Shown here piece by piece: positions 1-49,335 of a stretch of DNA of 49,335 nt. The position numbers and the translations under genes were made by a program. The stretch's first letter is position 1. Each line of letters starts with the position of its first letter. The notes beneath the pieces were generated by a model, which saw only the letters and a program-made list of their open reading frames with translations, did not search any database and was not told the DNA's origin. Location: positions 1 to 49,335 of the IMG/VR virus record IMGVR_UViG_3300023301_000017; one strand, 5' to 3'. This DNA comes from a virus.

Positions 1-857
1 TAAACATAGGTCACGATGTTTCCAAGTATGCTGTATGGATCATGCTTGTACTGCTCCCAAATTTCTTTGCGCCACTCTTTAGTGCCACCGATGACTGTTC
101 CGCAATTGAATGTTTCTTCCCAACGATCTGATTTGAGAGTGAACCCGCCCAAAGTATCATTGCCCACTTTGTTCTCTTTGTGGCTTGAGCGAGTGCTTGT
201 ACCAAGCAGGCTGGTAGTCTTTTCATTGAGGTTCCCGTACTGCTCATAAGCGCCCATTATTATTGCTTCGTCCTGCTCAAGTGGCTTGCGCTTGTAGATG
301 TGGCCCTCTTTCAGCGTGACGCGCCCTTCTTTGTAGAGGGAGGTCAGAGTGCGTGCCATCATGCCTTCATAACCCTGAAGGATCAATTCTTCCTCAAACT
401 CAATCGCTTCCTGCCAACTGTTGCAGATACGTTGCTCGAGGACAACGACGAAGGGATTATTGAACATCAGCTCAGAGCCCATTCTGGATATCCATCGCTT
501 ATTGTACGATATGTCCTTATCCGTGAAATCGTCGAAAACATAGAACTTAAAATCAGGTTCACCATCACTGCGACGAACCGGACCAGTAGTACGATTAAAA
601 ACATCATCACCTTCAAATTCCCTGAACGGAGAACCGACGATCAGCTCGCCATCAAGCCCAAGTAGTTCAGGGTCATAAAGTTTTCTCTGTATATACTGAT
701 TGCCAATAGGTTTCAGAGTGGCTGAAACAATACCTTCATAAGTCGCACAGCCACGAATGCCGTCCAGCTTTGCAGAGCAAGCAATCGGGTATCTCATTCG
801 TTTGAGCATGTCAAGTGATACACCTTCTCCAGGTGCCTTCATAGGTCTTTTAAGCAT
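1..857 (-). CDS. ATP-dependent DNA ligase, cut by the left window edge
   Basis: Seals nicks during replication and repair by ATP-dependent adenylation. The frame is open from the ATG at 857 to base 1 without a stop, about 285 codons, so the C-terminus lies outside the window. The adenylation motif K-L-D-G-I-R is at residues 30-35 (Lys30 nucleophile), followed by a D-G-E-L-I motif, E-G-M-M-A-R (motif IV) and Y-K-R-K-P (motif V). The lysine lies only 30 residues from the start, as in compact T7-type ligases without an N-terminal DNA-binding domain. It is the last visible gene of the left recombination/replication block. Confidence 0.9.
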   Translation of the reverse strand, partial: MLKRPMKAPGEGVSLDMLKRMRYPIACSAKLDGIRGCATYEGIVSATLKPIGNQYIQRKLYDPELLGLDGELIVGSPFREFEGDDVFNRTTGPVRRSDGEPDFKFYVFDDFTDKDISYNKRWISRMGSELMFNNPFVVVLEQRICNSWQEAIEFEEELILQGYEGMMARTLTSLYKEGRVTLKEGHIYKRKPLEQDEAIIMGAYEQYGNLNEKTTSLLGTSTRSSHKENKVGNDTLGGFTLKSDRWEETFNCGTVIGGTKEWRKEIWEQYKHDPYSILGNIVTYV

Positions 858-865
858 GATTTCTC

Positions 866-1024
866 CTAGCTCATTATTTCAATGTGGATTCTTCTGTTGG
901 ACGTTTCGTTATGCTGTATTTCCATTTTAAGAACTGTGGTTGCCATCTCATCATCCGTAATATCAGAAAGTTTTGGATGGGCTTTGAATCTGATCTTTAC
1001 GATAACATCTCGGTCTCCCTTCAT
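866..1024 (-). CDS. small hypothetical protein, 52 aa
   Basis: Not recognised. The start at 1024 is chosen because AGGAGG lies just upstream; a longer in-frame extension exists but has no ribosome site. The stop of the upstream Cys-rich gene overlaps this ribosome site, so the two are probably translationally coupled. The protein is acidic/basic mixed with a beta-like N-terminus (MKGDRDVIVKIRF). Confidence 0.6.
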   Translation of the reverse strand: MKGDRDVIVKIRFKAHPKLSDITDDEMATTVLKMEIQHNETSNRRIHIEIMS

Positions 1025-1035
1025 GGCTTTACCTC

Positions 1036-1197
1036 CTAGACTCGTGCTTGACAACCTGGATATACACATTTGGTACACATACAGCTAATTCGTTTCATCC
1101 TATGCTTCCTTCCAAGTTTACCACATAGAGTATCACCGCCCTTTTCTGGTGGCCTGCTGTTCATTTCAAAATCATAATCATCCTCCACATTACTCAT
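1036..1197 (-). CDS. small Cys-rich protein, 53 aa, possible zinc binder
   Basis: An ATG at 1197 preceded by AGGAG opens a 53-codon frame. The C-terminal part has C-x-C-x2-C-x4-C plus one further Cys, suggesting a metal-binding knuckle. It overlaps the gene upstream by 4 bp (ATGA-type). Function unknown. Confidence 0.55.
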   Translation of the reverse strand: MSNVEDDYDFEMNSRPPEKGGDTLCGKLGRKHRMKRISCMCTKCVYPGCQARV

Positions 1198-1412
1198 ATT
1201 CCTGCTCCTAGGAATAAATGTGATTTGTCATGACCCTTTATATACTTTCTGATCCATTTCAAACGCTCAAGTTGACCGTTAGCTTTATTACGATAGTGTT
1301 TGGCATCTTTTTCCAAGCTAATCGCCTTCTTCTCGCTCCAAAGTATCAGTCGTCCCGTATCTAGTTCCTCTTTATACAGCTCAGACAAGGTCAGGTGCTT
1401 TAAGTTACTCAT
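1194..1412 (-). CDS. hypothetical protein, 72 aa, helical and basic
   Basis: A perfect AGGAGG stands 5 bases before the ATG at 1412. The protein is charged and probably helical (LSELYKEELDTGR start region), with no recognised domain. It sits in a run of four small genes between the split SbcC C-terminal gene and the ligase. Confidence 0.6.
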   Translation of the reverse strand: MSNLKHLTLSELYKEELDTGRLILWSEKKAISLEKDAKHYRNKANGQLERLKWIRKYIKGHDKSHLFLGAGI

Positions 1413-1414
1413 GA

Positions 1415-1699
1415 TTACCTCCTGAAATGCATTCGGTGTTCTGATTGCTCAGCATCACGTTCTTTAGCTACCGACTCTTTTGCAGGATAGAGACCCTCAG
1501 CTTGTAGAAGCCTGCGGCAGCGAGTAATCGTTTCCAGAGCAGGTGCCTCTGAATCATTTACATAATGATCGAAGGTAAAGATGTTATGGTACCTGTGAAG
1601 ATACCTACGTATTAATCTCCGATCATTGCTCCTAAGTACTGGGAACTCAGCCAGCAGCGCCTCAACCCTTATCTCGATCTTGCTCATTTTTTTGGACAT
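1415..1699 (-). CDS. hypothetical protein, 94 aa
   Basis: An AGGAGG site lies just before the ATG at 1699. The protein has a basic helical stretch (R-R-L-I-R-R-Y-L-H-R-Y) and an H-x-Y-V-N segment that slightly resembles small phage DNA-associated proteins, but I do not recognise a family. It lies directly downstream of the SbcC C-terminal gene in the same transcription unit. Confidence 0.6.
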   Translation of the reverse strand: MSKKMSKIEIRVEALLAEFPVLRSNDRRLIRRYLHRYHNIFTFDHYVNDSEAPALETITRCRRLLQAEGLYPAKESVAKERDAEQSEHRMHFRR

Positions 1700-1707
1700 A
1701 CCGCCTC

Positions 1708-2325
1708 CTAGATTGTGGTTACTTTTGATACGCCATTCACTAGCTTTACGTTAAAAACTCGGTCTGCTTCATTTATAATCTCTGGTATGTGACTCACCAT
1801 CAATAACTGAATATTCAATTGGGTGCTTAGCTCTTTCAATAAACCAGAGGCTATTGTCTGCAAATCACGGGAAAGAAATTTAAAGGGCTCATCAATCATC
1901 AGCAATGCCCGTGAGTTTGAAATGTTCCACACTGCCATTCTCAGCGCAAGGGCTGCCACATCAACTGCACCATATCCTGAGTTATCAATAGGATCAATCT
2001 CATTCCCATTTCGGACAAAGAAGAAATCAACCTCTGTTTGATTACGTCGGGTTTCAAATTGAACCTTGAATTCATAAGGATCATCAAACACAGAAGCCAG
2101 TGCCATTGTTACTACGTTTGCGATATGAAACTCCAGAGTTTTCTGCATGTTGGCTGCAACTGTCTGGAGTATCGTCCTTGCTCTTTCAGTGGCAAGCATG
2201 GTTTTTTCGTGCTTGTCTAAAGAATCCTGTGCTTGTTTCAGATCAAGCCGGATAGATTCTTCTTTATGCTGAAGCCTGGTGAATTCTCTTCTGGCTGCCG
2301 CTAGATTTTGTTTATGCTCATTCAT
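1708..2325 (-). CDS. Rad50/SbcC-like ATPase, C-terminal half (split gene)
   Basis: C-terminal half of a Rad50/SbcC (T4 gp46-like) ATPase that would pair with the N-terminal half at 3825-4916 and the SbcD nuclease at 2821-3735. It begins with a coiled coil (residues 1-55), then an ABC-type signature region (N-S-G-Y-G-A-V-D, about 115-122), a Walker B (LLMIDEP, 141-147) and a V-S-H H-loop near 177. There is no Walker A, so it cannot act alone. I chose the ATG at 2325, which overlaps the upstream stop by 8 bp; in-frame alternatives at 2349 (ATG) and 2355 (TTG) also lack a strong ribosome site. Function is inferred from motifs and gene order. Confidence 0.85.
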   Translation of the reverse strand: MNEHKQNLAAARREFTRLQHKEESIRLDLKQAQDSLDKHEKTMLATERARTILQTVAANMQKTLEFHIANVVTMALASVFDDPYEFKVQFETRRNQTEVDFFFVRNGNEIDPIDNSGYGAVDVAALALRMAVWNISNSRALLMIDEPFKFLSRDLQTIASGLLKELSTQLNIQLLMVSHIPEIINEADRVFNVKLVNGVSKVTTI

Positions 2326-2572
2326 AAATGTGCCATACAAATTGACCATCAACAAAGCTGCCTACATGATTCGTGGCTGCATCAGGCAATTCACCACCTG
2401 TAGCTACAATATAGAGCTGCCTATTTACCATATCACTATCTGGCTCAACTTCAATCCAAATGCTCCCAATTCCCAAAGGATCGAATCCAACATGTACTAT
2501 TTTGCCTGTCCTTGTTAAGATTACGGGGCAAGAACTGTTATGGAATAAGTTGTATTTGTATATTTTCCGCAT
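2318..2572 (-). CDS. small phage protein resembling DUF7352
   Basis: 84 aa. The pattern of a short start (MRKIYKYNL), a central H-V-G-F-D with I-W-I-E-V, a G-T/G-G-E-L-P segment and a terminal V-W-H-I-Y-E matches a small phage family I know as DUF7352, function unknown. The start at 2572 is preceded by GGTAGGTG. It lies between the two genes encoding the Rad50 halves. Confidence 0.65.
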   Translation of the reverse strand: MRKIYKYNLFHNSSCPVILTRTGKIVHVGFDPLGIGSIWIEVEPDSDMVNRQLYIVATGGELPDAATNHVGSFVDGQFVWHIYE

Positions 2573-2580
2573 AGCATCAC

Positions 2581-2817
2581 CTACCATTCAAAGGTTTCTT
2601 TGAGCTTTTCAAAGTCAGACACAATTTCTGTGTTCTTCTTGGCTAGGTCAGCATTCAGCTTTTCAATCAGCTTGTCGCCTTCTTCGACGGTAGTGACCTT
2701 AAATGTCTTTTTGAGCCGATCAGTGATCTCGGCTTCACGCCCTTCGTACTGAGCCAAGCTTGTTTTTGTTTCATTGATCAGCTTGCCTAAACGGGCAAGT
2801 TCCTCTGTCATTCCCAT
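2581..2817 (-). CDS. small coiled-coil protein, 78 aa
   Basis: Almost entirely heptad-like helix rich in K, E and L, with no Cys and no catalytic motif. AGGAG precedes the ATG at 2817. Its position directly after SbcD and before the Rad50 C-terminal half makes it a candidate accessory coil of the SbcCD complex; that is inference from position only. Confidence 0.65.
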   Translation of the reverse strand: MGMTEELARLGKLINETKTSLAQYEGREAEITDRLKKTFKVTTVEEGDKLIEKLNADLAKKNTEIVSDFEKLKETFEW

Positions 2818-2820
2818 GAT

Positions 2821-3735
2821 CTACTCCTCAGCAAAGCAATCCTCTATAATGTCGGCTACTTCATCATCTTCATCCAACTTTTCTAATTCTTTTTCAACAG
2901 CTTCGGCGTATGACAGTATGATCTTTGCGCTGCCAATCTCACCTTTAATCGATTCTGCAAAGGCGGTTGTTTGTTTCTTTTGGTCTTTTTCCCGCTCTGC
3001 CCTTTCAATACTCATCACTTTCTCAATAGGATCTATCATCAAAGGAATCACGTCTATGGTTTTGAGTTTGGAATCATAGATCGTGACGGCTGGCTCATGA
3101 TTGATCTGAGCGATGGTTGACCGCATCATGCTCCCCATATTCACTAGGTGGCGATCACCTTTAGTAGCAGTAAACCTCTGATGATTGTCTCCTGAAACTA
3201 TCAGGTCGAACTTTGTTTTCAACAACAGATGATTTGCTCTGGTGAAATCTTCTTGGGCTTCCCAGAGCTTTTCGTCAATGACCATTCTGTGGGTGACCAG
3301 AATGTTAGTAGTATGAGCGCTTGCAATCTCTGGAATGTCCTGCTTCCAACTTGCGCCATAGATATGACATCCAGTACATGAAGTTTCATACGGGTCAGCA
3401 CCAAGCAGATGAAAATATCCTGATGTGACTAATGTTTGAAAAGCAGTACCACTCAAATCATCATTGTGGTATTTTTGATCGTGCTGTCCAGCCACTACAA
3501 GGATAGTGATTTTCGGAAACTCATTAAGGATGTCCATGACTTGTTGAACTACGCCATGATTTTCTTTGTGAGACTCAAACAAGTCACCAGGAAATATGAC
3601 ATAACCACAATTATTATCATTGGCAATTTGCAACTCCTCTCTGAACTTGCGCATAACCGTCCATTCAAAATCGTCGATTCTGTTCTTGGGTTTATGATTT
3701 GTAAGATGCTGGTCACCTCCCACCAGAATATTCAT
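2821..3735 (-). CDS. sbcD: SbcD/Mre11-like nuclease (metallophosphoesterase)
   Basis: 304 aa, the size of phage SbcD/gp47 proteins. Processes DNA ends and hairpins together with the Rad50/SbcC ATPase. Phosphoesterase motifs are visible in order: G-D-Q-H (D8, H10), G-D-L-F-E (D51), G-Q-H-D (83-86, where G-N-H-D is usual), V-T-H-R, and S-G-D-N-H. The C-terminus is acidic. AGGTG lies upstream of the ATG. It is the middle gene of the split rad50-N / sbcD / coil / DUF7352-like / rad50-C cluster. Confidence 0.9.
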   Translation of the reverse strand: MNILVGGDQHLTNHKPKNRIDDFEWTVMRKFREELQIANDNNCGYVIFPGDLFESHKENHGVVQQVMDILNEFPKITILVVAGQHDQKYHNDDLSGTAFQTLVTSGYFHLLGADPYETSCTGCHIYGASWKQDIPEIASAHTTNILVTHRMVIDEKLWEAQEDFTRANHLLLKTKFDLIVSGDNHQRFTATKGDRHLVNMGSMMRSTIAQINHEPAVTIYDSKLKTIDVIPLMIDPIEKVMSIERAEREKDQKKQTTAFAESIKGEIGSAKIILSYAEAVEKELEKLDEDDEVADIIEDCFAEE

Positions 3736-3798
3736 TGATCACCTACCTTATTCAGTTTGGCAAATAAAAATTTCATTTCTTATTCTCTTTCTAATCAG

Positions 3799-3807
3799 AT
3801 TATATCA
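3799..3807 (-). promoter_or_regulatory. possible extended -10 promoter upstream of sbcD
   Basis: In the 89-base gap between the Rad50-N and SbcD genes the minus strand carries TGATATAAT, an extended -10 (TGnTATAAT). No good -35 is present. A 14-codon ORF with a weak ribosome site follows, which could be a leader peptide or chance. Confidence 0.35.
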
Positions 3808-3824
3808 GTGAATCGCTGACGCCG

Positions 3825-4916
3825 TTATAATTTCTTTTCCAGGTTATTTAGTGCCTCGACGCCCATAACAGAATGACAGACAGGACACTCACCAGCATCA
3901 CCTATTGTTTCCAAATATTTATCGCTGTGGGTTTTTAATTCTGTGGCTAATTCTTTAATGGCGTCTTGCGCAGTTTCCAAATCATCCAGCCCTTCTTCCA
4001 CTATCTTTATATTGAGCTTACTGGAATCAGCGATCACAATCTTGCCAGTGATCAAAAGATATGGGGCCTCAATTTCAAGCCAATCTTTGTCGCCTTCAAT
4101 TGCTGCACGGATTTCCCGATGCTTCTTTAATAACTCCTCCAAAGAATGAGACTCTTCATAAACTTTCTGGTGCTCCACTATCTTGTCAGCCAGCACATGA
4201 TAATCAGGCTCAACATATAGGAACTCTCTCAGTTCATTGATTGACTTGATAACAGTAGCAAGATTGGATGTGTCTGTCGTCAAGGTATTTAGCTTCTCCT
4301 GCATCTTCTCTGCTTCATCTATATCATGAGCTATCTTGTTTAAAAAAGCTTCGGCAGCAGACAAATCAGGAAGAGCGTCCACAGACTCCGAGAGTGATGC
4401 CACCTTCAAGTCTGCTCGGTTTATTTCGTCTCTGGCATTTTTCACTTTGCTGTTGATTTTTTTGGATATGCGATCAATGATATCCAAGCCCACTAATTTG
4501 TTCATGAGCTTGCCACGTTCGCCTGGTGAATCTTGCAGCAAGAAGTAAGGTTGAATTTGTGTTTGGATATTACATTCTACCAATCTGTGGACATTTGTTA
4601 TCTGGACAGGCACATCAGCCCTCAATGCCTCAAACGTGCCTTCTTCTGTCTCGTACATGTTCTTGCCTTTGGTACGAGATTTTATAAGCCAAGCATCATC
4701 AAAATCCAGAGCCACTGAGACAGAATCCTTTTCATCAGCATCCCAGTTCTTGAACCCTTCTCCCATTGGTCTGTTGCGAACAGCCCAAAGTACAGCACGT
4801 AATAAGGAAGACTTTCCAGAATCTGTAGTGCCGCTGATGATATTGAGTCCTGGATGGAGTTCTATGGTCGTTGATTTGTGGCTTTGATAATTGAGGACTT
4901 CTATCGATTGCAGCAT
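3825..4916 (-). CDS. Rad50/SbcC-like ATPase, N-terminal half ending at the zinc hook
   Basis: 363 aa. The N-terminus carries a Rad50-type start and Walker A (G-T-T-D-S-G-K-S, 29-36), then a Q-loop region (Y-F-L-L-Q-D-S-P), a long coiled coil, and a C-P-V-C zinc-hook motif at 344-347, only 16 residues before the stop. A complete Rad50 would continue with the returning coil and Walker B; these are in a separate gene at 1708-2325. The start at 4916 follows AAGAGGAATT and overlaps the resolvase stop region. Expected to tether and remodel DNA ends with SbcD. Confidence 0.88.
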   Translation of the reverse strand: MLQSIEVLNYQSHKSTTIELHPGLNIISGTTDSGKSSLLRAVLWAVRNRPMGEGFKNWDADEKDSVSVALDFDDAWLIKSRTKGKNMYETEEGTFEALRADVPVQITNVHRLVECNIQTQIQPYFLLQDSPGERGKLMNKLVGLDIIDRISKKINSKVKNARDEINRADLKVASLSESVDALPDLSAAEAFLNKIAHDIDEAEKMQEKLNTLTTDTSNLATVIKSINELREFLYVEPDYHVLADKIVEHQKVYEESHSLEELLKKHREIRAAIEGDKDWLEIEAPYLLITGKIVIADSSKLNIKIVEEGLDDLETAQDAIKELATELKTHSDKYLETIGDAGECPVCHSVMGVEALNNLEKKL

Positions 4917-4918
4917 AT

Positions 4919-5524
4919 TTAATTCCTCTTGAATAGAGTGGGCGTGTTTTTGGTGATTTTCTTTCGGGGCTTCGCCACATTATGCTCTGTTTTCTTTCCC
5001 TTCTTTTTCTTCGGGGGAGGATTCAGAGTGTCTTTGATGGCTTCGATCTGAGGAATGACTAATCCTGTGTAGTCTTCAGTGTGGAGTATCTTTGCCATGA
5101 TTGCGAGCCCACAAGAATCAGCCTGATTGTTGTCACCAGTTTCATATCCAAAGTTCTTGAGTAGGAACATAATGATCATGTCCTTTTCACAATTACCTTT
5201 TTTCGATATGAACTTTTTGAGTCTAGTAGGAGCGACAAGAACAGGATCAATATCCTGCTCATGCATCATAACTTTGACGACACCGCCACCCTCACCAATA
5301 TGAAAGTTATTGCCTCTGGCTCCCATAGCATAATTTTCAATACAAACAACAGTGGGAGGGAATGCTTCAAGAACATCGGCACATTTATTCCTGATGTATA
5401 CCAAACGCTCACAACCCTTCAGCTTGTTCTTGAACGTCTCGGAGAATACCATTTTGCCGTCCTCATCAAGAACAGTGGCAGAAGCTCCAGACAAACCTAA
5501 ATCATAACCATGAAAATATTTCAT
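4919..5524 (-). CDS. RuvC-like Holliday junction resolvase
   Basis: 201 aa. The RNase H-fold acidic residues of RuvC-type resolvases are visible: D8 in Y-D-L-G-L-S-G, E63 in C-I-E-N-Y-A, and D131/D136 in G-D-N-N-Q-A-D. The C-terminal 40 residues are a Lys/Pro-rich basic tail. Likely resolves recombination intermediates or branched DNA; it is next to the Rad50/SbcD genes. AGAGGATTAA precedes the ATG at 5524. Confidence 0.8.
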   Translation of the reverse strand: MKYFHGYDLGLSGASATVLDEDGKMVFSETFKNKLKGCERLVYIRNKCADVLEAFPPTVVCIENYAMGARGNNFHIGEGGGVVKVMMHEQDIDPVLVAPTRLKKFISKKGNCEKDMIIMFLLKNFGYETGDNNQADSCGLAIMAKILHTEDYTGLVIPQIEAIKDTLNPPPKKKKGKKTEHNVAKPRKKITKNTPTLFKRN

Positions 5525-5650
5525 TTAATCCTCTTCGTCTTCGTCTTGACAATCTTCACAGAGGACGGGAAATCCGCATCCTTCTCCGATAAATACTCCG
5601 CATAATTCGCACAGTACCCCTTCAAGAATCATTTCAGATATTTCGCCCAT
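5525..5650 (-). CDS. small zinc-ribbon-like phage protein, 41 aa
   Basis: Two knuckles, C-E-L-C-G and C-E-D-C, are separated by a glycine-rich turn, followed by an acidic tail. This matches a short phage protein type (C-x2-C, I-G-E-G, C-x2-C) of unknown function. AAGGA precedes the ATG at 5650. Its stop abuts the resolvase start. Confidence 0.65.
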   Translation of the reverse strand: MGEISEMILEGVLCELCGVFIGEGCGFPVLCEDCQDEDEED

Positions 5651-5768
5651 CAGTACATTCCTTTTTCTTGAGGATCTTTATGATTGCTGCATGATCCAAG
5701 GACGTAATGTTTCGATTTTTCGCATACTGTGGTCTCTTTTTAAAAAAGGATAAAAAATAGGTAATCAT
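5634..5768 (-). CDS. small hypothetical protein, 44 aa
   Basis: Supported mainly by a very good AGGAGG six bases before the ATG at 5768. A hydrophobic start (ITYFLSFF) precedes a basic segment. It overlaps the next small gene by 17 bp. No family recognised. Confidence 0.5.
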   Translation of the reverse strand: MITYFLSFFKKRPQYAKNRNITSLDHAAIIKILKKKECTDGRNI

Positions 5769-5780
5769 CTGTCCTCCTTG

Positions 5781-5993
5781 TTATTGCCTCGTACCTTCGC
5801 CTGAAGCTTCAGAGTTTGCAGCCCTCACGACAATCGCCAAAGTATTCAAGTCCCCTGTGTGAACAGTCATGAGAAATGTGTCTTTGGTAGGTCCTCTACT
5901 TGTTGTGTATTCATACCCGCCTTGTTCTAAATGGCGTTTAAATATAGGCAACTTCCAATCATCAATACAGATACAAGCTTTAAGTTTTTTCAT
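5781..5993 (-). CDS. conserved-looking hypothetical protein, 70 aa
   Basis: The start MKKLKACICIDDWK at 5993 overlaps the 5' nuclease stop (TAATG) and follows GGTGGGATT. The beta-rich sequence with F-K-R-H-L-E and T-V-H-T-G-D resembles small phage proteins that accompany replication genes, but I cannot name a family. Translational coupling to the nuclease is likely. Confidence 0.6.
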   Translation of the reverse strand: MKKLKACICIDDWKLPIFKRHLEQGGYEYTTSRGPTKDTFLMTVHTGDLNTLAIVVRAANSEASGEGTRQ

Positions 5994-6877
5994 TAGAATA
6001 ATCCCACCTTTGTTTTGTTGAATATGTGCTCTTTCCATTGCTGTAAGGAGTCTTTTCTTAAAATGCTTTGGAAGTTCAATTCATTGCAAACATCCATGAA
6101 CGCATCAAAATCTAATTCGTCAGGAATTATATCGATGTTTGGGCAACCTTTAAATGGCAATTTTACTAGAGGCCAGTTGCGTGCAATGATGGTTTTGCCT
6201 TCAGGGCATGTAATATTCATATATGCTTTGGTATTTTTGTTTATTGTGTCATTGATGTATTTAATGGTAGTCTTTTCTCCCACACCCTTTATGCCAGGAA
6301 CTTCGTCTGTCTTGCAGCCTGCGATTGATTTGACCAAAGCCCAGTATTCGGGGGATATGCCATATTCTTCTTTAAAACTTTTCTTGGTCACCCGCTTCTT
6401 ACCAGTATTTATCTCAACACCATCAACTAAACATTGCAGCATGTCCTCATCACCCGAAACTATTACCACTGGTTGACCTACATCACTATTATCTACAATG
6501 GAAGCAATAAGATCATCGCCTTCATAACCACTAAATTTGAAGTTGTTTTTGAAACCAATCTTAGGCAGAATTTCATCATAAAGTCGATCGAATTGGGCGT
6601 ATGCCGCATTATCAATTTCGATATCTTCAGGCGATTTTTCTGTTTTGGCTACTCTTCTACCTTCTTTGTATGCAGGAAAAAGCTTGCGGCGATGGGATGC
6701 TTTGTCATCCCAACAGAAAGCGAATCTACTGGACTTCTCAGTTTTAGCCAGCTTCAATGTCTGCAATAGGAAGCCAAAGATCACCCCCACATGCATCGTT
6801 TCTGAAGTGAGTTCCGATAGTGTGTGCTTTGCTTTGTGGCATAAAGCATTGCAATCTACAATGATGATCGGTTCCAT
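5993..6877 (-). CDS. 5'-3' exonuclease / flap endonuclease
   Basis: 294 aa from ATG 6877 (AAGGAG upstream). This is a stand-alone version of the Pol I 5' nuclease domain, like T5 D15 or T4 RNase H; it removes RNA primers and flaps. Metal-site acids appear in I-V-D-C-N (D8), the W-D-D-K-A segment, G-Y-E-G-D-D and V-S-G-D-E-D. The helix-3-turn-helix is K-S-I-A-G-C..V-P-G-I-K-G-V-G-E-K-T-T. The polymerase in this genome lacks this domain, so this gene supplies it in trans. First gene after the promoter at 6912-6920. Confidence 0.88.
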   Translation of the reverse strand: MEPIIIVDCNALCHKAKHTLSELTSETMHVGVIFGFLLQTLKLAKTEKSSRFAFCWDDKASHRRKLFPAYKEGRRVAKTEKSPEDIEIDNAAYAQFDRLYDEILPKIGFKNNFKFSGYEGDDLIASIVDNSDVGQPVVIVSGDEDMLQCLVDGVEINTGKKRVTKKSFKEEYGISPEYWALVKSIAGCKTDEVPGIKGVGEKTTIKYINDTINKNTKAYMNITCPEGKTIIARNWPLVKLPFKGCPNIDIIPDELDFDAFMDVCNELNFQSILRKDSLQQWKEHIFNKTKVGLF

Positions 6878-6911
6878 GTTTCTCCTTGTCTGCTTGTTTT
6901 CTTTATAACTC

Positions 6912-6920
6912 ATTATAACA
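6912..6920 (-). promoter_or_regulatory. extended -10 promoter for the nuclease-to-ligase unit
   Basis: The minus strand reads TGTTATAAT, a perfect extended -10, about 30 bases before the nuclease start and directly after the terminator at 6943-6981. The upstream CAAAAACATCG recurs at the promoter at 17620. No consensus -35 at 17 bp. Confidence 0.65.
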
Positions 6921-6942
6921 CGATGTTTTTGATGCCTTTATC

Positions 6943-6981
6943 AAAAATAGCTAGGGCAGTTAAATTATGCCCTAGCTATTT
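6943..6981 (-). terminator. rho-independent terminator after the RecA operon
   Basis: A 14-bp perfect stem (AAATAGCTAGGGCA and its complement, loop 9) is followed on the minus strand by TTTTTG. It ends the unit that stops at 7003 and sits back to back with the next promoter. Confidence 0.85.
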
Positions 6982-7002
6982 GTTACCTGGTAACAGTCGA
7001 TA

Positions 7003-7320
7003 TTATTTGCCAACCAATTTCGGACCTGGCTTATCTTCGACTTCATCTTCGACTTCAGGATCGGGCTGAGGGTTTTTAACCTCTGCATCATAGAACGTGT
7101 CCAGCATTTCATCGTTATTCAAGTAGGTATGAATAACCATCGCTTCGTTCACGACCATTATTTCTGGATTTCCCAGAAGAGGAACGAGATTGACTACGCC
7201 CTTTTCATGGTCCATCTGACAAGAGCGAGGATTGATCAAGTGAAAATATTCACCCGTAACTGCCTCCCCGATCAATGTTGCTGACATGGTTTGAATAAAC
7301 CGCAATTTGATTTTATCCAT
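7003..7320 (-). CDS. hypothetical protein downstream of RecA, 105 aa
   Basis: The start MDKIKLRFIQ at 7320 follows AAGGAGAAGTTAAG. The first 70 residues look beta-rich (I-G-E-A..Y-F-H-L-I-N-P-R), loosely like Sm-fold phage proteins; the last 25 are acidic and proline-rich. It overlaps the end of the recA gene by reading frame only at the ribosome site. Function unknown; the Sm-like idea is weak. Confidence 0.6.
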   Translation of the reverse strand: MDKIKLRFIQTMSATLIGEAVTGEYFHLINPRSCQMDHEKGVVNLVPLLGNPEIMVVNEAMVIHTYLNNDEMLDTFYDAEVKNPQPDPEVEDEVEDKPGPKLVGK

Positions 7321-7324
7321 GATC

Positions 7325-8401
7325 TTAACTTCTCCTTTTTGGTTTACGAACGACCCGCATTTTTTCTTGTACGGTGTTCCACAGTTCAATGGTTCTTTTC
7401 TTTAGCTTGCCCTCAAGCTCGTTATCTTCGATGTGGGCACAAGCTTCCTCGATTGATCTAAACGTTGTACCATCAAAACAGTCGTATGATGTTTGGTTCT
7501 TGAGTTTTTTATAGTACATAAGCTCATCACGGATGGTGTCAACACCATGCCCGAATACGACAGATAAAGGGGCAGTACGAAAAGGATCATCAACGGAGCT
7601 TTTGATTATGGTACACATGCTCATGACTCCGAGAACCTTCATTTCGTCACTTGCGCCTATTTTTCTTTTCTTGATGATCTTTGATACAGGATAACCTGGC
7701 TTGATTTGAATCCTTAGAGAAGCATAGAATGGTATGCCCATGCCACCTGGTGTCGTAACTTTACCATCCTTTCCCATCCTGATCTGATTGGAGCAGACGA
7801 TCAGTTGGTTTCTGAGGGCAATCTGCCTACACGTCTTACGCAAGCCCTCAGAAAATTCTTTGGCTCTACGCATTCCCATCTTGTCACCCTCATCTTTATC
7901 CATTTCAATATTCGTGCTGAGAGCAGCAAGGGAGTCGGCAGCAATCATGTTGATGATACCACCCATATTGGGTGGATTCCAGGGCCAAATTTCTTCAGTG
8001 AACACCTGAGAAACAGTATTGGGACGGGAGTATTCAAAGCAATCATCTACGGACATACCATAAATCTTTGAATACTCAAGGTCAAGTCTTGCTTCAGGGT
8101 CAAGGAATTTGACAAGGCCGCCACGTTTTTGTGCTGAGGTAGCGAGTTCAGACAGTAGTGCAGTTTTGCCCGCACCTGAAGGTCCGAATATCTCCACGAT
8201 GATACCGCCAGGGATACCACCCTCTGTCAATCTGCCACCACTTATGGCTAGATCGAGGAGAGTGGAACCGGTAGAAATGAGTCTTTCGAAATTCGTTGGT
8301 ACGTTAGCACCAGACTGTTCTACCTTCTGGGAAGCTGGGTTTTTAATCCCAGCCTCCACAGAAGCAGCAGCAGAATTTGTTCCACGCTTTATGAGTGGCA
8401 T
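7325..8401 (-). CDS. RecA/UvsX-like recombinase
   Basis: 358 aa. Forms the strand-exchange filament on ssDNA. Walker A G-P-S-G-A-G-K-T at 73-80, a hydrophobic strand ending A-A-D-S (Walker B region), an S-N-Q segment, and a loop-2-like T-T-P-G-G-M-G. The N-terminal 40 residues are low-complexity. Shorter than E. coli RecA with a divergent C-terminus, as in many phages. It starts one base after the SSB stop (TAGATG) and would work with the SSB, the UvsY-like candidate and the UvsW-like helicase. Confidence 0.88.
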   Translation of the reverse strand: MPLIKRGTNSAAASVEAGIKNPASQKVEQSGANVPTNFERLISTGSTLLDLAISGGRLTEGGIPGGIIVEIFGPSGAGKTALLSELATSAQKRGGLVKFLDPEARLDLEYSKIYGMSVDDCFEYSRPNTVSQVFTEEIWPWNPPNMGGIINMIAADSLAALSTNIEMDKDEGDKMGMRRAKEFSEGLRKTCRQIALRNQLIVCSNQIRMGKDGKVTTPGGMGIPFYASLRIQIKPGYPVSKIIKKRKIGASDEMKVLGVMSMCTIIKSSVDDPFRTAPLSVVFGHGVDTIRDELMYYKKLKNQTSYDCFDGTTFRSIEEACAHIEDNELEGKLKKRTIELWNTVQEKMRVVRKPKRRS

Positions 8402-9454
8402 CTATGCCCCCGGACGGCGACGAACGCGACGACCCGCAGTTGCGGCAGGATCAACAGCAGGCTTTTCAGCAGGCTTTTCAGCAGCAACGGTTTCCTGTTT
8501 AGCAGCGGCACGCCTACTGACGCGAGGCTTGGTGACTTCAGGCTCAGCTGGAGGCAGATCATCTTCTTCTTCGCCTTCAGCCCCACCTTCTTCTTCACCT
8601 TCTTCACCTTCACCAAGCTCATCTGCACAACTATCGGCGTCAGGGCAAGCGTCGCAGGCATCCATTTCGCCATAATTATCAGGACACTCAAACTCTTTTT
8701 CTTCGGTAGGTTCTTCTTCTACCGTACCATGAAATGCTGCATATACTTCCTCATAAGTTGGAATGTAAAGCAGGCTGTCCAAGCAGACTGCCGAATCAAG
8801 CAACTCATCAGAGATAGGCTCATCACGATCCTCGAAGGCAAAAGCCTTATATTCGGTATTCGTGGCACCACTCCCAGACTTGCGGAAGAACACTGTCTTG
8901 CCCTCATCGGGGTCAGAGAACAAAACATAACCACCACCTCGTGGCTTTTTAGCAAGTTCGGCAAGTTCCTTCTCAAACAGGTAATGCGAAACATCGAAAA
9001 TCTGAATGCCCATTTGAGTCTGTTTCTCAGAGTCGAGGCACTCAATGTTGTAAATCACGCGGCGAGTAGGATTGAGAGACTTGGCAAACTTGTCATCATA
9101 CTCATCCTGCTTGCGGACTTCTGCCTGATGCTCACAGATAGAGCAAGGCTTACCGTATGTGCGAGACATACACAGATAGGAGTCCTCATTGACACCGACT
9201 TTGCGATGAACAAAGACATCAAGTGCGTACGCCATCTTGCCGGGTGCTACGTTGGGATTGTGTTCTCCAGCAACGAAAGGGATGAAGTTCAGGAAATGCT
9301 CATCTTCAGAACATTTCCACATCTGAACTTTCCCAAGTCTGCCACGAACAAGATACGGTTTGAACTTCCCTGAATCGTCCTTGTTGTTATAGGCTTCCTG
9401 TGCCCGTTGCGCCATTTCTGCTTTCATGGCTTTTCTGCGCTCCGATGGTTTCAT
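8402..9454 (-). CDS. gp32-like single-stranded DNA-binding protein
   Basis: 350 aa. The architecture fits T4 gp32-type SSBs: basic N-terminus (K-P-S-E-R-R-K-A-M-K), an OB-like core with Y-L-C-M..P-C-S-I-C-E (likely zinc site), and a long acidic region around residues 240-290 that would contact partner replication proteins. Unusually, the acidic part is followed by an Ala/Pro/Lys/Arg-rich tail ending R-R-V-R-R-R-P-G-A. A second Cys group (C-D-A-C-P..C) precedes the acidic stretch. AAGGAG precedes ATG 9454. Confidence 0.8.
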   Translation of the reverse strand: MKPSERRKAMKAEMAQRAQEAYNNKDDSGKFKPYLVRGRLGKVQMWKCSEDEHFLNFIPFVAGEHNPNVAPGKMAYALDVFVHRKVGVNEDSYLCMSRTYGKPCSICEHQAEVRKQDEYDDKFAKSLNPTRRVIYNIECLDSEKQTQMGIQIFDVSHYLFEKELAELAKKPRGGGYVLFSDPDEGKTVFFRKSGSGATNTEYKAFAFEDRDEPISDELLDSAVCLDSLLYIPTYEEVYAAFHGTVEEEPTEEKEFECPDNYGEMDACDACPDADSCADELGEGEEGEEEGGAEGEEEDDLPPAEPEVTKPRVSRRAAAKQETVAAEKPAEKPAVDPAATAGRRVRRRPGA

Positions 9455-9483
9455 TTTGTGCTCCTTGTAGTGGTCATTAAGAC

Positions 9484-9609
9484 CTAGTCAATATTGCGAT
9501 GAATGTTACGGAGGGAAACACCAATACCCAAACCAATCATTCTACCTATAAAATAAGCGACAAGCAGGCTTATTAAAAAGCAAACAATTATTTTTGGTAT
9601 CAATATCAT
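9484..9609 (-). CDS. small membrane protein, 41 aa
   Basis: One hydrophobic helix (about residues 2-33, I-V-C-F-L-I-S-L-L-V-A-Y-F-I-G) with a short polar tail. AGAGGTC precedes the ATG, which overlaps the upstream gene end (4 bp). Role unknown. Confidence 0.6.
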   Translation of the reverse strand: MILIPKIIVCFLISLLVAYFIGRMIGLGIGVSLRNIHRNID

Positions 9610-10118
9610 GTTGACCTCTTTCTCAAACGAGGGCTACTATCCAATCCATCATTCTGTGTTTTAGAACTCAGATTATTGGTAGCAGGTTGATAACTTTTAT
9701 CCAGACTCTTGTTGCCCGAGAAGTAGCTGGACATATACAGATTCACCAGTACCTCAATCATTTTCCTGCGCTGTTCAAATGCCTCCTTTGCTATAGCCAG
9801 CACATTGACCGAATGACAAGCGGTCATGTAATCTTCATTAGCCGCTTTGTAATCCACATGAGTCAGGATTGCAGAACTAATGAATGCTTCTGTGGGTGCT
9901 TTCTCTGCCACCCACCCAAACAATTTCGGACTGTTTCTGACATCAGCATCAGCCGTAGAACGGGCCAACGACAAAGCATCCTTCGCCCTGTCACGATCAT
10001 TAACAGCATCAGCCCACTGACATCCCCATTCTGCAAACAGGTCAGGCTGTTCTACTGCACACTTGTCCAAAGCATGTTGGTCAATCAGTAATTCGTCCCG
10101 AAAATTTCTCTCGCTCAT
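9606..10118 (-). CDS. helical recombination-accessory-like protein (UvsY-like candidate)
   Basis: 170 aa. Starts with a pattern I associate with a helical phage family encoded beside SSB/RecA genes: F-R-D-E-L-L-I-D-Q-H-A-L-D, then P-D-L-F-A-E-W, and a late A-F-E-Q-R-R-K-M-I-E-V-L-V-N-L-Y. Such proteins are sometimes suggested to be UvsY-like recombination mediators; I have no motif that proves this. AAGGAG precedes ATG 10118, and an extended -10 lies just upstream. Confidence 0.6.
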   Translation of the reverse strand: MSERNFRDELLIDQHALDKCAVEQPDLFAEWGCQWADAVNDRDRAKDALSLARSTADADVRNSPKLFGWVAEKAPTEAFISSAILTHVDYKAANEDYMTACHSVNVLAIAKEAFEQRRKMIEVLVNLYMSSYFSGNKSLDKSYQPATNNLSSKTQNDGLDSSPRLRKRST

Positions 10119-10149
10119 AATATTCTCCTTTCTTTAATTGCTTACTGTG

Positions 10150-10158
10150 ATAATAACA
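10150..10158 (-). promoter_or_regulatory. extended -10 promoter for the UvsY-like/SSB/RecA unit
   Basis: The minus strand has TGTTATTAT (TGnTATTAT) 32 bases upstream of the 10118 start, in the gap after the HD hydrolase gene. No consensus -35. Same class as the sites at 6912, 12853, 17620 and 22675. Confidence 0.5.
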
Positions 10159-10172
10159 TGAAAACTGAGGTT

Positions 10173-10871
10173 TTAGATGGTTTCGTCAATCATCCAAGTC
10201 GCAAGATAATCAGCAGAAATCATCATGGGAACCAACTTATGCTGCCTGATTGCTTGTTGTATTGGACCTCCTGAGGGATAGAAGAAGTGTGTGCCCACAT
10301 CATGCATACCAAGATGCCAACGAATCGCCATAGCTTCTTCAGGTTTCAGAGTAATAAACTGTGTTGCCAGATATAATGACTTCTCACCGTGGCCCAAAGG
10401 AAGTTCTTCTTCCACTTTGTAAGATGGTGCAAAAACAGGAAACTCACCCTGCGGGTCATTCTTCAGCATTTCAATAATCTTGCTGACATACGCTTTGGTG
10501 CATTCAGCAGAATTAATGGTCTCTGACCGTTTACTCAAAAGATCATTCACATAGTTCATTTGAGCCGAAGTAGCAGGCTCAGAGTCCATCACATAATAAT
10601 CTATCTTGCATAGATCGTGCAGTAGGGCAACAACAATCAAGGACTCTGGATCAACACCTTTTTCAGCAAACTGGTCATTGATGACCACTAAAGAATCATA
10701 TACATTGAGGCTGTGGGCAGCTAATCCACCTTCGTAATTGCCGTGGTACTTAGTGGATGCTGGTGCCTGAAAGTAATCTGTCTCATTTTTTAGCCAGTGG
10801 ATCAGGCTATCCATCCCATCCCTCTTACAAAATTTTAACAAAACCAATATCTCTTCCATAATCTCATTCAT
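10173..10871 (-). CDS. HD-domain phosphohydrolase
   Basis: 232 aa. Metal ligands of an HD domain: H53 (A-A-H-S), H85-D86 (L-L-H-D-L-C-K), later G-H-G-E-K-S and I-R-W-H-L-G. HD proteins of phages hydrolyse nucleotides, cyclic nucleotides or similar substrates; the substrate cannot be read here. A role in shaping nucleotide pools next to the replication genes is plausible. AAGGAG precedes ATG 10871. Confidence 0.8.
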   Translation of the reverse strand: MNEIMEEILVLLKFCKRDGMDSLIHWLKNETDYFQAPASTKYHGNYEGGLAAHSLNVYDSLVVINDQFAEKGVDPESLIVVALLHDLCKIDYYVMDSEPATSAQMNYVNDLLSKRSETINSAECTKAYVSKIIEMLKNDPQGEFPVFAPSYKVEEELPLGHGEKSLYLATQFITLKPEEAMAIRWHLGMHDVGTHFFYPSGGPIQQAIRQHKLVPMMISADYLATWMIDETI

Positions 10872-10886
10872 TTTATTTCTCCTTGG

Positions 10887-11306
10887 TCAAAAAGTATATG
10901 GTTTTTTTCCATGGACTGTCAGGTGGCATCTTCTGCACATCCAATCAATCTCAAGTGGTTTAGAATAATCTTCATGGTGTGCTTGTACTTTAGGGTTACC
11001 ACACTTGCATGGTTGTTTAGTAATTGCGCCACGCCTAAGTGCGTTATTTACGCATGTCCTTGCTTTGTATCTTAAAGGGTACTTCTCTCTGTGAACCTTG
11101 CCCCGTAACATTCTCCTTGTTCTCTGTTCAGGGGTTTCGATCACCTTCCCTCTTTCGTATATTTCCTTGCCATGCAATCTCTGTCTTTCACGGGAATCCC
11201 TTTTGGTGCATTCTTTACATTTTCCTAAATGACCATCTACCATTTTCTTGTGTTTGTAGAAATCATCTAGTGGCTTGTACTCTCCGCATTTAAAGCAAGT
11301 TTTCAT
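10887..11306 (-). CDS. HNH homing-type endonuclease
   Basis: 139 aa. The N-terminal zinc finger C-F-K-C-G...C-K-E-C and a basic middle precede an HNH-like core: Q-A-H-H-E-D-Y-S-K-P-L-E...C-R-R-C-H-L-T-V-H. Free-standing mobile endonuclease; it has its own promoter (11330-11358), typical of selfish genes placed between host genes (here HD hydrolase and a hypothetical gene). Confidence 0.8.
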   Translation of the reverse strand: MKTCFKCGEYKPLDDFYKHKKMVDGHLGKCKECTKRDSRERQRLHGKEIYERGKVIETPEQRTRRMLRGKVHREKYPLRYKARTCVNNALRRGAITKQPCKCGNPKVQAHHEDYSKPLEIDWMCRRCHLTVHGKKPYTF

Positions 11307-11329
11307 GGCTTTCTCCTTTTAATACCTGC

Positions 11330-11358
11330 AAAATATCACAATGGATTGCAGGTGTCAA
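11330..11358 (-). promoter_or_regulatory. sigma70-type promoter for the HNH gene
   Basis: Minus strand TTGACA (11353-11358), 17-bp spacer, TATTTT (11330-11335) preceded by TGA (extended). Lies about 25 bases before the HNH start codon. Confidence 0.75.
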
Positions 11359-11374
11359 GAAGAAACTTATCATT

Positions 11375-11746
11375 CTAAAAAGGGATATGGTCCCAGTATC
11401 TACGTGCCTCTTCTAGAGCCATGATATCGGGACACCAAAACTCTTCTTTGATAGCTTTTCGGAAAACCTCTTCATCCTCATCCTCATCCTCATAGATTGG
11501 TTTATCAACTAAATTCATTAACCATTTGGCGTCTCCTTCAAATATGGAGAATGTGGTATGTTGCTCCCTCACTCTACCAGCAGGATGAATTTGACCGTTT
11601 TTAATACGTTCAAATATATGCTCCCTGTGGGCACTTTCTTCCGCTGACTCATCAGGGTATATTTCATTCTGCATTAATGCCAGAAGTTTACTGCACACAG
11701 ATTCTGGTAGAGTTATTTGGAGATAAACCTTGATTAATACAGTCAT
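11375..11746 (-). CDS. hypothetical protein, 123 aa
   Basis: Not recognised. Starts with a beta strand (T-V-L-I-K-V-Y-L-Q-I-T-L-P), has an acidic E-D-E-D-E-D-E-E run and ends W-D-H-I-P-F. It follows the clamp-loader gene by 2 bases, with AAGG before the start, so it is probably co-translated with it. Confidence 0.6.
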   Translation of the reverse strand: MTVLIKVYLQITLPESVCSKLLALMQNEIYPDESAEESAHREHIFERIKNGQIHPAGRVREQHTTFSIFEGDAKWLMNLVDKPIYEDEDEDEEVFRKAIKEEFWCPDIMALEEARRYWDHIPF

Positions 11747-11748
11747 GA

Positions 11749-12687
11749 TTAAGCCTTACATGCTCGGAAGACCGCTGCGTGAAGTCCCGCTATGCCAGAG
11801 TCGAAACAGTTTTCGGAAAGACAATCGATGATTTCAACAACACGATCAGGGTCAGCACAATTATCACTCATCAGGACAGTGTTCATGTAGCGGAGAATGC
11901 CACGACGAGTTTTCTCTGGTTCAGAACTGATACCTTTCAATAAGAATCGACAACTGTCCCAACGCCCCTTTCTGTCACTTAATATCTCTCTGCAAAGCTC
12001 TTTACTGTCTTGCTCTGTCATTGTAGCGTCGGAGATAGCTGCCAGAGCTGTCTTCTCGTCTAAGATGTCTATCACGCTGTCAAGTACAATCAGCGCTTGA
12101 CGGGGAGAGCCCTCAGCGACTTTGACAATCTCTTTAATCACTGCTGCGGAGAATTCTTCTTTTGCGATTCCTTCAGACTCCAGGACTTCATACAAAAGTC
12201 TATTCATCTGAGGAGTAGCCAAAGATTTAACCTCAAATTGCATACATCGTGAAGCGAACGCTGGTAACAACATTTCAGGGTCAGTGGTGCAGATGATGAA
12301 AAAGACATGGGGCGGTGTGTCTTCCAGTATCTTCAGCAATGCATTTTGTGCGCCTTGCTTGCCTGCCGTGAGTGCATGAGCCTCGTCAAGTATGTAAACC
12401 TTTACGTCACCAGAATTCGGAGAGTATTGTGCATTGACCTGGATTTCACGAACCATATCAATGCCATTGTTTTGGGCACAGTTGATCTCATTAATATCAT
12501 CAAGGGAACAACCTACCATTGTTGCAATGATTCTTGCGATAGTTGTCTTGCCTGAACCCTTAGGTCCTTTCATCATGACAACATGAGGCTTGTCGTCCCT
12601 CATAAACACAGACTTGATGGATTCCTTGATACCATCATTACCTACCACTTCATCTAATGTTTTGGGTCTCTTTTCAATATGTAACAT
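11749..12687 (-). CDS. clamp-loader AAA+ ATPase (DnaX/RFC-small-like)
   Basis: 312 aa. Loads the sliding clamp (15522-16556). Walker A G-P-K-G-S-G-K-T at 41-48, Walker B Y-I-L-D-E-A-H around 98-103, sensor 1 I-C-T-T, and the S-R-C arginine-finger motif at 146-148, which is diagnostic of clamp loaders. No zinc module between Walker A and B, unlike DnaX. A single loader gene is visible. AAGGAG precedes ATG 12687; a long leader separates it from the promoter at 12853. Confidence 0.88.
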   Translation of the reverse strand: MLHIEKRPKTLDEVVGNDGIKESIKSVFMRDDKPHVVMMKGPKGSGKTTIARIIATMVGCSLDDINEINCAQNNGIDMVREIQVNAQYSPNSGDVKVYILDEAHALTAGKQGAQNALLKILEDTPPHVFFIICTTDPEMLLPAFASRCMQFEVKSLATPQMNRLLYEVLESEGIAKEEFSAAVIKEIVKVAEGSPRQALIVLDSVIDILDEKTALAAISDATMTEQDSKELCREILSDRKGRWDSCRFLLKGISSEPEKTRRGILRYMNTVLMSDNCADPDRVVEIIDCLSENCFDSGIAGLHAAVFRACKA

Positions 12688-12852
12688 TCCTACTCCTTCA
12701 GTTTAATTCAAACGACTCTGCCAGCTAGCCCCTGGGGGACTTCCCTTCTGCTTCTATTTACGCGCCACATTAAAAGCGTCAACCATGGATAATCAGTTCA
12801 GACCGAAGCAGAGCCGCTTGAAACTATTTGCTTTCTCTATCTCTATGCTTTG
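12688..12852 (-). other. 165-base non-coding leader of the clamp-loader gene
   Basis: No gene-like ORF. On the minus strand TCTGCTTC and GAAGCAGA form an 8-bp long-range pairing, enclosing a smaller ACGC...GCGT pairing, followed by a GC-rich CCCCCAGGGG segment and GTTTGAATTAAAC just before the ribosome site. It may be a structured 5' leader. It does not fold as a tRNA and I did not recognise a known riboswitch. Confidence 0.4.
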
Positions 12853-12861
12853 ATTATAACA
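12853..12861 (-). promoter_or_regulatory. extended -10 promoter for the clamp-loader gene
   Basis: Minus strand TGTTATAAT right after the polymerase stop codon (12868). Same extended -10 class as 6912 and 17620; no clear -35. Confidence 0.6.
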
Positions 12862-12867
12862 GAAAAG

Positions 12868-15519
12868 TTAATGTTTCGTTAGGCTTTCTAGCAAAAATTC
12901 TTCCTTAGTAGACCACGGTTGATTCACTTCAGTACCTTCAAATTCGATGTCGAGTGGCACTATAATCCATGGATGCTCTTTTCTAATATCAATAGTAGCA
13001 ATCTGGTTACTCAAGTGACACCAATCATGCTTTTCTTCTGGAACTAAATCCCCCAGGCAGCAATCGTGAATCTGGCCAATGATTTTGGAATTCATCTCAC
13101 GTTCTTCCATTGCCTTAATGAGTTTATTGATAACCCAAACAAGACAGTGGAAAGCAGTACCTTGAATATTGTAATTGCATATATCGTTCTTGGATAAATA
13201 GCCACCTGTCCTAAATCCAAATAACTGTTCGATGTAACCTTTTTCCAAGTAGCTCTTGAACATTTTCTCTTGCCAAGCTTTGACACCTTTAAATCTATTC
13301 CAAAACTTTTTCTCCACATGCTTGACATGCCGTTCAAAATCTTCTTCCGCAGTTGCTAGGGAACGAATGATACCAACGTCCCGAAGGTGTTCAAACATGT
13401 TACAATAACCTGTGGTCATTTTCTTTAGTTTTGGAAACACGCCTCGAGCTATCGAACCATAGTAGGAGCCATAAAACAATGCAAACACCTCATCGTTCTT
13501 GGCAACGAATCTGACGTCTTTGGCATGTTTGGTATGGTTTTGCTTGTCCAGTGAGACCATAAAATCCCACTGCTTGTCAGTAAAGGAGAACAATTCCTTT
13601 GCTTGATCTCTATGCATATCAGTAGAAGGATCATTGATATAGGCCATAAGGTTTTCGTCCTGTGTATAACAGGCGATGATCCTGACTTCCATGCTACCGA
13701 AATCGAAATCTGTCAGCATATTGCCTAAAGAGGGGATGACGCCTCCTCTTGTTATGGTCATCGCTTTTTGTTCTCTTACAGGTATATTTTGGAAGTTAAC
13801 CCTACTTGACGATCCTCTAAATGTGCTAGTGGTATGCAAGTCAAAGAAAGGATGGAGCTTGTCATCATCATCAATTTCACGATTGAACTGTCCTAAGTAT
13901 GTACCATGAATTTTCTTCAGTTTGGATATGGCTGTGATTTCTTTGGCTAGTGGGGTATCAAGTTCTTCCATCACTGAGGCGTCAACACTTTGACCTCCTC
14001 CACCAGTAGGTTTAATACTTTTCAACCCCATAATATTGAAGAATAGATCAGCTTTATCTTGGGGGGAACCAAAGTTAATTGGACGTCCGCGCTCTCTGAG
14101 AAACCTCTGTGCTTCAGGAAATTCATGCAAGCTAGTTTCCATTTCTTCGATCTGCTTTATCAGCTCCACATCTTGGTCCAAGTAGTATTGTCTGTTCAGA
14201 GGAATTCCATTCTCTTGAAGATCACAGAACGAATAAAGACCTTCCATAAAAAACTCTCTTGCAGCTCGCATCTTCGGATATTTTCTGAACTCTTCTTCCT
14301 GTTCTTCATACAGATTAAAGGTGAGTAGTGAGTCGATACCATCATAAAGCAGTAGCTCGTTGAGTGGGGCTTCCATGATACGATTGAAGGGCGTGTCTTT
14401 ATCAGACTTTAAATATTTGGCTATTGATTTATCATACTCAGGTATATCCCAACGAATCAATGATTGGAATTTTAAACCGCTAAACGACTTTCTGTTATCA
14501 AGAATGTGGGCAGCATTCATGGTGCACCAGTACATATTCTCAGGAGAGACATTAAAGAACTCTCTTGTCCACATATCCTCGAATTTTGAATTGGCGGCTA
14601 TTTTCTTGATGTCAGGATCGCTCATTATTTTATGCCAAAGATCAGCGATGATTGTCCTTTCCTTTTGAGTAAAATGATCCCTGTACTGATAAGGAAATGA
14701 ATAAGCCAGATCATATTCGTAGCAGAAACCGACTGATGCAATTTTGTGATCATCACGATATGGTTTAAGACCAGTAGTCTCGTAGTCGAACGCGAATTTT
14801 TCAGGTCTAACTTCCAGAACTTTATATAGCACTGCAACGACGTCCTCAAATTTCTTGAGAATACGGACATTATCAATGGGCATTGCTTCAGGTTCTACAT
14901 ATGATTTGGAGCATTTTATGGCATGCTCCAATTGCTTATCATAGAACATCTGAAAATGGGCATCTTTTTCCTTATTAAAAGCAAACGAAGGATGGTACAT
15001 AGGTAGCACCCACGCCTTTCTTTTCATGTCAGGAATGCATAGACCAGCGAATCTATTCACCGAGATATTGTCTATCCTGTCGTGGTAGTAGCTGTAAATT
15101 GCATCAGTACCCATCAACCATATGAATTGAGGTTTCAACTCATCAATTGTTTTCCTGAGTCTGGTACTGCAATACTTGACCTGAGATTTAGTGGGAGTAT
15201 TGTTCTTTGCTTTTGCGGCATGGCATGCAACAGCGTTAGTTTTCCAACAATCTCGGTTGATGTTGATGCCAAGTCTTTTTAGTTTACCTGCGAACCATTG
15301 TCCCGTCTCTCCTTCCAGTGGAGCTCCACTAATATCATCAGCAGCACTAGGGGATTCAGCAACGATGAGGATTCCTTTTCCTCCTTCACCCGCGAATCCC
15401 ATCATAGGCGTTACACAACCTTTAGATAGTCCACACTTACTACAGGCGTCGGAGCCCAAAGTTTCTTGAGCCTCGACGCCATCCAATTCATCGTCATCAA
15501 AGAAGCCTACTGTCTCCAT
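12868..15519 (-). CDS. UDG-domain / family A DNA polymerase fusion
   Basis: 883 aa replicative polymerase. Residues 1-200 are uracil-DNA-glycosylase-superfamily (family 4-like): C26-x2-C29 with C99 and C117 as probable Fe-S ligands, A-E-S-P-S in the place of G-E-A-P-G, and Y-H-P-S-F around H176. A 3'-5' exonuclease domain follows (D245-x-E247 in F-D-Y-E-T-T-G). The Pol I palm has motif A D-F-D-F-G-S-M-E-V-R, motif B R-F-V-A-K...F-Y-G, and motif C Q-I-H-D-C (818-820) where H-D-E is usual. The 5' nuclease is a separate gene. UDG-PolA fusions are known in some phages, such as SPO1. Start at 15519 follows AAAAGGATAATC. Confidence 0.9.
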   Translation of the reverse strand: METVGFFDDDELDGVEAQETLGSDACSKCGLSKGCVTPMMGFAGEGGKGILIVAESPSAADDISGAPLEGETGQWFAGKLKRLGININRDCWKTNAVACHAAKAKNNTPTKSQVKYCSTRLRKTIDELKPQFIWLMGTDAIYSYYHDRIDNISVNRFAGLCIPDMKRKAWVLPMYHPSFAFNKEKDAHFQMFYDKQLEHAIKCSKSYVEPEAMPIDNVRILKKFEDVVAVLYKVLEVRPEKFAFDYETTGLKPYRDDHKIASVGFCYEYDLAYSFPYQYRDHFTQKERTIIADLWHKIMSDPDIKKIAANSKFEDMWTREFFNVSPENMYWCTMNAAHILDNRKSFSGLKFQSLIRWDIPEYDKSIAKYLKSDKDTPFNRIMEAPLNELLLYDGIDSLLTFNLYEEQEEEFRKYPKMRAAREFFMEGLYSFCDLQENGIPLNRQYYLDQDVELIKQIEEMETSLHEFPEAQRFLRERGRPINFGSPQDKADLFFNIMGLKSIKPTGGGGQSVDASVMEELDTPLAKEITAISKLKKIHGTYLGQFNREIDDDDKLHPFFDLHTTSTFRGSSSRVNFQNIPVREQKAMTITRGGVIPSLGNMLTDFDFGSMEVRIIACYTQDENLMAYINDPSTDMHRDQAKELFSFTDKQWDFMVSLDKQNHTKHAKDVRFVAKNDEVFALFYGSYYGSIARGVFPKLKKMTTGYCNMFEHLRDVGIIRSLATAEEDFERHVKHVEKKFWNRFKGVKAWQEKMFKSYLEKGYIEQLFGFRTGGYLSKNDICNYNIQGTAFHCLVWVINKLIKAMEEREMNSKIIGQIHDCCLGDLVPEEKHDWCHLSNQIATIDIRKEHPWIIVPLDIEFEGTEVNQPWSTKEEFLLESLTKH

Positions 15520-15521
15520 GA

Positions 15522-16556
15522 TTATCCTTTTGCACGTGGCAGAGCAAGCACATGGTAGAAGTTATCGGACGAGAATTGAGCCTTACCCTTCAATAAGGTA
15601 AAGCTACAAGCATGTTTCAGGATTTGTGAGAAAAAGATAGGATTGATTTTAAAGGTGAATTCATCACCATCATACTCGGTATCAATTTCCTTATCGATGC
15701 TGCCACGCTCTTTTTCAGCATGGATGGTGATTACACCTTTTTGAACATCAATGTCAATCGACTTGTTTATGTCTTCCTCACCAGCAGCGAGAGAGACAAT
15801 GGCAGCCACTTGCTCACCCAACTCTTCTGGGAATGAGAGTGTGGGTGCTTCATCTGAAAATATGCTGGCTATCTTATCATAAAGGTAATCACCTTTCATG
15901 ATCTTACAACAGAAGGTAACACCTTCACCTGTTTTGAAGTGTGCCCAATTATTTGACAGTCCAAAAGAACTGACATTGTAACGGATCATCGTCATCACAT
16001 CTTTTGCAGGAAGTAAGATTTCTGGCATCTCACCATCCATTACATACATACTTGCTCGGATGTTATCAGTGGAATACACTGTGTCATCTTTCACGGCGAC
16101 ACACGCCTTAACCCCCGTGGACGTGTCTTTGTTTGCAGAGAACGAGCAAAGAGTCACTGCTTCGATAAACTCTAGCGGTAGGGGCTTGTAGAAGTCGGTA
16201 GCAGCACTCAACTCTATCAGTTGATCTACTAAATGAACAATCTTAGCTTTTTCATCAACCAAAGTAGATAATTTCGCTTTAGTCTTTTTCGCCTTGATCA
16301 GTAACGTCCCATCTTCCAAAGACATATCGAAGGTTTCTTCGGCGATGCTATTGATGATTTTGGAGAAGTCTTCCTCCTTGACTGAGAAAGCAAAATCACA
16401 TTCAAACGGATGCATGATGCATACCCGATCGTTATATGTTGCGATAGCAGAGCCACTGAATAGCAGGTGCGACATCTGCTCCACAACTTCTTTTTTCTCT
16501 ACTCCTGGCTTTACAGCCTGGATTATCCTTTGTAATTCTGCTCTATTGATCTGCAT
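15522..16556 (-). CDS. DNA polymerase sliding clamp (DnaN-like)
   Basis: 344 aa, close to bacterial beta clamp length (about 366). Three repeated beta-rich segments are visible; the N-terminus resembles a DnaN start (I-N-R-A-E-L-Q-R-I-I-Q-A-V-K-P) and a middle segment L-P-L-E-F-I-E-A-V..A-V-K-D-D-T-V-Y-S-T-D fits clamp strands. Tethers the polymerase encoded next door; loaded by 11749-12687. AAGGAGGAATCCG precedes the ATG. Confidence 0.82.
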   Translation of the reverse strand: MQINRAELQRIIQAVKPGVEKKEVVEQMSHLLFSGSAIATYNDRVCIMHPFECDFAFSVKEEDFSKIINSIAEETFDMSLEDGTLLIKAKKTKAKLSTLVDEKAKIVHLVDQLIELSAATDFYKPLPLEFIEAVTLCSFSANKDTSTGVKACVAVKDDTVYSTDNIRASMYVMDGEMPEILLPAKDVMTMIRYNVSSFGLSNNWAHFKTGEGVTFCCKIMKGDYLYDKIASIFSDEAPTLSFPEELGEQVAAIVSLAAGEEDINKSIDIDVQKGVITIHAEKERGSIDKEIDTEYDGDEFTFKINPIFFSQILKHACSFTLLKGKAQFSSDNFYHVLALPRAKG

Positions 16557-16722
16557 CGGATTCCTCCTTCTTTAATGCCATAATGACATCGAGATTTTTG
16601 GGGTAAAAGAACGTGCCCAGACGATGGTAATTATAACCTCGTTCTTCGAGGTCGTCTTTGAAGGCACGTTCTTTTTCAATTTTACTGAGCTGGGGAAAAT
16701 TTCCGGATAGATATACGACCAA
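16543..16722 (-). CDS. small phage protein with TTG start, 59 aa
   Basis: AGGAGG lies 8 bases before a TTG at 16722; no ATG fits. The protein begins V-V-Y-L-S-G-N-F-P and contains Y-H-R-L-G-T-F-F-Y, a pattern I associate with short conserved phage proteins of unknown role. It ends inside the clamp gene start (14-bp overlap), so coupling to the clamp is likely. Confidence 0.6.
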   Translation of the reverse strand: MVVYLSGNFPQLSKIEKERAFKDDLEERGYNYHRLGTFFYPKNLDVIMALKKEESDADQ

Positions 16723-16734
16723 CGCTTTACCCTC

Positions 16735-16947
16735 CTATCTACGCATAGCGAAGCAAATTTCGACGAATTCCTCGAACCTCTTCTTTTGGCGTTCTGCTGA
16801 CATCAGACTACTACACCCTATTGAGTAATAATGGTCTACATCAAAATGAAAAACGACCATATGGTTAGATGCCACTTCCACGACTTCTACCACACGTACT
16901 AATTCAGAATTAATAAGTGCACCAGTGCCTGTCTCAAAGAATTTCAT
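16735..16947 (-). CDS. hypothetical protein, 70 aa
   Basis: ATG at 16947 overlaps the stop of the QueD-like gene (ATGA). Beta-rich N-terminus (V-R-V-V-E-V-V-E-V..V-V-F-H-F-D-V) and helical C-terminus (E-R-Q-K-K-R-F-E-E-F). No family recognised. Confidence 0.6.
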   Translation of the reverse strand: MKFFETGTGALINSELVRVVEVVEVASNHMVVFHFDVDHYYSIGCSSLMSAERQKKRFEEFVEICFAMRR

Positions 16948-17327
16948 CCTTTGACCCAGCTTACTTTGGCACCGTTTTCGTTATCCTCAAAAACAGAGCA
17001 AGTGACCTCAGTTGAAGGCAAATCATATCTGGTGACCAAGATGTCAATGATGTCTTTGGCAATCATTTCGCAGGAGCGTGAACCGAGTTCGATATAACCC
17101 ATATCACTTTCTCCATGATAAAGATTGTAGATAGAGGAATCAATCAGTCTTTGGAGCATGAAAAACTCAATGTCGCGGTCAGCATGATTCACCGAAGCGA
17201 CCAATTCGACATGAAAGATATGACGGTGAGGGTGTTTTAGGAATGCCACATCACCTATATGGCAGTTCCCCCAGTTGTGCATCCCTTTGAACTGATGCCG
17301 AACAATTACTTCATTCTTGTATGACAT
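16944..17327 (-). CDS. QueD-like (6-pyruvoyl-tetrahydropterin synthase fold) protein
   Basis: 127 aa. Similar in layout to a phage family related to QueD/PTPS: H-Q-F-K-G-M-H-N-W near the start, an H34/H36 with H39 zinc-type cluster (K-H-P-H-R-H-I-F-H), H-A-D-R-D-I-E-F-F, S-C-E-M-I-A and E-D-N-E-N-G-A. It differs clearly from the canonical QueD at 23412-23762 and lacks its N-L-H-G-H context. It may act on a related pterin/deazapurine step or as a divergent subunit. AGAGGAG precedes ATG 17327. Confidence 0.65.
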   Translation of the reverse strand: MSYKNEVIVRHQFKGMHNWGNCHIGDVAFLKHPHRHIFHVELVASVNHADRDIEFFMLQRLIDSSIYNLYHGESDMGYIELGSRSCEMIAKDIIDILVTRYDLPSTEVTCSVFEDNENGAKVSWVKG

Positions 17328-17446
17328 GGTTTCTCCTCTGATTTATCAATAAATTTCTGTTTGCAATGCGGACATACCATAACATCAGGTAATGTTGGAT
17401 ACGGTCTTGTCAAATTAACCAAACAATTAGGACACGTTTGTTCCAT
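17306..17446 (-). CDS. small zinc-ribbon protein, 46 aa
   Basis: C-P-N-C and C-P-H-C knuckles separated by about 20 residues form a typical zinc ribbon. AAGGAG precedes ATG 17446; the 3' end overlaps the QueD-like gene by 22 bp. Role unknown. Confidence 0.65.
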   Translation of the reverse strand: MEQTCPNCLVNLTRPYPTLPDVMVCPHCKQKFIDKSEEKPCHTRMK

Positions 17447-17456
17447 ACTTCTCCTT

Positions 17457-17585
17457 TCAGCCTACTGCGAATCCAAAGAACGATGCTAAATTCCATCCAA
17501 TAAGAGCAGAACCAATACCAAAAATAACGCTGATAATAAGTAAGAATATTATGATGCCCCAAAAAGGACGGTCTGTATCTGACAT
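17457..17585 (-). CDS. small membrane protein, 42 aa
   Basis: A hydrophobic span (about residues 9-40, I-I-I-F-L-L-I-I-S-V-I-F-G-I-G-S-A-L) after a polar N-terminus. CAGGAG precedes ATG 17585; first gene after the promoter at 17620. Confidence 0.6.
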   Translation of the reverse strand: MSDTDRPFWGIIIFLLIISVIFGIGSALIGWNLASFFGFAVG

Positions 17586-17619
17586 GCTGTGCTCCTGTGA
17601 TTGTTTGCTCTATGTCTTT

Positions 17620-17628
17620 ATTATAACA
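17620..17628 (-). promoter_or_regulatory. extended -10 promoter for the clamp/polymerase unit
   Basis: Minus strand TGTTATAAT preceded by CGAAAACATC, matching the block before the 6912 promoter (CAAAAACATCG). It lies between the DpdA-like gene and the small membrane gene. No consensus -35. Confidence 0.65.
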
Positions 17629-17641
17629 GATGTTTTCGACC

Positions 17642-18577
17642 CTAGAAAAGGGTTGTCGCAACAGTCTTAGGCTTCCAAACTAAATCTTCCCACGCTGGTG
17701 AATTCTTTTCAAGATCGAGATAATACAGCAGGTTTATTTTGTCTCTTATTTCATGGCTATTGGACAGACCTTTCTCTTGTATAACTTCAACCAGATTTGT
17801 AGATCGATCTGCCCACTGTTCACCAGCTGTTATCTTATGTCCATCAGCCACATGTTTGAAACAGGATGAGCCCATCACGAAACCATTCTCCTCACAATAC
17901 TCATTGAAGTATTCTTGGTGCAGACCGACCAGATTATCATAATGCAAGTCCTTGCTTTTGCTTGCAGGACGTGAGGAAACAAAGACACAATACGGTGACT
18001 TTGTGAAGTCATAGACACCGTTCTTCTTGTAAGGAATGATCACGATGCCGTACTTGCCGAACTGCACCCATGATGTTGAATCTACACTGAACCAGGGGTA
18101 GCTGGTCATCAGAGAAGGTGAAGTCAGAGCAAAGCCATGAATCTTGTGAGTGGGTTTGTAAATAGGTCCTGGACAGATATAAGTGAAGACTGGTATACCG
18201 ATGTTCTTAGTCCAAGCCACTTTGCTGACTTCTTGACCTAAACCAGAGACACCGATATATTCGTAGTTGTCACAGTATTTTTTGAACCAACTGAAATCTT
18301 CGCCAGAATGATATACTGGCAGAGGACTGACACCGAACTCGTCTTCAAGGTGTCGCTGAACTTTCCAAGAAAGCTCAGGACTATGAATTACATCCACAGA
18401 GACATAAACATCTAATAGGTGTTTATTCTCCTTCAGCCACTGACCATAATCGTTCACGTAATTCCAGAACTCATCGGTCTCATAATATTCAAAGTTGAGT
18501 ACGCCATGCTGTTTTTTAAGCACCTCTCTGACGAAAATCGAATGTGCTCCACTGTCAACCATCACCTTAGAAGCCAT
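17642..18577 (-). CDS. dpdA: DpdA-like 7-deazaguanine DNA transglycosylase
   Basis: 311 aa, TGT-related. DpdA-type enzymes exchange guanine in DNA for a 7-deazaguanine precursor. The two catalytic aspartates of TGT-like enzymes are suggested by V-D-S-G-A (D8) and S-V-D-S-T-S-W (D166); between them V-Y-V-S-V-D-V-I, P-V-Y-H-S-G-E-D-F and H-G-F-A-L-T-S follow the pattern of phage DpdA proteins. It ends the operon that also has folE, while queD and queE lie just upstream. AGGAG precedes ATG 18577, inside the end of the preceding gene. Confidence 0.75.
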   Translation of the reverse strand: MASKVMVDSGAHSIFVREVLKKQHGVLNFEYYETDEFWNYVNDYGQWLKENKHLLDVYVSVDVIHSPELSWKVQRHLEDEFGVSPLPVYHSGEDFSWFKKYCDNYEYIGVSGLGQEVSKVAWTKNIGIPVFTYICPGPIYKPTHKIHGFALTSPSLMTSYPWFSVDSTSWVQFGKYGIVIIPYKKNGVYDFTKSPYCVFVSSRPASKSKDLHYDNLVGLHQEYFNEYCEENGFVMGSSCFKHVADGHKITAGEQWADRSTNLVEVIQEKGLSNSHEIRDKINLLYYLDLEKNSPAWEDLVWKPKTVATTLF

Positions 18578-18929
18578 CTAGGATCTCCTCAGCAATAGGA
18601 ATTGCCATTTCAGTTTTTTGGAGTTGGTGTTTTAGGATTCTGATATACTTCCTTTTGCGCTTCAGGAAGCCACAAATGGCTTCTTTTTTAGTAGGATAAG
18701 CCCAACGCTTCATGCTGTCTTTTGATACCCAGACATCTTTACTGTGTCCCCAGTACGTGAGCCAATATCCCTTAGGCGTCTCTGCCACTACAGCAAAGGT
18801 GCTAAGTGTTACTTCCACATCAATCCAAGCACTCTGCAAGATTGTGTCCTGTACCTCTTCAATCTCATAGCGATAGTGGATAGGCCCTACGGAATCGTCT
18901 AGCACTGGCTCTCGTACCTTAAATTCCAT
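18567..18929 (-). CDS. hypothetical protein between glycosyltransferase and DpdA, 120 aa
   Basis: Not recognised. Beta-rich first two thirds (Y-R-Y-E-I-E-E-V-Q-D..G-Y-W-L-T-Y-W-G-H) and a basic helix (F-L-K-R-K-R-K-Y-I-R-I-L-K-H). Overlaps both neighbours by 11 bp, so it is translated together with the glycosyltransferase and the DpdA-like protein and may serve the same pathway. Confidence 0.6.
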   Translation of the reverse strand: MEFKVREPVLDDSVGPIHYRYEIEEVQDTILQSAWIDVEVTLSTFAVVAETPKGYWLTYWGHSKDVWVSKDSMKRWAYPTKKEAICGFLKRKRKYIRILKHQLQKTEMAIPIAEEILDGF

Positions 18930-19968
18930 GAATTATCTCCAGCATATTAGGAATGGCGCTTGTTCCCTTACCATATAGATCAGTGACCGTCTCTTTCCAT
19001 TTTCTCTTGAAATAGCAGTCATCATCAATATCCGTAAGGGACATCGCACCGAGGGTGATAATCAATTGGCGTGTCATCGATACGGCGCCTTCAAAATCAT
19101 TATACCTGTATAATCTAGGATACATTTCCATGTAGCTCAATCGATTTGGTACTATAGGAATGCAACCACTGAATAAAGATTCTTGCATACCGATTCCCCA
19201 ATTCTCATGAAGTGCAAAAGACACGGCAATGGAACTGCGGCTGAGAAGTTCATAATAATCTTCCTTGCTCCGTCTTCCTTCTTGTGTCTTGATAAAGAGC
19301 CAATCTGGAAACTCACCTGCAAGAAGATGGGCAAGTTCATCGAACAGATGAGGTTGCTTGTCTTGCGTGAGTCTGTGTGGGAACACTACAATCTTTCGTT
19401 TATCCCATTTCTTGTGGTTAGAACTATCAAAGTATATTGGAAATCCAGTAACATGAATCTTATATGGATTGACTTTCCTATTATAACAGATCAGATCCTT
19501 GTGATATTCGGTCGCAACAAATACTGAATCATACATACTGAACCAACAGTTTTCAAGGTCTTCTCCCCAGACACCCATTCCCATCTTGGAAATGAAATCA
19601 GAAGCGTCATAAGTACCAGCATGAAAGCAACCAGCAATTTTGAAATTGCGCTGCAAACCATCACGCATATAGGCTAATGCTTCAACACCTGGAAACCAAC
19701 CATCCAATAACAGAATGGTATCGTCTTCAGTAATGGTCCCAGCATAGATCAGTTTGCAAAGCTCCTGAATCTGGGCAGCCTTGTAGTAGTTTGTGCCAAC
19801 AACATCAAGAAATGCACCAGACTCTATGTCTGTTGTCAGCGGCTCTGGGTCAACGACAATAAGATCAAAACGTGAATCCTCAGTTATGACTTTTGTGAAC
19901 CAAGCCAACCACTGAATTGAGTAGCGGGCATCTAATGGCTCAATAGGGACTAGGATGATTTTTTTCAT
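18919..19968 (-). CDS. glycosyltransferase (GT-B / GT4-like)
   Basis: 349 aa. Two Rossmann-like halves; the C-terminal donor half shows the GT4 pattern: K-I-V-V-F-P-H-R-L-T-Q-D-K-Q, a W-L-F-I-K-T-Q-E-G strand, and a glycine/acid segment S-F-A-L-H-E-N-W-G-I-G-M-Q-E-S-L-F-S-G-C with the Glu typical of E-x7-E donors. The acceptor is unknown; position between folE and the DpdA-like gene makes modified DNA bases a candidate. GGAGACAG precedes ATG 19968. Confidence 0.8.
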   Translation of the reverse strand: MKKIILVPIEPLDARYSIQWLAWFTKVITEDSRFDLIVVDPEPLTTDIESGAFLDVVGTNYYKAAQIQELCKLIYAGTITEDDTILLLDGWFPGVEALAYMRDGLQRNFKIAGCFHAGTYDASDFISKMGMGVWGEDLENCWFSMYDSVFVATEYHKDLICYNRKVNPYKIHVTGFPIYFDSSNHKKWDKRKIVVFPHRLTQDKQPHLFDELAHLLAGEFPDWLFIKTQEGRRSKEDYYELLSRSSIAVSFALHENWGIGMQESLFSGCIPIVPNRLSYMEMYPRLYRYNDFEGAVSMTRQLIITLGAMSLTDIDDDCYFKRKWKETVTDLYGKGTSAIPNMLEIIHGI

Positions 19969-20068
19969 ATTCTGTCTCCATTTCTTTTAGGATTTCTTCT
20001 ATCTCTGGACAAGCAAAAACACAAAACAACCTCTTAAACCAAAAACACTTAGAACATGGTAATTTCAT
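19940..20068 (-). CDS. small Cys-rich protein, 42 aa
   Basis: Opens with C-S-K-C and has two further Cys (F-C-V-F-A-C), then an acidic helix. GGAGGAAGG precedes ATG 20068; overlaps the glycosyltransferase start by 29 bp. Candidate zinc or Fe-S mini-protein; role unknown. Confidence 0.55.
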   Translation of the reverse strand: MKLPCSKCFWFKRLFCVFACPEIEEILKEMETEYEKNHPSPY

Positions 20069-20119
20069 TTCTTGCCTTCCTCCAACACATTGTGGCGACT
20101 TCATGTGCATCATTTTCTA

Positions 20120-21052
20120 CTAAACAACGGCAGAGTTTTTATACTTTCGTTTAATCTCGGACTGGTACATGTTCCAGTGATATAATGCAGGACTACGCAT
20201 GTAACACTTGGCACACACATCACGGTATTGTCGAGTCTGTATCTCCTCGCGCATCTTTTTGACTTCATCACCTGCCCAGACTTCCCGTAGTGTTTGATCA
20301 TTCAAATTGCCGTAGATGACATCATCACCTTGGGAATTGCAGCAGCAGCCCACGTTACCATTACACATGATTGTGACAGAGAACCAAGGATTGATACACA
20401 AGTCCTGACTCACAGGCAGAGAAATCCCGTTTTGCATAAAGGCTACGTAGCAGTTAGGTTGGGTTCTGATGTTGCATTTATAACCAGAAAACTCATTGGC
20501 TATTTGATCTCTTGCATTTTCCCAATCACCGATCTCAATGATCTGCAAATCAACGGCAATGTCATTGTCTGCCGCGCGTGTTAATAAATCTTTGATGTCA
20601 TGTATCAACTTATCGACTGGAGTCGCTTCACCTTTCGATTTTCGCAACTCTCCATGCTGTTCTATGCTGTCAATGCTGACTGTAATGATGTCAAGTTCAA
20701 GGAGTGCTTTCATCTGCTCTTGAATGTAGACCCCATTGGTGCTGAGACCAGTCATTACGCCAGTCTCTTTTACCTTTTTGATGATTTTATGAAGTTCAGG
20801 ATGGAGTAATGGTTCGCCAGAATGCTGAAACTCCACAAAATATGATGCGTCAAGATCACCCTGACGAATGATTTTGTCCACTAAATTCATTGATATGAAC
20901 GGAGTGGTATCCGAACGAGGAAAGAATTGAGCAGGGCACATGGGGCATTGAAAATTGCATGTAGAAGCGACCTCTATCTGATACACTTCTGGCAGTGGAG
21001 GCAATATCTGTAGAGGCAATGGTCCTATATGATCCTTAATAATGTCTGTCAT
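20120..21052 (-). CDS. radical SAM protein with SPASM-like C-terminus
   Basis: 310 aa. The radical SAM cluster motif C32-x3-C36-x2-C39 (T-C-N-F-Q-C-P-M-C) is followed by H-S-G-E-P-L and S-T-N-G strands. The C-terminal Cys set (C-I-N-P-W..C-N-G-N-V-G-C-C-C...C-A-K-C) fits an auxiliary-cluster SPASM/twitch domain. Substrate unknown. Co-operonic with folE, a glycosyltransferase and the DpdA-like gene, so a tailoring step on the deazaguanine base is plausible; peptide modification is the alternative usual SPASM role. Confidence 0.82.
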   Translation of the reverse strand: MTDIIKDHIGPLPLQILPPLPEVYQIEVASTCNFQCPMCPAQFFPRSDTTPFISMNLVDKIIRQGDLDASYFVEFQHSGEPLLHPELHKIIKKVKETGVMTGLSTNGVYIQEQMKALLELDIITVSIDSIEQHGELRKSKGEATPVDKLIHDIKDLLTRAADNDIAVDLQIIEIGDWENARDQIANEFSGYKCNIRTQPNCYVAFMQNGISLPVSQDLCINPWFSVTIMCNGNVGCCCNSQGDDVIYGNLNDQTLREVWAGDEVKKMREEIQTRQYRDVCAKCYMRSPALYHWNMYQSEIKRKYKNSAVV

Positions 21053-21058
21053 TTAACC

Positions 21059-21655
21059 TCACAGAGGGGATTGAGAAAGTTGAATTAGATCCAAACATTC
21101 GTGACGGGTTTCAGGATGCTCTTTGAACGTACCATACACCGCAGAGCTAATCATTCCAGTATTGTTGTATTGCTCAACGCCCCTGCAAGACATGCACCCA
21201 TGAATAGCTCGCATAACGAGCATGGCACCTGCAGGCTTCATAACTTCCACAAATCTGTTCATGATCTCATGTACCAGATTTTCTTGTAGTTGGGGGCGAG
21301 AGGCATAATGCTTGACCAGACGGGGCAGTTTTGATGCACCAGCAACATCATGAGAGCCTGGAATATATGCGAACCATGCGCGGCCCGAGAATGGTAAAAA
21401 GTGGTGACTACAAACTGACGTAAAATGAATATTATCGATCATGACCATTTGGTCATAGTTTTTATCGTTAGGGAAACGGGCGAACTGATCTTCGGGAAAT
21501 TCGTGCCCAACTCCATGAAACAACTCCTTTCCATACATCTTGGCTACTCGCTTAGGTGTATCTTTGAGGTTAGGATCATTCAAATCTAATCCCATGCCCT
21601 CAATCATCATTGCACGAAAATGGTCTTCCATTACTTGTAGATTCATTCGGTTCAT
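21059..21655 (-). CDS. folE: GTP cyclohydrolase I
   Basis: 198 aa from ATG 21655, which has GGAG 7 bases upstream. Converts GTP to dihydroneopterin triphosphate, the first step of 7-deazaguanine (and folate) synthesis. Hallmarks: T-P-K-R-V-A-K-M-Y, C-S-H-H-F-L-P-F (zinc Cys/His), S-K-L-P-R-L-V and H-G-C-M-S-C-R-G-V. With QueD and QueE this supplies the precursor for the DpdA-like enzyme. Confidence 0.92.
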   Translation of the reverse strand: MNRMNLQVMEDHFRAMMIEGMGLDLNDPNLKDTPKRVAKMYGKELFHGVGHEFPEDQFARFPNDKNYDQMVMIDNIHFTSVCSHHFLPFSGRAWFAYIPGSHDVAGASKLPRLVKHYASRPQLQENLVHEIMNRFVEVMKPAGAMLVMRAIHGCMSCRGVEQYNNTGMISSAVYGTFKEHPETRHECLDLIQLSQSPL

Positions 21656-21668
21656 AGGTACTCCATAG

Positions 21669-21697
21669 AAGGAGACCGACAATGAGTCGGTCTCCTT
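21669..21697 (-). terminator. 12-bp hairpin just upstream of folE
   Basis: Perfect inverted repeat AAGGAGACCGAC / GTCGGTCTCCTT with a 5-base loop. On the minus strand it is followed by CTATGG, not a U-tract, and lies directly before the folE ribosome site, so it may be a weak terminator or a processing/translation-control hairpin. Confidence 0.55.
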
Positions 21698-21717
21698 AGT
21701 TTCAAGAAGTTAATGGA

Positions 21718-22275
21718 TTACGCAGGTTTTACAACTCCGGAGAATTTGGGCGTGGGACCTTCAGTCTCGGTGATAACGACGTTGCGATTTGCGACCAGGA
21801 ACTTCATGTGGACACTGATACGAGCTTTGGTGCTACCTGATGCGGCCGTCAGCTCATCCATAGTGCCACCAGCAGCGAGTGCCACATCAATGTTGTTTGC
21901 GCCAGAGCCGACTGTGGAACCGAATGGGCCTTTTTCAACGATTTTTTTGTCTTTTTTCTCCTTAGGAGCTTTTTCCTTCTTCTCCTTAGGAGCTTTTTCA
22001 GCACCAGGCTCAGCGCCAGGCTCAGCGCCAGGCTCAGGAGCACCAGCACCTTCGACCTCGTCGGCGAACAAAGAATTGTACATGTTGACCACGCCATCAG
22101 TCAAAGAAGCAGAATCATCATCCGAAACGCTCTCGACGCCTTCAACGAATGCATCGACCAAAATCTGCTTGGTCACGCCGATAACTTTGATTGATGCAGG
22201 CAACAGTTCCAGACCATTTAACTCTTTTACAGCAGCTTTCAATTCCTGCATGTTCACTTTGTCAATTCCGATCAT
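21718..22275 (-). CDS. HU-operon protein with repeat linker and winged-helix-like C-terminus
   Basis: 185 aa. The middle has P-G-A-E repeats followed by two K-A-P-K-E-K-K units, a histone-tail-like Lys-rich linker. The C-terminal part (G-G-T-M-D-E-L-T-A-A-S-G-S-T-K-A-R-I-S-V-H) looks like a helix-turn-helix and resembles the C-terminal part of the protein at 40902-41444. Encoded next to HU, it is a candidate nucleoid-associated or regulatory protein. AGGAG precedes ATG 22275. Confidence 0.6.
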   Translation of the reverse strand: MIGIDKVNMQELKAAVKELNGLELLPASIKVIGVTKQILVDAFVEGVESVSDDDSASLTDGVVNMYNSLFADEVEGAGAPEPGAEPGAEPGAEKAPKEKKEKAPKEKKDKKIVEKGPFGSTVGSGANNIDVALAAGGTMDELTAASGSTKARISVHMKFLVANRNVVITETEGPTPKFSGVVKPA

Positions 22276-22307
22276 TTCTTTTCTCCTGTCTCCCTTATGG
22301 GGATTGG

Positions 22308-22583
22308 TTAATTGATCTTGTTCTTGAGATCAGTGGCTGGCTTGAATTTAACAGCCATTTTTGCGGCGATGTTGATAGATTCCCCAGTTGATGGGTTTCT
22401 GCCAACACGTGATTCTCGCATCGTAGGAACGAATTTGCCGAAACCAGCAATAGCGACATCAGTTCCTTCTGATAGCTGATCAGGGATGATAGAGCCAAAC
22501 AGTGCATCGAAGGTTTTCGATACATCGGTTTTGCTTACTCCTGATTCTCCAGCAACAGCAGTGATTAATTCAGATTTGGTCAT
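22308..22583 (-). CDS. HU-family DNA-binding protein
   Basis: 91 aa, the normal HU length. Typical start T-K-S-E-L-I-T-A-V-A, then G-F-G-K-F, the DNA-binding arm R-x-G-R-N-P-S-T-G-E, and the C-terminal helix. HU proteins bend DNA; phage versions such as TF1 of SPO1 bind modified DNA, which is interesting beside a base-modification operon. GAGAGGAG precedes the ATG; first gene after the promoter at 22675. Confidence 0.92.
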   Translation of the reverse strand: MTKSELITAVAGESGVSKTDVSKTFDALFGSIIPDQLSEGTDVAIAGFGKFVPTMRESRVGRNPSTGESINIAAKMAVKFKPATDLKNKIN

Positions 22584-22674
22584 TCTGTTCTCCTCTCTTT
22601 GGGTCTGTTGTAATTGACTTGCCTAGTTTCAATCCACGCATTGAATAAGGCGACTTTTCATTTCTTCTATTTAA

Positions 22675-22683
22675 ATCATAACA
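22675..22683 (-). promoter_or_regulatory. extended -10 promoter for the HU-folE-dpdA operon
   Basis: Minus strand TGTTATGAT preceded by CAAAAACG, resembling the 6912 and 17620 sites. About 90 bases of leader precede HU. Confidence 0.55.
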
Positions 22684-22745
22684 CGTTTTTGAAGCCCCGT
22701 AATGGTTAATTGACTTTTTTGAAAATAAATTAAATTACCTATGAA

Positions 22746-22783
22746 ATCAGTAGGTTAGCCCGAAACATCAATCGGGCTCTGAT
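22746..22783 (-). terminator. hairpin overlapping the end of queE
   Basis: AGCCCGA / TCGGGCT stem with an outer ATCAG / CTGAT pair. It begins inside the queE stop region; no strong U-tract follows. Probably a weak terminator before the HU promoter. Confidence 0.5.
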
Positions 22784-23415
22784 AAATTTAACTCCTTATG
22801 GGCCTGAAAGTTGAGGTATATGTCACCTTCTTTACTCTCCATAATCCATTTAAGCAAAGTATTAGGAGTGACTCTACCGTATTCAGGTGAGAAAGCAAAA
22901 CGTGCAGCAACACCCGCAAATTGGAGCTGCATTTTCGTATACAACATGCCCAGAAACTCCTGGTAGCTGCCAACAACTATCTTGATAAAGTCTGTGGTGC
23001 GCAGGTGCATGTTAATAATACGTGATTTGGAAACAGGAAGACGCGGTTTGATATCTACCACCCAATGAATATTACCGTAATCTTTGGCATCAAAATCATG
23101 CAGGCCATTAGTTTCTACTGTGACGTTATATTTTTGAGTGGCAAGAAGACCAAGCAACACACACAATGATCTTGCCTGCTCTAATGGTTCCCCGCCTGTG
23201 ATTGTAATGTTTTTACTTGGGCGGCTAATTACTTCCCGCAAGACATCATCTGCTGACATATCTTTGCCAGATGATGGATCTTCCGCATATTTTGTGTCAC
23301 ACCAAAGGCACCCAGCAGAGCAACCCGCAAATCGGATGAATGTGCATGGTGAGCCTATGCCCAAAGGGCCTACCTCACCATTCACAGAACTAAAAATGCT
23401 GTACACTTTCATCAT
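22768..23415 (-). CDS. queE: 7-carboxy-7-deazaguanine synthase
   Basis: About 215 aa. Radical SAM enzyme turning 6-carboxytetrahydropterin into 7-carboxy-7-deazaguanine. The motif C-S-A-G-C-L-W-C-D-T is C-x3-C-x2-C; I-F-S-S-V-N-G-E at the start and T-G-G-E-P are QueE-like. The start overlaps the queD stop; ATG 23415 and 23412 are equally possible. Works with FolE and QueD. Confidence 0.88.
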   Translation of the reverse strand: MMKVYSIFSSVNGEVGPLGIGSPCTFIRFAGCSAGCLWCDTKYAEDPSSGKDMSADDVLREVISRPSKNITITGGEPLEQARSLCVLLGLLATQKYNVTVETNGLHDFDAKDYGNIHWVVDIKPRLPVSKSRIINMHLRTTDFIKIVVGSYQEFLGMLYTKMQLQFAGVAARFAFSPEYGRVTPNTLLKWIMESKEGDIYLNFQAHKELNLSEPD

Positions 23416-23762
23416 TTGCACCATTCGGCATACGAGGTAGGTGTTTCGTACAGGCGAATTCGGTATAATGAAAGACCAAAAATGCTATACAGATCGTTTT
23501 GCATTACTATAACCATGTTCTCGGCAGTTGGATTATCAAAAACGCCGTTTAGGTGTTTGTGGTCATACTTGTCCACAATATGCTCTTTCATGGCTTTTTT
23601 CAAATCAACAAAATCCACGATCATCCCTGTTGTGTCATCGATGTTACCTGCAAGTGTGACTCTGACAGTCCACCTATGTCCATGAAGATTATGACAAGCA
23701 CCTTCATAATAAGGTAGGGAATGTGCTGCATCGAATGTACATTCTTTGGTGACTGATAGCAT
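23412..23762 (-). CDS. queD: 6-carboxytetrahydropterin synthase
   Basis: 116 aa, canonical QueD. Zinc histidines H14, H27, H29 (F-D-A-A-H, N-L-H-G-H), catalytic C23 (E-G-A-C-H), V-D-F-V-D-L-K, D-H-K-H-L-N, P-T-A-E-N and C-terminal E-T-P. AAGGAG precedes ATG 23762. Second enzyme of 7-deazaguanine synthesis. Confidence 0.92.
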   Translation of the reverse strand: MLSVTKECTFDAAHSLPYYEGACHNLHGHRWTVRVTLAGNIDDTTGMIVDFVDLKKAMKEHIVDKYDHKHLNGVFDNPTAENMVIVMQNDLYSIFGLSLYRIRLYETPTSYAEWCK

Positions 23763-23773
23763 GGTGTTTCTCC

Positions 23774-23962
23774 TTATAATGTGATTTCTATTTGGACATT
23801 GTGAACATCCATTTTCGGACCACTTCCTATTTGCATGGTGGAGTGTGTGACCAGATTGATATGGGTGACATTGACACCAGTGGCCCCTTTAAAATCACTC
23901 AGCATCCTGGTGAACTCTTCTTCGAGCTGCTTTTTCTTCATCCTGACTTCCTCAATTTGCAT
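23774..23962 (-). CDS. small hypothetical protein, 62 aa
   Basis: Chosen start MQIEEVRMKK at 23962 follows GGGAGG. A Lys/Glu-rich helix then beta-like T-H-I-N-L-V-T-H-S. Overlaps the end of the Cys mini-gene by 11 bp. Not recognised. Confidence 0.55.
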   Translation of the reverse strand: MQIEEVRMKKKQLEEEFTRMLSDFKGATGVNVTHINLVTHSTMQIGSGPKMDVHNVQIEITL

Positions 23963-24056
23963 CTTTGATATGCCTCCCGCACCGTGTGCACCGGTACGCA
24001 GTATAAGGGTAGTGAATTCCACAACACACCCAATAAGCCTCACACGAGTTATTCAT
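23952..24056 (-). CDS. zinc-finger mini-protein, 34 aa
   Basis: C-x6-C-C...C-T-R-C-G-R-H: likely a single zinc finger. GGAGGTGAAGCC precedes ATG 24056; overlaps the coiled-coil gene stop (ATGA-type). Confidence 0.55.
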   Translation of the reverse strand: MNNSCEAYWVCCGIHYPYTAYRCTRCGRHIKDAN

Positions 24057-24346
24057 GGCTTCACCTCCAGTGCTTTCTTAGCTATCTTGACGAGGCTTGA
24101 GTGCGACAGAAAATGAGTTATTCCACTGCCAGCAATTCGCTTTAGGACCTCACGATATCGACCACACCTTGCCTTTAGTTCCTCATTCTCAAGTGTGGCG
24201 ATTGTCATCATGTCGTTGGTTTCTGCCTCGGCTTTCTCGACTTTCTCGGCCCTCAGAGTCTGCTCCGCGCAAATCCTCTCAAGTTCTCCCGCGACTCGGG
24301 CTATTTCTGCCGTGAGTATTTCAACGTCATTTTGCCACTGTGTCAT
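24053..24346 (-). CDS. small coiled-coil protein, 97 aa
   Basis: The first 65 residues form a continuous coiled coil (A-E-I-A-R-V-A-G-E-L-E-R-I). AGGAGG precedes ATG 24346, which overlaps the previous gene by 4 bp. Function unknown; the neighbour at 24343 is a similar coil. Confidence 0.6.
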   Translation of the reverse strand: MTQWQNDVEILTAEIARVAGELERICAEQTLRAEKVEKAEAETNDMMTIATLENEELKARCGRYREVLKRIAGSGITHFLSHSSLVKIAKKALEVKP

Positions 24347-24822
24347 ACATCCTCCTCTATATTTTTAATCTGCTCCTCAAATTCTCTCAGCCTCTCCACC
24401 TCTTTATTGAGGGCGGCGTTCTCCAATCTTGATTCAATCGCTATTCCCCACCATTCATCGGTAGCGGTTCGGTGGGTGCATACCTCTGCCTCAAGAGCCG
24501 CAACCTTAGCAACATTAGCATTGTTTTTTAAAGCCTCATTGAAGAGTTTCTTCCTCATCTTTTGCACCTCTGCCTCAAGCCTGCAAATTTCCAGCTTGCA
24601 ATCCTCTTGTTCTTTTGGAAGCCAAAGTCCCGCAATCACATTCTTATCATGATCACGCTCTTCGTGGAGGGACTTGATAATTTCTTCATATTGGTAAGGC
24701 AGTTTGGTTTCACTCATAGCCTCTTTCTTCTTGGGTATATCCTCCCCCTTAAATAAGTTTGGGTGACACTTATGGCAGATACATCCATGGAAGTTGATAA
24801 AGTGTTCGGAACAGAAGCCCAT
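24343..24822 (-). CDS. coiled-coil protein, 159 aa, probably the 3' part of a split gene
   Basis: From ATG 24822 the first 35 residues contain C-I-C-H-K-C-H-P, then a coiled coil to the end. An alternative start at 24717 (GAGG upstream) would give the coil alone. An 11-bp tandem duplication at its start (24812-24833) separates it from the 31-aa Cys ORF upstream: with one repeat copy both would be one continuous zinc-finger/coiled-coil protein. Confidence 0.55.
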   Translation of the reverse strand: MGFCSEHFINFHGCICHKCHPNLFKGEDIPKKKEAMSETKLPYQYEEIIKSLHEERDHDKNVIAGLWLPKEQEDCKLEICRLEAEVQKMRKKLFNEALKNNANVAKVAALEAEVCTHRTATDEWWGIAIESRLENAALNKEVERLREFEEQIKNIEEDV

Positions 24823-24833
24823 CAGAAGCCCAT
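24812..24833. repeat. 11-bp perfect tandem duplication at a gene boundary
   Basis: CAGAAGCCCAT occurs twice head to tail. The second copy shifts the frame and creates the TGA/ATG overlap between the ORFs at 24822-24917 and 24343-24822. Confidence 0.85.
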
Positions 24834-24917
24834 TTTCCTTAACTTACTACACCGACCAGTTTCTGACACTTCATCATACCAACAAATCCCACAGAACTCT
24901 GCTAAATCTTTATTCAT
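24822..24917 (-). CDS. short Cys ORF, 31 aa, probably the 5' part of a split gene
   Basis: ATG 24917 follows GGAGGCGAAGCA. C-G-I-C-W and a later Cys form half of a zinc site whose other half appears in the next ORF. See the tandem duplication at 24812-24833. Confidence 0.5.
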   Translation of the reverse strand: MNKDLAEFCGICWYDEVSETGRCSKLRKMGF

Positions 24918-24928
24918 TGCTTCGCCTC

Positions 24929-25221
24929 CTATAATGGCAGTAATTTATAGCCACAGGTAGAATTAAAATCTGGATTCCAATAGTCACCCTCGGCATCACA
25001 ACCATTTTCATCGAGATCTTTCTCAGGCGGCCGCTTTTTTACGTCGACCCGGGTAGCTGCGCTGGTTACTACTCCAACGCAAACCTGACCAACATTTTCA
25101 TGCCAATCGTTTTCATTGAGGTAAAGCTCGATCTCTTTCGCAGCCTTTTTATCGCGCTCTTCTTCTGAGGAAAAAAGCCCAAAACCATCACCATCTGGAT
25201 CATACAAAAATACTTTTTCAT
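24929..25221 (-). CDS. hypothetical acidic protein with apparent frameshift at codon 3
   Basis: The open frame starts (Y-D-P-D-G-D-G-F-G-L) without its own ribosome site. A good site (AGAGGTGAATCC) and an ATG at 25221 lie just upstream but one base out of frame; an AAAAA run right after the ATG would give M-K-K-V-F-L-Y-D-P if it had six As. So this is a genuine frameshift, slippage at the A-run, or a homopolymer sequencing error. The remaining 90 residues read as a normal acidic protein ending G-Y-K-L-L-P-L. Confidence 0.5.
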
Positions 25222-25604
25222 GGATTCACCTCTTTGATAAACTCGTAGATAATTTTGGCCTGCTCGGGGAATGGTCGCTCGTGGAACTCACAGCCAGCGA
25301 CACTTGTACTTTCGTCATTTAAGAAACAGTATTCAGAATATTTATACCACCTTTTGAAAGTTTCCCACTTCACTTCTCCCCCCATTGCAGTGTGCAGAAG
25401 GGCATAGCCGGCTGGGGTGGTGAAGTCTGGGTTTGCGCAAGCAAACTTTTTATGCAGTTCGCTATTTGCTATCGAGTCTATAAACTCTTTATGGGCGGGC
25501 GCACTAAATGCATAAGTCCTCCCACAAGAGCAAGACAGGTTACTCTCCGTTTTGATTTCTTTGTGCCACTGAATACTGCAGAATTTCGCTATCTCTTGAT
25601 TCAT
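25218..25604 (-). CDS. phage hypothetical protein, 128 aa
   Basis: Starts M-N-Q-E-I-A-K-F and has one C-S-C-G-R knuckle and the segment N-P-D-F-T-T-P-A-G-Y, similar to a widespread group of small phage proteins of unknown function. GGGAGGATGAC precedes ATG 25604. Its stop overlaps the next gene's ATG. Confidence 0.6.
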   Translation of the reverse strand: MNQEIAKFCSIQWHKEIKTESNLSCSCGRTYAFSAPAHKEFIDSIANSELHKKFACANPDFTTPAGYALLHTAMGGEVKWETFKRWYKYSEYCFLNDESTSVAGCEFHERPFPEQAKIIYEFIKEVNP

Positions 25605-25623
25605 GTCATCCTCCCGATATTCC

Positions 25624-25770
25624 CTACTTGAAAATAACTACGTCTTTGTTTATGCAGGAAGACGCAATATAGACCCCACCGAGAGAAACACACTCTTTTC
25701 TGGCCTCGTTATTAGAGTAAAAAAGAATAGAAAGGACTATTACTATCGCTAATGTTATGGTCATGGTCAT
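25624..25770 (-). CDS. small membrane/secreted protein, 48 aa
   Basis: Hydrophobic N-terminal helix (T-I-T-L-A-I-V-I-V-L-S-I-L-F-Y) followed by a short domain with two Cys, possibly a periplasmic disulphide. GGAGAAGCC precedes ATG 25770. Confidence 0.55.
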   Translation of the reverse strand: MTMTITLAIVIVLSILFYSNNEARKECVSLGGVYIASSCINKDVVIFK

Positions 25771-25877
25771 GGCTTCTCCTTTTAATTTAATTGTCCTGGT
25801 GCCGTGTGCTTGTTTGCATTCAATCCCAAAATAGGTTTAAATCGCGGCATGTCACCCAATGTGACCCAGGACAAACT

Positions 25878-27392
25878 TTAATTATGTTTGCTACTCCAGG
25901 AGTCGAGATGTGATTGGCCCAGAGCCAGAGCTTGTAAGATATACACAAATTCGTTTTCGTGGAACTCTGCATGACGATCAGCAAGCATACCTAATCTGAT
26001 AACGCCCATCTTTTTCTCGTCAGCAGATTGGTTAATTGCTACCATCTTGTCAACATGTCCCAAAATACCAATCCATTCTGCCAAGTCAGTCTGATCCATA
26101 TTCTCTTTGTAGAGTGAACCTCTTGTGCCTTGGCTAGCAGAAAAAGTTATTGCACTTCTTTTGGCAGCCATTGATGCCAACGACTTCCATATCTCATCGA
26201 TTCCATGTCGCACTTCGCTTGATGTGCCATCAGGTCTCAAAATCCCTGCATAGTCAACCACAATAAGATCGGGAATGAATCCATCTACTTGTTCTAGTAG
26301 GTCAAGGTCGTGCTCCACATCCTTCACAGACGCAGTAAATCTAGGATAACATTTTACCCTTATATTATCACCACAATATTTTCTGATGGATTTTATCTTC
26401 TTGCCCACATTATAATGGTTGAACTCCTTTTTATTCATCATTTCAAACCATGTGGTCATTACATAATCTTTATCACCAGACAGCTTGCAAGCACAACATG
26501 CCTTGTAAAGACTATCAGGATCAAATTCAGGTATATCGTCTTCCTCAGCATACAATGGTACATAGTTCGTCCTACATGCTTTGGTACATTCATCCATTTG
26601 ATTCAGTACACAATCAAACACTGGCACTTTATTGCTGGTTTCTTTACCATATGCCGATAGCCTTTTGAACAATCGTTCATTGACGTTTTTCTCCTTCATT
26701 TCACAAGATATGAAAACAGCCTTCAATCCTGACAGTGCAGCTTGGACAACTGTTTCCATCAGAAAGTTTGTTTTGCCTCTTTTGAAGGGTGCTAGGTAGG
26801 CAATTAACCATCCTCGCTCTAATGGTCCTAAAAAATCACCCATTGCTCCTGGCATCTTGAGTATACCACCATTAGCCTCATCGAACACGTCATGAACACT
26901 TTCCATCGTCAAGGGATTATTCCATTTGCTGACAACTCTCATGACCTTCTTCATCTGAAATAATTCTTCTTCAGCCTTATCGAGCTTGCCTATTTGAAGG
27001 AATTTTTGTGCTGCTTCCACCCGTATCTCGACTTCGCGTTTTCGGAAATAACCTAGAGTTTGTTCCAGAATGTATTCATCATTCACGCCTTGGTCTTCAA
27101 TAAAACTCTTGCTCAGTTTGGCTAGAAATGTCTTGATGATGCCAGCATCTTCATCATCCAAAGTTGCACATTCCACATCATACATGTCTTGAATAGTTCT
27201 ACCAGGTGCCAGACCATATTGATCATAATATTCCCACACCCAACTCATGACCGTTTTTGCAAAGGAGTTCTTGATATATGCTGGTACATAAAGCGAATAT
27301 ATCTCTTCCAAGTACCTTGTGGATATGATTGAAGCTGTTAGGATGTTGTTTTCGACAGTGGTGTCGATGGATTTTTTGATGAACTTAGCCAT
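25878..27392 (-). CDS. DnaB-like replicative helicase with Cys-rich insertion
   Basis: 504 aa. Unwinds DNA at the fork with the primase at 30219. N-terminal helical domain, then the RecA-like motor: P-loop A-P-F-K-R-G-K-T (201-208; first Gly replaced by Ala), E-M-K after a strand (V-F-I-S-C-E-M-K), Walker B L-I-V-V-D-Y-A, and S-A-S-Q-G-T-R. An insertion around 260-302 carries C261, C269, C273, C299, C300, C302, likely a zinc module. TAGGAG precedes ATG 27392. Confidence 0.85.
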   Translation of the reverse strand: MAKFIKKSIDTTVENNILTASIISTRYLEEIYSLYVPAYIKNSFAKTVMSWVWEYYDQYGLAPGRTIQDMYDVECATLDDEDAGIIKTFLAKLSKSFIEDQGVNDEYILEQTLGYFRKREVEIRVEAAQKFLQIGKLDKAEEELFQMKKVMRVVSKWNNPLTMESVHDVFDEANGGILKMPGAMGDFLGPLERGWLIAYLAPFKRGKTNFLMETVVQAALSGLKAVFISCEMKEKNVNERLFKRLSAYGKETSNKVPVFDCVLNQMDECTKACRTNYVPLYAEEDDIPEFDPDSLYKACCACKLSGDKDYVMTTWFEMMNKKEFNHYNVGKKIKSIRKYCGDNIRVKCYPRFTASVKDVEHDLDLLEQVDGFIPDLIVVDYAGILRPDGTSSEVRHGIDEIWKSLASMAAKRSAITFSASQGTRGSLYKENMDQTDLAEWIGILGHVDKMVAINQSADEKKMGVIRLGMLADRHAEFHENEFVYILQALALGQSHLDSWSSKHN

Positions 27393-27439
27393 TCATTGTC
27401 TCCTATAAAGCATTAGGACATTCTTTTTATTTTACGGAG

Positions 27440-27754
27440 TTAATTGTGACCCTTTAAGCAAAGCATATACCACCTATTACCAAACTCTACAACTGATTTC
27501 TTTTTGAATTCTTCAGTAGACCAGTTTGGTTCTTCGTATGCTTCAATAGCTATAGCTGTCACCGAAGACCTAATATCAGCCATTTCTTTAGTATCCACAT
27601 AGCTCAGTAATTCTGCTATTGGTACACCATTCTGCCTACATTCCATCATTGTGCTTGCCAAATCAGAAACTTCTTTGCAGCTCAATAATTCACCTTCTGC
27701 CATAACTGGAACACTTGTCAGTACCAGCATTGCTACGATAAGTAAAATCCTCAT
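27440..27754 (-). CDS. secreted small protein, 104 aa
   Basis: A clear signal peptide (R-I-L-L-I-V-A-M-L-V-L-T-S-V-P-V-M-A, cleavage likely after A19), then a helical domain with three Cys (S-C-K-E, M-E-C, L-C-L). Probably periplasmic. Function unknown; it is next to a transglycosylase-like gene. GAGG precedes the start. Confidence 0.65.
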   Translation of the reverse strand: MRILLIVAMLVLTSVPVMAEGELLSCKEVSDLASTMMECRQNGVPIAELLSYVDTKEMADIRSSVTAIAIEAYEEPNWSTEEFKKKSVVEFGNRWYMLCLKGHN

Positions 27755-27762
27755 GTTACCTC

Positions 27763-28335
27763 CTATAAGACGTTGGGCACGTTCTTCATTTCATTCATGA
27801 TTGAGGATGCATACTTCCCTTTGCTGCATCCACCATATTTGTTCAGTGCTTTGATTAGGTCTCCTCCTGTCTGCTCAAGGTAGGTGTCAATGATATGCTC
27901 AGCTTGAAGTGCCTGCAAATCAACTTTGTCAGGAACTTCTCCCCACCACTTAGGATTGACTTGCCAAGCACCATGATGCATGTTCTTATAACCACCATTC
28001 CTAACAGTATAATTTCCATCTGATTCAACCACTGACATTGCTAACATTAATTTTGGTCTTTTCGTTTTAAAGATGGCATACGTCATGTCGATTGGTGACC
28101 TACTACCTGATTTTTTAAGGTAATCGATGATTGCTTGCCTTGCTGCTATGGCTTCGTGATCTATACTCAATCGTAGCTTTTCTAGTGTTTGCTGTTGCAT
28201 TGATATAGCTGGAGGACTCTCTACCTTCGCTTCTGACAGACTCCATTGACACATAACGATAGTTGCTATCATTAGCATCAAAAGAATGAAGGCAAGGGCC
28301 TGTGCCTTAAAATACTTCCGATCTTCTTTATTCAT
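27763..28335 (-). CDS. membrane-anchored lytic transglycosylase-like protein
   Basis: 190 aa from ATG 28335 (AAAGGAC upstream). A hydrophobic anchor (about 14-28) is followed by an SLT-like domain: S-V-V-E-S-D-G-N with the probable catalytic Glu, G-A-W-Q-V-N-P-K-W-W-G, and a late A-L-N-K-Y-G-G. Would cut peptidoglycan from the periplasmic side. It is unusual within a replication block. Confidence 0.7.
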   Translation of the reverse strand: MNKEDRKYFKAQALAFILLMLMIATIVMCQWSLSEAKVESPPAISMQQQTLEKLRLSIDHEAIAARQAIIDYLKKSGSRSPIDMTYAIFKTKRPKLMLAMSVVESDGNYTVRNGGYKNMHHGAWQVNPKWWGEVPDKVDLQALQAEHIIDTYLEQTGGDLIKALNKYGGCSKGKYASSIMNEMKNVPNVL

Positions 28336-28619
28336 GTTCTTGTCCTTTGCAAAAATGTAGCAACCTCTAAACACAAGGTGTTTAATTCATTTTTTACAAT
28401 CTGGAGTGATTTTACTTTTGCTTCCTTCATTGTCTTGCAGTTCAGCTGGTAGCACTTCAATCCCAAATTATAGCAGTGCATTACCCATTCACCTTTAAAA
28501 TCAATGTGATTACAGGTTATATAAATTACTAGTTTGGTATTTTGAGTCCTCCAAGCAGTGGGAATTCTATCTGTATCATCACGACGGTATTGTGTAGCAT
28601 CCACCCATAAATTATTCAT
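28332..28619 (-). CDS. hypothetical protein, 95 aa
   Basis: ATG 28619 overlaps the initiator stop (TGATG). Four Cys are scattered (I-T-C-N-H, H-C-Y, K-C-Y-Q-L-N-C), with a beta-rich start (L-V-I-Y-I-T-C-N-H-I-D-F-K-G-E-W). Not recognised. Confidence 0.55.
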   Translation of the reverse strand: MNNLWVDATQYRRDDTDRIPTAWRTQNTKLVIYITCNHIDFKGEWVMHCYNLGLKCYQLNCKTMKEAKVKSLQIVKNELNTLCLEVATFLQRTRT

Positions 28620-30040
28620 CAATCGTTCTCCTCAGCAATTCTTTCTGCTCTTCGCCTCAACATACTTTCTCGGCGATTGTTTTCGGCATTTCTTAAAATA
28701 AGATTGTTCTTTGGATCATCTTTTCTATTTGCCAATATCTGTTGTTTTTTCGACCTATCAATCATGCCCTTAGCAAGCAGATAATCAACCAAAAAAGTAA
28801 TTGCTTTATCAGAACTGAACCAAGTAGGTTTTACCATCGTCACATTATCCTGTGAGAAATGGTATCGTGCATCAATCATCATTGGAGCAAAGAATTTCAC
28901 GTTTCGACTTGCCCTCAGTTTACTTCCCCAAATAATCTTGTTTTTGTGTCTGTCATAAAAGTCTACTACGATTTTAGCAGCCTTGACAAAATATTTATCA
29001 TCGGTGGCATCAGAAATCGTACCTCCCAAAATATCCTCTTGCCTCTTGTTGAATTGCTTGATTAAGGCGGCAGTAACATCTGGATAAGGATCAATTTCAG
29101 ACATACCATTACCGAACTTCTTGGTTAAGTAGGGCAAGCCCATCACACATTCATCGAACCAACTTGTTACATCCATATAGCTCTTGTCTATGCTGCTTCG
29201 GTGTGCCCTTTCCTTATGTTCATCAAACAAGAAGAAGTTAGGCAAGGATGTTTTGTCGTATTTGGGGGAGAGTTTGAATCCTGCATCTGTGAGCATTAAG
29301 CAATAATCATCTATGGCTTGTTTGATGACAGGCTTGCTGTGGGTACGCAAAGCTTTGGCAATACGTTTCTGGCATTCTTTGAATGTTTTGCTTGAGCTAT
29401 CAACCTTGTGTGAGGGCAAACAACCTTTACCACAATAGTATCGAAAGATTTCTGCAATGTTTTCATTTTTAAAGGCTGACTCAACAACCTGATCCTGCAA
29501 GGTTTGTTTTCTTTTGATCAAGACAGGTCGAACAGCAACACTAGGTGCGCCAGCACAAGATGCTTTAGCATCTTCTTTCTTTGTTTTAAGGTCTTCTTTC
29601 TTTGTTCTTATTATAGTAGATGAATCCTTCATCGACTTAATTGATGAGGAATTCATTGACTGTTGGTTTATTGAGGTTTTCTGACATTCAGCCACAAGTC
29701 CTGGTACAAATGATTCTAAAAACCTCAATATATCCATCTTGTAATACGTACTTGATGGGTTACCTATTCTCTTGGAAGAATAAATACCTTTTTCTAATAA
29801 TTCATTCATTGTTTTGCGAGTAACGTTGTGGGGAATAAATAAACGGTCGGTGATTGTTCGATAGTTCAAAGGAAAATAACCATCTATCGTTTTCCCCCTT
29901 TGTGACGCCATATATTCTTGCTCTAATAATTCTGCAACAACACTAGCTTTCATAAGGCTTTTTAAGTTTTTTATAATGGTTTTGTTGATAGAATAAAAAC
30001 CTTCGGAACCCAGTAGTGCTCTAATGGTGCTAATATCCAT
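28619..30040 (-). CDS. replication initiator / replisome-organiser-like protein
   Basis: 473 aa. The N-terminal 110 residues look like a winged-helix replication protein: a helix S-V-V-A-E-L-L-E-Q-E, G-Y-F-P-L-N-Y-R-T-I-T-D-R and R-K-T-M-N-E-L-L-E-K-G-I-Y. A Ser/Lys linker precedes a helical C-terminal domain. Its place between DnaG-type primase and DnaB-type helicase genes supports a loader or origin-binding role. AGGAGAAC precedes ATG 30040; a promoter, palindrome and hairpin lie upstream. Confidence 0.65.
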   Translation of the reverse strand: MDISTIRALLGSEGFYSINKTIIKNLKSLMKASVVAELLEQEYMASQRGKTIDGYFPLNYRTITDRLFIPHNVTRKTMNELLEKGIYSSKRIGNPSSTYYKMDILRFLESFVPGLVAECQKTSINQQSMNSSSIKSMKDSSTIIRTKKEDLKTKKEDAKASCAGAPSVAVRPVLIKRKQTLQDQVVESAFKNENIAEIFRYYCGKGCLPSHKVDSSSKTFKECQKRIAKALRTHSKPVIKQAIDDYCLMLTDAGFKLSPKYDKTSLPNFFLFDEHKERAHRSSIDKSYMDVTSWFDECVMGLPYLTKKFGNGMSEIDPYPDVTAALIKQFNKRQEDILGGTISDATDDKYFVKAAKIVVDFYDRHKNKIIWGSKLRASRNVKFFAPMMIDARYHFSQDNVTMVKPTWFSSDKAITFLVDYLLAKGMIDRSKKQQILANRKDDPKNNLILRNAENNRRESMLRRRAERIAEEND

Positions 30041-30065
30041 GACGTTCTCCTAAACTACTTCCTAA

Positions 30066-30110
30066 GAATAAACGAACGAACCCCCCAAGAGAATGCAGTC
30101 TCTTGAGGGG
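30066..30110 (-). terminator. attenuator-like hairpin in the initiator leader
   Basis: 12-bp stem (minus CCCCTCAAGAGA / TCTCTTGGGGGG, one G-U) with a 6-base loop, followed by TTCGTTCGTTTATTC. It lies downstream of the promoter at 30186 and upstream of ATG 30040, so it would terminate or attenuate the initiator transcript. Short leader ORFs (24 and 34 codons) run through it. Confidence 0.7.
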
Positions 30111-30175
30111 TCCACTGCTGCGTAAACTGCCAGCATTTCAATTCGATAACCTCCTGCATGAAGCATAATTTTTAA

Positions 30176-30187
30176 ATCGAATTCGAT
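30176..30187. promoter_or_regulatory. palindromic operator candidate
   Basis: ATCGAATTCGAT is a 12-bp perfect palindrome overlapping the -10 of the promoter at 30186-30214; a further ATTCGAT half site is at about 30141. Position suggests repressor binding at the transcription start. Confidence 0.5.
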
Positions 30188-30214
30188 CATAATTGATATT
30201 TTTAGGCAATGCAA
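30186..30214 (-). promoter_or_regulatory. sigma70-type promoter for the initiator gene
   Basis: Minus strand TTGCAT (30209-30214), 17 bp, TATGAT (30186-30191). Lies just after the primase stop. Confidence 0.65.
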
Positions 30215-30218
30215 GATA

Positions 30219-31157
30219 TTAATCGTAGCCCACAATTCTTTTTAATTCAAACAGGTCATCCTCGTTTAAATCATCAGGATCACCGTCTGGTAGTTCAATA
30301 ACTTCGACCAGGGGCACAACACTGGAAATGGCATGTGCCAATCCTTCCGCCTTCTTCAAAGCATCCGCATCAAACAGCATGGTGACCTTCTTCAGTCCTT
30401 TTAGGCGGTAAATTTGAGTTGAGGTCATCTGAACACCAAAAGTACAGACGGCATTTTTTCCATATCGCCATCGATCAAACAAACCTTCCACAAGTATCGC
30501 AGAATCTTTGACATCATCGATACCATACAAACATTCTTTAGCTGGCATGATAGACTTTTCAATCGGAGAATTCTTGTATGGTACTTCAGATTTACCAGTG
30601 GTGTCTCTACCTACAAAAGTTTTCAGTTCACCATCCATGATAATAGGAATTAGGATTCTAAATTTCCAATCATCACAAGTAGGACCAACAGCCATAATAT
30701 CATATCGGCGTTGCATTTCTAGTCGGTCATATCGCCTACTTTTGAGAAAATCATCATGGATGGGCAAAAAATCATCAGTGGCGGGAGCAGGAAGCATCGC
30801 AATTTCTGACCGACTTCTCTCCCTTCTTATCAGGTGATCAAAATCACTGACAATATAAAGCTTGGCAATGCTGATAGCGCGACCAAAAGAGCATCCTTCT
30901 ACCTCTTTAATGAGCTGAAACAGGTTGCCCTTTTCAGCACACTTCCAACAAGTGTAGAGGTGTGACTGTAAATTTATGCCTAGGTGATTTGACCTGTCTG
31001 AACAGAAACAGCAAGCAATGCCAATGTAACCAGCAGACACATTTTTAGCACCAGCTTGATCATAAGGAATGCCCTTATCGTCAAGGTATGCTTGAATATC
31101 AAAGAGGTCAAGTACATCCTCAAGTTCTTGGTGTGAATGGGAAAGATGCATGGTCAT
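30219..31157 (-). CDS. DnaG-type primase
   Basis: 312 aa. Zinc-binding domain with C49-C50, C52, H58, C70 and C73 (C-C-F-C...H...C-W-K-C), then a TOPRIM core: I-L-V-E-G-L-F-D-R (catalytic Glu) and M-L-F-D-A-D-A. Synthesises primers at the fork with the DnaB-like helicase. The start at 31157 overlaps the upstream stop (ATGA); 31151 is an alternative. Confidence 0.88.
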   Translation of the reverse strand: MTMHLSHSHQELEDVLDLFDIQAYLDDKGIPYDQAGAKNVSAGYIGIACCFCSDRSNHLGINLQSHLYTCWKCAEKGNLFQLIKEVEGCSFGRAISIAKLYIVSDFDHLIRRERSRSEIAMLPAPATDDFLPIHDDFLKSRRYDRLEMQRRYDIMAVGPTCDDWKFRILIPIIMDGELKTFVGRDTTGKSEVPYKNSPIEKSIMPAKECLYGIDDVKDSAILVEGLFDRWRYGKNAVCTFGVQMTSTQIYRLKGLKKVTMLFDADALKKAEGLAHAISSVVPLVEVIELPDGDPDDLNEDDLFELKRIVGYD

Positions 31158-31645
31158 CCTTGCCTTGTTTTTCTTAGTGACCAATATCGGAGCATAAGAC
31201 CTCGATTAATGTAACTGAATACCTTTTTCTTGATTGGTAACGAGTGTAGTTTGGGTGCGTTTTTTAAAACTTTTATTTCCTTTCTTGATGTTATCCATAT
31301 GAGTCCAGCGTAGCTGGGTACGTCCTTTATACAGACTAACCCTTCAGGAACAACATAGAAAAATTTATGCGGTACACAGAAACCATATATACGCCTACCA
31401 CTTTTAAGATCCTTATGTTTTGGTTTCTTATTATCCGCCCTAAAATCAGCCACACTGATTTTAATCTCGTATTCAGTACCAGTTTCATTCTTGGTGAAAC
31501 TGATCATATCAGCTTCCCAACCAAAGGCACCACAATTAGGGACGATGTGAGTATGACCTTTTCCCAGCAACCAAATATAAAGTATATCTTGGATAGACCT
31601 CTCTGAGAGATTGACAACTGGTTTTCTACGCAATAATGCCGTCAT
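31154..31645 (-). CDS. PD-(D/E)XK nuclease-like protein
   Basis: 163 aa. Core motif A-F-G-W-E-A-D-M...Y-E-I-K-I-S-V-A-D-F-R gives a D-x(n)-E-x-K active site in the arrangement of MmcB/VRR-type nucleases. Starts by ATGA overlap with the upstream gene. Possibly trims recombination or replication intermediates. Confidence 0.7.
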   Translation of the reverse strand: MTALLRRKPVVNLSERSIQDILYIWLLGKGHTHIVPNCGAFGWEADMISFTKNETGTEYEIKISVADFRADNKKPKHKDLKSGRRIYGFCVPHKFFYVVPEGLVCIKDVPSYAGLIWITSRKEIKVLKNAPKLHSLPIKKKVFSYINRGLMLRYWSLRKTRQG

Positions 31646-32004
31646 GAACCTAATTGATCTCCATCGTCCCACTTAAATTGATCAAGCGGAAAATGATCTC
31701 CACAACCACAGCAGAAGGTACCACTATAAAAATATGGATTTCTCGCATAAGTCTCAGAGATTGACCGCGCCATAGTAGTAGCAGTACCACATGGGTTGTG
31801 GACATAGGTGTCGCGATAAGGGCGAACAAAACCTTTTGCTCGTTCTTCTTCGGACAGAACAATATATTCTTTCTGTTGTCCATCCTCTTTGAGTTCTTGG
31901 TGACCTTCCATAACTGGTGAACCATCAGTCATTACTCTCTTACAGATATGAGGTACGTCCATATCATACGATTCACCACAATGCTTACAAAGATTCATTT
32001 TCAT
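31642..32004 (-). CDS. zinc-ribbon protein, 120 aa
   Basis: C-K-H-C-G...H-I-C near the N-terminus and C-C-G-C-G-D-H-F near the C-terminus suggest two zinc sites. AAGGAG precedes ATG 32004. Role unknown. Confidence 0.6.
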   Translation of the reverse strand: MKMNLCKHCGESYDMDVPHICKRVMTDGSPVMEGHQELKEDGQQKEYIVLSEEERAKGFVRPYRDTYVHNPCGTATTMARSISETYARNPYFYSGTFCCGCGDHFPLDQFKWDDGDQLGS

Positions 32005-32324
32005 GACCATTCTCCTTCGCTAATTACTCTTGATTTTGGATAGAGATGCAATGTGCCATTATAGCGATGAATTCCATAACATTTACCACAAAGCTCTCTG
32101 CCATTTATTTTTTTTATATCCTCACAACAAGCACATTTTCTAATGGATTTATCATTTATTTTGTTTTTTCTTAGGTTTGCTTTGACAGGGACTTTAGGTT
32201 TGGTTTTTTTACATTTTTTACATCCACTCGCTTTTCGTAATTTGCATGAATCGGACAGGTAGTTAAGTTTCCAAGTAGGACCACCCATTTCTGGGCAATG
32301 AATGTCATATTCAGTGTCAGCCAT
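32001..32324 (-). CDS. zinc-ribbon protein, 107 aa
   Basis: Start MADTEYDIHCP at 32324 has AGGAGGGAAAGG upstream; a longer frame is rejected. C-K-K-C-K-K and C-A-C-C...C-G-K-C pairs with a very basic middle: likely a small nucleic-acid-binding zinc protein. Confidence 0.6.
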   Translation of the reverse strand: MADTEYDIHCPEMGGPTWKLNYLSDSCKLRKASGCKKCKKTKPKVPVKANLRKNKINDKSIRKCACCEDIKKINGRELCGKCYGIHRYNGTLHLYPKSRVISEGEWS

Positions 32325-32370
32325 TGTTCCTTTCCCTCCTGTCCGTTCTTGTTCTCGGTTTGCTTTTACG

Positions 32371-32589
32371 TCAAAACGTCTCGACATCCTCTTCCCCTGT
32401 TTGGTTTTTATACCTATCCCACATTTCAAGTTTAATTTCACGCCACTTACCAAGCACAGTGTGTCTGCGCCCTCCAGCTTTTCCTTTGGGCCAATCTTTT
32501 GGGTCATCACTGTGAGACCAAACCATTTGAAAGACATCTTGGAAAGTCAAACCAGTTCTGAATGCTTTATATTCATCAGAGTCAGGCAT
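32371..32589 (-). CDS. conserved-looking phage protein, 72 aa
   Basis: D-S-D-E-Y-K-A-F-R-T-G-L-T-F-Q-D-V and S-H-S-D-D-P-K-D-W...R-R-H-T-V-L-G-K-W follow a pattern I recall from short phage proteins of unknown role. ATG 32589 lies inside the end of the upstream gene (8-bp overlap). Confidence 0.65.
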   Translation of the reverse strand: MPDSDEYKAFRTGLTFQDVFQMVWSHSDDPKDWPKGKAGGRRHTVLGKWREIKLEMWDRYKNQTGEEDVETF

Positions 32590-32950
32590 CTTTAGTGGTT
32601 TCTATACGGATACTGCATTCACAGTTAGGGCATTCAATATTGGCAAATACTTGAAACTGCTTCTCGTTTTTTATAGGGTCACAAGCCCTGAGCAATCTAG
32701 CATCATCTACTTCTGGTAAAACACCAAATACCTCTTCTTTCTTTACTCCCAAAAAAACTTTATCTTTATCTATGGGAATCACATACCAATTACAGTATTC
32801 GTACTTATCAGGAGCAGGCTCATCAGCATCTTCCAAGTGCCTACACATATCGGCATCCTCTTTATCATCAAAAGTATCAATAAGTTTTGGTGCCCATTTA
32901 AAGCTCTTGATACCTGCGGGAGTAGGGATGTACCATACTTCATATTTCAT
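32582..32950 (-). CDS. hypothetical protein, 122 aa
   Basis: Beta-rich N-terminus (M-K-Y-E-V-W-Y-I-P-T-P-A-G), a C-P-N-C-E-C knuckle near the C-terminus. TAAGGAG precedes ATG 32950. Directly downstream of the helicase gene. Confidence 0.6.
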   Translation of the reverse strand: MKYEVWYIPTPAGIKSFKWAPKLIDTFDDKEDADMCRHLEDADEPAPDKYEYCNWYVIPIDKDKVFLGVKKEEVFGVLPEVDDARLLRACDPIKNEKQFQVFANIECPNCECSIRIETTKDA

Positions 32951-32961
32951 TCTGTGTCTCC

Positions 32962-35346
32962 TTATAACCATGAATTGTCCATATAGATCACTAGGCGCTC
33001 ACCGAAATGTTCTATAAGGAAACGATGACTGTTATTGAAAAAATCGTGGATGTAAACCTCATCCTTTTCACTTGTCTTTCTCAGACCCCGACCTACTTTC
33101 TGCAATAAGTTCTTTTCAGATTTCCCACCAGCAGCATTTATAACAGCGTTCAGATTAGGAATGTCAACGCCCTCAACCCACACAATACTGGCTACAACCA
33201 CTTTGAGTTCGCCTGAATTGAGTGCTTCTTTTACATCCACACGTTCTTGTGATTTTGTTGCGCCCCAGACATATTTGCATTCCACGTTTAAAGCATCCAG
33301 CTGCTCGACGATGTTGTGACCATGGTCTATCTTGTCTACAATAATCAGAACGGTCTCATTTTTTTCTGCGTGTGCCTTTGCTATTTGGGCTATCATTAAA
33401 TTGAGTGCCAAGTTGTGTGTGACTCCTGCATTATAAACATCAGCATACTTGCGGAGATCAGCTACGTCAAAGTCCTTATTCAGCTTGTGTAATTTGATGC
33501 GAGGCTCTGCTAATATACCTAAATCACTACCTTCATTGATTGTCAGCTCACCAAGTACGGGACCAATCAATCCTTCACAAACGAGGACTTCTTCACTGTC
33601 ATCATCCATAAGTGTAGCAGTCAAACCTAATCTGATAGGAGCAGGTACTCTTGTCAGCACATATTGGTATTGGCTGTCCTTCTTAGCTACATGGTGGCAG
33701 TTATGTACCAGTAGACCATCAACATAGTAATTATGGTCGTTTTCTACTTCAAAATCATAGAGGTATTTGAACCCCTGATCTTTCTCTTGATCTGAAATAA
33801 TACCTTCGAAAGATCGGTCATTACTTCCTCGTTGGTAAACCTCAACACCGACCACCCTAACGCTGTCAATCTGATTTCTTTCTTGGCATCCTGTTCTTTT
33901 CTCCCAGGAAAGCTGTGACTCGCTCCGTCCACCTCTATAGCAATCATTAGCTTTGGATGCACTATGTCGACCTTGTAATGTGTTGGGTATCCTACAGTTC
34001 TCCTGGACCCTATGGGCTTGTCGGGAAAAGGAATCACTATGTGGTTGTTCTTCCAAGCATTTCCTAAAGCTACCATAAGTAACATCTCCGCAGCAGACGG
34101 GGCTTTCCCGTTTCCTCCTCGATCTGTTCTGTTTTGAAAGCCTACTGTACCATTTATTCTTTTGGTTGCTTTTATTTTTTCTTGGACACCCGGCATGTGA
34201 GAAGGGTTGTTTGCCTTCATTCTTTCTGAAATGATGCTCCTTCTTTTTAGATTGGTTTTGGTCATTCTCTCTGAACTGGCCTTGTTTCTTTCTGGATCTT
34301 TGTAACCACATGGTCTGGAGCAGTAGATGTTGTAGCGTGTTTGAAACACTTTTCCGCATTGGGGGCAGATTTTTTCTTTCATTTGAATCTCCTTTTGGTA
34401 ATGTGATGCAATGCATCATGTCACTAAAAGAAATCCTTGTTAATTCTTTTCCTGATAAGTATTTAGCTTCCATCCAAGCATATCGTACATCGAATAGATG
34501 GGTATCAGAACAGACATAAATCGACCCATCGGACATAGTGATTTTGGCCAGCCTGTTTAATGGGATTGCGTTTTTAAATGTTCTGGCTACCCTGTTATGT
34601 CCAGTTAAAGAACAAACGACGTCACCAGTTTTTATGTCTTGTATCTCTCTGTTACCAAAGGGGGCGGATATAGGCGTCCCAGCTGCAAAACACTCATCGG
34701 TCACCACGATGTCATACAAATGGCCCTGTTCATCCGTCAGTTTTTTGAATGACTGCCGAGTGGAAATGGTGATGTCTTTACCGCCTTCTGCACGACCTCC
34801 CCCGTACCTGCCAACACTCGTAAAACCAAAAGCAAGGGCTGATTTGTAGGTTTGCTCAACAAGATCGATTTTATGGCAGAGCCAAAGAACTTTCAATCCA
34901 GGATAAGCAGAGAGTATTCCGAATCCTAAAACAGTTTTACCTGAACCAGTAAACGAAACGATAGTACCTCTAGGTCTATCAAGAAAGGTATTGATCAGAC
35001 TCAGTTGGTCAGGACGGAAAGTAATACCAGGAAGTGCTGGTTCATAAGTAGTAATATCTTCCAGACTGTTATCGACTATGGTATAATCTATATTGTTTTC
35101 CTCACAGAAGTAGGCAATACGATCAACCAACCCTGCCCAGAAGTGGTAGACACCACCTTTTCCTTTAGTCATCATCGATTTGGTGTACTCGGTACGCTCC
35201 TTACGATAGATGCCCTGCTTCCAGTAGACAGCAGGGAAGGAAACAGCATCCTTAACTAGTGTGGCAAAGGCAGCAGAGCATTCTGCTTCAATGGGATTTA
35301 GGATGGTGATCTTATGCACGGGCTTGGGCATCATGAGTTTATTCAT
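32962..35346 (-). CDS. UvsW-like SF2 helicase interrupted by an intein
   Basis: 794 aa precursor. Extein residues 1-218 and 550-794 (463 aa together) form a UvsW/RAD25-like SF2 helicase: Walker A S-F-T-G-S-G-K-T (131-138), helicase motif II D-E-C-H-H, split by the intein between D-E and C-H-H, motif III-like L-T-A-T, motif VI V-G-R-G-L-R-K. UvsW remodels forks and recombination intermediates. The intein (219-549) starts C-F-A-A-G-T-P-I and ends V-H-N before Cys550. The frame stays open throughout, through a region that in another frame encodes a homing endonuclease. GGAGATGAAG precedes ATG 35346. Confidence 0.88.
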   Translation of the reverse strand: MNKLMMPKPVHKITILNPIEAECSAAFATLVKDAVSFPAVYWKQGIYRKERTEYTKSMMTKGKGGVYHFWAGLVDRIAYFCEENNIDYTIVDNSLEDITTYEPALPGITFRPDQLSLINTFLDRPRGTIVSFTGSGKTVLGFGILSAYPGLKVLWLCHKIDLVEQTYKSALAFGFTSVGRYGGGRAEGGKDITISTRQSFKKLTDEQGHLYDIVVTDECFAAGTPISAPFGNREIQDIKTGDVVCSLTGHNRVARTFKNAIPLNRLAKITMSDGSIYVCSDTHLFDVRYAWMEAKYLSGKELTRISFSDMMHCITLPKGDSNERKNLPPMRKSVSNTLQHLLLQTMWLQRSRKKQGQFRENDQNQSKKKEHHFRKNEGKQPFSHAGCPRKNKSNQKNKWYSRLSKQNRSRRKRESPVCCGDVTYGSFRKCLEEQPHSDSFSRQAHRVQENCRIPNTLQGRHSASKANDCYRGGRSESQLSWEKRTGCQERNQIDSVRVVGVEVYQRGSNDRSFEGIISDQEKDQGFKYLYDFEVENDHNYYVDGLLVHNCHHVAKKDSQYQYVLTRVPAPIRLGLTATLMDDDSEEVLVCEGLIGPVLGELTINEGSDLGILAEPRIKLHKLNKDFDVADLRKYADVYNAGVTHNLALNLMIAQIAKAHAEKNETVLIIVDKIDHGHNIVEQLDALNVECKYVWGATKSQERVDVKEALNSGELKVVVASIVWVEGVDIPNLNAVINAAGGKSEKNLLQKVGRGLRKTSEKDEVYIHDFFNNSHRFLIEHFGERLVIYMDNSWL
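33700..34692 (-). mobile_element. intein with nested endonuclease gene in motif II of the helicase
   Basis: 331 codons. Block A C-F-A-A-G-T-P-I; block B around G-S-I-Y-V-C-S-D-T-H-L-F; block F Y-L-Y-D-F-E-V-E-N-D-H-N-Y-Y-V-D-G; block G L-L-V-H-N followed by Cys+1. The splicing parts are about 100 N-terminal and 30 C-terminal residues. The roughly 200 residues between are Lys/Arg/Gln/Ser-rich without any fold signature and are the out-of-frame reading of the endonuclease gene at 33744-34382. Confidence 0.88.
33744..34382 (-). CDS. EDxHD (Vsr-like) homing endonuclease nested in the intein, different frame
   Basis: 212 aa with its own AAGGAGATTCAA ribosome site. N-terminal zinc finger C6-x2-C9, C21-x3-C25; a NUMOD3-like DNA-binding stretch (S-E-R-M-K-A-N-N-P, about 52-70); then a Vsr/DUF559-like core: D139 (Y-K-V-D-I-V), E150-x-D152 (I-A-I-E-V-D-G), H156, D165 and L-G-W-S-V-L-R-F-T-N-E-E-V. 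This resembles the endonucleases reported between split-intein halves in phage genomes. Its last codons overlap the intein block F in another frame. Confidence 0.85.
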   Translation of the reverse strand: MKEKICPQCGKVFQTRYNIYCSRPCGYKDPERNKASSERMTKTNLKRRSIISERMKANNPSHMPGVQEKIKATKRINGTVGFQNRTDRGGNGKAPSAAEMLLMVALGNAWKNNHIVIPFPDKPIGSRRTVGYPTHYKVDIVHPKLMIAIEVDGASHSFPGRKEQDAKKEIRLTALGWSVLRFTNEEVMTDLSKVLFQIKRKIRGSNTSMILK

Positions 35347-35567
35347 AATTCTTCATCTCCTCCTATCTGCCTGTTGTAGTGATCGGTTTCAAAAGATGAA
35401 AGTAGTTCCAGCAATTCTGTCGTTTTATCACTTTTGAAATTACGACCAGCCACTTCGCCAGCATCATAGGCAGATTTAACTAAACACTTAACCACCGTTC
35501 CAATATAATCATTTCCCCATTCAATACTATCAAAATCATTATCCTTTTTCCACTTCTCAAGAGTCAT
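35343..35567 (-). CDS. hypothetical protein, 74 aa
   Basis: ATG 35567 overlaps the upstream stop (TGATG). Acidic, helical (V-V-K-C-L-V-K-S-A-Y-D-A-G). Its end overlaps the helicase start by 4 bp. Not recognised. Confidence 0.6.
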   Translation of the reverse strand: MTLEKWKKDNDFDSIEWGNDYIGTVVKCLVKSAYDAGEVAGRNFKSDKTTELLELLSSFETDHYNRQIGGDEEL

Positions 35568-35749
35568 CACACCACCTCGAAGTGTTTCATCATGACTTGG
35601 AGAAGATGATCGTAGTCACCGGATGTGGCATCTGCTTTAATCGCTTCCCAGTCCATACGATTTCTCTTAGCCACTCGTTGAGCAAGACCAAGAATCATGA
35701 ACGCATTACTATCCTGCCCTATTAGTTTTAATACTGGTTTATCTGCCAT
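35567..35749 (-). CDS. conserved small phage protein, 60 aa
   Basis: L-K-L-I-G-Q-D-S-N-A-F-M-I-L-G-L-A-Q-R and A-T-S-G-D-Y-D-H-L-L-Q fit a short phage family I have seen often in replication regions, function unknown. AGGAGG precedes ATG 35749. Confidence 0.7.
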   Translation of the reverse strand: MADKPVLKLIGQDSNAFMILGLAQRVAKRNRMDWEAIKADATSGDYDHLLQVMMKHFEVV

Positions 35750-36068
35750 TTTGATTTCCTCCTAATGCTGTTACCAGTTCTGCACATGCCCACTTGACCT
35801 TCTTCTTAGGCCACTTGTATCTGCGCTCCATATATGATTGGACTTCGTACATAATGAGTTTACCCGTGTTGTGATAAACTTCATCTGGCATATTGAGGAT
35901 TGTTGTGACAATCAGCTTAGCCTCATCCGAAAGTTTTTCAAGTGTTTCCTTAAATAGAAAATCTTCTTCGGGACTGTTTTGCGCTACCAAGTTGCAATCA
36001 TCAGGATCAACAACTTCACCCCAGTAAACGGCCGCAGCCAACTCCAGGTTTGATATAACGTTTTTCAT
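35739..36068 (-). CDS. hypothetical protein, 109 aa
   Basis: Helical; F-L-F-K-E-T-L-E-K-L-S-D-E-A and M-P-D-E-V then K-W-P-K-K-K-V-K-W-A at the C-terminus, a layout like small phage DNA-associated proteins. CAGGAG precedes ATG 36068. Overlaps neighbours by a few bases. Confidence 0.6.
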   Translation of the reverse strand: MKNVISNLELAAAVYWGEVVDPDDCNLVAQNSPEEDFLFKETLEKLSDEAKLIVTTILNMPDEVYHNTGKLIMYEVQSYMERRYKWPKKKVKWACAELVTALGGNQNGR

Positions 36069-36439
36069 TTCTTTCTCCTGAGTAGTACAGGTTTGCAGTT
36101 CTTTTCAGGTTCGTCAACAACTTCGGGTTTTGGCATTCTTGCGCGTAGACGGATAACATCTGTGATTTCTTTTCCTTGGCTGCATCGTTTGCATACTCTC
36201 GGACTGCCTGTTTGTTTCTTCATCCTACAAGCATCGATAAATATGGTTTTCTTGAGCCGATCACACCAAAAATTAGTCACCGGTTGAAATTCATCACAGA
36301 CTTCATCATCGGCAGATTTCCAAGCCTTAGTAGTCTCACAAACTCTTCTGCCGCTACCTTTCTTTGCTTTGCTGCCATCAGCCTCTGTGCCTAAGCGGCG
36401 TAGTGAGTGGGCATAGCATTCACAGTATAAACACGACAT
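36065..36439 (-). CDS. Cys-rich protein, 124 aa
   Basis: Nine or more Cys, including C-L-Y-C-E-C at the start, F-W-C-D-R and C-K-R-C-S-Q-G. Probably binds zinc. AAAGGTGACACC precedes ATG 36439; ATGA overlap with the next gene. Confidence 0.6.
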   Translation of the reverse strand: MSCLYCECYAHSLRRLGTEADGSKAKKGSGRRVCETTKAWKSADDEVCDEFQPVTNFWCDRLKKTIFIDACRMKKQTGSPRVCKRCSQGKEITDVIRLRARMPKPEVVDEPEKNCKPVLLRRKK

Positions 36440-36443
36440 GGTG

Positions 36444-36617
36444 TCACCTTTGCATTGCACGAGCTTGGAATCTTTCTTCTTCCTCTACAAAACGAACAAT
36501 CGCCATTTTTGTGAAAGCGGCTTGTGAGATATTCAGGCGGGCACATTGTTCGATTACCCTATCCTTTAAACCTGAATCTAACATCACGTATAATGGTGCT
36601 CTGCCTGGTTCTGCCAT
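36444..36617 (-). CDS. ribbon-helix-helix-like protein B, 57 aa
   Basis: P-L-Y-V-M-L-D-S-G-L (ribbon) then two helices (D-R-V-I-E-Q-C-A-R-L, S-Q-A-A-F-T-K-M-A-I-V-R-F). Fits an Arc/CopG fold and parallels its upstream neighbour, to which it is coupled by TAATG. Candidate repressor. Confidence 0.6.
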   Translation of the reverse strand: MAEPGRAPLYVMLDSGLKDRVIEQCARLNISQAAFTKMAIVRFVEEEERFQARAMQR

Positions 36618-36784
36618 TAGCTTTTCTCCTCTTTTTCAGTTGTTTTGATGTGTTCAGAAACAACCATCCTTACAAAAGCAGAAACGCTCATGTAGGATTT
36701 TTTAGCTGCGTCCTCCACAATTTTCTTAAACTCTTTGTCCACTCTGACATACAGAGGTGGAACAATCTCTTCTGGTTTACTCAT
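36617..36784 (-). CDS. ribbon-helix-helix-like protein A, 55 aa
   Basis: P-P-L-Y-V-R-V-D-K-E-F ribbon, then K-I-V-E-D-A-A-K-K and S-V-S-A-F-V-R-M-V-V-S-E-H-I: CopG-type layout. CAGGAGG precedes ATG 36784. A tandem paralogue of protein B; first gene of the operon that leads to the helicase. Confidence 0.65.
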   Translation of the reverse strand: MSKPEEIVPPLYVRVDKEFKKIVEDAAKKSYMSVSAFVRMVVSEHIKTTEKEEKS

Positions 36785-36811
36785 TACAATCCTCCTGTTG
36801 TTCGATAAGTG

Positions 36812-36840
36812 ATTATTTCAGGACCGATTGCAAAAAGCAA
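36812..36840 (-). promoter_or_regulatory. sigma70-type promoter for the RHH-to-helicase operon
   Basis: Minus strand TTGCTT (36835-36840), 17 bp ending CTGA, AATAAT (36812-36817). Same class as the right-end early promoters. Confidence 0.65.
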
Positions 36841-36892
36841 GCAAATAAATAGCGCCTAGAAAGTTTTTGATTTGATCTGAAAAAAATCAATA

Positions 36893-36976
36893 TTATTGAA
36901 CATGTACCTTGCTTTTTAAGCTGTCTACCTTGCTGTATAAGAGCATGGTTAATAAAATTGATATGATGATAAGCAT
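36893..36976 (-). CDS. membrane mini-peptide, 27 aa
   Basis: One hydrophobic helix (L-I-I-I-S-I-L-L-T-M-L-L-Y) and a short basic tail; CAAGGAAT precedes ATG 36976. Very short, so only moderately supported. Confidence 0.4.
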   Translation of the reverse strand: MLIIISILLTMLLYSKVDSLKSKVHVQ

Positions 36977-37002
36977 GATATTATTCCTTGCGTGGTAGCG
37001 TG

Positions 37003-37167
37003 TTATTCCTCTTTCAGCTTTTCTGTCTTGGTGCCAAGTATCACGTAGTCAGCATTACGGAGGGCAGTGGTACACATATCCACCATCTCATCTACTTCCC
37101 GCGAGGTGAAGTGGAAGTCAGGATGGTCAACTTCACCCACATCTATTATGATCCGTCTTACTCCCAT
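37003..37167 (-). CDS. hypothetical protein, 54 aa
   Basis: V-R-R-I-I-I-D-V-G strand then H-F-T-S-R-E-V-D-E-M-V-D-M helix. AAAGGAG precedes ATG 37167. Not recognised. Confidence 0.55.
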   Translation of the reverse strand: MGVRRIIIDVGEVDHPDFHFTSREVDEMVDMCTTALRNADYVILGTKTEKLKEE

Positions 37168-37189
37168 GTCTTACTCCTTTATGTTTTCT

Positions 37190-37258
37190 TTAATCATTGA
37201 AAAAGATTCCAAGAATAACCAGTATGAAGAAAATTAACCAGAAAGTGCCGCCATCCAT
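37190..37258 (-). CDS. possible 22-aa membrane peptide
   Basis: A 22-codon ORF that is almost wholly hydrophobic (F-W-L-I-F-F-I-L-V-I-L-G-I-F-F). The ribosome site is weak, so this may not be expressed. Confidence 0.3.
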   Translation of the reverse strand: MDGGTFWLIFFILVILGIFFND

Positions 37259-37260
37259 AA

Positions 37261-37581
37261 TCAGTACCCGTAAGTTTTGTAAGGGAAAGCCATCTTTACC
37301 ACTCGATCAAAGTGCGCCTTATTGAATCTGCTCAACCAGATGGTGTAACGAGCGGCATCAGCATCTTCAGTAGCCATTCGATCAGCATCAAGCACCAACT
37401 CCAGAACTTCTGAGCGGCGCATGGTCTTGCTTTCATCAGATTGACCGCAGTCATCAAAAAAACAATCATCAGCAATGCGGTCCCAAGTCGTACTCATTGC
37501 ATAAACGGCACGTTGGTCTAACTCTTCGGACTTGCCAGGATAGCTGTCTTTATCCACATCATACATTGATTTGTGTCCCAT
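37261..37581 (-). CDS. hypothetical protein, 106 aa
   Basis: ATG 37581 with AAAGGAG upstream. Acidic and helical (D-E-S-K-T-M-R-R-S-E-V-L-E-L-V-L-D-A-D). Not recognised. Confidence 0.6.
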   Translation of the reverse strand: MGHKSMYDVDKDSYPGKSEELDQRAVYAMSTTWDRIADDCFFDDCGQSDESKTMRRSEVLELVLDADRMATEDADAARYTIWLSRFNKAHFDRVVKMAFPYKTYGY

Positions 37582-37603
37582 GATCCTATCTCCTTTGGTT
37601 TGG

Positions 37604-37777
37604 TTAATCAACAGTAGGGTAAAGAGTCGTATCAGGTATTTCATTCGTATCTATCCACCCTATACCAACCCACTCTTTAACAACACCATTCATAATTACT
37701 TTGCTGTATGTGGCTTCGTTTCCAGCCACCATTTTGGTTATGCTTAGTTCACTAATTTTGATCAGCTGGCGTGTCAT
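37604..37777 (-). CDS. hypothetical protein, 57 aa
   Basis: Starts T-R-Q-L-I-K-I-S-E-L-S-I-T-K, similar to the start of the basic protein at 46184 (I-K-I-S-E-L). Ends with a W-V-G-I-G-W beta segment. GAAGGAAAG precedes ATG 37777. Confidence 0.55.
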   Translation of the reverse strand: MTRQLIKISELSITKMVAGNEATYSKVIMNGVVKEWVGIGWIDTNEIPDTTLYPTVD

Positions 37778-37953
37778 GTCCACTTTCCTTCAACCAGAAC
37801 TGTGTCGCATTGCCAGCATCGGCTTTCACCATGCCATGAACCTCTTTGGTCCTTCGGGTTGCAACCCCAACATGAAACCGTGCCACAAGACGGGCACGTG
37901 TACTCGGCGTTATCGTGGTTTAAGACCTTACCGTATTCGTCAAACTCACACAT
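37774..37953 (-). CDS. zinc-ribbon protein, 59 aa
   Basis: C-P-S-C-G, C-W-G-C and C-W-Q-C knuckles: one or two zinc sites. AAGGAGAATAGTT precedes ATG 37953; ATGA overlap with the next gene. Confidence 0.65.
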   Translation of the reverse strand: MCEFDEYGKVLNHDNAEYTCPSCGTVSCWGCNPKDQRGSWHGESRCWQCDTVLVEGKWT

Positions 37954-37964
37954 AACTATTCTCC

Positions 37965-38141
37965 TTATTCATTTAGTGCAGCGGAACCAATGGCATCACA
38001 GAAGGTGTTGATGTTTTCATCATCACCACCCCCATCGATATTTGGATTGATTTTTCGGGCAATTGCGCCAATTACGGCACCAGCACCATCAAAATCACCA
38101 TTTTTAATAAGTTGTTCAAACTCTTCCCACCATTCACACAT
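37965..38141 (-). CDS. hypothetical protein, 58 aa
   Basis: Acidic with a Gly/Asp stretch (N-I-D-G-G-G-D-D-E). Leader AGGGAGAATAGTT is nearly identical to those of the two flanking genes, suggesting duplicated cassettes. Confidence 0.55.
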   Translation of the reverse strand: MCEWWEEFEQLIKNGDFDGAGAVIGAIARKINPNIDGGGDDENINTFCDAIGSAALNE

Positions 38142-38165
38142 AACTATTCTCCCTATTGGTTGGTG

Positions 38166-38369
38166 CTATTCTTTGGTATAGATTCCTAGCTTCATACCAA
38201 TTTGACGGCAATCCATGCAGCCAGTGAAGCAGTGATCTACCCAACCTGATTCATCATTAAATCTCATTTGTTTCCACAACTTCGCCATCGAGGTTATTTT
38301 GCTTTCGGTGAGATGCTGCTGTTCCTTTTTTGTCAGCACCTTCTTTGCTAGTTTCGTATGGATAGCCAT
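38166..38369 (-). CDS. hypothetical protein, 67 aa
   Basis: Basic N-terminus (K-L-A-K-K-V-L-T-K-K-E-Q-Q), C-terminal C-F-T-G-C-M-D-C. AGGGAGAATAGTTTT precedes ATG 38369. First gene after the promoter at 38411. Confidence 0.55.
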   Translation of the reverse strand: MAIHTKLAKKVLTKKEQQHLTESKITSMAKLWKQMRFNDESGWVDHCFTGCMDCRQIGMKLGIYTKE

Positions 38370-38410
38370 AAAACTATTCTCCCTATTGGTTGCTTGACTT
38401 TCTATGATTA

Positions 38411-38439
38411 ATTATCTCATGTGCCACAAGTGCAAGCAA
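38411..38439 (-). promoter_or_regulatory. early promoter cassette 1
   Basis: Minus TTGCTT (38434-38439), 17 bp, GATAAT (38411-38416). Confidence 0.7.
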
Positions 38440-38465
38440 GCAGGGAAATAAAATACCCTGCCTGC
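38436..38465 (-). terminator. hairpin overlapping the -35 of promoter 38411
   Basis: GCAGGCAGGG / CCCTGCTTGC, 9 of 10 pairs, U-rich loop. Ends the RadC unit; its 3' arm doubles as the -35 region of the next promoter. No long U-tail. Confidence 0.5.
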
Positions 38466-38480
38466 TCGCCAGTGTTTTAG

Positions 38481-38927
38481 CTACATCATGTGCTGGTCAG
38501 CAAACGAGTAGATATGATCCTCACCAATGATGATGTGGTCAAGAACTCGTACACCAAGCAACGTGCCTGCATCGATCAATCTCGTGGTCAGTTCAATATC
38601 TTCTCTGCTTGGCTCTGGGTCACCAGAGGGATGATTGTGCATGAATATAAGAGCCGCTGCCGATGATAACATCGCTGTCTTAAAAACTTCTCGGGGATGG
38701 ACAATAGAAGCATTGAGACTACCGATCGACACTACGTCCAAGCAGATCATTCGGTTCTTAGAATCCAAGTGAATGGCTAAGAATATTTCTTTGGTCTCAT
38801 CACGCATATCTCGAAACCATCTTGCCACATCATTTGAAGATGTGAATCTCTCCAAATCTCTAGCCGTCGTGTATTGTGGAGCTTTTTCGTATACCGCTTT
38901 TATCGTCCTAATCTTTTGTTCGACCAT
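38481..38927 (-). CDS. RadC-like JAB/JAMM-domain protein
   Basis: 148 aa from ATG 38927 (AGGAGGTAAGACG upstream). JAMM metal site H97-x-H99...S-G-D-P...D110 (M-H-N-H-P-S-G-D). RadC-type proteins of phages and mobile elements have uncertain function, linked to DNA repair or anti-defence. Own promoter at 38974. Confidence 0.85.
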   Translation of the reverse strand: MVEQKIRTIKAVYEKAPQYTTARDLERFTSSNDVARWFRDMRDETKEIFLAIHLDSKNRMICLDVVSIGSLNASIVHPREVFKTAMLSSAAALIFMHNHPSGDPEPSREDIELTTRLIDAGTLLGVRVLDHIIIGEDHIYSFADQHMM

Positions 38928-38973
38928 CGTCTTACCTCCTGTTGCTGGTTGATTTTGCTTTTCTCTATGATTT

Positions 38974-39002
38974 AGTGTCTCATGGCATATTGTGCCAAGC
39001 AA
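38974..39002 (-). promoter_or_regulatory. early promoter cassette 2 (RadC gene)
   Basis: Minus TTGCTT (38997-39002), 17 bp containing the dyad GGCACAATATGCC, GACACT (38974-38979). Leader with ATCATAGAGAAAAGC as in other cassettes. Confidence 0.65.
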
Positions 39003-39115
39003 TAAGGGAAATAAAATAATCTACCTATTTGTTCTGCTGTTGAAAGTGATCAAAGCTCATACTTGGAATCGTATTTCTAGCTGTCTGCCTTGCGTTTTAA
39101 GCGACTTGGACTGAA

Positions 39116-39145
39116 AAAGCATACTAACGTGTGTTAGTATGCTTT
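39116..39145. terminator. strong terminator after the DUF932-like gene
   Basis: 13-bp perfect stem AAAGCATACTAAC / GTTAGTATGCTTT, 4-base loop, TTTT on the minus-strand exit. Followed leftwards by non-coding DNA up to promoter 38974. Confidence 0.85.
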
Positions 39146-39174
39146 CCAGTCTCTTATGTCGTGTAGCCGATTGC

Positions 39175-40029
39175 CTATGCGGCTAGTCTGTGCTCCAGGG
39201 CTGCCGTGATCTTCGGCAGCAATTCGATCTTCCGAAGCTCAGACGCCACATTGTGCGTAACGTATTGAGTGAGGACGGAATTCAAATCCCACATATTAAG
39301 ATCCTTCTGTTTCAAGGCGTCTGGTAAGAGTAGACCTGAACGTGCTTCCTTGACGGCTTCAATTTTCTGAATTTCGCCCTCGGAGAATTTCAAATCTTCC
39401 ATGACCGAATCGTACATCAGTTGAGGAACCTTCTTCTCAGCCATAAGTTTCCACAGACCAGTTTGTTCAGAGAATTTCGGCATACCAGTCATGAGCATGT
39501 TGGTTAGCTCATCAGGATCGAGACCAACGAGGTGCCGTTTTTTAAAGCTGTCGAATACTTCACCGACAGTCATGCCGTTGCTACAGACCAAACGGTATGC
39601 TCCGAACATTGCTTTGTACTTCCAGCCTAGATCATAGCTACTGAAAATATCAGAGGTTGGATTTACAATGTCGCCGGTTGATATTTCGTGCTCGACTTCG
39701 GGGAACCGGGCATTGACTTTTATTTTGCCGCCATTTGCCAGCAGATTGAATTGAATAACTGGTGGTCCGAATTCAGGAACGGCTAATGCTGCCTGCTCGA
39801 CTTGCCAGATCACCAGTTCGTGATAGACGGGCTTGTAAATCTCGGTACACACATTGAACAAATAGTTATTATTCTGGTCAACGATAGCAAAACGACCTTC
39901 GGCACGATTATCAGGGCGACGGCCCCACCAAAGAGGCTCCAAAACAACCGCAGGGAAAACTGTGTTATAACGCTTGGCAACATCTTCTCTGATTGCACAA
40001 ATTTCCTTATGGCTCATTTCTTTACTCAT
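39175..40029 (-). CDS. DUF932-like phage/plasmid protein
   Basis: 284 aa. Central R-L-V-C-S-N-G-M-T-V-G is the recognisable signature of the DUF932 phage/plasmid-like family; function unknown. AAAGGAG precedes ATG 40029, which overlaps the HNH gene stop. Confidence 0.8.
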   Translation of the reverse strand: MSKEMSHKEICAIREDVAKRYNTVFPAVVLEPLWWGRRPDNRAEGRFAIVDQNNNYLFNVCTEIYKPVYHELVIWQVEQAALAVPEFGPPVIQFNLLANGGKIKVNARFPEVEHEISTGDIVNPTSDIFSSYDLGWKYKAMFGAYRLVCSNGMTVGEVFDSFKKRHLVGLDPDELTNMLMTGMPKFSEQTGLWKLMAEKKVPQLMYDSVMEDLKFSEGEIQKIEAVKEARSGLLLPDALKQKDLNMWDLNSVLTQYVTHNVASELRKIELLPKITAALEHRLAA

Positions 40030-40667
40030 AACTTTCTCCTTTTATTGATTGGTGTTGATACAGCGGTTTCAATATCCCATCCTGATTTTGTTCTGTTTTT
40101 TAATACGTTTCTGCAAATACCCATCATTTCAGCAACTTCGACCAAAGGCTTTGATTCACCTCTGAATTCTACAAATACGGTTTTCCTTTTGTTCCTGTTA
40201 TTTTCTTTACTGGTGGCCCATCTACAATTGCCTGGTTCATAATCACCGTCGTTGTCTTCCCTATCTAATTCAAGTCTGGGAGGACACTCTCCCATATCCT
40301 CGAAAAAGTTACCAAACACTAACCATCTTTCGCAAACCTTAATGCCTCTGCCGCCATAGTTGTGATAGGATTTGAATTTAGGATTTTGACATCTTTGCTT
40401 CATACTAGTCCAAGCACCATGTGTCCTTGTACCAGACATGCCATGTGTAACTACACCGTGATTGTGTTTGTGATAGCATCCACATGAAAGATTTGGGCTG
40501 TCAGTAAGTGTCCTGCGATTTCTGTTAGTTGTGTTTCCACAATCACACTCACATGACCACAGTAGATTACCCGACATTGTTTTGCCATGCAGACCAATTA
40601 TAGTCAATAACCCAAATCGTTTTCCTATAAGCAGATTTTTTAAATCATCAGTGTGTGAAGGTTTCAT
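40026..40667 (-). CDS. HNH-type homing endonuclease
   Basis: 213 aa. N-terminal zinc part (W-S-C-E-C-D-C-G-N...L-S-C-G-C), then the characteristic H-G-M-S-G-T, M-K-Q-R-C-Q-N-P, Y-G-G-R-G-I-K-V-C-E-R-W and L-D-R-E-D-N-D-G-D-Y...N-C-R-W-A-T of phage HNH endonucleases, plus a C-terminal helix-turn-helix-like tail. Mobile gene; starts inside the upstream Zn gene end. Confidence 0.85.
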   Translation of the reverse strand: MKPSHTDDLKNLLIGKRFGLLTIIGLHGKTMSGNLLWSCECDCGNTTNRNRRTLTDSPNLSCGCYHKHNHGVVTHGMSGTRTHGAWTSMKQRCQNPKFKSYHNYGGRGIKVCERWLVFGNFFEDMGECPPRLELDREDNDGDYEPGNCRWATSKENNRNKRKTVFVEFRGESKPLVEVAEMMGICRNVLKNRTKSGWDIETAVSTPINKRRKL

Positions 40668-40777
40668 GCCTCAGTCCTCTTTACCATCCATTTATAACTT
40701 TTACATTTGGGGCACGATTTTGGCTCCTTCGTTTTTGCCATCCACACATAACCACATCTTTTGCATTTGCATTCCAT
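40664..40777 (-). CDS. zinc-ribbon mini-protein, 37 aa
   Basis: C-K-C-K-R-C-G-Y-V-W...C-P-K-C-K-S, a widespread phage zinc-ribbon pattern. AAGGAG precedes ATG 40777; ATGA overlap with the HNH gene. Confidence 0.7.
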   Translation of the reverse strand: MECKCKRCGYVWMAKTKEPKSCPKCKSYKWMVKRTEA

Positions 40778-40814
40778 GACGCTCTCCTTAATGGTTAAAG
40801 TTTAGATCATCATC

Positions 40815-40843
40815 ATAATAATATTAACCAAATAAAAAGTCAA
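40815..40843 (-). promoter_or_regulatory. strong sigma70-type promoter for the Zn/HNH/DUF932 unit
   Basis: Minus TTGACT (40838-40843), 17 bp, TATTAT (40815-40820). Not preceded by the shared cassette leader, so distinct in origin, perhaps brought with the HNH gene. Confidence 0.7.
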
Positions 40844-40865
40844 GGTGCATCCTTCAGGGATAGGT

Positions 40866-40897
40866 GTAGCTGCCCGACACGCTCATCGGGCAGCTAC
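40866..40897. terminator. 12-bp hairpin after the winged-helix-like gene
   Basis: GTAGCTGCCCGA / TCGGGCAGCTAC with an 8-base loop, just past the stop at 40902. No U-tract. Confidence 0.6.
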
Positions 40898-40901
40898 AGT
40901 G

Positions 40902-41444
40902 TTATGCAGCAGGAGCAACCTCGACGACTTCGTAGTGGAACTTGCCGTCCTTGTCAACGACCTTCTTGCAAGTCGCTTTCTTATTCAGGAAGCCCAGGTG
41001 AGAAATGACGCGGCTCTTTGTGCAACCAGCTGCCGCCATCAAAGCTTCGATAGTGGTCGGCTCAGCAAGTGCCAGTTCAATCAAGCCAGCCTGAGAAGTT
41101 GAGCGGCAGTGACCGAACTGAGTGTACGTGCCATCATGTGTTGCGCGAGGTTTCCGGGCAGAAGTTTTCTTCTGTTTTGTGGTACTGACTGATGCAGTGT
41201 ATTCCTTACACTCTCCCTCGACGGGGCAGGACTTGCAGATGCGGCTGTTGGGGTCATTCTCGCCCCAGACCTCGCAAGCTTCTGCCGGACGCTCAAACAC
41301 TTTTACTTCTGGTTCAGTACCTTTTTCCTCTCCTTTTGTTTCTTTTTCTGCGCCCTGGATATCAGTGGCGGTATCTGCTGTTTTAACTTCTTTTACTTCG
41401 GCTTTTGCGGCTGCGTCTTTTTGCTTCTTGGTAAGCTTTTTCAT
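40902..41444 (-). CDS. winged-helix-like protein with Cys cluster
   Basis: 180 aa from ATG 41444 (TGGAGG upstream). Lys/Ala/Glu-rich N-terminus, then C-x(n)-C-K-S-C...G-E-C (zinc or Fe-S), then a helix-turn-helix-like C-terminus (T-I-E-A-L-M-A-A-A-G-C-T-K-S-R-V-I-S-H-L) resembling the end of the 21718 protein. Candidate regulator. Confidence 0.6.
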   Translation of the reverse strand: MKKLTKKQKDAAAKAEVKEVKTADTATDIQGAEKETKGEEKGTEPEVKVFERPAEACEVWGENDPNSRICKSCPVEGECKEYTASVSTTKQKKTSARKPRATHDGTYTQFGHCRSTSQAGLIELALAEPTTIEALMAAAGCTKSRVISHLGFLNKKATCKKVVDKDGKFHYEVVEVAPAA

Positions 41445-41508
41445 GTTGACCTCCAGGTCGTTGAGTTGTCCGCATTGTGCGGTAAGATAATTATTTATCT
41501 TATGATAC

Positions 41509-41537
41509 ATACTCTCATGGCACATTACGCCAAGCAA
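41509..41537 (-). promoter_or_regulatory. early promoter cassette 3
   Basis: Minus TTGCTT (41532-41537), 17 bp ending CATGA, GAGTAT (41509-41514). Downstream dyads AAGATAA/TTATCTT (41484-41501) and CCGC/GCGG lie in the leader. Confidence 0.6.
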
Positions 41538-41555
41538 GTATTATATTGAGGTTTT

Positions 41556-41735
41556 TCAAGAAACTGTACCGCCTTTATTTTCTTCTTTCTTAGGCAAGGC
41601 AAACTCGACCTTGGTTATCTCACCATCTGGATGAGCGGCTTTTGCTTGCTCTACAGCATGAAGAATACCGGTGGCGTCTGCCCTCATTACGAAAAGTTCG
41701 TGACCATCCATTATCCATAAATTGTATGCTTTCAT
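41556..41735 (-). CDS. hypothetical protein, 59 aa
   Basis: K-A-Y-N-L-W-I-M-D-G-H-E-L-F strand-turn-strand then helix H-A-V-E-Q-A-K-A-A-H. CAGGAG precedes ATG 41735. Confidence 0.6.
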   Translation of the reverse strand: MKAYNLWIMDGHELFVMRADATGILHAVEQAKAAHPDGEITKVEFALPKKEENKGGTVS

Positions 41736-41736
41736 A

Positions 41737-42048
41737 TCACGCTCCTGTTAGTGAACGAACCATCATGATGTGGACAACTTCAATGACTTCAGCAGGATTG
41801 CCAAGCCTACATTCCTTATACATTCTAGTGATTGCGGAATCAAGAATCGTGCCTTGCAGACCCTCTTCTGTTTTCCATATCACGCCTTCAGCGTCTTTGA
41901 TAATTGCGCACCAAGTTCTGCCATGATCAATGGATGCAAGTAACGGAAACCTTTTTCTGGTTTCTGGAAACTCGATCATCATTCCTGTTTTCAGTTGCCA
42001 CACGGTGCAATCATATTCAGCGAGTTTTGGAACTAATACCTGTTTCAT
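41737..42048 (-). CDS. hypothetical protein, 103 aa
   Basis: ATG 42048 with GTGAGG upstream. Mixed alpha/beta, ends I-M-M-V-R-S-L-T-G-A. Not recognised. Confidence 0.55.
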   Translation of the reverse strand: MKQVLVPKLAEYDCTVWQLKTGMMIEFPETRKRFPLLASIDHGRTWCAIIKDAEGVIWKTEEGLQGTILDSAITRMYKECRLGNPAEVIEVVHIMMVRSLTGA

Positions 42049-42093
42049 AAGAACCTCACGGGACGATCTGAGCGACCGCCCCGTCATTAAATG

Positions 42094-42798
42094 TTATTTC
42101 ATGCGATGGACGGGAGTTCCATTGTGTGAGACGGGACGACTGAGACTGACTTTGCTGCCGTCTGCTTGTCCTTTTTGATATGCTTCCATTGAGCCACGGA
42201 GCCATCTTGTTCGACCTTTTTTCAAGCTCGGAAACTGATTTTTCACAAAGCCCTGAAGACCATCGACTTTGACGACCATTAAAGCACTGGATTCTGTATC
42301 CATTACCGCGTTGCGTCTTTTGTATAAATCCTGCAGGCGCTCGCTGATCGTATTAACCATCCCGAAAGCATAGATTTCACGGTCACGCTTGAGTCGGAAA
42401 CCTATTTCTGCTTTGCGACCTACCGTCCTACGTAAGTGCCGATAAAAGAAGATCGATATTTCAAGATCAGTCTTGGTGCCCAAGAAATTCAAGTACCACG
42501 GAGTATACCTGCTTTTATTGGTAACAATACTACAATCAAAAGCTTCGGCAATGGCTTTGGCGAGAGAAGCTTCCCAAGCACAGAAGATTTCATCAAGTGG
42601 GTCAACCTTCTGCCGATCAAAAGAGAAACCTTTTTTCGATCCTCGCAGATCATTGAAGGATAAGGCGTGTTTGGCCATGAGCCGTGATGCCATTTCATTC
42701 GCTGCTGCCTGCTCAGCACTAAATGCACCACTAGCATCCTTGCCTAGCTCCAGAAGTTTCATGATCTTGTCGATCATGGATTGCTTTTCCGCGTCCAT
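42094..42798 (-). CDS. DUF2786-like protein
   Basis: 234 aa. N-terminal helix pair K-I-M-K-L-L-E-L-G-K...E-Q-A-A-A-N-E-M-A-S-R-L-M-A-K matches DUF2786; the C-terminal part is basic. Function unknown. AAAAGGAG precedes ATG 42798; promoter at 42848. Confidence 0.75.
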   Translation of the reverse strand: MDAEKQSMIDKIMKLLELGKDASGAFSAEQAAANEMASRLMAKHALSFNDLRGSKKGFSFDRQKVDPLDEIFCAWEASLAKAIAEAFDCSIVTNKSRYTPWYLNFLGTKTDLEISIFFYRHLRRTVGRKAEIGFRLKRDREIYAFGMVNTISERLQDLYKRRNAVMDTESSALMVVKVDGLQGFVKNQFPSLKKGRTRWLRGSMEAYQKGQADGSKVSLSRPVSHNGTPVHRMK

Positions 42799-42847
42799 AA
42801 ACTTGCTCCTTTTCGTTGCTGGTTAATTGAGCTTTTCTCTATGATTT

Positions 42848-42876
42848 AGTGTCTCATGGCATAATGTGCCAAGCAA
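42848..42876 (-). promoter_or_regulatory. early promoter cassette 4 (DUF2786-like gene)
   Basis: Minus TTGCTT (42871-42876), 17 bp with dyad GGCACATTATGCC, GACACT (42848-42853). Confidence 0.65.
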
Positions 42877-42912
42877 GCAGGGAAAGTAGAAACTATTCCT
42901 TCGCATCGAAGC

Positions 42913-43194
42913 TTAGTCGTATGGCTTGGGAATAAATGCTTTCTTAGCCCTCTTACCTTCATCAGTATGTATTGGAAAGTTCTGCATGTTGGGCTCACCA
43001 GAAGGTGTTCTGCAAGTAGGAGATTCAGGGCTTTCTCTTTCGTATTTAAGTCCAGTGACGCGTTCCCATTTTCTTATGGCTTTGACTATTGGGAAGGTTT
43101 CCCAAGCCGCAAGTATTGGAGTATATGGAGCTCCATCGGGATTGAAACCTTGTTCAGTAAGATATGTTTCCAAACTTTTTTCTGAATTTCTCAT
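42913..43194 (-). CDS. 93-aa protein with a PolA-like motif
   Basis: The C-terminal third (R-T-P-S-G-E-P-N-M-Q-N-F-P-I, then E-G-K-R-A-K-K-A-F-I-P-K-P) resembles the Pol I segment that precedes motif A (S-S-x-P-N-L-Q-N-I-P..R-K-A-F), while the rest does not. It may be a polymerase remnant or an unrelated look-alike. ATGA overlap with the upstream gene. Confidence 0.6.
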   Translation of the reverse strand: MRNSEKSLETYLTEQGFNPDGAPYTPILAAWETFPIVKAIRKWERVTGLKYERESPESPTCRTPSGEPNMQNFPIHTDEGKRAKKAFIPKPYD

Positions 43195-43403
43195 TGTTTT
43201 GCAGCCTTATGTGCCCACACTTTATAGCGGCATTTTTCGTTGTCGTAGTAGCCAATAGCGATAGCATGACCATGTGGGTCAATGTACTTGACCGCTTCCC
43301 GAGTCGTAGCAGTATCGCCTCTCCAATCATTGGCTCTGAGGAACTCTGCAAATACGTGGTCTGAATCGTCCAGATGTTTCGCCCTAATATATTCGGTAAT
43401 CAT
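43191..43403 (-). CDS. hypothetical protein, 70 aa
   Basis: ATG 43403 with AAGGAG upstream. Contains F-L-R-A-N-D-W-R-G-D and D-P-H-G-H-A-I-A-I-G-Y-Y-D-N. Not recognised. Confidence 0.55.
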   Translation of the reverse strand: MITEYIRAKHLDDSDHVFAEFLRANDWRGDTATTREAVKYIDPHGHAIAIGYYDNEKCRYKVWAHKAAKQ

Positions 43404-43419
43404 GACTTCTCCTTCTTGA

Positions 43420-43659
43420 TTAGGTGCCATCGAGGTCATCCTCCATTTGTGCTTGAGCCGCCCACTCAGCATGAATGCGGTCCCTGTACCTGATGAGCGC
43501 CTCCAGAACACTGGGCTCAATGACAATCTTGTTCTCAACACGGGAGCCGCCGTTGTGAATGCAGATCACAATGTTATGTCCATCGTGGCCCACATACACA
43601 CTGTCACCGATATAAGCAGGATCAAGCATTCCTTCCTTTTCAAACAGCTCTTTACTCAT
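43420..43659 (-). CDS. small phage protein, 79 aa
   Basis: A-Y-I-G-D-S-V-Y-V-G-H-D-G-H-N-I-V-I and V-L-E-A-L-I-R-Y follow a common short phage protein pattern (beta hairpin plus helix), role unknown. AAGGAG precedes ATG 43659. Confidence 0.65.
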   Translation of the reverse strand: MSKELFEKEGMLDPAYIGDSVYVGHDGHNIVICIHNGGSRVENKIVIEPSVLEALIRYRDRIHAEWAAQAQMEDDLDGT

Positions 43660-43844
43660 TATTGGTCTCCTTGATTATGGCGGCCAACTGTGCGCCTGGG
43701 CCAGTATTCCCTTTCCACTCACAGTATTCACAGAATTCCTCTTTACCCCTGTATACCGGACCTATACACCAAGCAGGAATTTTCCAGCTGACTATTTTTT
43801 TTGCGAGTCATCATTTGGTTGTTGCATGTAGGACATTTGTTCAT
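43652..43844 (-). CDS. zinc-ribbon protein interrupted by a frameshift at an A8 run
   Basis: From ATG 43844 (AGAGG upstream) the frame M-N-K-C-P-T-C-N-N-Q-M-M-T-R ends early. Skipping one base of the A8 run continues as W-K-I-P-A-W-C-I-G...F-C-E-Y-C-E-W-K-G to 43652, giving a plausible 63-aa zinc ribbon with C-P-T-C and C-x2-C. Real frameshift, slippage site or sequencing error. Confidence 0.5.
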
Positions 43845-43897
43845 AATTAACCTCTCATTTCTCTGGAAATTGAGCAGCTCTGTCGAAAACAGCCGCT

Positions 43898-43927
43898 CTA
43901 TACTTTAGGAATCGTGTTGTGAAGCAA
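43898..43927 (-). promoter_or_regulatory. possible early promoter
   Basis: Minus TTGCTT (43922-43927) with GTATAG about 18 bp downstream. Weaker than the other cassettes. Confidence 0.4.
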
Positions 43928-43936
43928 GGACTAGTA

Positions 43937-44002
43937 CTTCTAAGCTTGGAAAACAGAAAACTGATACACTGACATGCTTTCTGTTTCCCGACAGCTTAGA
44001 AG
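43937..44002. other. nested inverted repeat, 66 bases
   Basis: Outer CTTCTAAGCT / AGCTTAGAAG (10 bp) and inner AAACAGAAA / TTTCTGTTT (9 bp), separated by unequal bulges. Lies in a non-coding gap after the gene ending at 44022; terminator or structured RNA. Confidence 0.6.
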
Positions 44003-44021
44003 CGAAGGTAGTCATTGGCGT

Positions 44022-44177
44022 CTATTCCTCTTCTTCGCAGTAAGGGCAAGGTTCTCCGCTGCATTCGATACACACACCACCCTCTTCGATAACGAGACTA
44101 TCATGACTGCCTGGTGAAAACACTGCTCCGCATTCTCCGCATTTCTTTCTCATTTTTCTAACTTCATTGAGTTCCAT
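44022..44177 (-). CDS. zinc-ribbon protein, 51 aa
   Basis: C-G-E-C-G...C-I-E-C...C-P-Y-C with an acidic end. GGTGAGGAATA precedes ATG 44177, shared with the upstream gene end. Confidence 0.6.
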   Translation of the reverse strand: MELNEVRKMRKKCGECGAVFSPGSHDSLVIEEGGVCIECSGEPCPYCEEEE

Positions 44178-44470
44178 TATTCCTCACCATTAATGACGTG
44201 GTATACATTACCGCCCCAACGCACTTCGTAAATCGTATTGAGATTGACCAATCGATAAGCTTTTTTAGGCAAATCCCAAACGACTTTGTAGGAAGTGTCT
44301 TGCCGTTGTGCGTGGCAGACACCACCCTTCAAGTCTATGTGGGCACCTATCCTGCAATTCATCAGTCGATCAGAACCATCAACTTTCCTAAATTTTACCG
44401 TGAAGAACTGACCTTTGGTTTCTTCGATCAGTTTCTCTAGATGCACCCTGTGAATGATTTGTGGTTTCAT
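44177..44470 (-). CDS. WYL_2/DUF2693-like SH3-fold protein
   Basis: 97 aa. F-T-V-K-F-R-K-V-D-G-S-D-R-L-M-N-C-R-I-G and K-A-Y-R-L-V-N-L-N-T-I match the small beta-barrel phage family annotated WYL_2 (DUF2693). Function unknown. AAGGAG precedes ATG 44470. Confidence 0.75.
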   Translation of the reverse strand: MKPQIIHRVHLEKLIEETKGQFFTVKFRKVDGSDRLMNCRIGAHIDLKGGVCHAQRQDTSYKVVWDLPKKAYRLVNLNTIYEVRWGGNVYHVINGEE

Positions 44471-44997
44471 GGCTCTACTCCTTCTACTTCGTAAAGGATT
44501 GTGGCATTCACGCTACGAAAGCAGTGACCACAATCATCGTGTGCCTCAATGAAATCTATGGCGTCATCTCCCTTGAATCGTTTTGCATTATCCAAGTCTT
44601 TGGTGAAGTATACTTTCTTGGCGTTATGCGAGAAGCCCGCCACGTATACACCGTTATGTCTGATGATCTTGGTCAGCATATCAGCACCACTCAACTGTGA
44701 CGGACACATAACATTGATAATGGTTTTGAAGTCCCGCATCAGTTCTTCAATGTAAAGTTTGGCGAGATTGCCTTGGTAAGTATCAATCATGCTGAGCCAC
44801 TGGGTGCATTCATCACCAGTCATCAGTTGACTGCCCATCCCGTCCTGAGAAGTATAAGATTCGATGTCCCTCATGACACGAAAGTTGCCCAAGTCGAGCG
44901 TGGAAACGATGTCATTGGATGTGTATTCGATGGTCTCACTGTCCTGATCATAATGATGAATTCCTGCGTTTACGACTGCCTTGAAATTGATGGACAT
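44467..44997 (-). CDS. hypothetical protein, 176 aa
   Basis: Mixed alpha/beta, acidic, with a H-D-D-C-G-H-C segment near the C-terminus. AAAGGAGCAAGAAC precedes ATG 44997. ATGA overlap downstream. Not recognised. Confidence 0.6.
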   Translation of the reverse strand: MSINFKAVVNAGIHHYDQDSETIEYTSNDIVSTLDLGNFRVMRDIESYTSQDGMGSQLMTGDECTQWLSMIDTYQGNLAKLYIEELMRDFKTIINVMCPSQLSGADMLTKIIRHNGVYVAGFSHNAKKVYFTKDLDNAKRFKGDDAIDFIEAHDDCGHCFRSVNATILYEVEGVEP

Positions 44998-45046
44998 GTT
45001 CTTGCTCCTTTGGTTTGCTGGTTAATGTTGCTTTTCTGCATGATTT

Positions 45047-45075
45047 AGAGTCTCATTACCAACTCTTCCATACAA
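45047..45075 (-). promoter_or_regulatory. early promoter cassette 5
   Basis: Minus TTGTAT (45070-45075), 17 bp ending AATGA, GACTCT (45047-45052), then the shared leader and AAAGGAGCAAG. Confidence 0.6.
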
Positions 45076-45101
45076 GATAAATCAATTGGCTATTGAAGTT
45101 T

Positions 45102-45296
45102 CTATCCCAGCAAACAATGTAAAATTTTGTGTGTGACAAAATCCTTCATACAGCCTTCAAAATCAAGGTAGTCATCCATAGGGCATTTAAAACTGAATTG
45201 CCCACCATAAATATGTATGGTATCATTTATAAAATCGACCACCGCTGTAAATGGTTTACCATCAATGAGATATACCTCTTTGGCCACGTTAAACAT
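45102..45296 (-). CDS. hypothetical protein, 64 aa
   Basis: Beta-rich (T-A-V-V-D-F-I-N-D-T-I-H-I-Y-G-G) with a F-K-C-P-M segment. AAAGGATTAAAG precedes ATG 45296. Not recognised. Confidence 0.55.
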   Translation of the reverse strand: MFNVAKEVYLIDGKPFTAVVDFINDTIHIYGGQFSFKCPMDDYLDFEGCMKDFVTHKILHCLLG

Positions 45297-45300
45297 ATCT

Positions 45301-45729
45301 TTAATCCTTTAATTTTAGTGACCAGCCCATTCTGCGAAGGTCTTGAGTTATGGCGACCACAGCAGACACACTCCAAGGACGGAGATTGCTCCAGTCGAAG
45401 TCGGAGTTGACATTGATCTGATAATCCGTAACCTTGAATTTCTTTGCAAGCTTAGTGAGGAATCTGGGAACGTCCAATGGGTATTCACCAGGATGGGCAT
45501 CACACACTTTCGGCATCACTTTCGTAACGTGGGCGATGGTCTTGGAGAATCTGTCACCACAGACTCTGATTATACCGCCACTCATACACGGAATTGAGAA
45601 ACCATCCAATCTAACACCATTCTCTTCTTCCAGAAAATGCAGGTTGATTGTCTCATAATCCTCATGGTCTCCGATTTGTATATGCCATTTCTTTTGTGCT
45701 ACTTGGATCAATACGATCATGCGACTCAT
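45301..45729 (-). CDS. hypothetical protein, 142 aa
   Basis: ATG 45729 with AAAGGAG upstream. Starts S-R-M-I-V-L-I-Q-V-A-Q-K-K. Not recognised. Confidence 0.6.
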   Translation of the reverse strand: MSRMIVLIQVAQKKWHIQIGDHEDYETINLHFLEEENGVRLDGFSIPCMSGGIIRVCGDRFSKTIAHVTKVMPKVCDAHPGEYPLDVPRFLTKLAKKFKVTDYQINVNSDFDWSNLRPWSVSAVVAITQDLRRMGWSLKLKD

Positions 45730-45799
45730 AATCTTCTCCTTTATAGGTTCGTTCAATCATTTCCAGGATTTCAAAGCACTCTTCCCTAATCGATTTCAT
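45662..45799 (-). CDS. possible small protein, 45 aa
   Basis: GAGGTTAAATGAC precedes ATG 45799. The start (K-S-I-R-E-E-C-F-E-I-L-E-M-I) looks like a real helix, but the ORF overlaps the next gene by 68 bp. Confidence 0.35.
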   Translation of the reverse strand: MKSIREECFEILEMIERTYKGEDYESHDRIDPSSTKEMAYTNRRP

Positions 45800-45800
45800 G

Positions 45801-46067
45801 TCATTTAACCTCGATTTGTTCAACGATGAAGGTGTGGTCGCAAATCGGAAAATTAGAATTCATTTCATACTGAATGGAAGAACCGTCTTCATCTAGGCAT
45901 TGAAAAATACGAAAGATTCCAAAAGGTACATTAGGTGCAACCATCCTATCATATTTTGCGGCATACGCATAAATGACGCTTTGCACCTTATCCACACTGT
46001 CAACATATACTGTCGGCATCACACCACTTTTGATCTTGTAAATGTAATTTGGGAATTTTTTAGCCAT
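45801..46067 (-). CDS. hypothetical protein, 88 aa
   Basis: Basic start (A-K-K-F-P-N-Y-I-Y-K-I-K), beta-rich. AAAGGAGCAAGAC precedes ATG 46067; cassette promoter 46116 upstream. Confidence 0.6.
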   Translation of the reverse strand: MAKKFPNYIYKIKSGVMPTVYVDSVDKVQSVIYAYAAKYDRMVAPNVPFGIFRIFQCLDEDGSSIQYEMNSNFPICDHTFIVEQIEVK

Positions 46068-46115
46068 GTCTTGCTCCTTTAAGTTGCTGGTTAGTGTGTC
46101 TGATCTCTTAAATAA

Positions 46116-46144
46116 AGAGTCTCATTACCAAATCATCCATACAA
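46116..46144 (-). promoter_or_regulatory. early promoter cassette 6
   Basis: Minus TTGTAT (46139-46144), 17 bp ending AATGA, GACTCT (46116-46121). Confidence 0.6.
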
Positions 46145-46183
46145 GTGGTAATTGAAGAAATCGTACCTTTAGGAAATAGAAAC

Positions 46184-46354
46184 TCATTTCTTCCTGGATT
46201 TCTTAGCCTGCTTCCGTTTCGCTTTACGTTTCCTACGCTCAGCGGGTGGGATGCCTGGTTTAAGTTCACGTGACTTTTTTCTATGGGGATAGTTGTTAGT
46301 TGCTGACTCAGCCATAGCCACTAACAATGCCAACTCACTTATCTTGATAGGCAT
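46184..46354 (-). CDS. very basic small protein, 56 aa
   Basis: Lys/Arg-rich C-terminal half (R-R-K-R-K-A-K-R-K-Q-A-K-K-S), likely to bind nucleic acid. N-terminus I-K-I-S-E-L echoes the 37604 protein. AAAGGAG precedes ATG 46354. Confidence 0.55.
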   Translation of the reverse strand: MPIKISELALLVAMAESATNNYPHRKKSRELKPGIPPAERRKRKAKRKQAKKSRKK

Positions 46355-46399
46355 GGTTCATTACTCCTTTGGAAATAGGATACTCATTTATTCTTGCTC

Positions 46400-46618
46400 C
46401 TATTTCAGTTCAAGATCGAAAGCTTTCTTGGCGCGTCGGCAGCCTCGAATAAAATCCTTAAGCCGCGTCTTGCACACAACCTCAGCGCCTTCGTAAAGAT
46501 AACGAATAACCAGCTTGTCGCCAGCACGAGAAATAATTTTAGCCTGGTGAGCTTCCCATGCATCCTCAGTATAGAACCAATGAACTGTATCTGCATGGTA
46601 GATGTCTCGCTTACCCAT
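46400..46618 (-). CDS. hypothetical protein, 72 aa
   Basis: K-L-V-I-R-Y-L-Y-E-G-A-E-V-V core and a basic C-terminal helix. AAAGGGAG precedes ATG 46618 (TAATG overlap with the membrane gene). Confidence 0.6.
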   Translation of the reverse strand: MGKRDIYHADTVHWFYTEDAWEAHQAKIISRAGDKLVIRYLYEGAEVVCKTRLKDFIRGCRRAKKAFDLELK

Positions 46619-46728
46619 TACTTTTTCTCCCTTTTGTTGTCATGATCTTTGGCGAATGCCAACACTATAATTAGGAGATAGAAACCCATCAACCCAATAC
46701 CTACTGATGAAATGAAATCCCATGCCAT
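46618..46728 (-). CDS. small membrane protein, 36 aa
   Basis: One hydrophobic span (V-G-I-G-L-M-G-F-Y-L-L-I-I-V-L-A-F) and a charged tail. TAGGAG precedes ATG 46728. Confidence 0.55.
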   Translation of the reverse strand: MAWDFISSVGIGLMGFYLLIIVLAFAKDHDNKREKK

Positions 46729-46742
46729 GATCTTGCTCCTAG

Positions 46743-46997
46743 TTAGTGAATGGTGAATGGTGAGCTAAATGTGAGGATAACGAAGTAACGACCATAGAAT
46801 TGGGCATGTTCGACGTGCTCAACACCATCAAATAATTCAAGTAGTGCCTCTTCGATCTGGCTGTCCATGAAATCATCCTCTCTTTCAACCATTACAACTA
46901 TGGTTATATCATATTTGTAATAAATGAATTGAGCGATTAGAACTTCCTCGCCATTAGCATCTTTCAGATATAAGCTTTCCCACTTTTCCTCTACCAT
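46743..46997 (-). CDS. hypothetical protein, 84 aa
   Basis: Acidic, alternating beta and helix, ends T-F-S-S-P-F-T-I-H. AAAGGAGCAAGAC precedes ATG 46997. Confidence 0.6.
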   Translation of the reverse strand: MVEEKWESLYLKDANGEEVLIAQFIYYKYDITIVVMVEREDDFMDSQIEEALLELFDGVEHVEHAQFYGRYFVILTFSSPFTIH

Positions 46998-47045
46998 GTC
47001 TTGCTCCTTTGAATTGCTGGTTAATTGCGCTGATCGACTAAATAA

Positions 47046-47074
47046 AGAATCTCATGACCAGCATTGCCAAGCAA
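47046..47074 (-). promoter_or_regulatory. early promoter cassette 7
   Basis: Minus TTGCTT (47069-47074), 17 bp ending CATGA, GATTCT (47046-47051). Confidence 0.55.
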
Positions 47075-47161
47075 GATAAATCAATTGGTCATTGAAGAAA
47101 TAGTACCTAGGGAAGTTGGGAGCAGGGAGGGAGTTCCCTGGCACCGAAGTAGGGCATAGGA

Positions 47162-47188
47162 AATGGGAGCTGGCGATCAGCTCCCATT
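47162..47188 (-). terminator. hairpin terminator
   Basis: AATGGGAGCTG / CAGCTCCCATT, 11 bp, 5-base loop, immediately after the stop at 47193; short U-tail (TTTCC). Between it and promoter 47046 lies about 85 bases with no gene. Confidence 0.65.
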
Positions 47189-47192
47189 CTCT

Positions 47193-47378
47193 TTAGTTGC
47201 GGTTATTGAATGAGTAGCGAGCGTAACACCAGGCGTCTCGCTTGGGCAACTCTGCCTCAATTTGATCCTGTGTTAAATCCTGCTCTATAAACATGAGGAT
47301 TTTGAAAGCTGCATTGATACTGATGTGGTAGTCATGTACCATTGTGCGCCACATGTCGATGGTATTAGCCTTTTTCAT
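47193..47378 (-). CDS. hypothetical protein, 61 aa
   Basis: Helical, M-V-H-D-Y-H-I-S-I-N-A-A-F-K. AAAGGAG precedes ATG 47378. Not recognised. Confidence 0.6.
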   Translation of the reverse strand: MKKANTIDMWRTMVHDYHISINAAFKILMFIEQDLTQDQIEAELPKRDAWCYARYSFNNRN

Positions 47379-47402
47379 GATATTACTCCTTTGTCTTGCT
47401 GG

Positions 47403-47642
47403 TTAGTCTTCGATGTACAGACTTTGTCCCATTATGAACCACGAGTGATCTTTCAGTTCCTCGAAAGTCACAGTGTTCATAAAACAGAATTCCTCTGTGC
47501 TGTTAAATCCCATACACTTTACTGCCAGCTCGAAGATTTCAATTGTCGGTGTCCTTACATGAGGATCACCCTTTGCATTGACCTCAATTGACTCCAGGAA
47601 CTCTTGAATCTCGTCCTCATCCATCTCCTCAAATTTTTTCAT
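47403..47642 (-). CDS. hypothetical acidic protein, 79 aa
   Basis: Acidic N-terminus (K-K-F-E-E-M-D-E-D-E-I-Q-E-F-L). GAGGAG precedes ATG 47642. Not recognised. Confidence 0.6.
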   Translation of the reverse strand: MKKFEEMDEDEIQEFLESIEVNAKGDPHVRTPTIEIFELAVKCMGFNSTEEFCFMNTVTFEELKDHSWFIMGQSLYIED

Positions 47643-47691
47643 GATCCTACTCCTCTGTCTTGCTGGTTAATGTTGCTTTTCTCTATGATTC

Positions 47692-47720
47692 AGTATCTCA
47701 TGGCAAGCAATGGTTTGCTA
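47692..47720 (-). promoter_or_regulatory. degenerate early promoter cassette 8
   Basis: Minus TAGCAA (weak -35), 17 bp ending CATGA, GATACT (47692-47697). Flanked by the same upstream AT-rich block as the 48225 and 48777 copies. Confidence 0.5.
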
Positions 47721-47787
47721 GCTGGGAATATAAATACATAGCCATGGGAAGTGTCGAGTAGTGAGGCAAATCCCTGGTTCAGAGACA

Positions 47788-47825
47788 GACAAAAACAAGC
47801 TGCCCGACTTGTTAGCCGAGCAGCT
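47788..47825 (-). terminator. terminator after the 47835 gene
   Basis: 12-bp stem (minus AGCTGCTCGGCT / AGTCGGGCAGCT, two G-U), 4-base loop, then TTGTTTTTGTC. Confidence 0.8.
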
Positions 47826-47834
47826 CATGAATAC

Positions 47835-48176
47835 CTACACAATGCGATCTGTGTTTGTGAACGTGAAATCAATGGCATCGACTATGGCATTGTAGATACG
47901 TTGCTTGGAAAAACGATGAGAGATGGCGAGATTAGCGGCACTCACAATTTCTTTCGTGAACACTTCCTCATCGACGGCGATTGCTTCGGCAAGTATGATC
48001 ATTCGGCACAATTCATAGACAGTTGCCTTGTATGTTGCCGACTCTTTAGTGAACTGCTCAATCAGAAAATCCCTCAATTGTTTGTCTGGCTCATCATTGA
48101 TTTCCTGATGGGTTCTGTTTTTGAATCTATGTTGTTGCGTGGCTAGTTCCGTTAGGGCATTGATCATTTTTTGCAT
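47835..48176 (-). CDS. hypothetical helical protein, 113 aa
   Basis: Mostly helical with Q/E/K; no recognised motif. GAGGAG precedes ATG 48176; promoter 48225 upstream, terminator downstream: a single-gene unit. Confidence 0.6.
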   Translation of the reverse strand: MQKMINALTELATQQHRFKNRTHQEINDEPDKQLRDFLIEQFTKESATYKATVYELCRMIILAEAIAVDEEVFTKEIVSAANLAISHRFSKQRIYNAIVDAIDFTFTNTDRIV

Positions 48177-48195
48177 GGCTAACTCCTCATGGGAT

Positions 48196-48297
48196 TTGCT
48201 GATGAGAACAATTTCTCATGATTTATTATCTCTTGGCACAGCATGGTATACAAGCTGGGAATATAAATACATAGCCATGGCAAGGAACTGGTCAACA
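48196..48297. repeat. 102-bp duplicated promoter block, copy 1
   Basis: Identical over 102 bases to 48748-48849. Contains AT-rich upstream block, -35, -10 and leader start. A 28-bp piece recurs at about 47719-47746. Confidence 0.9.
48225..48253 (-). promoter_or_regulatory. early promoter cassette 9
   Basis: Minus TTGTAT (48248-48253), 17 bp, GATAAT (48225-48230), within repeat copy 1. Confidence 0.75.
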
Positions 48298-48512
48298 AAA
48301 AGATCTGAGCAACCAGGGACATCTCTGGTAAACAAGTAAAGAGGCTACCTCTCTTGTAAACATGGCTGTTTTCTATGCTTACACTGATATTCAAAAGCTG
48401 TCCAAGTCAAGCACAACGCAAGGACCGAAGCGAAAATACGTGGTTATTTAGGATCATTGTGATCTGAGCGAGAATGAGAACGAGGCAGCCTCAGACATCC
48501 CTGGCAGGAAAT
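48298..48512. other. 215-base non-coding stretch
   Basis: No ORF with a ribosome site. Holds short inverted repeats (GAGG/CCTC near 48340, CCAG/CTGG near 48315) and the near-repeat GACATCTCTGG / GACATCCCTGG. Could be terminator-like or an untranslated RNA. Confidence 0.4.
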
Positions 48513-48547
48513 AGAAAAAGAAACCTGCCCAATGATCTGAGCAGGTT
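48513..48547 (-). terminator. terminator after the 48558 gene
   Basis: Minus AACCTGCTC / GGGCAGGTT stem (9 bp), 8-base loop, then TCTTTTTC. Confidence 0.75.
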
Positions 48548-48557
48548 CCCAACAAAT

Positions 48558-48731
48558 CTAGTTGTAAGCTTTCTCGGCTCGCCGCTTCATTGCCTTAGCA
48601 GTATCAGAAGCATCCTGCTTGTCGTCGGTGAAGTAATCGGCGTCCGGCTGGTATTCGCCATCGACATACAACTTAACCACATATTCTTGATACTCGGGAT
48701 TAGCAACTGTCTTTACCTTGATGTCTGCCAT
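48558..48731 (-). CDS. hypothetical protein, 57 aa
   Basis: I-K-V-K-T-V-A-N-P-E-Y-Q-E-Y-V-V-K-L-Y-V-D-G (beta) then a charged helix ending R-R-A-E-K-A-Y-N. AAAGGAG precedes ATG 48731. Rightmost gene; single-gene unit. Confidence 0.65.
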   Translation of the reverse strand: MADIKVKTVANPEYQEYVVKLYVDGEYQPDADYFTDDKQDASDTAKAMKRRAEKAYN

Positions 48732-48747
48732 GATTTGCTCCTTTGAA

Positions 48748-48849
48748 TTGCTGATGAGAACAATTTCTCATGATTTATTATCTCTTGGCACAGCATGGTA
48801 TACAAGCTGGGAATATAAATACATAGCCATGGCAAGGAACTGGTCAACA
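48748..48849. repeat. 102-bp duplicated promoter block, copy 2
   Basis: Perfect copy of 48196-48297. Confidence 0.9.
48777..48805 (-). promoter_or_regulatory. early promoter cassette 10
   Basis: Minus TTGTAT (48800-48805), 17 bp, GATAAT (48777-48782), within repeat copy 2. Confidence 0.75.
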
Positions 48850-49103
48850 TATACAGAAACAACCAGGTATTAAATAGGAAACAACCTGGTGCTAAAAACT
48901 TGGCAACAATATGCCGCCAATATAAATCCATCGGTGCCACCAATATCAAAACCGTTGCCAAGGATTGCTGCCATCAGATTCCTTAAATGTTGGCAAAAAC
49001 AGAACAAAAGAAGTAACAATCGCTGCCAACAAACCTCGAGTTGTCAACCTATTAAAACTAGTTAGTAGTAGAGATAGGCTCAGCAATTAGGTTATCAATA
49101 GGA
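48850..49103. other. non-coding right-end region with TTGGCA-like motifs
   Basis: No gene. Contains an inverted repeat CCAGGT...ACCTGG (about 48866-48893) and several TTGGCA/TTGCCA/CTGCCA words (about 48899, 48952, 48991, 49022) in both orientations, with one GGCA-N6-TGCC dyad near 48901. Confidence 0.5.
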
Positions 49104-49129
49104 AATAGGGAATAGGGAATAGGGAATAG
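49104..49129. repeat. 7-mer tandem repeat
   Basis: AATAGGG repeated about 3.7 times. Confidence 0.85.
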
Positions 49130-49170
49130 TAAGGCAGGAAATAGGAAGCAGGAAATAGGAAACTTAAGGT

Positions 49171-49200
49171 AGGAGTTGGCAGGAGTTGGCAGGAGTTGGC
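49171..49200. repeat. 10-mer tandem repeat
   Basis: AGGAGTTGGC, three perfect copies, followed by a partial AGGTGG. Confidence 0.9.
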
Positions 49201-49224
49201 AGGTGGAAACTTTAGGTGGAAACT

Positions 49225-49328
49225 GGTAGTGGAAGTTGGTAGTGGAAGTTGGTAGTGGAAGTTGGTAGTGGAAGTTGGTAGTGGAAGTTGGTAGTGGAAG
49301 TTGGTAGTGGAAGTTGGTAGTGGAAGTT
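49225..49328. repeat. 13-mer tandem repeat, 8 perfect copies
   Basis: GGTAGTGGAAGTT repeated eight times without change, then GGGCAGC to the window end. Strongly purine-rich on the plus strand. Confidence 0.95.
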
Positions 49329-49335
49329 GGGCAGC

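What the first reader, a model, noticed from the sequence alone, without database searches (positions are those of the whole stretch)
33700..34692. Intein whose middle is a complete homing endonuclease gene read in another frame
Seen: the helicase ORF (32962-35346) is open for 794 codons and is interrupted inside motif II (D-E|C-H-H) by an intein with good blocks A, B, F, G. Within it, a 212-aa EDxHD/Vsr-like endonuclease with its own ribosome site is encoded at 33744-34382 on the same strand in a different frame. The intein frame stays open across it, giving about 200 residues without fold signature, and the endonuclease C-terminus overlaps block F. Known: endonucleases of this family lie between split-intein halves in fractured phage genes, and in-frame endonucleases lie in normal inteins. 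Inference: this is an intermediate or third form, a continuous intein with a nested out-of-frame endonuclease. Under equal codon use, about 210 stop-free codons by chance has probability near 4e-5, hinting at selection or recent origin.
Basis: partly seen in the sequence, partly recalled or inferred. Interest (0 to 1): 0.93.

Follow-up and report, generated by a model that had tools for sequence, protein, structure and literature searches.

The report
Intein with hidden out-of-frame homing endonuclease
A self-splicing protein insert (an intein) in a phage helicase gene carries its DNA-cutting "homing" enzyme as a second gene written in another reading frame of the same DNA; over 200 related elements keep both frames open, so this is a real, long-lived two-layer selfish element and not a chance overlap.

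Summary
The helicase ORF (35346-32962, minus strand, 794 codons) holds an intein (34692-33700) in motif II (DE|CHH). A 212-aa Vsr-like/EDxHD endonuclease gene (34382-33744), with its own ribosome site, lies inside it in the +1 frame.

It is not chance or recent. Of 207 relatives with both intein halves, all 207 have the endonuclease at the same +1 offset and 206 have no stop in the intein frame. In 148 non-redundant loci there is 1 intein-frame stop in 29,367 codons, against 1273±24 after synonymous shuffling. Codons ending in T before AA/AG/GA number 1/6065, against 5134/15442 elsewhere. Intein-less members of the same endonuclease family carry 9-28 stops in that frame.

The overlap has two parts. 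Over endonuclease residues 1-169 the intein frame is only kept open, a disordered spacer. Over residues 170-212 both proteins are constrained. Splicing residues are intact in 148/148 relatives. The unit has moved between SF2 helicases and clamp-loader ATPases, always at Walker B.

Verdict: a stable third architecture beside in-frame and 'fractured' inteins. The nearest solved intein is gp41-1, from a fractured gene. Splicing, cleavage and expression are inferred. A 2025 preprint I could not read may overlap.

The parts
34693..35346 (-). N-extein: N-terminal half of a phage SF2 (UvsW-like/ResIII) helicase, ending ...VTDE (motif II)
   Evidence: Pfam ResIII 7e-16 and PHROG DNA helicase
33700..34692 (-). 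Intein, 331 aa: C1, block B CSDTH, block F/G YLYDFEVENDHNYYVDGLLVHN, +1 Cys
   Evidence: Sequence; Pfam Intein_splicing 1e-6; Hint arms modelled at pLDDT 96-98, best PDB match gp41-1 intein 6qaz
34411..34692 (-). Intein N-arm (about residues 1-94) of the Hint splicing domain
   Evidence: pLDDT 90-98 over residues 1-90; intN HMM hits
34389..34394 (-). Shine-Dalgarno AAGGAG, 6 nt before the endonuclease ATG
   Evidence: Sequence; SD of 5 nt or more at the start region in 33/144 relatives versus 4/144 control ATGs, p=1e-7
33744..34382 (-). Nested homing endonuclease gene, 212 aa, +1 frame relative to the intein: N-terminal zinc-finger-like CxxC pairs, RGGNG motif, Vsr-like/EDxHD catalytic domain (D139, E150, D152, H156)
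   Evidence: Pfam DUF559 6e-13; model pLDDT 89.9; VIA Z 13.4 to 3hrl, 11.4 to I-Bth0305I 3r3p, 10.2 to Vsr 1cw0; invariant residues in 49 sequences
33876..34382 (-). Overlap, part 1: endonuclease residues 1-169; the intein frame is kept stop-free but codes an unconstrained, disordered spacer
   Evidence: Intein-frame conservation about equal to the synonymous null, z about -2 to 6.5; pLDDT 40-60
33747..33875 (-). Overlap, part 2: dual-coding stretch, endonuclease C-terminus (GWSVLRFTNEEV... helix) over intein C-arm (RVVGVEVY...YLYDFEVE)
   Evidence: Intein-frame conservation far above the null, 0.37 vs 0.21, 0.23 vs 0.18, 0.24 vs 0.12; z 36-59
33700..33867 (-). Intein C-arm (about residues 276-331), completes the Hint fold
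   Evidence: pLDDT 90-98
32962..33699 (-). C-extein: C-terminal half of the helicase, starting CHHV
   Evidence: Pfam Helicase_C 4.5e-13; alignment across the site with intein-less Staphylococcus phage vB_SscM-1 helicase, no gap at the junction

Best explanation
This is one mobile element with two layers. Layer 1 is a continuous cis-splicing intein: the 794-codon helicase precursor is translated end to end, the two Hint arms fold around a disordered spacer of about 180 residues, and the intein excises itself to restore motif II (shown: intact splicing residues and a Hint-fold model; inferred: splicing). Layer 2 is a free-standing Vsr-like (EDxHD) homing endonuclease translated from its own internal start in the +1 frame of the same mRNA (shown: frame, conserved catalytic residues and fold, ribosome-site enrichment; inferred: expression and cleavage). 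The endonuclease presumably cuts intein-less Walker-B/motif II alleles so that repair copies the unit in. The spacer frame is kept open because any stop would truncate the host's helicase or clamp loader. The last 35-40 endonuclease codons also encode the intein's final strands, which locks the two genes together.
For: In all 207 loci with both halves the endonuclease is at offset +1 and both arms share one frame; 206 of 207 have no stop. One stop vs 1273±24 expected in 148 non-redundant loci, while the third frame has 2293 stops; T-ending codons 1/6065 vs 5134/15442. Intein-less members of the same family have 26, 28, 9 and 12 stops in that frame. C1, terminal N and +1 C/S in 148/148. SD enrichment. 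Two-frame map. Endonuclease and intein distances correlate, r=0.63 against at most 0.08 permuted, and r=0.51 for the non-overlapping N-arm; host type changes 6-7 times on the trees, so the unit moves together between genes. L013 has lost the N-terminal half of the endonuclease but keeps the intein frame open. In five named phages checked only the long helicase CDS is annotated.
Against: No expression, splicing or cleavage data. L036 has a single TAG in the intein frame. About half of the relatives show no clear SD, so some may start the endonuclease otherwise. No close intein-less allele of the window's own gene was found, so homing into it was not observed.
Confidence: 0.87

Rival explanations
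1. Ordinary in-frame endonuclease intein put out of frame by two compensating indels, real or from sequencing, with the frame open by chance.
For: In most known inteins the endonuclease is fused in frame (general knowledge).
Against: The same +1 offset in all 207 loci from unrelated projects, including isolated sequenced phages; stop avoidance far beyond chance; own start with SD.
Confidence: 0.01
2. A 'fractured gene': the two helicase halves are made separately and trans-splice, with a free endonuclease gene between them.
For: Same endonuclease family and the nearest solved intein, gp41-1, come from fractured genes (Dassa et al. 2009, from memory). Salmonella phage STP4-a has a fractured UvsW with two separate helicase ORFs at the same site.
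Against: The intein frame is continuous in 206/207 loci and is under selection to stay so, which a split gene would not need.
Confidence: 0.03
3. The endonuclease is reached by programmed +1 frameshifting from the intein N-arm rather than by internal initiation.
For: The endonuclease frame is open for 33 nt upstream of the ATG, and about half of the relatives lack a clear SD.
Against: Well-placed SD and ATG in the window; SD enrichment over control ATGs, p=1e-7. No conserved slippery site was looked for systematically.
Confidence: 0.07
4. The insertion is not spliced and stays in the helicase as a tolerated loop, like the ShiLan element.
For: ShiLan and Pacc40 methylase insertions hide out-of-frame HNH genes without any splicing domain (PMC11855218).
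Against: Here the Hint splicing arms are complete and all splicing residues are kept in 148/148, and the site is inside the Walker B/motif II active site, where a 331-aa loop should inactivate the enzyme.
Confidence: 0.02

Closest known systems
Fractured genes with split inteins and free-standing Vsr-like (EDxHD) endonucleases (Dassa et al. 2009; from memory, paper not held)
   Same: Phage DNA-replication genes; same endonuclease family; closest solved intein is gp41-1 from such a gene
   Different: There the gene is split into two ORFs and splices in trans; here one continuous ORF with the endonuclease overlapping in +1
[quoted passage not shown] 2025, PMC11855218)
   Same: Endonuclease hidden in another frame of an insertion that stays open in the host frame
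   Different: ShiLan has an HNH enzyme, no splicing domain, no detectable ribosome site, and was described in mycobacteriophage methylases; here a true intein with a Vsr-like enzyme in helicases and clamp loaders
Canonical inteins with an in-frame endonuclease domain (e.g. PI-SceI)
   Same: Hint splicing domain plus homing endonuclease, spread by homing
   Different: There one polypeptide carries both activities; here two proteins come from overlapping frames
I-Bth0305I (EDxHD endonuclease of a group I intron in phage recA)
   Same: Catalytic fold, VIA Z 11.4
   Different: Carried by an RNA intron, not an intein; no Rfam intron match here
Gosselin et al. 2025 bioRxiv, 'Actinobacteriophage Inteins: ... 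Non-Canonical Architecture' (known only as reference 7 of PMC11855218)
   Same: Cited there in support of overlapping frames in actinobacteriophages; may describe similar cases
   Different: Could not be read here; restricted to actinobacteriophages by its title

Membership tests
Intein (Hint, class 1-like) | Cys1, conserved blocks A/B, F/G, terminal (H)N and C/S/T at +1 | tested here: met
   Window sequence; 148/148 relatives keep C1, terminal N and C/S+1
Intein (Hint, class 1-like) | Hint fold | tested here: met
   Arms pLDDT 90-98 and Foldseek to gp41-1 and other inteins, E down to 6e-7
Intein (Hint, class 1-like) | Removal restores an intact conserved host protein | tested here: met
   Alignment of the spliced helicase across DE|CHH with an intein-less helicase, no gap at the junction
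Intein (Hint, class 1-like) | Actual protein splicing | not testable with these tools
   Needs expression
Canonical endonuclease-containing intein | Endonuclease domain fused in frame with the splicing domain | tested here: not met
   Offset +1 in the window and in all relatives
Fractured gene / split intein | Intein halves on separate ORFs | tested here: not met
   Single 794-codon ORF; 206/207 relatives continuous
EDxHD / Vsr-like homing endonuclease | Vsr-like catalytic fold and the E-D-x-H-D residues | tested here: met
   Invariant D139, E150, D152, H156, D165; fold matches 3hrl, 3r3p, 1cw0; Pfam DUF559
EDxHD / Vsr-like homing endonuclease | Cleaves the cognate empty site and promotes homing | not testable with these tools
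   Only indirect: the unit changes host gene 6-7 times on the trees
ShiLan-type out-of-frame endonuclease insertion | No splicing domain in the host frame | tested here: not met
   Complete Hint arms present
Group I intron | Intron RNA core | tested here: inconclusive
   No Rfam match up to E=1 in 32900-35400; the kept open frame argues against removal at the RNA level

The most novel reading that the evidence does not exclude
A widespread, stable third class of intein, in which a mini-intein carries a free endonuclease gene in +1 overprint, with a spacer zone kept merely open and a dual-coding zone that entangles the two genes. It is a plausible source of fractured genes and natural split inteins, since one stop in the spacer plus a new start would split it; L036, with one stop, may be at such a step.
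Probability: 0.6. Interest if true: 0.9.

Novelty: new variant of a known kind. Interest (0 to 1): 0.85.

Why it matters
It adds a third way for a homing endonuclease to live in an intein and makes the origin of natural split inteins (gp41-1 type) testable. It is an unusually clean natural case of overlapping genes: one part where the second frame is only kept open and one where both proteins are constrained. It also shows that annotation misses these endonucleases: in the five named phages checked only the helicase CDS is listed.

Tried and rejected
Sequencing or assembly artefact, double frameshift and chance openness are rejected. Hydrophilicity selection on the spacer: GRAVY is not different from the synonymous null (p=0.38); the hydrophobic fraction is slightly lower (0.235 vs 0.242, p=5e-9), too small to build on. 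Stop-codon recoding as an explanation of the L036 TAG: its ORFs end in all three stops, the endonuclease itself in TAG, so there is no support. A search for a close intein-less allele of the window helicase returned one 100% match only, a contig with the same intein. A profile scan with the intein N-arm failed for lack of conserved stretches; the single-sequence scan gave few loci. Dassa 2009, Gorbalenya 1998 and Gosselin 2025 are not held.

Full report
WHAT IS THERE. On the minus strand an open frame of 794 codons (35346-32962) encodes a UvsW-like SF2 helicase (Pfam ResIII 7e-16, Helicase_C 4.5e-13) interrupted after VTDE by a 331-aa intein (34692-33700) that starts CFAAG and ends LLVHN, followed by CHHV. 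Removing the intein restores IVVTDECHHVAKKD, which aligns without a gap at the junction to an intein-less Staphylococcus phage helicase. Inside the intein, +1 to its frame, lies a 212-aa ORF (34382-33744) with AAGGAG six bases before its ATG. It matches DUF559 (6e-13). Its AlphaFold model (pLDDT 89.9) matches an endonuclease-like protein (3hrl, Z 13.4), the homing endonuclease I-Bth0305I (3r3p, Z 11.4) and Vsr (1cw0, Z 10.2) over residues 93-207. D139, E150, D152, H156 and D165 are invariant in 49 sequences; the N-terminus carries CxxC pairs.

IS IT CHANCE? With the endonuclease protein and codon set held fixed, synonymous shuffling predicts 11.1 intein-frame stops in the window; none is seen and none of 20,000 shuffles reached zero.

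RELATIVES. I searched with the endonuclease only, so the intein frame was not selected for. The first hits (Pseudomonas phage MR14, Vibrio phages including CP-T1, Corynebacterium phage phi673, IMG/VR contigs) all had the endonuclease in frame +1 of an intein whose frame stays open. Wider scans gave 207 loci with both intein halves. All 207 have the +1 offset with N- and C-arm in one frame; 206 have no stop. The exception, L036, has one TAG. In 148 non-redundant loci (29,367 codons) there is 1 stop in the intein frame against 1273±24 after synonymous shuffling, and 2293 in the remaining frame. A T-ending codon followed by AA, AG or GA would create a stop: 1 of 6065 such places versus 5134 of 15442 elsewhere. 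Endonucleases of the same family that are not in an intein carry 26 (L031, just upstream of an intein-less helicase), 28, 9 and 12 stops in that frame. Third-position identity among relatives is only about 0.29-0.43 over most of the gene, so the openness is maintained, not merely inherited.

TWO ZONES. I compared intein-frame conservation with a null in which synonymous endonuclease codons are swapped without allowing stops. Over endonuclease residues 3-169 the two are nearly equal: the intein frame is only kept open. Over residues 170-204 the intein frame is far more conserved than the null (0.37 vs 0.21, 0.23 vs 0.18, 0.24 vs 0.12; z 36-59). The endonuclease strand and helix GWKVLRFTNxEV... 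and the intein strands RVESVEIY...YDLEVE are encoded by the same DNA. The intein model agrees: residues 1-90 and about 280-331 form a Hint domain (pLDDT 90-98), while residues 95-270 are disordered (40-60).

SPLICING AND MOBILITY. C1, terminal N and C/S at +1 are kept in 148/148; the site is Walker B, mostly DE|C; hosts fall into a cluster of 111 SF2-helicase-type proteins and a cluster of 34 clamp-loader AAA+ proteins, with 3 unclustered. Endonuclease and intein distances correlate (Mantel r=0.63; r=0.51 using only the non-overlapping N-arm), and host type changes only 6-7 times on the trees against about 34 shuffled: the two parts travel together and have crossed between unrelated gene families. 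In L013 the endonuclease has lost its N-terminal half but the intein frame remains open. This fits the usual decay of homing endonucleases and a continuing need for the intein frame.

EXPRESSION. An ATG with an SD match of 5 or more bases sits at the endonuclease start region in 33/144 loci versus 4/144 control ATGs (p=1e-7). This supports internal initiation; the remainder may use weaker sites or another route. In the five named phages checked the database lists only the long helicase CDS.

KNOWN RELATIVES. The closest solved intein by sequence and fold is gp41-1, which comes from the 'fractured' genes in which a free Vsr-like endonuclease separates split-intein halves (Dassa et al. 2009, from memory). 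Salmonella phage STP4-a has a fractured UvsW at the same motif II site with a different middle ORF. Arsenault et al. 2025 (PMC11855218) describe out-of-frame HNH genes in methylase insertions that lack any splicing domain; that paper cites a preprint on 'non-canonical architecture' of actinobacteriophage inteins that I could not read. The principle of a hidden out-of-frame endonuclease is therefore published. A splicing intein with a conserved +1 Vsr-like endonuclease, its phylogenetic breadth, the selection test and the two-zone map were not found in the papers I could search.

LIMITS. All functional steps (splicing, endonuclease synthesis, cleavage, homing) are inferred from sequence. Loci share ancestry and are not statistically independent, though their third positions are largely saturated.

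Noticed in passing
L036:3108-3110: The only relative with a stop (TAG) in the intein frame, inside the spacer; could be a nonsense mutation, an error, or a first step to a fractured gene.
   Followed up: partly
L134 (Salmonella phage STP4-a, locus 1814-4540): UvsW split at the same motif II site into two ORFs with intein halves and a 291-aa middle ORF that overlaps both ends; a fractured counterpart of the window's element. An annotated homing endonuclease lies just upstream.
   Followed up: partly
L031:1531-2148: Free-standing endonuclease of the same family that overlaps the start of an intein-less SF2 helicase gene; its intein-equivalent frame has 26 stops.
   Followed up: yes
L137:3001-3807: Two intein-like N-arm/C-arm pairs in a row in one ORF, separated by about one codon: possibly two back-to-back mini-inteins.
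   Followed up: no
window 20120-23762 (minus): GTP cyclohydrolase I, PTPS/QueD-like, QueE-like radical SAM and another radical SAM/SPASM gene in a cluster, suggesting queuosine-type/7-deazaguanine modification; 17642-18577 may be a DpdA-like transglycosylase, but has no Pfam match.
   Followed up: partly
window 12868-15519 (minus): DNA polymerase A with an N-terminal uracil-DNA-glycosylase-superfamily domain fused to a 3'-5' exonuclease and polymerase (Pfam UDG 5.6e-16).
   Followed up: no
window 11749-12687 (minus): Intein-less clamp-loader gene with Walker B LDEAH in the same phage, although the window's helicase intein groups with clamp-loader inteins.
   Followed up: no
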